Below the pieces are notes generated by a model. It saw only the letters and a list, made by a program, of their open reading frames with translations, was not told where the DNA came from and made no database searches. 34,509 nucleotides of DNA from Cupriavidus gilardii J11 (GTDB lineage Bacteria; Pseudomonadota; Gammaproteobacteria; Burkholderiales; Burkholderiaceae). The stretch is taken from assembly GCF_007829435.1 (NCBI RefSeq), contig NZ_VLJN01000056.1, positions 148,502-183,010 of the forward strand, read 5' to 3'. Positions 1-34,509 of this stretch are shown in pieces (positions within the stretch are counted from its first letter, which is position 1; each line of letters starts with the position of its first letter). The position numbers were made by a program, and so were the translations under genes.

Positions 1-362
1 TCCGCCACGCGTTCCTCGGCACGGGCTGCGCCTTCGCATGGTCGATCAAGACCTTGCGTGCGGCCATGGGCGCCAACTTCCATCTGAACATCGTCGAGCA
101 CTGCACCGTCGACATGCTGGCGCCGCGCCTGTCCGTGCCGCTGATCGCCACCTCGTCGCATGCCGATGCCGAGCTGTACGACACCGATCTGCGCGGCCCG
201 GTGGGGTGGGTTGTCGGCAATGAAGGGGCGGGCGTCAGCGCGGAATGGATGGCGCTGGTATCGCGCACCGTCAGCATTCCGCAGCCCGGCGGCCTGGAAT
301 CGCTGAACGTGGCCGCCGCTACCGCGGTCTGCCTATTCGAGGCCCTCAGGCAGCGCCGTTAG
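1..362 (+). CDS. SpoU/TrmH-family RNA 2'-O-methyltransferase, C-terminal part (5' truncated by window edge)
   Basis: This is the last ~120 residues of a SAM-dependent RNA ribose methyltransferase of the SPOUT (TrmH/SpoU) class. The reading frame is open from base 3, so the gene starts upstream of the window. The fragment opens with a GCAFAWSIKTLRAAMGA stretch typical of the family. It keeps the two signature motifs of the SAM-binding trefoil knot: NEGAGVS (motif 2) and IPQPGGLESLNVAAA (motif 3, with the conserved SLNV). Family knowledge says these enzymes act on rRNA or tRNA ribose. The exact target cannot be read from this piece. The gene ends at a TAG and is followed by two GC-rich palindromes. 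Family assignment is firm, substrate unknown. Confidence 0.88.
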   Translation, partial: RHAFLGTGCAFAWSIKTLRAAMGANFHLNIVEHCTVDMLAPRLSVPLIATSSHADAELYDTDLRGPVGWVVGNEGAGVSAEWMALVSRTVSIPQPGGLESLNVAAATAVCLFEALRQRR

Positions 363-369
363 AACGCTT

Positions 370-439
370 CCCTCTCCCGCTCGCGGGACAGAGGGCGGGG
401 GAGAGGGTTCGCTTCCCTCTCCCGCAAAGCGGGAGAGGG
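370..439. repeat. GC-rich REP-like palindromes, locus 1 (two copies)
   Basis: Two hairpin-forming units lie back to back after the methyltransferase gene. The clean one is CCCTCTCCCGC, AAA, GCGGGAGAGGG at 415-439. An imperfect copy sits at 370-395. The same core occurs at three other intergenic sites in the window (18071, 21026, 24639). There is no T-tract, so it is not a standard intrinsic terminator, although the RNA could fold and act at the 3' ends of both convergent genes. Confidence 0.8.
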
Positions 440-492
440 GCCGGGGGAGACGGCAGTATCAGCCAAACAACCCGCCCAAAGTCGAACCCCCC

Positions 493-1356
493 TCAATAAT
501 TATCCCGATCCACCTTGATCTCCTGCAGGATGGTGGTGGCGATCTCCTCGATCGACTTGTGCGTGGAGGACAGCCACTTGATGCCTTCGCGCCGCATCAT
601 CGCCTCGGCCTCGTTCACCTCGTAACGGCAATTCTCGATTGCCGCATACTTGCTGCCCGGACGCCGCTCGTTGCGGATCTCCGATAGCCGCTGCGGGTCG
701 ATCGACAGGCCGAAGATCTTGGCCTTGTAGTCGTACAGCGCCGACGGCAGCTTGCCACGCTCGAAGTCGTCGGGAATCAGCGGATAGTTGGCCGCCTTCA
801 GGCCGTATTGCATCGCCAGGTACAGGCTGGTCGGCGTCTTGCCGCTGCGCGACACGCCGACCAGGATCACATCCGCCTCGGCCAGGTTCTTGTGCGACTG
901 GCCGTCGTCATGCGCGAGCGAGAAGTTGATCGCCTCGATGCGATTCTTGTACGCCTCGGTGTCCGCGTTCTGGTGAAAGCGGCCGATCGCATGGGTCGAC
1001 TTGATGCCCAGTTCCTTTTCGAGCGGCTCGATAAAGGTCTGGAACATGTCCAGGATCATCCCCTTGGCCTGGCGGATGGCCTTGTTCGATTCGGCATTGA
1101 CCAGCGTGGTGAAGACGATGGGTGGCGCCCCCTCTGCCTGGAACGCCTCGTTGATTTTCCCTACAGCCAGATGGGCCTTTTCCGGCGTATCGATAAAGGG
1201 CATTCGCACCTTGCGAAAGCGCATCTCGAACTGGGCCAGGATGGAATGGCTGAAGGTCTCCGCGGTGATGCCAGTGCCGTCGGACACGATAAATACGGTG
1301 CGGACGGCCGGTTTGTCGCCGCGCGCCGGGGTGGGCGGGTCCGTGCGGGAATCCAT
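493..1356 (-). CDS. ppsR: PEP synthase regulatory protein (bifunctional kinase/pyrophosphorylase, DUF299)
   Basis: The 287-residue product is the PpsR-type regulatory protein. This family phosphorylates PEP synthase on a threonine next to the catalytic phospho-histidine using ADP, and reverses this with phosphate. The sequence shows the DUF299 hallmarks: [14 protein letters not shown] near the N-terminus and a P-loop-like GVSRSGKT at residues 167-174, followed by [11 protein letters not shown]. The length fits the family (~275 aa). The gene is divergent from ppsA, its expected substrate, across a 272-bp intergenic region, as in many beta- and gammaproteobacteria. The start at 1356 has no good Shine-Dalgarno, but no better start is available. 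Confidence 0.95.
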
Positions 1357-1408
1357 GTCTTAACAATATTTTGGGGGGTACCGCACGCGAAAGTGCGATG
1401 CGGCACGG

Positions 1409-1553
1409 TAGAATAGCGGCGATCTTTTGGCTAAGCAATTGCACAGGGGCCGCGTCACGGCGTGGGTGCCGACAATCGCACCGCGCTTTGTCGACAATGT
1501 GTCTCCCGATTCCCGTGTCCCGGTTCCGCGCATTCGCGGGATTGCTTAGCCAA
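1409..1553 (+). promoter_or_regulatory. ppsA leader: -10-like box and long-range 13-bp inverted repeat
   Basis: A TAGAAT box at 1409-1414 followed by GCGGC resembles -10 elements, but I see no good -35, so the promoter is tentative. Downstream, TTGGCTAAGCAAT at 1427-1439 is repeated in perfect inverted form (ATTGCTTAGCCAA) at 1541-1553, with ~100 nt between the arms. If transcription starts near 1420, both arms lie in the ppsA 5' leader and could pair in RNA. Alternatively they are two copies of a protein-binding site shared by ppsR and ppsA. The repeat is directly visible. Its function is inference. Confidence 0.5.
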
Positions 1554-1628
1554 GCGATCCGGCCGGTAGCAGAACACCAACGACATTCCGGTCGAGCGAC
1601 AGGTTTCCTACTTTGTTTTGAGGCTTTT

Positions 1629-4013
1629 ATGACCAACGTGGCAAATGACGGCGCCTATGTGTTGCCGTTCGAGCAGTTGCGCATGTCCGATGTGGAAGTG
1701 GTGGGAGGCAAGAATTCGTCGCTCGGCGAAATGATCTCCCAGCTGGCCGAGGTGGGCGTCCGGGTTCCGGGCGGCTTTGCCACCACCGCGCTGGCCTTCC
1801 GCGATTTCCTGGCCCATAACAACCTGACGCAACGCATCTCCGACCGCCTGAAGGCGCTTGATGTCGACGACGTCAAGGCGCTGGCCGAGGCCGGCGCCGA
1901 GATCCGCAACTGGGTCGCCACCGCGCCGTTCCAGCCCCGGCTGGAGCAGGAGATCCGCGAGCACTACGCCCGCGTGTCCGAGCGCGAGGGCGCCGAGGCA
2001 TCGTTCGCGGTGCGCTCGTCGGCCACCGCGGAAGACCTGCCCGACGCCTCCTTCGCCGGCCAGCAGGAGTCGTACCTGAACGTCAGCGGCATCGACGACG
2101 TGCTGGACAAGATCAAGCACGTGTTCGCGTCGCTTTACAACGACCGTGCGATTTCGTACCGCGTGCACAAGGGCTTCGCCCATGACGTGGTGGCGCTGTC
2201 GGCCGGCGTGCAGCGCATGGTCCGTTCGGACCTTGCCGCCTCCGGCGTGATGTTCACCATCGACACCGAATCGGGATTCCCCGACGTGGTCTTCATCACG
2301 TCCAGCTACGGCCTGGGCGAGACCGTGGTGCAGGGCGCCGTGAACCCGGACGAGTTCTACGTGTTCAAGCCGACGCTGCAGGCCGGCAAATACCCGATCA
2401 TCCGCCGTTCCATCGGCTCGAAGCTGATCAAGATGGAATTCACCGCGCCGGGCGAGGCCGGACGTGTCAAGACCGTCGACGTGCCGAGCGAGCTGCGCAA
2501 CCGCTATTCGATCACCGACGAGGACGTCTGCGAGCTGGCGCGCTACGCGATGACCATCGAGAAGCACTATGGCCGCCCGATGGATATCGAGTGGGGCAAG
2601 GACGGCAAGGACGGCAAGATCTACATCCTGCAGGCGCGTCCGGAGACCGTGAAGAGCCAGGCCAACGGCAAGGTCGAGCAGCGCTTCAAGCTCAAGGGCA
2701 ACGCGCCGGTGCTGGCCACCGGCCGCGCCATCGGCCAGAAGATCGGCGCGGGCCCGGTCCGCGTGATCAACGACCCCAGCGAAATGGAGCGCGTGCAGCC
2801 GGGCGACGTGCTGGTCGCCGACATGACCGACCCCAACTGGGAGCCGGTGATGAAGCGCGCCTCGGCCATCGTCACCAATCGGGGTGGCCGTACCTGCCAC
2901 GCGGCCATCATCGCGCGCGAACTGGGCGTGCCGGCCGTGGTCGGTTGCGGCGATGCCACCGACGTGCTCAAGGACGGCACGCTCGTGACGGTATCGTGCG
3001 CCGAGGGCGACGAGGGCCGCATCTACGACGGCCTGCTCGAAACCGAGGTAACGGAGGTCCAGCGTGGCGACATGCCGGAGATCGACGTCAAGATCATGAT
3101 GAACGTCGGCAACCCGCAGCTCGCGTTCGACTTCGCGCAGATTCCGAACGGCGGCGTGGGCCTCGCCCGGCTCGAATTCATCATCAACAACAATATCGGC
3201 GTCCACCCGAAGGCGATCCTCGACTACCCGCAGGTCGATGCCGACCTGAAGAAGGCCGTCGAGAGCGTCGCGCGTGGCCACGCCAGCCCGCGTGCGTTCT
3301 ATATCGACAAGCTGGCCGAAGGCATCGCCACGATCGGCGCGGCTTTCTATCCGAAGCCGGTGATCGTGCGCCTGTCCGACTTCAAGTCGAACGAGTACAA
3401 GAAGCTGATCGGCGGCTCGCGCTACGAGCCGGATGAAGAGAACCCGATGCTGGGCTTCCGCGGCGCGTCGCGCTATATCTCCGAAGACTTCGCCGAAGCC
3501 TTCGAGATGGAATGCAAGGCCATGAAGCGTGTGCGCGACGAAATGGGCCTGACCAACGTCGAGATCATGGTGCCGTTCGTGCGCACGCTGGGCCAGGCCG
3601 AGAAGGTGGTCGAGCTGCTTGGCAAGCATGGACTGAAGCGCGGCGAGAACGGCCTGCGCCTGATCATGATGTGCGAGGTGCCGTCCAACGCGATCCTGGC
3701 CGAGGAGTTCCTGCAGTACTTCGACGGTTTCTCCATCGGCTCCAACGACCTGACGCAGCTCACGCTTGGCCTGGACCGCGATTCCGGCATGGAACTGCTG
3801 GCCAAGGACTTCGATGAGCGCGACCCGGCGGTCCAGTTCATGCTGTCGCGGGCGATCTCGACCGCGCTGCGGCTGAACAAGTATGTGGGCATCTGCGGCC
3901 AGGGCCCGTCGGACCATCCGGACTTTGCGGCATGGCTGGCCAAGGAGGGCATCTCGTCGATCTCGCTGAACCCCGACTCGGTCGTGGACACGTGGCGTCA
4001 GCTGGCCTCGTAA
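1629..4013 (+). CDS. ppsA: Phosphoenolpyruvate synthase (pyruvate, water dikinase)
   Basis: This 794-residue enzyme converts pyruvate, ATP and water to PEP, AMP and phosphate, the entry to gluconeogenesis from three-carbon acids. Three domains follow in order: the N-terminal nucleotide-binding PPDK domain ([10 protein letters not shown] near the start, then [20 protein letters not shown]), the mobile swivelling domain with [14 protein letters not shown] and the catalytic His424, and the C-terminal TIM barrel with [15 protein letters not shown] and the [11 protein letters not shown] loop carrying the acid/base cysteine. The ATG at 1629 was chosen because GAGG at 1619-1622 is well spaced and the family N-terminus begins here. 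The frame stays open for 86 more codons upstream, but that part has no family resemblance. A strong terminator follows. Confidence 0.97.
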
Positions 4014-4056
4014 TGGCTGCGTGACGGTCTCGCTGGTGGGATCGTCCTCGTGCATT

Positions 4057-4096
4057 AAAAAAGCCCCGCGGCGCTTCCACGCCGTGGGGCTTTTTT
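4057..4096. terminator. Bidirectional intrinsic terminator between ppsA and smpB
   Basis: An 11-bp stem (GCCCCGCGGCG / CGCCGTGGGGC, one G-T wobble) with loop CTTCCA is flanked by six A residues on the left and six T residues on the right. It can end transcription of ppsA on the plus strand and of smpB on the minus strand. Confidence 0.92.
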
Positions 4097-4144
4097 ATGC
4101 TGGGGGTGAGGGCAGTGACAGTCAAACCCCCAACACCCCGAATC

Positions 4145-4597
4145 TCACTCCTTCCCCCCACTCTTGATGATCCGCGCCTTCTCCCGCTGCCAATCGCGCG
4201 CCTTCTCGGTCTCGCGCTTGTCGAACTGCTTCTTGCCCTTGGCCAGGCCAATCTCGCACTTCACGCGGCCGCGCGTGTAATGCAGGTTCAGCGGCACCAG
4301 CGTATAGCCGCGCTGCTCCACCTTGCCGATCAGCTTCTTGATTTCATCGGCCTTCAGCAGCAGCTTGCGCGTGCGTACCGGGTCGGGCTTGATGTGGGTG
4401 GAGGCGCTTTGCAGCGGGCTGATATGCGCGCCGATCAGGAACAGCTCGGCATCGCGGATCACCACATAGGCTTCCTTGATCTGTACGCGCGAGGCCCGGA
4501 TCGCCTTGACTTCCCAGCCTTCGAGCACGACCCCGGCTTCGTATCGTTCCTCGATGAAGTAGTCGAAGAAGGCTTTCTTGTTGTCTGCGATGACCAT
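4145..4597 (-). CDS. smpB: SsrA-binding protein SmpB (trans-translation)
   Basis: SmpB binds the tRNA-like part of tmRNA and delivers it to stalled ribosomes, so that the nascent chain is tagged for degradation and the ribosome is freed. The 150-residue product has the full family layout: an OB-fold core beginning [19 protein letters not shown], the [10 protein letters not shown] and SPLQSAS segments, [14 protein letters not shown], then the basic C-terminal tail ([20 protein letters not shown]) that enters the mRNA channel. The bases just before the start are C-rich on the coding strand and show no clear Shine-Dalgarno. It is divergent from ratA, an arrangement conserved across proteobacteria. 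Confidence 0.97.
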
Positions 4598-4732
4598 GCG
4601 GGAGGGGAGGGGGAATGTAGGAGAGCGGCCGGCGTGCCGGGCGCTTTCCTGTCGGCTAAAATTGGGATTCTAACAAACCGATCGGCCGGCTCGCCCGGTG
4701 TCGCGTGCCCGCCGGTCCAAAATCATCAACTC

Positions 4733-5170
4733 ATGGCAGACGTCCATAAAACCGTGCTGCTCGGGTACTCTGCCGAGCAAATGTATGACCTGGTCACGCG
4801 CGTCGAGGACTACCCCAAGTTTCTGCCGTGGTGCGGCGGCGTGGAGATTTTCGAGCAGACCGATACGCTGCTCGATGCCAAGGTCCATATCAACTTCAGC
4901 GGCATCAAGCAGTACTTCCACACCCGCAATACGCAGCAGCGGCCCACGCGCATCGACATGAATTTCGCGGACGGCCCGTTCAAGTCCTTCAACGGCTACT
5001 GGAATTTCATCCCGCTGCGCGAGGACGCCTGCAAGATCGAGTTCCATCTGCACTACGAGTTCTCCAGCGTGCTGCTGGAGAAGATCATCGGACCGGTCTT
5101 CAATATGATCGCCAATACCTTTGTCGACGCCTTCGTCAAGCGCGCGGAGGTCGTCTATGGCAATCCCTGA
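4733..5170 (+). CDS. ratA: RatA-family START-domain protein (coenzyme Q-binding/ribosome association)
   Basis: The 145-residue product belongs to the COQ10/RatA family, a single START/polyketide-cyclase-like lipid-binding domain. Family members bind ubiquinone or help its use in respiration; E. coli RatA was also reported to block 70S ribosome assembly. Visible motifs include the N-terminal YSAEQMYDLVTRVEDYPKFLPWC, the central GPFKSFNGYWNF and the C-terminal helix FNMIANTFVDAFVKRAE. The ATG at 4733 gives the family N-terminus; the open frame upstream is coincidental and overlaps smpB. The gene overlaps ratB by 14 nt, so the two are probably translated as a unit. Which of the two reported roles applies here is unknown. 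Confidence 0.92.
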   Translation: MADVHKTVLLGYSAEQMYDLVTRVEDYPKFLPWCGGVEIFEQTDTLLDAKVHINFSGIKQYFHTRNTQQRPTRIDMNFADGPFKSFNGYWNFIPLREDACKIEFHLHYEFSSVLLEKIIGPVFNMIANTFVDAFVKRAEVVYGNP

Positions 5171-5525
5171 TCCGGTCCCGGGTAGCATCCGGGCCATGGT
5201 GTGCTACGCGGCGCCGGACCGCATCTTCCTGAAAGAGATCGAGCTGCCGCCGGGCGCCACCATCGACGCGGCGATCGCCGCGTCCGGCGTGCTGCAGGCC
5301 CATCCCGAACTCGATGCCGACGCGCTGCGCACCGGCATCTTCAGCAAGCCACGCCCCACCGATACGGTGGTGCGGCAGGGCGACCGCATCGAAATCTACC
5401 GACCCCTGGTCGCGGACCCCAAGACCGCACGCCGGCGCCGTGTGCAGAAGGCCCGCGAGAGCGGCACGCGCGAAGGGCAGAAGTGGATGCGCGGCGGCGG
5501 GGATGCGCAGGCGGTGGAAAGCTGA
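5157..5525 (+). CDS. ratB: RnfH/RatB family ubiquitin-fold protein (UPF0125)
   Basis: This 122-residue protein of the RnfH/UPF0125 family has a beta-grasp fold and no settled function. The core reads MVCYAAPDRIFLKEIELPPGAT, with GIFSKPRPTDTVVRQGDRIEIYRPL further on, which is the family signature. The tail is basic and rich in Arg, Lys and Gly. The start at 5157 is preferred to the in-frame ATG at 5121 because GGAGG at 5146-5150 lies 6 nt before it. The gene begins inside the last codons of ratA, the standard pairing. It converges on the DMT permease gene with only 21 bp between the stops and no visible terminator. Confidence 0.9.
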   Translation: MAIPDPVPGSIRAMVCYAAPDRIFLKEIELPPGATIDAAIAASGVLQAHPELDADALRTGIFSKPRPTDTVVRQGDRIEIYRPLVADPKTARRRRVQKARESGTREGQKWMRGGGDAQAVES

Positions 5526-5546
5526 CCGACGGCGCGGCGGGGCGGT

Positions 5547-6587
5547 TCAGGCTGCCTCGGGCACACTTTGGGGCTTGTCGGTGGCATGCAGCCTCACCGA
5601 CCACGCCACTCCGATCATCAGCAGTACGATCGCCGCGATCTCGAGCGGACGCGGCCGCCCGTCATAGACGAAGCCATAGGCCAGCGCGAACAGCGTCTCG
5701 AACACGATCATCTGTCCGGACAGGGTCAGCGGCAGCCGGCGGCTGGCGATGTTCCACAGGTTGTTGCCGATCAGCGAGGCGCCCAGCGCAACCGCCGCAT
5801 TGACCCACCAGAACCACTGCCAGTCGCGTCCGGTGTCCGGGGCCGTCAGCGTGTTGCCGGCGAACAGCCAGCCGCCGAGGGCCAGCACGACCGATACGAG
5901 GCCCGTCGACAACCCGAACAGCGCCGACCACTCGTTGCCGCTGTACTGCGGATTGCGTTGCAGATAGCGCGCATTGTCTACCGCATAGATCGTCCAGCAG
6001 ACCAGCGCGCCGGTCGCGCACAGCACCCCCGCGACCTTGTGCCACGCGGTGCGCGCCGCTTCGGTTGCGGCTACCGCGCCGTGGCCGCCGTCCCCGCCGA
6101 ACAGGTCGACATTGATGCAAGCAATGCCCACCGCCACCACCAGCAACGGCCACATGAGGCGCGACAGCGGCACGGCGCCGTGATCCCGTCGGCCCATCAG
6201 CGTGACCGAGATCGGCAGGATGCCGATGATCAGCGAGGTGGGGCCCACGCCTGCCAGCTGCACGCCGAAGGCGAGCAGCACGTAGTACAGCAGGTTGCCG
6301 ATCACCGCCTGCCGTAGCAGGGCGACGCAATCGGCGCGCGTGAGCTTGCGGGCGAAGCGCCGCATCAGCGGGGCCGCCGCGATGGCGGCAACCAGGCCAT
6401 AGGCAAGATAGCGGCCGATCGCCAGTTCCCACGGCGTGAAGGCTGGCAGCAGCTTGGGCGCGATAAACACCATGCCCCAGAACGCTCCGGCCAGCAGGCC
6501 GCACAGTACGCCGATACCCATCTTCAGTGCCCGCACGGCCTCTCGCCGCGCCCTGATTGGAAAGCCCCGAAGCATAGCACCAGCCAT
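5547..6587 (-). CDS. EamA/DMT-superfamily permease
   Basis: The 346-residue integral membrane protein has about ten hydrophobic segments in two EamA-like halves, the drug/metabolite transporter layout. The first half runs from GIGVLCGLLAGAFWGMVFIAPKLLP, with a PWELAIGRYLAYG loop typical of the family. The second begins at VAGVLCATGALVCWTIYAV and ends with FETLFALAYGFVYDGRPRP and a last helix before a short polar tail. The substrate cannot be told. The first 22 residues are Arg-rich and poorly conserved-looking; translation may instead begin at the ATG at 6521 (MGIGVLCG). Neither start has a convincing Shine-Dalgarno. Confidence 0.85.
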   Translation of the reverse strand: MAGAMLRGFPIRARREAVRALKMGIGVLCGLLAGAFWGMVFIAPKLLPAFTPWELAIGRYLAYGLVAAIAAAPLMRRFARKLTRADCVALLRQAVIGNLLYYVLLAFGVQLAGVGPTSLIIGILPISVTLMGRRDHGAVPLSRLMWPLLVVAVGIACINVDLFGGDGGHGAVAATEAARTAWHKVAGVLCATGALVCWTIYAVDNARYLQRNPQYSGNEWSALFGLSTGLVSVVLALGGWLFAGNTLTAPDTGRDWQWFWWVNAAVALGASLIGNNLWNIASRRLPLTLSGQMIVFETLFALAYGFVYDGRPRPLEIAAIVLLMIGVAWSVRLHATDKPQSVPEAA

Positions 6588-6594
6588 GTGCCGC

Positions 6595-8116
<1,522 letters not shown>

Positions 8117-8242
8117 CGCCCCCCGGCGCGGATCCTTTGCCAATATGAGTCGAGGCCGGCGCCAACGCCGGGACAGCGCGGCTGCATCCGCTCACAAGCG
8201 GTGCGGCCGCGCGGCATATTGTCCGTGCCTCAAGGAGAATCG

Positions 8243-8867
8243 ATGAAGGTCCTGCTGAGAACCGTGCTGTTCTTCGATGCCCTGTTCGACCTGGGCCTCG
8301 CGCTGGTGCTGCTGGTATCGCCATTTGCCACGCTGTACGCCGCGCTGCAGCTGCCCCCGGCCGAGCCGGCGCTGTACGGCCAGCTGCTCGGCCTTGCGCT
8401 GCTGGGTTTCGCATGGCTGCTGGGTCAGGCCGCGTTTCGCGGCGATCTGACACTGCCGGTGGCCCGAATGGCGGGACCCGTGAACCTCGCCAGCGCGCTG
8501 CTTATCGCCGCATGGCTCGTCGTCTTCGATCTCCCGGTGCAGGGCGCGGGCAGGATCTGGCTGGCATTGCTGGCCGCGATGCTGGCTTTCTTCGCGCTGG
8601 TCCAGATGCCGCTGGCCAAGCGGCTGCGCATGCGGCAGCGCGAGGAAGCGCTGCGGCGCGAACTGCGGCAGACCCAACCCCCAGGCTCGCCGACCGTCGC
8701 TCCCGATGCCGGCGCGCCAGTAACCCCGGGCGGCGCGCCAAATGGCGCGCGGCCCTCGCCATCCCCCGAAGTACGGCGCGAGCCGGTCATCACGCCGCCA
8801 CCGGGCTATGGGCCCGGTACCGAAGTGGTGTCCGAACCCGAGCCGACCGACACGTCATCTGTCCATC

Positions 8868-8893
<26 letters not shown>
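8243..8893 (+). CDS. Small membrane protein between guaB and guaA, proline-rich tail
   Basis: I do not recognise a named family. The 216-residue product has four hydrophobic segments in its first ~130 residues (about 5-35, 45-65, 75-98 and 103-122). A charged stretch follows ([16 protein letters not shown]), then a low-complexity Pro/Gly/Ala-rich cytosolic or periplasmic tail. AAGGAGA lies just before the ATG at 8243, a strong ribosome site. The last 26 bases overlap the start of guaA in another frame. Because guaA has no Shine-Dalgarno of its own, translation of this gene may feed guaA. It lies 126 bp after guaB. Any role in purine metabolism is only suggested by position. Confidence 0.82.
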
Positions 8894-10487
<1,594 letters not shown>

Positions 10488-10534
10488 TTTAGTGTCTGGT
10501 ATTGGCCGGCACTACACAGCACCAAAACACATCT

Positions 10535-10560
10535 AAGCCCGCATAATTGCGGGCTTTTTT
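10535..10560 (+). terminator. guaA intrinsic terminator
   Basis: The stem AAGCCCGC / GCGGGCTT has loop ATAATT and is followed by a run of six T residues. It lies 48 nt after the guaA stop and marks the edge of the guaB-guaA unit and of the accessory block beyond. Confidence 0.93.
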
Positions 10561-10663
10561 ATTGTTCCGTTTGGTATGGCTTGGCAACTTTGGGCATCGT
10601 CAAGCACCACTTTTTTATGGCATAGTCGGTGGCTTCAAGTCTTCACAATGCATGTTCGGTGCT

Positions 10664-10702
10664 CGATACCATGCGGCCATAGACGGACGTTTCATGGTAT
10701 CG
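10664..10702. promoter_or_regulatory. Perfect 10-bp inverted repeat upstream of the vWA gene
   Basis: CGATACCATG at 10664-10673 recurs as CATGGTATCG at 10693-10702, 19 nt apart, in the 283-bp gap between guaA and the vWA gene. The arm spacing is about two helical turns for a regulator, or it may form an RNA hairpin. The repeat is directly visible. I could not place a clear -35/-10 pair near it. Confidence 0.5.
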
Positions 10703-10770
10703 GAATCGCCTAACTCATTGATCCCGTCGTGCGCCATGTGTTGCCGGGCGGATCGGAACGGAGAAGCAGA

Positions 10771-11925
10771 ATGGCGACCGTGCAAGTTCGTAGTTTGGCG
10801 ACGTGGGTGTTTGCTCTTACCCTTATCGGCTGGGCAAACGTTTCAATCGCTGAGGAAGCAGGGGCGAACCGTAACAAGGCCGTTGCCCAGCAAAGCGCAG
10901 CAGGGCGTTCGGCGGAGGCTCAAGCCTATGTTGCGCAGTTCACAAAAAAGAATCCGGACGCGTGCTTCAAAAACGTGGATCTCAAGGACACGAAGTTGCA
11001 AGGACCGGCCGGGGGCATCGGCCCACGGGTTCCTCCGACCCGCGTGATTGTGATGATCGACGGCTCCGGTTCGATGGCCGGGCGGATGGGCGGAAAGACC
11101 AAGCTTGAACTGGCGCGAGAGGCGGCGCTCGGTTTTGTGAACCGGTTGCCGGCTTCTGTGCAGGCGTCGTTGCTGGTGTTTGGACAGCAGGGAAACAACA
11201 CCAATGCGGGCAAGGCCAAATCCTGTTCAACGATCGACGTCCTCGCACCGATGTCGACGGACAGAGGGCCGCTTCGGAGGGCGCTGGGGCAGGTCCATGC
11301 GGTTGGCTGGACACCGCTCGCCGCCGGGCTTGACCGTGCCGAGGCGCTCCTCGGAGCTTCCTCTACGCCTGGCGAGCAGATCATCTATGTCGTATCCGAT
11401 GGCGAAGAAACCTGCGGCGGTGATCCCGTGGCATCGGCCCGGCGGATCAACGGCGGGCGCACGCGGGCCATCGTCAACGTGATCGGCTTCAACCTGCCGT
11501 CGAGCGAGGCCGCGAAGCTGAGGACGGTCGCACAGGCTGGCGGCGGAGCATTCGTCAACGTGTCGAACCAGGCGGAGCTTGACAGGGTGACGGCGGAGGT
11601 GCGCGAGTCCCTCCGGCGCACGGACAATGAGGTGGCAACCAGTCTGGCCACCACCGACAATGACGTTGCGACCAGCATCGCCATCACCGACGCCGATACG
11701 TGTATCAGCAACCTCACGACGGATGAGGACGTAGCCATGTCCCTTGACCTCACGGATCGCGCGGTCAGCGGGCGGCCCGTTCCCTTCCAGGAGGAAGCCA
11801 AGGCCTTGTTGAAGGCGCGTCACGATGCGCTCCGGGCGAGACTTCAAGCGTATCGCGCGCAACTGACCGGCGCGGAAGCCGCCGCCAAGAAGAGAATCGA
11901 TGCCGCAGCCGATGCGGCTCGCTAA
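10771..11925 (+). CDS. Secreted von Willebrand factor A (vWA) domain protein with 11-residue tandem repeats
   Basis: This 384-residue protein has a signal peptide (residues ~1-26, hydrophobic WVFALTLIGWANVSIA, cleavage likely near A-E-E), so it is exported. A single vWA domain follows, with a complete metal-binding MIDAS site: DGSGS (Asp97, Ser99, Ser101), Thr181 in GWTPLAAGL and Asp210 in VVSDGEETCGG. Residues 284-327 are four tandem 11-residue units of pattern TDxxVATSxxx. The C-terminal ~50 residues look helical and charged. The ATG at 10771 is chosen because GGAGA precedes it and the signal peptide begins there. vWA domains usually bind protein partners; none is evident nearby. Base composition seems less GC-rich than guaA. 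Role unknown. Confidence 0.85.
   Translation: MATVQVRSLATWVFALTLIGWANVSIAEEAGANRNKAVAQQSAAGRSAEAQAYVAQFTKKNPDACFKNVDLKDTKLQGPAGGIGPRVPPTRVIVMIDGSGSMAGRMGGKTKLELAREAALGFVNRLPASVQASLLVFGQQGNNTNAGKAKSCSTIDVLAPMSTDRGPLRRALGQVHAVGWTPLAAGLDRAEALLGASSTPGEQIIYVVSDGEETCGGDPVASARRINGGRTRAIVNVIGFNLPSSEAAKLRTVAQAGGGAFVNVSNQAELDRVTAEVRESLRRTDNEVATSLATTDNDVATSIAITDADTCISNLTTDEDVAMSLDLTDRAVSGRPVPFQEEAKALLKARHDALRARLQAYRAQLTGAEAAAKKRIDAAADAAR
11620..11751 (+). repeat. Four tandem 33-nt/11-residue repeats inside the vWA gene
   Basis: The encoded units are TDNEVATSLAT, TDNDVATSIAI, TDADTCISNLT and TDEDVAMSLDL, followed by a partial fifth unit, TDRAVSG. Units 1 and 2 are most alike and unit 3 has diverged. The recurring acidic residues at positions 2 and 4 could bind a cation or make a regular solenoid, but that is inference. 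Confidence 0.8.
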
Positions 11926-11982
11926 CCATTAGTTGACCGACAGGGTGCGCTTTTGAAGACCCCCATAGTTGTATAGCCGATA

Positions 11983-12036
11983 TTGGACGAATACCTGTAA
12001 TTCAGATATTCTGCGTTTATCTGCATAACGGATAAA
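11983..12036 (+). promoter_or_regulatory. hipBA promoter/operator region with two inverted repeats
   Basis: Two dyads lie just before hipB. At 11990-12010 the pattern is AATAnCTG-taatt-CAGnTATT. At 12016-12036 it is TTTATC-N9-GATAAA. The second resembles the TATCC-N8-GGATA operators bound by E. coli HipB. A weak promoter (TTGGAC at 11983, GATATT at 12005) runs through the first dyad, so HipB binding would block it. The dyads are visible; the link to HipB is inference from the family. Confidence 0.6.
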
Positions 12037-12041
12037 GCGTC

Positions 12042-12305
12042 ATGTCGCCTACATCGCATCCGCTGGTGACGACCGGCCAGCTGGGATCAATGCTGCAGGC
12101 CGCGCGCAAGGCGCAGGGACTGACTCAGTCCGCACTGGCTGCTCGTATTGGCCTGAGCCAGTCGCGGGTCTCTCATTTGGAACTCAATGCCCACGAGCTG
12201 AGCGTGGGCCAACTCCTTGCATGGTGTGCAGCGCTTGGCCTGGAGTTGGCCGTTGGACCCCGGGGCGGCGCTACCGGGTTTGCTGCGTCGACACCGGATT
12301 GGTGA
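12042..12305 (+). CDS. hipB: HipB-type antitoxin / XRE-family repressor
   Basis: This 87-residue DNA-binding protein has a classic Cro/CI helix-turn-helix spanning about residues 14-70 (LGSMLQAARKAQGLTQSALAAR and IGLSQSRVSHLELNAHELS). HipB proteins bind operator dyads before their own operon and neutralise the HipA kinase. The assignment rests on the adjacent hipA, only 1 nt after the stop, and on the inverted repeats upstream. The C-terminal stretch after GLELAV is short and Gly/Ala-rich, compatible with the flexible tail of HipB. No strong Shine-Dalgarno precedes the ATG. Confidence 0.88.
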   Translation: MSPTSHPLVTTGQLGSMLQAARKAQGLTQSALAARIGLSQSRVSHLELNAHELSVGQLLAWCAALGLELAVGPRGGATGFAASTPDW

Positions 12306-12306
12306 C

Positions 12307-13647
12307 ATGGGGCGCCGATCGCACCGCCGCAGCTTGTCCATCTGGACCAACGGTGTCTGGGTGGGCCGGTGGACGATTTCCGCTCGCGGCGAGATGGAAC
12401 TGCAGTATGACGCGGACTGGGTCAGTGCCGATATTGGCCGACCTCTATCGTTGTCGCTGCCGTTCAATCTCCAGAACCTGCCGGTCAAGGGCGAGAGGGT
12501 CGCCAACTATTTCGACAACCTCTTGCCGGACAGCGACGCGATTCGCCGCCGCGTGGCCGAGCGATTCAGGACGGGTTCGACAGAGCCATTTGACTTGCTG
12601 AAGGCCATCGGGCGCGATTGCGTGGGCGCCGTTCAGATTCTGGATGAGGACGAGGTGCCCACCGATTTTGATCGGGTCGATGGCGTGCCCCTGTCCGAGG
12701 AGGATATCGAGCGTCACTTGATCGAAACCGTTTCGCCGCATGCCTTCCCTGCGAGCAGGGACCCAAACGAGGACTTTCGCATCTCGCTGGCCGGTGCCCA
12801 GGAGAAGACAGCCTTCTTGTGGTGGCGCGGGCAATGGCTTGCGCCGCGTGGCGCCACGCCAACGAGCCACATCTTCAAGCTTCCGCTCGGTCTGATGGGC
12901 GGGCGGCGGGCGGACTTCGGCACGTCCGTCGACAACGAATGGCTGTGCCTGAGGCTGCTGAAGGCCTACGGGCTGAATGCTGCCGATGCCAGCATCGCGA
13001 CCTTTGGCGGTCAGCGCGTGCTCGTGGTGGAGCGTTTTGACCGGCGCGTTGCGCCGAATGGGCAGTGGCTCATGCGTCTGCCACAGGAAGATTTTTGCCA
13101 GGTCGAGGGTTGCTCGCCATTGCGAAAATACGAGAACGAGGGCGGTCCCGGGCTCAAGGTCCTGTTCGGCACGCTGCGGCAATCGGTGAACGCAGAGGCC
13201 GACATGAAGGCGCTGATGGCGACACAAGTGCTGTTCTGGTTATTGCGGGCGCCCGATGGCCATGCCAAGAATTTCAGCATCCAGCTTCTGCCTCGTGGTC
13301 GCTTTCAATTGACTCCACTGTACGACGTGATGTCGGTCTATCCGGTGTTGGGGAATGGTCCCAACCAGTGGCCGCCATATGAAACAAGGTTGGCGATGGC
13401 CTTGCTCGGCAAGAACCGGCATTACGAAATGCAAGGCATCCAGCGCCGGCACTTCAACAGCACCGCGCGGAAGGTGGGCTATGCGTCGAGCGCCGAGCCG
13501 ATCATCGAAGAAATCCTTGCCCGGACCCCGGCGGCCATCGCCGAAGTGCAAGCCGAGCTGCCACAAGGTTTCTCGGCGCGTGTCGCCGAGGCCGTACTGG
13601 GCGGGCTTGAGCAGGCCGCTAAAGCACTCGGTGGGATGGCGCCGTAA
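12307..13647 (+). CDS. hipA: HipA-type serine/threonine kinase toxin
   Basis: HipA toxins phosphorylate a cellular target (glutamyl-tRNA synthetase in E. coli), halting translation and inducing persistence. The 446-residue product has the N-terminal HipA_N subdomain (SIWTNGVWVGRW; SLSLPFNL; YFDNLLPDSDAIRRRVA). The kinase core follows: RISLAGAQEKTAFLW holds the Gly-rich loop with Ser160, equivalent to the autophosphorylated Ser150 of E. coli, and APDGHAKNFS holds the catalytic Asp317. LTPLYDVMS supplies the metal-binding Asp. All key residues are present, so the toxin looks intact. The ATG at 12307 lies 1 nt after the hipB stop; upstream in-frame sequence is inside hipB and has no resemblance. 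The length matches E. coli HipA (440). Confidence 0.94.
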   Translation: MGRRSHRRSLSIWTNGVWVGRWTISARGEMELQYDADWVSADIGRPLSLSLPFNLQNLPVKGERVANYFDNLLPDSDAIRRRVAERFRTGSTEPFDLLKAIGRDCVGAVQILDEDEVPTDFDRVDGVPLSEEDIERHLIETVSPHAFPASRDPNEDFRISLAGAQEKTAFLWWRGQWLAPRGATPTSHIFKLPLGLMGGRRADFGTSVDNEWLCLRLLKAYGLNAADASIATFGGQRVLVVERFDRRVAPNGQWLMRLPQEDFCQVEGCSPLRKYENEGGPGLKVLFGTLRQSVNAEADMKALMATQVLFWLLRAPDGHAKNFSIQLLPRGRFQLTPLYDVMSVYPVLGNGPNQWPPYETRLAMALLGKNRHYEMQGIQRRHFNSTARKVGYASSAEPIIEEILARTPAAIAEVQAELPQGFSARVAEAVLGGLEQAAKALGGMAP

Positions 13648-13815
13648 CCAGAAGCGACGGCGTGCCAATGCGTGATTGGGCGTGTGTTTTGCAACGCCTC
13701 GGTCGCCACCCTTTGAGATTGGACCGATGTTCGACCCGGTCCGCCTCCGTGGCAACTTACCCACACGCCGCCCTGGCGTTGTGATGTGCGCAGCTGCGGT
13801 CCCTATGCGGCAACC

Positions 13816-13890
13816 GCCGATTGATCGGCGCGCGTACGGCGAGCCTTGAGGCGGTTGTCACTTGACAACCAAATCCATCTCTTACACACT
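13816..13890 (+). promoter_or_regulatory. Palindromic operator overlapping a consensus -35, before the HicA-like gene
   Basis: The 18-bp palindrome GGTTGTCA-CT-TGACAACC occupies 13853-13870. Its right arm contains a perfect -35 hexamer, TTGACA (13862-13867). A 17-bp spacer leads to CACACT (13885-13890), a weak -10. A second palindrome, GCCGAT-TG-ATCGGC, lies at 13816-13829, and CAACCGCC at 13811 pairs with GGCGGTTG at 13850. Transcription would start only a few bases before the ATG at 13901. The arrangement suggests a repressor that shuts its own promoter. Confidence 0.72.
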
Positions 13891-13900
13891 GGATATCGTC

Positions 13901-14176
13901 ATGGTCCGTCCATCCCACCCCAAGAAGGATGTTGAACAAGCGCTGCGGCATGCCGAAGCGCACGGGTGGCGGGTGGAGACCGGCGGTAGCCACGCTTGGG
14001 GGCGAATCTATTGTCCCTATAACGACGACGCGTGTCGTTGCGGCGAGTTCTGCATCGCAAGCGTATGGAGCACGCCGAGGAACCCGGGTAACCATGCTCT
14101 GGCGCTGCGGCGCGTGGTTGACAGATGCACAACACACCGCTGGCAGCATTACGTCGATGACCCAGTCGAGGAGTAA
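13901..14176 (+). CDS. Small HicA-like protein with a cysteine cluster (putative toxin)
   Basis: The 91-residue product is not a named family that I can assign. Its first half resembles the HicA mRNA-interferase fold: KKDVEQALRHAEAHGWRVE is a helix followed by a strand, and GGSHAWG (His31) matches the Gly-Ser-His motif carrying the catalytic histidine of HicA. The second half is different: Cys38, Cys45, Cys47 and Cys51 (CPY...CRCGEFC) could bind a metal, then STPRNPGNHALALRRVVD makes a helix. The ATG at 13901 is preferred to a TTG at 13862, which falls inside the operator and -35 box. The gene runs directly into the next with a 4-nt gap. Toxin function is inference from the fold and layout. 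Confidence 0.75.
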   Translation: MVRPSHPKKDVEQALRHAEAHGWRVETGGSHAWGRIYCPYNDDACRCGEFCIASVWSTPRNPGNHALALRRVVDRCTTHRWQHYVDDPVEE

Positions 14177-14180
14177 CCCG

Positions 14181-14705
14181 ATGGAATACCACTTCACTTT
14201 GAAGTACCAACTCGCTGACCATGATCGCGATGCAGACGCACTGGTTGAGCGGCTGGGCGCGGCGGGTTGCGACGATGCGCTGATAGGCATCGGGCAGCCC
14301 GGAAGACTCGCGTTGGAGTTCACCCGCGAGGCTGGCAATGCAGAGGCGGCCGTGCGCAGCGCGCTGGCCGACGTGCGCCGCGCCGTCCCGTCCGCCAGCC
14401 TGATCGAGGTCGCGCCCGATCTGGTCGGACTGACGGACGTGGCCGAGATCGTAGGCGTGTCGCGGCAGAACATGCGCAAGCTGATGCTGTCCCATCCCGG
14501 CAGCTTTCCCGTACCGGTGCATGAGGGCAGTGCGTCGATCTGGCATCTTGCCGACGTGTTGTCGTGGCTGCGCCAGAAGGGCGGTTATCCGGTGACCCCG
14601 GAAGTCATCGAGGTGGCAGCCGTTGCGATGCAGGTGAATCTGGCCAAGGAAGGACGGCGGTTGTCGCGTTCAGCTTCCGCGGCCATGGAAGCGTTGGCCG
14701 GATAA
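14181..14705 (+). CDS. DNA-binding protein with winged-helix domain (putative antitoxin/repressor of the HicA-like gene)
   Basis: This 174-residue protein has two visible parts. Residues 1-75 contain alternating strands and helices (HFTLKYQL; DALVERLGAAGCDDALIGIG; ALEFTREA), possibly an alpha/beta partner-binding domain. Residues 80-135 form an AlpA/excisionase-like winged helix: GLTDVAEIVGVSRQNMRKLM is a helix-turn-helix and VHEGSASIWHLADVLSWL a wing and last helix. GAGGAG at 14168-14173, across the upstream stop, is the ribosome site. I do not know a described family name. Position after a HicA-like gene, plus the palindromic operator, suggests antitoxin and autorepressor. The order toxin-first is the same as in hicAB. 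Confidence 0.78.
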   Translation: MEYHFTLKYQLADHDRDADALVERLGAAGCDDALIGIGQPGRLALEFTREAGNAEAAVRSALADVRRAVPSASLIEVAPDLVGLTDVAEIVGVSRQNMRKLMLSHPGSFPVPVHEGSASIWHLADVLSWLRQKGGYPVTPEVIEVAAVAMQVNLAKEGRRLSRSASAAMEALAG

Positions 14706-14853
14706 GGCCAACGTAGATGCCAGCCCCGGCACAAACTCCGCTTCGAAACGCCGCGCACAGCGCGGCAAGGGAATTGGCCGCGGGCTTGCGCAATACGCCT
14801 GACTAGAATGTCGTCATTGCCAATCGCACCCATGCCGAAAGGGCCCCATCCCG

Positions 14854-15270
14854 ATGACAAGATCCGCGCGCACGCCTCCACCGGCATCCGGTGGCGATCC
14901 TTTCGTTGAGCATCTCCTGGACCTGATGGCGCCGCTTGCCGCGCGCATCGGCCCATTTCGGGCGCGACCCATGTTCGGCGGCCATGGCATTTACCACGAC
15001 GGATTGATGTTCGCGCTGGTGTCGAATGGCCGCTGCTATCTGAAGGCGGACGAGCATACGGTCGCGGCCTTCGCGGAGCAGGGCTGTGAGCCTTTCCGAT
15101 ATCGCGGCGCGCGGGGCGAAGTCACGATGCGCGGCTATTTGACCTTGCCGGAGACCTGTCTGGAGTCTGCCAGCGAGATGTCGCACTGGGCCCGCCTCGC
15201 CCTGGAGGCCAGTCTTCGAAACGCCAACAAGCCGGCCGCCAGAGCCAGACGGCGCGCGACCCGGGAGTGA
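14854..15270 (+). CDS. TfoX N-terminal domain protein
   Basis: The 138-residue protein consists of one TfoX/Sxy N-terminal domain: FVEHLLDLMAPL, then ARPMFGGHGIYHDGLMFALV, KADEHT and a C-terminal SHWARLALEASLRN helix. In gammaproteobacteria, Sxy/TfoX uses this domain plus a C-terminal one to control competence genes. Here the C-terminal domain is missing, as in many short stand-alone members of no known role. The tail is rich in Ala and Arg. The Shine-Dalgarno is poor (AAAGGG 11 nt upstream). The gene lies alone, 148 bp after the HicA-like pair. Confidence 0.85.
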   Translation: MTRSARTPPPASGGDPFVEHLLDLMAPLAARIGPFRARPMFGGHGIYHDGLMFALVSNGRCYLKADEHTVAAFAEQGCEPFRYRGARGEVTMRGYLTLPETCLESASEMSHWARLALEASLRNANKPAARARRRATRE

Positions 15271-15320
15271 AGGGCTGGCTCGCGCTCTTGTCCCTGACGC
15301 GAGCCATTTCCGACCCAAAT

Positions 15321-15389
15321 TTTAGCTTTCGCTTAACTTTTTTGCTATTTGGCCGCGTAACGCAAGCAATCTGCGACGCAAACGCTAAA
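15321..15389. promoter_or_regulatory. AT-richer upstream region of the XRE regulator with an interrupted inverted repeat
   Basis: TTTAGCTTT at 15321-15329 faces AAACGCTAAA at 15380-15389, giving the shared half-site TTTAGCnTT in inverted orientation about 50 bp apart. A small palindrome, GCGTAACGC, lies between them. Such paired half-sites would suit the XRE protein encoded just downstream, but no binding evidence exists here and no clear -35/-10 pair was placed. Confidence 0.35.
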
Positions 15390-15472
15390 TGCGTCCCAAA
15401 AGTCGTAGATCGATAGGACACTATAGGCTGTCATTCGTCCCATTACATCTTCTCTCCATTGGGGGACCGAGA

Positions 15473-15763
15473 ATGACATCCAAAGCTTCACTCGCGGTGG
15501 CACTGAAGTCAGTTCGCAAGGCGCGCGGCCTGAGCCAGGAGGCCTTTTCCGTGGTGTCCAGCCGCACCTATCTCAGCTCGCTGGAACGCGGCCTCAAGAG
15601 CCCGACATTAAGCAAGCTGTGCGCGCTGTGCGAGGTGCTTGAAATCCATCCTCTGACACTGCTGACGCTGGCTTATGCATCGGACGGCACCGATGTGGCG
15701 CGCTTGCTGTCGCGTGTGCAGAGCGAAGTGGCGTCCATCAGCGTGCGGCGCTTTGCCCGCTGA
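15473..15763 (+). CDS. XRE-family transcriptional regulator
   Basis: This 96-residue protein is a single Cro/CI-type helix-turn-helix: LAVALKSVRKARGLSQEAFS, then SSRTYLSSLERGLKSPTLSKL as recognition helix region, and LEIHPLTLLTLAY closing the domain. The remaining ~30 residues form a probable helix for dimerisation. GGGGGA lies 6 nt before the ATG at 15473; the frame is open further upstream without resemblance. There is no toxin-like partner next to it: the downstream gene is an unrelated MFS permease on the other strand. Its target is unknown, possibly its own promoter. Confidence 0.88.
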   Translation: MTSKASLAVALKSVRKARGLSQEAFSVVSSRTYLSSLERGLKSPTLSKLCALCEVLEIHPLTLLTLAYASDGTDVARLLSRVQSEVASISVRRFAR

Positions 15764-15839
15764 GATGCGGCGCAAGAGCACCGGTGTCCCGGCGCTCGTT
15801 GCAACATGGGCTGGTCTCGCTTGGGTTCAACGTGACATC

Positions 15840-17048
15840 TCAATGCGACATCGCGCCAGCCGATCCAGTGTCCCCTTGATGGACCACACCTTCGGCGCGG
15901 TCCAGGTTTCCACTCCACGCGGTCAAGCCCAGGGCGCCGAGCACGACCACCGCGCCAATCCACGGCGTATGCATCAGGCCCAGGTGAGTCACGATCAGGC
16001 CGCCCAGCCACGCGGCGGCAGCGATTCCCAGGTTGAAGGCCGCGATATTGAGTCCCGAGGCGACATCCACGGCTTGCGGCGTGAAACGCCCGGCCTGCTT
16101 GACGACATAGGCCTGCAAGGCCGGCACATTGCCGAACGCGACGGCACCCCAGGCCAGCACGGTGGCGATGACGAGCCAGCGGTGCGGCGCGGTGAAGTTA
16201 AGCACGAGCAGCACGACGGCTAACAAAGCAAACACGATCTTCAGCGCCGGGATCGGCCCGTGCCGGTCGGCCAGCCGGCCGCCCCAGATATTGCCGATGG
16301 CCACCGACACGCCATAGACCAGCATCACCAGACTCACGGCACCGGCATTGAAGCCCGACACTTGCTGCAAGATCGGCGCGAGGAAGGTGAAAGGAATAAA
16401 CGAGCCGCCATAGCCAACCGCCGTTTTGGCATAGACCAGCAATAGACGCGGTTCGGCCAGTACTCTCGCCTGCTGCGCCAGCGATGCGGGCGAGGTGTGG
16501 CGGATGCCCGCCGGCACGAACAGCAGGCTACCGATAAAGGCGATCACCCCGAGGGCGGACACGGCCAGGAAGGTCTCGCGCCAGCCAAAATGCTGGCCGA
16601 TAAAAGTGCCCAGCGGCACGCCCGTGACCAGTGCTACCGTCAGTCCGGTAAACATGATCGCTATCGCGCTGGCGGCCTTTTCCTTCGGCACCAGTCCGGT
16701 GGCGATGGTCGACCCGATCGAGAAAAACACGCCATGGGCCAGGCCGGTGAGGATCCGCGCCAGCACCAGCGTTTCGTAGCCGGGCGCCTGCCACGCCAGC
16801 AGGTTGCCGGCCGTGAACAGCGCCATCAGCGACAGCAGCAGCGTCTTGCGCGGCAGCCGACCTGTCAACGCGGTGAGCAGCGGCGCGCCCACGGCCACGC
16901 CGAGCGCATACAGGCTGACGAGCAGGCCAGCCGACGGCAGCGATACGCCGAGGTCGGCGGCGACGGTGGGGATCAGGCCGACGATGACAAACTCCGTCGT
17001 TCCAATCGCGAATGCGCTGATGGTCAGCGCGAACAGGGCAATGGGCAT
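15840..17048 (-). CDS. MFS efflux permease (DHA1/AraJ-like)
   Basis: The 402-residue major facilitator protein has 12 predicted hydrophobic segments. It starts with PIALFALTISAFAIGTTEFVIVG, the signature opening of the DHA1 sugar-efflux/drug-efflux group (AraJ, YdhP and relatives). The loop 2-3 motif appears as LTALTGRLPRKTLLL, and LTGLAHGVFFSIGSTIAT is also typical of the group. The C-terminal tail is short and polar. GGAGG lies 5 nt before the ATG. The gene is divergent from a LysR regulator, the usual arrangement when the regulator controls the pump. The substrate cannot be read from sequence. Confidence 0.93.
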   Translation of the reverse strand: MPIALFALTISAFAIGTTEFVIVGLIPTVAADLGVSLPSAGLLVSLYALGVAVGAPLLTALTGRLPRKTLLLSLMALFTAGNLLAWQAPGYETLVLARILTGLAHGVFFSIGSTIATGLVPKEKAASAIAIMFTGLTVALVTGVPLGTFIGQHFGWRETFLAVSALGVIAFIGSLLFVPAGIRHTSPASLAQQARVLAEPRLLLVYAKTAVGYGGSFIPFTFLAPILQQVSGFNAGAVSLVMLVYGVSVAIGNIWGGRLADRHGPIPALKIVFALLAVVLLVLNFTAPHRWLVIATVLAWGAVAFGNVPALQAYVVKQAGRFTPQAVDVASGLNIAAFNLGIAAAAWLGGLIVTHLGLMHTPWIGAVVVLGALGLTAWSGNLDRAEGVVHQGDTGSAGAMSH

Positions 17049-17098
17049 GATGGCCTCCGGTTTTTTCGATGAGGCGCATTGTGGCCGTGCTTCCTTTG

Positions 17099-17110
17099 CG
17101 GATAAATCCG
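17099..17110. promoter_or_regulatory. Dyad in the MFS-lysR intergenic region
   Basis: CGGAT-AA-ATCCG is a 12-bp dyad in the 107-bp AT-rich gap between the divergent genes. A TTGACT box for the MFS gene lies at 17138-17143 (minus strand). A LysR protein controlling both genes would be expected to bind here; the exact site is inference. Confidence 0.4.
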
Positions 17111-17155
17111 TTAATATGCAGAAAATATTTGCCCACCAGTCAAGAATCGAAGCCT

Positions 17156-18052
17156 ATGAAGATGACCCTGGAAGAACTGCTGGCGTTTGTCACGGTGGTC
17201 GACAGCGGCTCGATCACCGCGGCGGCCGACCAGCTGGGGCAGACGGTATCCGGTGTCAGCCGGGCGCTGGGGCGTCTGGAAGGGAAACTCGGGACCGCGT
17301 TGCTGAGGCGTACCACGCGCCGGCTGGAATTGACGGAGGAGGGCGCGGCCTTGCTGACACAGGCGCGCGCGATCCTGGGCGCCGTTGAGCAGGCGGAGGA
17401 CCAGATCGCGATGCGTCGGCAGAAGCCGGCTGGCCGCCTGCGCATCGACGCCGCGTCACCATTCATGCTTCACGTGGTGGTGCCACTGCTGGGCGAATTC
17501 CGGCGGGCGTATCCCGAGATCGAACTGGAGTTGCACAGCAACGACCGGATCATGGACCTGCTGGAGCACCGCACCGACGTCGCGATCCGCATTGGGCCGC
17601 TGAAGGACTCGACGCTGCACGCGCGGCCCTTGTGCCGCAGCGCGTTGCGCGTGCTGGCCAGTCCGGCCTACCTGAAGGCCAACGGCCGTCCACGTTCGGT
17701 GGCGGACCTGCGCAAGCACAGCCTGCTGGGCTTTACGCAGCCCGATACGCTGAACCGCTGGCCACTGCTCGACGCCGGTGGGGCGGAACTCGAGATTACG
17801 CCGACCGTGGCGGCGTCCAGCGGCGAAACGCTGCGCCAGCTGGCGCTGGCCGGCGAGGGTATCGTCTGCCTTGCGGACTTCATGACGACGCAGGACCGGG
17901 CGCGCGGGGATCTGGTGCAGGTGTTGGCGAAGGAGACGCTCGATGTGCGGCAGCCGATTCATGCGGTGTATTACCTCAATACGCAGTTGTCGGCGCGGAT
18001 TGCGTGTTTTCTGGATTTTCTGGGGGAGCGGATGGGGGGTATTCAGGGCTGA
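17156..18052 (+). CDS. LysR-family transcriptional regulator
   Basis: The 298-residue product is a complete LysR regulator. The N-terminal winged helix-turn-helix spans residues ~3-62 (LEELLAFVTVVDSGSITAAA; SGVSRALGRLEGKLGTALLRR; RRLELTEEG), joined by a linker helix (LLTQARAILGAVEQAEDQI) to the periplasmic-binding-like effector domain (GRLRIDAASPFMLHVVVPLL; VAIRIGPLKDSTLHARPL; GIVCLADFMT). The ATG at 17156 matches the family start; upstream frame is noncoding. It is most likely the regulator of the divergent MFS permease. A REP-like palindrome follows its stop. Confidence 0.94.
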   Translation: MKMTLEELLAFVTVVDSGSITAAADQLGQTVSGVSRALGRLEGKLGTALLRRTTRRLELTEEGAALLTQARAILGAVEQAEDQIAMRRQKPAGRLRIDAASPFMLHVVVPLLGEFRRAYPEIELELHSNDRIMDLLEHRTDVAIRIGPLKDSTLHARPLCRSALRVLASPAYLKANGRPRSVADLRKHSLLGFTQPDTLNRWPLLDAGGAELEITPTVAASSGETLRQLALAGEGIVCLADFMTTQDRARGDLVQVLAKETLDVRQPIHAVYYLNTQLSARIACFLDFLGERMGGIQG

Positions 18053-18070
18053 GACTGCCCTCTCGCACGG

Positions 18071-18097
18071 CCCCTCTCCCGCTTTGCGGGGGAGGGG
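18071..18097. repeat. GC-rich REP-like palindrome, locus 2
   Basis: CCCCTCTCCCGC, TTT, GCGGGGGAGGGG: the same unit as at 415, 21026 and 24639, with one substitution that leaves a mismatch. It lies 19 nt after the lysR stop and before the queE promoter. Confidence 0.78.
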
Positions 18098-18128
18098 AGT
18101 GCCACGCGCGGCAGTATTGACGTTGCGC

Positions 18129-18137
18129 TGGTATACT
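18129..18137 (+). promoter_or_regulatory. Extended -10 promoter for queE-queD-tadA
   Basis: TGGTATACT fits the extended -10 pattern TGnTATAAT with one mismatch and lies 117 nt before the queE start. No good -35 is present, which is usual for extended -10 promoters. The ~110-nt leader contains a GGTGC/GCACC stem, but I see none of the known preQ1 riboswitch consensus sequences. Confidence 0.5.
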
Positions 18138-18253
18138 GCGCGGTTCGCCCATGTGTTGTGGGTGCACGGTGGAACGCGCACCGTCCTGCCTCGCCTGTCC
18201 GGCTTTGCCCGTACGATGCCGCGTCCTCCGCGCGCTGTCCCCATCGATCCGAC

Positions 18254-18889
18254 ATGACTTACGCCGTCAAGGAAATCTTCTATACGCTGCAAGGCGAGGG
18301 CGCCAACGCCGGCCGTGCCGCGGTGTTCTGCCGCTTCGCGGGCTGCAATCTGTGGAGTGGCCGCGAGGAGGATCGTGCGCAGGCGGTCTGCCAGTTCTGC
18401 GATACGGACTTTGTCGGTACCGATGGCACGCTGGGGGGCAAGTATCGCACCGCGGAGGATCTGGCCGCACAGGTCGCCTCGCAATGGCCGCAGGGAGCGG
18501 GCGGACGTCCGCTGGTGGTATGTACCGGCGGGGAGCCATTGCTGCAGCTGGACGCGCCGCTGATCGACGCCCTGCACGCGCACGGCTTCGAGATCGCCAT
18601 CGAGACCAACGGCACCATCCCGGTTCCGCCGGGTATCGACTGGGTTTGCGTCAGCCCGAAAATGGGCTCGCAGCTGGTCGTCACGCGTGGCGACGAACTG
18701 AAGGTGGTCATTCCACAGGCGGGGCAGGACTTCGCGGCATACGAGGCGCTGGATTTCCGCTATTTCCTGGTGCAAGCCATGGACGGCCCGCTGGCGCGCG
18801 AGAATACCGCGCTGGCGGTCCAGTTCTGCCAGCGCCATCCGCGCTGGCGTCTTTCGCTGCAAACCCATAAGCTGCTCGGCATCCGCTAG
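18254..18889 (+). CDS. queE: 7-carboxy-7-deazaguanine synthase (radical SAM)
   Basis: QueE rearranges 6-carboxytetrahydropterin to 7-carboxy-7-deazaguanine, the step that builds the deazapurine ring of queuosine. The 211-residue protein begins YAVKEIFYTLQGEGANAGR, the family N-terminus. The 4Fe-4S cluster cysteines follow the CX14CX2C spacing (CNLW...AVCQFC) instead of the usual CX3CX2C, as described for Burkholderia QueE. VCTGGEPLLQLD is the SAM-binding GGEP motif and IETNGT a substrate-binding segment; KVVIP and LQTHKLLGIR are also family features. The ATG at 18254 is the family start. queD follows after 20 nt, the preceding pathway step. Confidence 0.96.
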   Translation: MTYAVKEIFYTLQGEGANAGRAAVFCRFAGCNLWSGREEDRAQAVCQFCDTDFVGTDGTLGGKYRTAEDLAAQVASQWPQGAGGRPLVVCTGGEPLLQLDAPLIDALHAHGFEIAIETNGTIPVPPGIDWVCVSPKMGSQLVVTRGDELKVVIPQAGQDFAAYEALDFRYFLVQAMDGPLARENTALAVQFCQRHPRWRLSLQTHKLLGIR

Positions 18890-18909
18890 CCGCGGCTTCC
18901 CGCTTACCG

Positions 18910-20967
<2,058 letters not shown>

Positions 20968-21025
20968 CCGTGTCCTGGCGACTCCTTGCCGAGGCTGGCT
21001 TGCTGTGGCTGCCGTCACCCCCGGC

Positions 21026-21049
21026 CCCTCTCCCGCTTGCGGGAGAGGG
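21026..21049. repeat. GC-rich REP-like palindrome, locus 3
   Basis: CCCTCTCCCGC, TT, GCGGGAGAGGG: a perfect 11-bp arm pair, the same unit as the other three loci. It lies in the 310-bp stretch between ldcA and the ABC-F gene (20968-21277). Apart from this and the promoter at 21108, I see no gene or RNA in that stretch. Confidence 0.82.
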
Positions 21050-21107
21050 AGGTGAGACGGGCGAGGGGAGAAAAGCGGCGGGGAGGCGCGCGGGCAGGCG
21101 CAGTGGA

Positions 21108-21116
21108 TGGTAAAAT
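21108..21116 (+). promoter_or_regulatory. Extended -10 promoter for the ABC-F gene
   Basis: TGGTAAAAT fits the TGnTATAAT extended -10 pattern with one mismatch and is followed by CGCCG, a common context in this genus. It would give a leader of about 155 nt before the GTG start. No clear -35 is present. Confidence 0.45.
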
Positions 21117-21277
21117 CGCCGATTCTTCTCTGAGTGGCCATCGCCGCATCGGTCATGCCCGGTGCCAGGACGAGGCCCGCTTCGGTTCCGTGGAGCCGGA
21201 TGCCGGCAAGGGGCCATCGCCCCAGGCTCGCGGCCCTCGCCGCCATTCTCCAAAGCCATTCCAACAAGGTTGACGAC

Positions 21278-22900
21278 GTGCTATCTACCGCAAACATCAC
21301 CATGCAGTTCGGCCCCAAGCCGCTGTTCGAGAATATCTCGGTCAAGTTCGGCGAAGGCAACCGCTACGGCCTGATCGGCGCGAACGGCTGTGGCAAGTCG
21401 ACCTTCATGAAGATCCTCGGCGGCGACCTCGAGCCGTCGTCCGGCACCGTGATGCTCGAACCCGGCGTCCGGCTGGGCAAGCTGCGCCAGGACCAGTTCG
21501 CCTACGAAGACATGCGTGTGCTCGACGTGGTGATGATGGGCCACACCGAGATGTGGGCCGCCGCGCAGGAGCGCGACGCGATCTACGCCAATCTGGAAGC
21601 GACCGACGAAGACTACATGCGCGCGGCCGAGCTGGAGGCCAAGTACGCCGAGTACGACGGCTATACCGCCGAGGCGCGCGCCGGCGAGCTGTTGCTTGGC
21701 GTGGGCATTCCCACCGACCAGCATCAGGGCACGATGAGCAATATCGCGCCGGGCTGGAAGCTGCGCGTGCTGCTGGCGCAGGCGCTGTTCTCGAATCCCG
21801 ACGTGCTGCTGCTGGACGAGCCGACCAACAACCTGGACATCAATACGATCCGCTGGCTGGAGACGGTGCTGAACGAGCGCAACTCCACCATGATCATCAT
21901 TTCGCACGATCGCCACTTCCTGAACTCGGTCTGTACCCATATGGCCGACATGGACTACGGCACGCTGAAGGTCTACCCGGGCAACTACGACGACTACATG
22001 GAAGCGTCGATGCAGGCGCGCGAGCGTCAGCTTGCCGCCAATGCGCGGGCCAAGGAGCGCATCTCCGAACTGCAGGACTTCGTGCGCCGCTTCTCGGCCA
22101 ACAAGTCCAAGGCCCGCCAGGCCACGTCGCGCCTGAAGCAGATCGACAAGATCAAGGTTGAGGACTTCAAGCCGTCGTCGCGCCAGAACCCGTTCATCCG
22201 CTTCGAGTTCGAGAAGAAGCTGCATAACCTGGCGGTCACGGCCGAGAACATCAGCAAGACCTACGACCGCAAGATCCTGAACAACCTGACGCTGTCGATC
22301 CAGGCCGGCGAGCGCGTGGCGATCATCGGCGAGAACGGCGCCGGCAAGACCACGCTGCTGCGCTGCCTGCTCGATGGCGCGGTGCAGACCGGCGTGCAGC
22401 GCGGTATCGAGGTCGACCATGGCACCGTGAAGTGGGCGGAGAACGCCAGCGTCGGCTATATGCCGCAGGACACGTACGAGGAGTTCACCGACGATCGCGA
22501 CCTGATGGACTGGATGAGCCAGTGGACGCAGGCCGGCGACGACGACCAGTCGCTGCGCGGCACGCTGGGGCGGCTGCTGTTCTCGGCCGATGACATCAAG
22601 AAGTCCGTCAAGGTACTGTCCGGTGGCGAGAAGGGGCGCATGATCTGGGGCAAGCTGATGCTCGGCCGCCATAATGTGCTGGCGCTCGACGAGCCGACCA
22701 ACCACATGGACATGGAATCGATCGAGTCGCTGCAGATCGCGCTGGACAAGTTCACCGGCACGCTGATCTTCGTGTCGCACGACCGCGAGTTCGTCAGCGG
22801 ACTAGCGACCCGGATCATCGAGATCCGCACCGATGGCACGGTGACCGATTATCTGGGCACCTACGATGAGTATCTGCAATCGCAGGGGATCGACGGCTGA
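21278..22900 (+). CDS. ybiT: ABC-F family ATPase, YbiT type
   Basis: The 540-residue soluble protein has two ABC ATPase domains and no membrane segments, so it is an ABC-F translation factor rather than a transporter. It closely resembles E. coli Ybi[21 protein letters not shown] at the N-terminus, first Walker [10 protein letters not shown], signature and Walker [13 protein letters not shown], then the linker ([20 protein letters not shown]), second Walker [10 protein letters not shown], signature [12 protein letters not shown] and Walker [19 protein letters not shown] proteins act at the ribosomal E site; YbiT's precise role is unsettled. A GTG at 21278 is the start, since homologs begin at this residue and no ATG is near. 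It is closed by a terminator at 22938. Confidence 0.94.
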
Positions 22901-22937
22901 CAGCGCCCCAAGCGTCTTACCGGCCAGCGATACAAGG

Positions 22938-22973
22938 AACCGTCCCGCCCGAAAGGGTGGGGCGGTTTTTTTT
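22938..22973 (+). terminator. Intrinsic terminator after the ABC-F gene
   Basis: A 13-bp stem (AACCGTCCCGCCC / GGGTGGGGCGGTT, two G-T wobbles) is capped by a GAAA tetraloop and followed by an eight-T tract. This is a strong rho-independent terminator, 37 nt after the stop codon. Confidence 0.95.
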
Positions 22974-23147
22974 GCCTGTACGGCGGTGCTGACGATATTC
23001 GCCGGATATCGCTTGGAACCGGCCAATATGCGGGGCTGGCCATGTGGGCACCGGATCCCGATCGAATTCAGTTCTACAATGTCGGACACCCATCCATAAC
23101 AACAAGGCCCTTGCCACCGCTGCAAGGCTCACCGAGGAACCGAGGCT

Positions 23148-24581
23148 ATGCAACAACGAGACAAGCTGTTTATCAACGGACAATGGATCAGCCCGCATGG
23201 CACGGGGACGATCGATGTCATCCATTCGACTACCGAGGCGGTGATCGGCCGCATCCCGGAAGGCCACGCCCGCGATGCGGAGGATGCGATCCAGGCCGCC
23301 CGCGCTGCGTTCGACGGTTGGGCCGCCACGCCGCCGGCCGAGCGTGCCGGCTTCATCCGCAAGATCGCCGAGGGCCTGAAGGCCCGTACCGAGGAACTGG
23401 CGCAGCTGATCGCCGCCGAGGTTGGCATGCCGATCAAGCTGGCGCGTGCGATCCAGGTGGGCGGGCCGGTTTTCAACTGGAACGAGACCGCGAAGCTGCT
23501 GGAAGGATTCGCCTTCGAGGAAACCGTGGGCAACTCGCTTGTGATTCGCGAGCCGGTGGGTGTGGTGGGCGCGATCACGCCGTGGAACTACCCGCTGAAT
23601 CAGATCACGCTGAAGGTCGCGCCCGCGCTGGCGGCGGGCTGCACGGTGGTGCTCAAGCCATCGGAAGTGGCGCCGCTGAACGCCTTCGTGCTGGCCGAGG
23701 TGATCGAGGCGGCCGGCGTGCCGCCGGGCGTGTTCAACCTGGTCACCGGCTATGGACCGGTGGTGGGCGAGGTGCTGGCGAGCCATCGCGAGGTCGACAT
23801 GGTGTCGTTCACGGGTTCGACCCGTGCCGGCAAGCGGGTTTCGGAACTGGCGGCGCAAACCGTCAAGCGGGTTGCGCTGGAGCTGGGCGGCAAGTCCGCC
23901 TCGGTGATCCTGGACGACGCCGATCTGCCCGCCGCGGTCAAGGGCACCATCAGTGCCTGCTTCCTGAATTCCGGACAGACCTGCTCGGCGCATACCCGCA
24001 TGCTGGTGCCGCGCAGCCGCTATGACGAGGTCAAGGCGATCGCCGCGAAGGTGGTGGAGAGCTTCACCGTCGGCGATCCGCTGCAGGAGGGTACCAGGCT
24101 TGGGCCGCTGATTTCGGCCACGCAGAAGGACCGGGTGGTCGGCTATATCCAGCGCGGCCTGAACGAAGGGGCCGAACTCGTGGCGGGCGGGCCCGAAGCC
24201 CCGCCGGGGCTCGACAAGGGCTTCTTCGTCAAGCCCACGGTGCTGGGCAATGTGGATCCGAAGGCCACCGTCGCGCAGGAGGAGATCTTCGGCCCCGTGC
24301 TGTGCATCATTTGCTATGACACCGAGGAAGACGCCGTCCGTATCGCCAACGACAGCGTCTATGGCCTCGCCGGGGGCGTCTGGTCGGGCGATGAAGCGCG
24401 TGCGATGCGCGTGGCGCGGCGTATCCGTACCGGGCAGGTCGATATCAACGGCGGCGCGTTCAATATGCTGGCGCCGTTCGGCGGCTTCAAGCAATCCGGC
24501 ATCGGCCGGGAGGCGGGCAAGTACGGGCTGGAAGAGTTCCTCGAGTACAAGTCGCTGCAGTTGAAGAAGCCGGCGGCCTGA
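23148..24581 (+). CDS. Aldehyde dehydrogenase, NAD(P)-dependent
   Basis: The 477-residue enzyme of the ALDH superfamily oxidises an aldehyde to its acid. The oxyanion Asn147 lies in TPWNYPL, the general base Glu245 in LELGGKSA and the nucleophile Cys279 in [20 protein letters not shown] binds the cofactor, and EEIFGPVL and [12 protein letters not shown] are the usual C-terminal motifs. An FINGQWI opening fits the class. The substrate is not determined by the sequence; it resembles broad-range members rather than betaine or methylmalonate-semialdehyde enzymes. GAGG precedes the ATG. Palindromes and the acylase gene follow on the same strand after 263 bp. Confidence 0.94.
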
Positions 24582-24638
24582 CAGGCTTTGGTGTTGGGAG
24601 CGGCTGGGACTGCCCTCTTCCCCGCCCCTCTCCCCGGA

Positions 24639-24726
24639 CCCTCTCCCGCGCGCGGGAGAGGGGAGAAAACCAGCGGGGTTTCAAACGCTGTCGGTGTGCG
24701 CCCCTCTCCCGCGCGCGGGAGAGGGG
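24639..24726. repeat. GC-rich REP-like palindromes, locus 4 (two copies)
   Basis: Two perfect palindromes occupy 24639-24662 (CCCTCTCCCGCG and its complement) and 24701-24726 (CCCCTCTCCCGCG and its complement), 38 nt apart. They carry the same core as the three other loci. They lie in the 263-bp gap between the aldehyde dehydrogenase and the acylase genes, with no T-tract. Confidence 0.85.
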
Positions 24727-24844
24727 CGGGGGAGAGGGCATTCACCGCATCGTCGAACCGCCCCACCGGAACCCTCCAGGCCACCCCACGTGGCATTCAA
24801 AAAAATACCAATAAGCAGGACCGTATCGTTTGCGGGAGGAGCAC

Positions 24845-27331
24845 ATGCGTTGGCTCAAACGGCTGGCCTGGATCACGGTGATCGTTGCCGCGGTCGCGAT
24901 GGCGGCGTCCATGGGCGGCTTTCTGTGGTATCGGCAGACATCGCAGCCCGTGGTCGAAGGGGAGATGGAAGTGGCCGGTTTGCGGGGCAAGGTCACCATC
25001 ACGCGCGACAGCGATGCGGTGCCCCGCATCGAGGCGGCCGATCCGCTCGATGCCTACTTTGGTCTTGGCTTCGTGCATGCACAGGATCGCCTGTGGCAGA
25101 TGCAGATGAACAAGCGCATCGCGGCGGGCCGGCTGGCCGAGATTCTCGGCGTGCCCGCGCTGGATACCGATCGCTTCCTGCGCACGCTTGGCGTGCGGCG
25201 CAACGCCGAGGCCATCCTGGCCAGCAGCACGCCCGAGACCCGCGCGGCGCTGCAGGCGTATGCCGACGGCGTCAACGCCGGCATGGCCTCGCGTCGCGGG
25301 CCGTTGCCTCCCGAATTCACGATCCTGCGCACACGGCCCGAGAAATGGGAGCCGGTCGATTCGCTGGCCTGGCAGACCATGATGGCCTGGGACCTGGGTG
25401 GCAACTGGAGCCAGGAAACGCTGCGCATGCGGCTGTCGCAGGCGTTGCCGTTGACGCGCATCAACGAGCTGCTGGCGCCATATCCGGGCGAGCGACCACT
25501 GCGCACGATGGACTACCCAGCGCTGTACCGGCATCTGGCGCCGCTGTCCACCGCGATGGCGAAGGTCGACGCGATCGCGCCGCCGGGCTATGTCGAAGGC
25601 ATGGGGTCGAACAACTGGGTCGTGTCGGGCGCGCATACCCAAACGGGGAAGCCGATGCTGGCCAACGATCCGCACCTCGGACTGCAGGCACCGGCGCTGT
25701 GGTATTTCGCGGCCATGCGGGCGCCCGGCCTAGACGTTACGGGCGCGACGCTGCCCGGCATGCCGCTGGTGGTTCTAGGGCATACGCCTCGCTTCGCCTG
25801 GGGCTTCACCAATACGGCGCCCGATGTGCAAGACCTGTTTATCGAGCGCGTGAGGCCCGGCCGGCCGCATCAATACCAGACGCCGCAGGGGTGGGTCGAC
25901 TTCACCGTGCGTGACGAGGTGATTCACGTCAAGGACGGCGCCGACGTGACGCTGCGCGTGCGCGAGACGCGCCATGGCCCGGTGATCTCGGACGTCGCCG
26001 AGCCGGTGGCGCAGGCCGCCGCGCCGCTGGGCGCGCAGTATGTGGTGGCCTTCCAATGGACCGCGCTGCGGCCCGATGACCGTACGCTGGAGGCGGGCCT
26101 CAAGCTCAATCGGGCGACCGACTGGAGCGGTTTTCGCGAGGCGCTGCGCGATTTCCATGCGCCACAGCAGAACATCGTCTATGCCGACGTCGACGGCAAT
26201 ATCGCCTTCATCGCGCCCGGCCGGGTGCCGCGGAGGACGGCGGCCAATGACCTGAAGGGACTGGCACCGGCGCCGGGCTGGGATGCGCGCTACGACTGGC
26301 AGGGATTCATCCCGTTCGAGCAGTTGCCGCAGCAGTTCAATCCGCGCGAAGGCGTCATCGTCACCGCGAACCAGAAGATCGTGGCCGACGACTATCCGTA
26401 TTTCCTGACCAGCGAATGGACGGTGCCTTATCGCCACGACCGCATCCGCCAGCTGCTTGCCGGCCGGCAGCGGCATACCATGGACAGCTTCGCGGCCATC
26501 CAGGCCGACGTGCTGTCGCTGGCCGTGAAGGACGCGCTGCCGATCCTGTTGTCGTCAGCCGCCGCGCAGGACCCGAGCCGGCCACCGCGCGAGCGGCAGG
26601 TGTTTGCCGCGCTGGCGCAGTGGGACGGCACCATGGACGCGGGGCGATTCGAACCGCTGGTGGCGACCGCATGGCTGCGCGAACTGTCGCGTACGCTGTT
26701 CGAGGACAAGGTTGGCGACGGAGTCTTCATGCGGATGTGGGAGCAGCGCAATGTCCAGCAGCCGATGCTGAATATCCTTCGCAGCCCGCGCGGCCTCGGC
26801 CGCTTCTGGTGCGACGACAGCCGCACGCCCACGCCAGAGGACTGCAATCACGCGCTGACGGTGAGCTGGGACCGCGCCTTTGCCGATCTGCAGCAGCGCT
26901 ACGGCGACGATCCGAAGCGCTGGCGTTGGGGCCAGGCGCATGCCGCGCGCTCCGAACACAAGCCGTTCTCGCGGGTGCCATCCCTTGCCGGCTTTTTCAA
27001 TGTCAGGGTGCCGACTGGCGGCGATACCTATACGGTCAATGTAGGCCGGCACAACCTGCGCGACGAGAGCGCGCCGTTCGAAAGCGTGCATGCGGCCAGC
27101 CTGCGTGCCATCTACGACCTGGCCGATCTGCCGTCGTCGCGCTTTATCAGTTCGACCGGGCAGTCTGGCAGCGTGCTGTCATCGCACTATCGCGACTGGA
27201 CCGAGCGCTGGGCGCGCGGCGAGTATGTCACGCTGTCGGGAGGCGCGGGGAAGGGCGCCGGGAATGGTGCGGAGGGCGGAAAAGCCGATGTGCGGACATT
27301 GGTGCTGACGCCGGCGAAGGCCGGCCAATAG
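24845..27331 (+). CDS. Penicillin acylase family protein (Ntn-hydrolase), membrane-anchored
   Basis: The 828-residue precursor belongs to the penicillin G acylase/acyl-homoserine-lactone acylase family (S45), which cleaves amide bonds of acylated amines. A hydrophobic segment at residues 7-29 is a signal or membrane anchor, placing the enzyme in the periplasm. GLGFVHAQDRLWQMQMNKR is the conserved alpha-chain motif. GSNNWVVSGAHTQTGKPMLA carries the autocatalytic nucleophile Ser255, the first residue of the mature beta chain. The oxyanion region follows further on (ANDPHLGLQAPALWY). The C-terminal ~25 residues are Gly-rich. GGAGGA lies 4 nt before the ATG at 24845. Quorum-signal degradation is possible in this family but not shown. 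Confidence 0.93.
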   Translation: MRWLKRLAWITVIVAAVAMAASMGGFLWYRQTSQPVVEGEMEVAGLRGKVTITRDSDAVPRIEAADPLDAYFGLGFVHAQDRLWQMQMNKRIAAGRLAEILGVPALDTDRFLRTLGVRRNAEAILASSTPETRAALQAYADGVNAGMASRRGPLPPEFTILRTRPEKWEPVDSLAWQTMMAWDLGGNWSQETLRMRLSQALPLTRINELLAPYPGERPLRTMDYPALYRHLAPLSTAMAKVDAIAPPGYVEGMGSNNWVVSGAHTQTGKPMLANDPHLGLQAPALWYFAAMRAPGLDVTGATLPGMPLVVLGHTPRFAWGFTNTAPDVQDLFIERVRPGRPHQYQTPQGWVDFTVRDEVIHVKDGADVTLRVRETRHGPVISDVAEPVAQAAAPLGAQYVVAFQWTALRPDDRTLEAGLKLNRATDWSGFREALRDFHAPQQNIVYADVDGNIAFIAPGRVPRRTAANDLKGLAPAPGWDARYDWQGFIPFEQLPQQFNPREGVIVTANQKIVADDYPYFLTSEWTVPYRHDRIRQLLAGRQRHTMDSFAAIQADVLSLAVKDALPILLSSAAAQDPSRPPRERQVFAALAQWDGTMDAGRFEPLVATAWLRELSRTLFEDKVGDGVFMRMWEQRNVQQPMLNILRSPRGLGRFWCDDSRTPTPEDCNHALTVSWDRAFADLQQRYGDDPKRWRWGQAHAARSEHKPFSRVPSLAGFFNVRVPTGGDTYTVNVGRHNLRDESAPFESVHAASLRAIYDLADLPSSRFISSTGQSGSVLSSHYRDWTERWARGEYVTLSGGAGKGAGNGAEGGKADVRTLVLTPAKAGQ

Positions 27332-27378
27332 ATCCCGCTGAGGGCGCCCCTGCACCAGCGACGCGGCCGGCCGTCGGC

Positions 27379-27621
27379 CTAGCGTTGAAAGCGGCGCGCC
27401 TTGCCTTCGTTCGTGATGCGGTCCCAGACTGCCTGCTTTTCCTCGTCGCTCAGGAACACCCAGTTGCTGACTTCGGCCGCGGTGCGGCCGCATCCCTGGC
27501 ACACCTCATCGAACAGCGTGGAGCAGATGCCGATGCACGGGCTGTCGGGACGGTCGAACAGCGTCTCGTCCTTGTCATCGGGCAGGAAAATGGTGGGAGC
27601 GGATTGGGGCGGGTTCGGCAT
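27379..27621 (-). CDS. DUF1289 family small cysteine-motif protein
   Basis: The 80-residue protein matches the DUF1289 family of unknown function. Its mark is the motif SPCIGIC...VCQGCGRT, with Cys29, Cys33, Cys41 and Cys44, which probably binds zinc or an iron-sulfur centre. A WVFLSDEEKQAVWDRI helix follows. The first ~25 residues are polar and acidic. The gene converges with the acylase gene across 47 bp and is divergent from the thioesterase gene. Role unknown; homologs are often found alone or next to NADH-dependent oxidoreductases. Confidence 0.88.
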   Translation of the reverse strand: MPNPPQSAPTIFLPDDKDETLFDRPDSPCIGICSTLFDEVCQGCGRTAAEVSNWVFLSDEEKQAVWDRITNEGKARRFQR

Positions 27622-27802
27622 GGCAGGGCGGGCGATCAGGGTGCCATTATAAGCGGGGCGGTCCGGTGACGTCGGGTCGTCACGGCGGCGCGAGTGCGTG
27701 GCGCTTTCGATTACCTCCGAGGGAATTGGATGGCCGCGGTCGCCGCAGTACCGTCGCGGATATTGCCGTCAAACATCATTCAAAGCCGCAAAAGGAGCCG
27801 AC

Positions 27803-28264
27803 ATGGTGCCCCCTCTCACTTCATCGTCGCGCGGCCACGGGCAGGTGCCCGACGCGATCCGGCAGATGGTCGAGCGCATCCTGATCCAGTCGCCGGTGGC
27901 GCGTACGCTGGGCGTGTCGCTCGATACGCTGGCCGTGGACCATGTGGAGTTATTGCTGCCGTTCCGGTCCGACAACGTGACCCTTGGCGAGACGGTGCAC
28001 GGCGGTGTCATCGCGACCCTGATCGATATCGCGGGCGCCGCCGCGGCGGCTTCAGGGGCCGATCCCGCGGGCCTGCGCGGCGGCGCGACCGCTTCGTTGT
28101 CGATCCAGTATCTGGCGCCCGCCAATGGCGCCGGGTTGCGGGCAGTGGCAACGGTGGTGCGACGCGGGCGCAGGCAGGTGGTCACTGATGTGGCGGTGTA
28201 CGCCGAGGCGCCGGACGAGGCGGTGCTGGTCGCCAAGGCGTTGATGAGCAGCACGTTGTTCTGA
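27803..28264 (+). CDS. PaaI-like hotdog thioesterase
   Basis: The 153-residue protein has the hotdog fold of the acyl-CoA thioesterase PaaI group. The active-site loop is GETVHGGVIATLIDIAGAAAA, with the conserved HGG motif at the start of the central helix and Asp in LIDIAG. ATASLSIQYLAPANG and the following strand pair are typical. It would hydrolyse an aryl- or acyl-CoA, perhaps as a rescue enzyme. AAAGGAG lies 5 nt before the ATG at 27803, which makes this start clear although the frame extends upstream. It stands alone between a divergent DUF1289 gene and the convergent prp operon. Confidence 0.9.
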   Translation: MVPPLTSSSRGHGQVPDAIRQMVERILIQSPVARTLGVSLDTLAVDHVELLLPFRSDNVTLGETVHGGVIATLIDIAGAAAAASGADPAGLRGGATASLSIQYLAPANGAGLRAVATVVRRGRRQVVTDVAVYAEAPDEAVLVAKALMSSTLF

Positions 28265-28360
28265 ACGACGCGCCGCCTCGGAGGTTGGCGCCGTTGCGTG
28301 TCGAACGCCGGCTTGGCTGTGAGATAGCGCAATTAACTGCCATAGCTATCCGCCACAAAC

Positions 28361-28392
28361 AAAAACCCGCGGCCCCTGACGGGCCACGGGTT
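28361..28392 (-). terminator. Terminator of the prpBCD operon
   Basis: On the minus strand the RNA forms AACCCG-x-GGCCC / GGGCC-x-CGGGTT with one mismatch and a 5-nt loop, then runs into a T-rich tract (TTTTTGTTTG in the coding sense). It lies about 42 nt after the prpD stop. Confidence 0.88.
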
Positions 28393-28434
28393 CCAAACTG
28401 CCTGCAGCCAGCGGCGCGAGGCCGCTGTACACGG

Positions 28435-29886
28435 TCAGATCACATACAGGTCGACGTACTCGTGCACCGGCATCGCTTCGAGCGCGGCCTGGTCCAGCGA
28501 AACGGCAAGAATGGCTTCCTGTTGCTTGGTCGGGAAGCGGCGCGCGAGGTTGGTCTTGAATTTCTCGACCAGCAGCGGAATGCCGTCGTCGCGGCGGCGC
28601 TTGTGGCCGATCGGGTATTCGACCACCACTTCGGGCAGCACGGTGCCGTCGTTCAGTTCCACCGTCAGTGCGTTGGCGATCGAACGCTTTTCCGGATCGT
28701 GATAGTCGGTGGTGAACTGCGGATCCTCGACGCAAACGATCTTGTCGCGCAGCGCATCGATGCGCGGATCGGCGGCGACCTTGTCCTCGTAGTCCTCCGC
28801 GGTCAGCCGGCCGAACAGCAGCGGCACCGCGACCATGTACTGGATGCAGTGGTCGCGGTCGGCCGGGTTGGCCAGCGGACCCTTCTTGTCGATGATGCGG
28901 ATGCAGGCCTCGTGCGTGCGGATCGTCACGCGCTTGATGTCGGCGGCGCTGCGTCCCGCGGCCGCCAGCTGGCCGTGCAGCGTCATCGCCGCCTCGACCG
29001 CCGTCTGGGAGTGGAATTCCGCCGGGAACGAGATCTTGAACAGCACGTTCTCCATTACGTACGAACCGTACGGGCGCTGGAAGGCGAACGGCTTGCCCTC
29101 GAACAGCACGTCGTAGAAGCCCCAGGTCTTGGCGGTCAGCACCGACGGATAACCCATTTCGCCGGTACGCGCGATCAGCGCCAGCCGCACCGCGCGGCTG
29201 GTGGCGTCGCCGGCCGCCCAGCTCTTGCGGCTGCCAGTATTGGGCGCGTGGCGATAGGTGCGCAGGCTTTGGCCGTCGACCCACGCCAGCGATACCGCGT
29301 TGATGATCTCGTCGCGGGTCAGGCCCAGCATCTGCGCCACCACCGCGGTCGAGGCAACCTTGACCAGCACCACGTGGTCCAGGCCCACCTTGTTGAACGA
29401 GTTCTCCAGCGCGATGCAGCCCTGGATCTCATGGGCCTTGATCATCGCGGTCAGCACGTCCTTCATCGTCAGCGGCTTCTTGCCGGCGGCGACGTTGTTA
29501 CGCGAGAGCCAGTCGGCCGTGGCCAGGATGCCGCCCAGGTTGTCCGACGGATGGCCCCATTCGGCGGCGAGCCAGGTGTCGTTGAAGTCGAGCCAGCGGA
29601 TCATCGCGCCGATATTGAAGGCGGCCTGCACGGGATCGAGCTGGAACTGGGTGCCCGGCACCTTGGCGCCGTTGGGCACCACCGTGCCGGGCACGATGGG
29701 TCCGAGCAGCTTGGTGCAAGCCGGGTACGACAGGGCTTCCAGACCGCAACCGAGCGTGTCGATCAGGCAATTGCGCGCGGTATCGTAGGCGAGCGCGCTC
29801 TTGACCTGGTACTTGGTTACGTAGTCGACGATGTCGACCAGCACCTGGTCCGGCTCGGGACGGATATTCGAAATGGCTTGGCTCAT
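28435..29886 (-). CDS. prpD: 2-methylcitrate dehydratase
   Basis: PrpD dehydrates 2-methylcitrate to 2-methyl-cis-aconitate in propionate breakdown. The 483-residue protein is exactly the E. coli length and belongs to the MmgE/PrpD family: [18 protein letters not shown] at the N-terminus, [41 protein letters not shown] (family hallmark) and [20 protein letters not shown]. The ATG at 29886 is chosen because the family begins there; a start at 29913 only adds nine residues. The ribosome site is weak. It lies 93 nt after prpC with a GC-rich hairpin in between. A terminator closes the operon. Confidence 0.96.
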
Positions 29887-29952
29887 GTATCGATGACAAA
29901 AGAAGTGCCGCATGCCCGTGCGGGCGGCGGCATGGGTGTTGACAAAGGGCAG

Positions 29953-29973
29953 GGGCGCGCGGCGCGCGCGCCC
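29953..29973 (-). other. GC-only hairpin between prpC and prpD
   Basis: An 8-bp stem, GGGCGCGC/GCGCGCCC, with a 5-nt loop lies 7 nt after the prpC stop. No T-run follows, so it may be an RNA stability or processing element that separates prpC from prpD, rather than a full terminator. Confidence 0.5.
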
Positions 29974-29979
29974 GTCGGA

Positions 29980-31161
29980 TTACTTGCGGTCCTGGATCGG
30001 CACGAACTTCAGGTTCTCGGGCCCGACATAGTTGGCGCTCGGCCGGATGATCTTGTTGTCGACGCGCTGCTCGATGATATGCGCGGCCCAGCCAGAAGTC
30101 CGCGCGATCACGAACAGCGGCGTAAACATCGCGGTCGGCACGCCCATCATGTGATAGCTGACGGCGCTGAACCAGTCCAGGTTCGGGAACATCTTCTTGA
30201 TGTCCCACATCGTCGTTTCAAGCCGCTCGGCGATGTCGAACATCTTCATCGAGCCGGCGTCCTGCGACAGCTGCCGCGCGACTTCCTTGATCACCTGGTT
30301 GCGCGGATCACCTGTGGTGTACACCGGGTGGCCGAAGCCGATCACGACTTCCTTGTTCTCGACGCGGCGCGTGATGTCGGCCTGGGCCTCGTCGGGATTG
30401 TCGTAGCGCTTCTGGATCTCGAACGCGACTTCATTGGCGCCGCCATGCTTGGGGCCGCGCAGCGCGCCGATCGCGCCGCAGATGGCCGAGTAGATGTCGG
30501 AGCCGGTGCCGGCGATGACCCGGCCGGTGAAGGTGGACGCATTGAACTCGTGCTCCGCATAGAGGATCAGCGAGGTGTGCATCGAGCGCTCCCATAGCGC
30601 GCTCGGCTTGCGACCGTGCAGCAGATGCAGGAAGTGCCCGCCGATCGAGTCGTCGTCGGTCTCCACCTCGATACGCCGGCCATTATGGCTGTAGTGGTAC
30701 CAGTACAGCAGCATCGAGCCGAGCGACGCCATCAGCCGGTCGGCGATGTCGCGCGCCCCCGGCAGGTTGTGGTCTTCCTTCTCGGGCAGCACCGTGCCGA
30801 GCACCGACACGCCGGTGCGCATCACGTCCATCGGATGCGCCGACGCGGGCACCCATTCCAGCGCCGCCTTGACGTTGGCCGGCAAGCCCCGCAGCGCCCG
30901 CAGCTTGCCCTTGTAGGCGTCCAGCTCCGCCTGGGTCGGCAGCTTGCCGTGCACCAGCAGGTAGGCGATCTCCTCGAACTCGCAGGTCTGCGCCACGTCG
31001 AGAATGTCGTAGCCGCGATAGTGCAGGTCGTTGCCGCTGCGGCCCACCGTGCAAAGCGCGGTATTGCCGGCGGCGACGCCCGACAGGGCGACCGATTTCT
31101 TGGGCTTGCGCGTGACGGACTGGGACTGGGCCTGGTCCTGGGACGTGGTTGCGTCGGACAT
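29980..31161 (-). CDS. prpC: 2-methylcitrate synthase
   Basis: PrpC condenses propionyl-CoA with oxaloacetate to 2-methylcitrate. The 393-residue protein has the citrate-synthase fold; the length (~390) and the motifs fit the PrpC branch rather than the larger GltA. Visible features include [16 protein letters not shown] and [12 protein letters not shown] near the N-terminus, [16 protein letters not shown], the [11 protein letters not shown] loop and the catalytic [18 protein letters not shown] with its His. AGGAGA precedes the ATG. It follows prpB by 23 nt and precedes prpD by 93 nt, all on the minus strand, so one transcript is likely. Confidence 0.97.
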
Positions 31162-31184
31162 TTGGTCTCCTTGCTCTGCTGTCG

Positions 31185-32093
31185 TTACTTGGCCTTGGCT
31201 TGCGCAAACAGCGCATCCAGCTTCTGTTCGTATGCATGGTAGCCGATGCTCTCGTAGAGTTCGGCCCGAGTTTGCATGGTGTCGATCACATTTTGCTGCG
31301 TGCCGTCGCGCCGGATGGCCGCGTAGACATTCTCCGCGGCCTTGTTCATCGCGCGGAAGGCCGACAGCGGGTACAGGATCATCGCCACTCCCACGCTGGC
31401 CAGCTCGTCGCGAGTGAACAGCGGCGTGGCGCCGAATTCCGTGATGTTGGCCAGCACCGGGACCTTCACCGCGTCGGCAAACTTGCGATACATCTGCAGG
31501 TCTGTCATGGCCTCCGGGAAAATCGCATCCGCTCCGGCTTCCACGCAGGCCACCGCGCGCTCGATTGCCTTGTCCAGACCCTCGACGGCCAGCGCGTCGG
31601 TGCGCGCCATGATCACGAAGTTGTCGTCGGTGCGGGCGTCCACCGCGGCCTTGATGCGGTCGACCATCTCGTCCTGCGACACGATTTCCTTGTTGGGCCG
31701 ATGGCCGCAGCGCTTGGCGCCGACCTGGTCCTCGATGTGCATGGCGGCCGCGCCAAACTTGATCAGCGATCGCGTGGTGCGCGCCACGTTGAAGGCGGAG
31801 GCGCCGAAGCCGGTGTCCACGTCCACCAGCAGCGGCACGTCACAAACATCCGTGATGCGGCGGATATCGGTGAGCACATCGTCGAGATTCGAGATGCCCA
31901 GGTCCGGCAGTCCCAGCGAGCCGGCCGCCACGCCACCTCCGGACAGGTAGATGGCGCGATAACCGGCGTGCTTGGCGAGCAGCGCATGGTTGGCGTTGAT
32001 GGTGCCCACGATCTGCAGCGGGCTTTCGTCGGCGAGCGCTTGACGGAAGCGCGCCCCGGCCGAACGGGCGAGATCTTGTTTCGAGAACGTCAT
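31185..32093 (-). CDS. prpB: 2-methylisocitrate lyase
   Basis: PrpB splits 2-methylisocitrate into pyruvate and succinate, the last step of the methylcitrate cycle. The 302-residue protein belongs to the isocitrate-lyase/PEP-mutase superfamily: [22 protein letters not shown], the metal-binding [13 protein letters not shown] and the flexible active-site loop [11 protein letters not shown] with catalytic Cys129. It is the first gene of the operon. AAGGA lies 7 nt before the start. A good sigma54 promoter lies about 33 nt upstream and the activator gene prpR is divergent. Confidence 0.97.
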
Positions 32094-32125
32094 GTCTTGT
32101 CCTTGGTGGCGGAATGGGCAGCTTG

Positions 32126-32141
32126 CGCAAGGCGCATGCCA
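32126..32141 (-). promoter_or_regulatory. Sigma54 (-24/-12) promoter of prpBCD
   Basis: Read on the minus strand the site is TGGCATG-CGCC-TTGCG. It fits the sigma54 consensus TGGCAYR-N4-TTGCW except the last base, with GG and GC exactly 10 nt apart. Transcription would start near 32114, about 20 nt before the prpB ATG. The neighbouring activator PrpR has the GAFTGA motif that contacts sigma54, which supports the call. Confidence 0.82.
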
Positions 32142-32238
32142 GGCGCAATCGAAAGAGTGCCAAAAGCCAATTCTGCCGCTGCATCAACGGCTTAGCCTCT
32201 GTGGCCGAGCGACGGGGAAGGTTTGCGTCGGCTTTTGA

Positions 32239-32270
32239 ATTTCAGTATTGAAATGCAGGGGAAGATTGAA

Positions 32271-32274
<4 letters not shown>
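32239..32274. promoter_or_regulatory. Candidate PrpR binding region (palindrome plus repeated half-site)
   Basis: ATTTCA-GTAT-TGAAAT at 32239-32254 is a clear dyad. ATTGAAATGC occurs at 32247-32256 and again at 32265-32274. The set lies ~100 bp upstream of the prpB promoter, the usual distance for an enhancer-binding activator, and overlaps the prpR start region, so it may also let PrpR control itself. Binding is inference. Confidence 0.5.
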
Positions 32275-34268
<1,994 letters not shown>

Positions 34269-34441
34269 CAGCGTGATGAAGAAAGGGCTTGCATCCTGCG
34301 TCACGGTCTCGTAATATTCGCCCCCTCGCTGCTGAACACCGCGGCGAAGTGGCAGCGAAGTTGGCAGGAAAGGGCAGGTCCCGCGTGACGCTCAGGCAAA
34401 GCGCAGACAGGCCTGGCGGCAAAAAAAGTGCGCCGCACCTG

Positions 34442-34470
34442 TTGACGAGAAACGAAACGCGCTGCATAAT
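34442..34470 (+). promoter_or_regulatory. Strong sigma70 promoter at the window end, possibly for an rRNA operon
   Basis: TTGACG at 34442-34447, a 17-bp spacer and CATAAT at 34465-34470 make a near-consensus promoter with ideal spacing. The transcript would start near 34477. What it drives lies beyond the window. The CATAAT-CTCGTTTCTC context reminds me of rrn leaders in Burkholderiales, but no 16S sequence is present to confirm this. Confidence 0.6.
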
Positions 34471-34480
34471 CTCGTTTCTC

Positions 34481-34496
34481 TGCTGCTGACGCAGCA
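34481..34496 (+). other. Small leader hairpin after the terminal promoter
   Basis: TGCTGC-TGAC-GCAGCA is a perfect 6-bp stem with a 4-nt loop, just after the predicted start of the 34442 promoter. It could be a leader element such as boxB of an antitermination site in an rRNA operon. The window ends 13 nt later, so this cannot be settled. Confidence 0.45.
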
Positions 34497-34509
34497 AGGC
34501 AACGAAGCA

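Follow-up and report, generated by a model that had tools for sequence, protein, structure and literature searches.

A conserved palindrome over the -35 box of a predicted, nearly leaderless promoter before the PDC-M06 gene pair of Cupriavidus gilardii J11

The palindrome GGTTGTCA-CT-TGACAACC (18 bp, positions 13853..13870, no strand assigned) is well supported by sequence comparison as an operator lying over the -35 box of a self-repressed promoter. Positions are those of the window, the whole stretch of 34,509 nucleotides of Cupriavidus gilardii J11 DNA that was analysed. The promoter precedes two adjacent genes on the plus strand. M06A (13901..14176, 91 aa; PADLOC model PDC-M06A, E 7e-50) is a candidate toxin that is possibly HicA-like, and M06B (14181..14705, 174 aa; PDC-M06B, E 5.7e-85) is the proposed antitoxin and repressor, for which the palindrome would be the operator. 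An antitoxin-only promoter is the best reading of the layout. The full account, in which a sigma-70-type promoter with an M06B operator is repressed by its own product, stands before a toxin/antitoxin-like pair and mainly refills the antitoxin, is considered fairly likely from the sequences and from analogy with known operons.

The palindrome in the window and in related loci

The two 8-bp arms (13853-13860 and 13863-13870) are perfect, with CT in the middle, and TTGACA lies inside the palindrome at 13862-13867. The sequence-only reading, which had reported this palindrome and the hexamer in it, was exact in both sequence and coordinates. A search with up to three mismatches gave one occurrence in the window, against 0.11 expected from shuffles, and no second place in the 4.88-Mb genome. 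Significance of the palindrome by itself in the window was rejected. Perfect inverted repeats with arms of at least 8 and a loop of at most 4 gave 17 hits at ten places, and 30 simulated first-order Markov sequences gave a mean of 6.9 hits of the same class (range 2-14), so several such palindromes are expected there anyway. The palindrome stands out from chance because it is kept before homologous pairs and is restricted to these loci. A separate, REP-like repeated palindrome, CCCTCTCCCGC...GCGGGAGAGGG, was seen at four places in the window (415-439, 21026-21049, 24639-24662 and 24699-24728).

A palindrome not conserved before homologous gene pairs would have counted against the earlier reading, which survived this check: among 80 homologous loci whose M06A start could be read, 76 had TTGTC-N4-GACA at the same place. 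The four misses were L028, which has a poly-G/C stretch, L032, with one arm base off, L059 and L085. A duplicate (L001) and six loci with an unaligned M06A start (L009, L010, L031, L078, L084 and L087) were dropped before this count. The palindrome-bearing M06A homologues range from proteobacteria to Planktothrix. Relatives are not independent; the loci with an extracted M06B form 24 clusters at 75% M06B identity.

Restriction to these loci was followed in a sample of 148 genomes, the window's own genome included, 50 of which have M06B matches. The exact 16-bp core occurs in 29 of the 148, in all 29 at the M06 locus and as the sole exact copy in each; in G033 it lies on the strand opposite to M06B. 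Nine further genomes have the core at M06 with one mismatch, and eleven have a one-mismatch copy elsewhere only. Twelve of the 50 genomes with an M06B match are without a site at M06 at up to one mismatch, and several of these have partial M06B matches. Among viral contigs, the core was found in 62 stretches and the pair was seen in one (L160).

Some loci differ in arrangement. In G014 the palindrome lies approximately 1.7 kb from M06B, with a probable insertion between them. In G008 it lies only 98 bp before M06B, which is too short for a whole M06A, so this is probably another locus without that gene. A conserved block around GACAATTCTCC was observed ~20-45 nt upstream of the palindrome in L017, L025-L027, L029, L030, L100, L108 and L117. 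It was seen in one clade, with variants in L024 and L212, and may mark a promoter further upstream or some other site.

Promoter, leader and ribosome sites

The right arm of the palindrome supplies the -35 box TTGACA (13862..13867, plus strand), whose completing T is kept in relatives. A 17-bp spacer separates it from the -10 box CACACT (13885..13890, plus strand), which is weak here, matching TATAAT at 3 of 6 positions, and is often CATACT in relatives. The ATG of M06A at 13901 lies 10 nt past CACACT. With the start assumed 7 nt after the -10 box, transcription would begin at 13897 and leave a predicted leader of 4 nt (13897..13900, plus strand); the claimed layout of a 17-bp spacer and a start about 4 nt before the ATG was thereby confirmed as a prediction. 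A consensus scan of 13500-14300 found no promoter, the CACACT promoter included, and neither an upstream promoter nor a terminator.

The layout recurs in the 98 related loci compared. The spacer is 17 in 91 of them, the -35 box is TTGACA in 91, and the -10 box has at least four matches in 73. At spacer 17, both A2 and T6 of the hexamer were found in 67 of the 71 M06 sites; for occurrences of the motif lacking the pair, counted strand-wise, the figure was 10 of 64. At 96 of 103 sites the T needed to complete TTGACA is conserved, and its mirror base is unconstrained (A in 21 of 103), so a -35 function comes in addition to the symmetry. Positions 3-7 and 12-15 are set by the motif pattern itself, so those columns are invariant by the way the sites were selected. 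Two features of the original proposal, a palindrome over the -35 box and a predicted start that leaves almost no leader, are thus conserved among related loci.

Under the same assumed start, the predicted leader is 6 nt or shorter in 85 of 98 loci, five of which have a doubtful -10 or start call (L192, L209, L210, L211 and L230). In 80 of the 98, 9-12 nt lie between the -10 box and the start codon, corresponding to a leader of 3-6 nt. Longer leaders carrying a Shine-Dalgarno sequence were found in L186, L082, L068, L227 and L228.

A leader this short bears on translation of M06A. In the window, the weak counterpart of its Shine-Dalgarno sequence is GGA (13891..13893, plus strand; -3.1 kcal/mol), placed between the -10 box and the predicted start. 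M06B is preceded by GAGGAG (14168..14173, plus strand; -8.4 kcal/mol), read from the sequence. Relatives mostly have GGAG, GAGG or AGGA before M06A. At a threshold of -4 kcal/mol or lower, an M06A Shine-Dalgarno sequence is available in 78 of 98 loci if transcribed from upstream and in 3 of 98 from the predicted start, leaders below 9 nt being scored 0 by rule. The M06B site reaches the threshold in 91 of 98. Because its Shine-Dalgarno sequence lies upstream of the predicted start, M06A is probably not well made from this promoter. The arrangement suggests a promoter that makes the antidote protein and hardly any toxin.

The position of the M06A Shine-Dalgarno sequence was compared between loci with short (9-12 nt) and long spacing from the -10 box to the start codon. 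A Shine-Dalgarno-like 4-mer was found no more than 6 nt from the -10 box in 68 of 84 short-spaced and 2 of 19 long-spaced loci, and near the M06A start codon in 71 of 84 and 12 of 19, respectively; both operator types were pooled, and five loci with less than 9 nt between the -10 box and the start were dropped. The element thus follows the ATG and not the -10 box, which argues for a real ribosome site used mostly on longer RNAs. On the same grounds, GGAG as a promoter discriminator element was disfavoured.

The strongest competing explanation keeps the same operator and promoter and has the short RNA translated nearly leaderless, so that both proteins are made and the toxin-silent step disappears. 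The leader of 3-6 nt in most loci suits this explanation, and the leaderless C-protein RNA of PvuII is described, in the part of the source available, as expected to be efficiently translated. We consider it doubtful, since an M06A Shine-Dalgarno sequence that is kept despite being untranscribed from here, and that tracks the ATG, means that longer RNAs must matter. Leaders of 4-6 nt are also translated less well than true 0-nt leaders, which counts against it.

In the preferred, antitoxin-only reading, an M06B dimer on the two GTTGTC half-sites would cover the -35 box, so that RNA polymerase could not bind. When M06B is short, for instance when titrated by M06A, the promoter would open, by analogy with hicAB. 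The RNA would start ~4-6 nt before the M06A start codon, without the M06A Shine-Dalgarno sequence and with the strong M06B site intact. The promoter would in this way mainly refill the antitoxin, and toxin would come mostly from longer RNAs entering from upstream.

Two loci have lost M06A. L031 keeps the palindrome, the -10 box and an open M06B. In L104 (G033), M06B carries a stop and the centre of the palindrome is turned round compared with that of the related L103.

The protein pair and the two operator types

The adjacent genes match both PDC-M06 models, over residues 1-86 of 91 in M06A and 1-172 of 174 in M06B, which places the pair in PDC-M06, a candidate phage-defence system already listed in PADLOC. 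Curated Pfam and NCBIfam models gave no name for either window protein, and no convincing solved relative was found by sequence for M06A or M06B. A Foldseek search of the PDB with either model gave no match at E <0.001.

M06A may be HicA-like, judging from its sequence and its structural model, with a likeness below the usual thresholds. HicA_toxin (PF07927) gave no match above the curated cut-off in the window protein; among 54 homologues, 2 matched weakly (best E 0.12). The alignment of M06A with 24 HicA sequences by hhalign gave a probability of 43.7 over 20 columns, with 0.6 for a reversed control and 0.9 in global mode. For the M06A model (pLDDT 76), chains with HicA or HicAB in their title scored Z 4.4, 4.2, 4.0 and 3.6, and the pneumococcal toxin-antitoxin complex 5yrz scored Z 4.8. 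Unrelated folds tie with HicA in this comparison (Pup ligase Z 5.0, aminotransferases 4.3), and these scores are below the level of trust. H31 is invariant in 54 of 54 homologues, while the preceding Ser varies, and conserved Cys residues are present too. In a larger set, the His is kept in 110 of 112; the stretch aligns with the G-S-H of HicA, and the window protein also reads G-S-H. H31 may be catalytic in M06A. Single weak matches of M06A to other families, such as Glyoxalase and the telomere-protein Tap, were taken to be at chance level and were set aside.

M06B appears, from a weak family match and its model (pLDDT 92), to combine a ferredoxin-like N-terminal domain with an AlpA-like helix-turn-helix. 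The N-terminal domain matches ferredoxin-like folds at Z ~7-8. Phage_AlpA (PF05930) matched weakly in 38 of 65 M06B members (E <=1, best 1.2e-4) and not in the window protein. No HicB family was among the Pfam matches listed for M06B, and no HicB chain was among the best 50 structural matches listed.

The earlier reading had named the winged-helix protein of the operon as the natural repressor candidate. Its role as the binder of the site is backed by a second operator type; binding and repression themselves are inferred. Divergent pairs have GTTGAC-N4-GTYAAC (11 sites, plus a variant in L195), and include phages Cyrano and SSU5 and a Klebsiella plasmid. In this type the left arm is TTGACA in 11 of 12, so the palindrome is shifted yet still over the -35 box. 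Of the 90 distinct helix/site rows of the GTTGTC type, 87 have the Arg of the M06B helix S/T-R-Q-x-x-R-K, the exceptions being L061, L062 and L192; in all 12 divergent-type pairs this Arg is absent from the recognition helix. Eleven site-less helix rows were left out of this comparison, five of which carry the Arg-type helix (L028, L032, L059, L078 and L194). Because helix and operator switch together, M06B is indicated as the binder; the link follows two branches and may therefore represent one or few events. M06B most likely represses its own operon here, as far as the sequences can indicate. Among loci of the second operator type, the leader is 6 nt or shorter in 4 of 10, and a good M06A Shine-Dalgarno sequence is present in 4 of 10 and inside the RNA in 2 of 10.

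Genomic setting, comparable systems and meaning

The window pair has hipA (Pfam HipA_C) and a hipB-like gene as neighbours, and all of these lie behind guaA, which ends at 10487. Across 8742-15763 the order is guaA, a VWA protein, the hipBA-like genes, M06, a TfoX_N protein and an Xre regulator. The 3' end of guaA is probably an integration hotspot; guaA or its 3' end was also seen shortly upstream of M06 in L008, L009, L033, L066 and L087. Four neighbours were sought around 103 loci (two tyrosine integrases, guaA and hipA). Downstream of a relative of one of the two integrases (Pfam Phage_integrase) were 24 of the 103, guaA was the nearest sought neighbour in 6, and 72 matched none of the four queries in the DNA available around them. 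With guaA and integrases as neighbours, the pair is probably carried as cargo on islands, in some loci immediately behind an integrase. The integrase side could supply a long, toxin-bearing RNA, and read-through from hipBA into the pair is possible.

Mobile elements carry the pair as well. An M06B match was found in 279 plasmid records, many of those listed being ~105-120 kb plasmids of enteric bacteria, which may be SSU5-like phage-plasmids. Phages SSU5 and Cyrano carry the pair, flanked in Cyrano by uvsY and a DNA polymerase III alpha gene. L227, L228 and L231 are loci of this plasmid and phage group.

The match to PHROG 2620 ('excisionase and transcriptional regulator'), the integrase relatives upstream of 24 loci, guaA as nearest sought neighbour in 6 and the place of the window pair behind guaA speak for a reading that takes M06B for an AlpA-like excisionase or integrase regulator, with the palindrome serving genomic islands as a site related to recombination. 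We hold this to be very improbable. The site lies at a nearly fixed distance from M06A, in a promoter layout and with one exact copy per genome, most loci have none of the sought neighbours, and depositors annotated the Cyrano homologues as a HicA toxin and a putative HicB.

The sequences flanking the 18-mer were also compared. Outside it, the flanks are complementary with letters that differ by locus, at least 4 extra pairs being found in 43 of 103 loci. The total run of extra pairs was 295; shuffles averaged 51, none of 10000 reaching 295, and slid controls gave 28-41. Long arms were found in 4 of 52 control motifs that lack the pair, fewer and also above chance. The window palindrome has no extra arm pairs, and many loci have 0. 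Mismatches inside the extended stems were GT in 3, AC in 4 and other in 4, with no G-T excess; the first mismatch beyond the stem was G-T in 11, A-C in 6 and other in 33. Loci with less than 14 nt of flank were dropped from the stem mismatch count. Between 10 and 12 extra perfect pairs were seen in, for example, L019, L055, L031, L030, L033 and L061, and the arms of L104 are 10 bp longer than those of L103. Perfect extensions of 11-12 bp appear singly among relatives with 0 (L029/L030/L031). We read the arms as the product of template-switch mutation, seeded by the palindrome in otherwise free DNA (the spacer and the upstream flank). A T run follows the palindrome in two loci, L066 and L048, which touches on the idea of a terminator of the upstream gene. 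Arm length also went with a nearby gene in the same direction (18 of 23 against 25 of 80, genes being called by a crude ORF score), a link that was discarded as confounded by one integrase-linked clade.

That a hairpin, formed in RNA or by the DNA as a cruciform, does the work in place of a protein-bound duplex site is likewise highly unlikely: the pairing of the arms far beyond chance and the slight lean to RNA in the first mismatch after the stem (G-T 11, A-C 6) speak for it, whereas the arms missing from the window and from many other loci, the lack of a G-T excess inside the stems, the long arms of some pair-less control motifs, and the singly appearing perfect extensions and inverted centre of L104, which fit template switching, speak against it.

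The favoured account, a self-repressed promoter that mainly refills the antitoxin, has parallels in known systems, compared here through the parts of the sources available. E. coli hicAB has a promoter, P2, with the operator hicO near the toxin start, which is repressed by the antitoxin and whose RNA is described as giving antitoxin only (Turnbull and Gerdes 2017, via PMC11594946, PMC5535158 and PMC6957337). As there, the toxin gene comes first here and the promoter lies very near its start codon. Unlike in the accounts of hicAB P2 available, a single palindrome has an arm that is the -35 box, and the layout extends over ~100 related loci. M06A and M06B are, moreover, not HicA and HicB by curated sequence models, and the DNA-binding part of M06B is AlpA-like. 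H. influenzae toxTA also has an antitoxin-repressed downstream promoter P2, whose RNA is, in its authors' reading as far as the source was available, unlikely to give active toxin. Its reads begin ~30 bp inside the toxin gene, in contrast to the present layout, and in the part of that paper available its proteins have no detectable HicAB homology.

Y. pestis HicB3, in the source text available, likewise has inverted-repeat antitoxin operators, BS1 and BS2, the main one overlapping a promoter box. There, the main operator BS2 overlaps the -10 box, the promoter is a single upstream one, and the HicB is of RHH type. The alpA-parA-shi genes of ICEclc, as far as described in the text available, resemble the pair in that an integrative element encodes a regulator of AlpA type together with a small protein related to HicA. 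They differ in that alpA comes first with a start mapped 39 bases upstream, and in that Shi works with ParA and alone does not stop growth.

Both window proteins match PDC-M06 in PADLOC, whose library holds protein models only. A main-text search of the literature for that name found no description of its mechanism or regulation. Gerdes 2024 (PMC10865869) describes 14 HicA classes, and the words 'AlpA' and 'PADLOC' are absent from its main text, the part consulted.

On this account the operon is a variant of the known autoregulated toxin-first operon, and the protein pair itself is already in PADLOC. The new point, taken from the sequences, is that the conserved Shine-Dalgarno sequence of M06A would be cut off by the predicted start while that of M06B is kept. 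The site makes the pair open to test through its defined operator, the likely repressor, a code visible on both the operator and the helix side, and a layout from which toxin-poor expression is predicted. Should toxin-first pairs generally be built with P2-type promoters, these ~100 related promoters would show it at the sequence level, beyond the few cases described.

A further view, to which we give little weight, is that the pair is a read-through sensor whose own promoter is built never to make toxin. Toxin would then appear only when foreign or neighbouring transcription (from an island integrase, by host read-through or altered by a phage) crosses the site, and phage shut-off of host promoters would stop the supply of antitoxin. 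If this were true, PDC-M06 would do its sensing through the block of -35 box, operator and untranscribed Shine-Dalgarno sequence.
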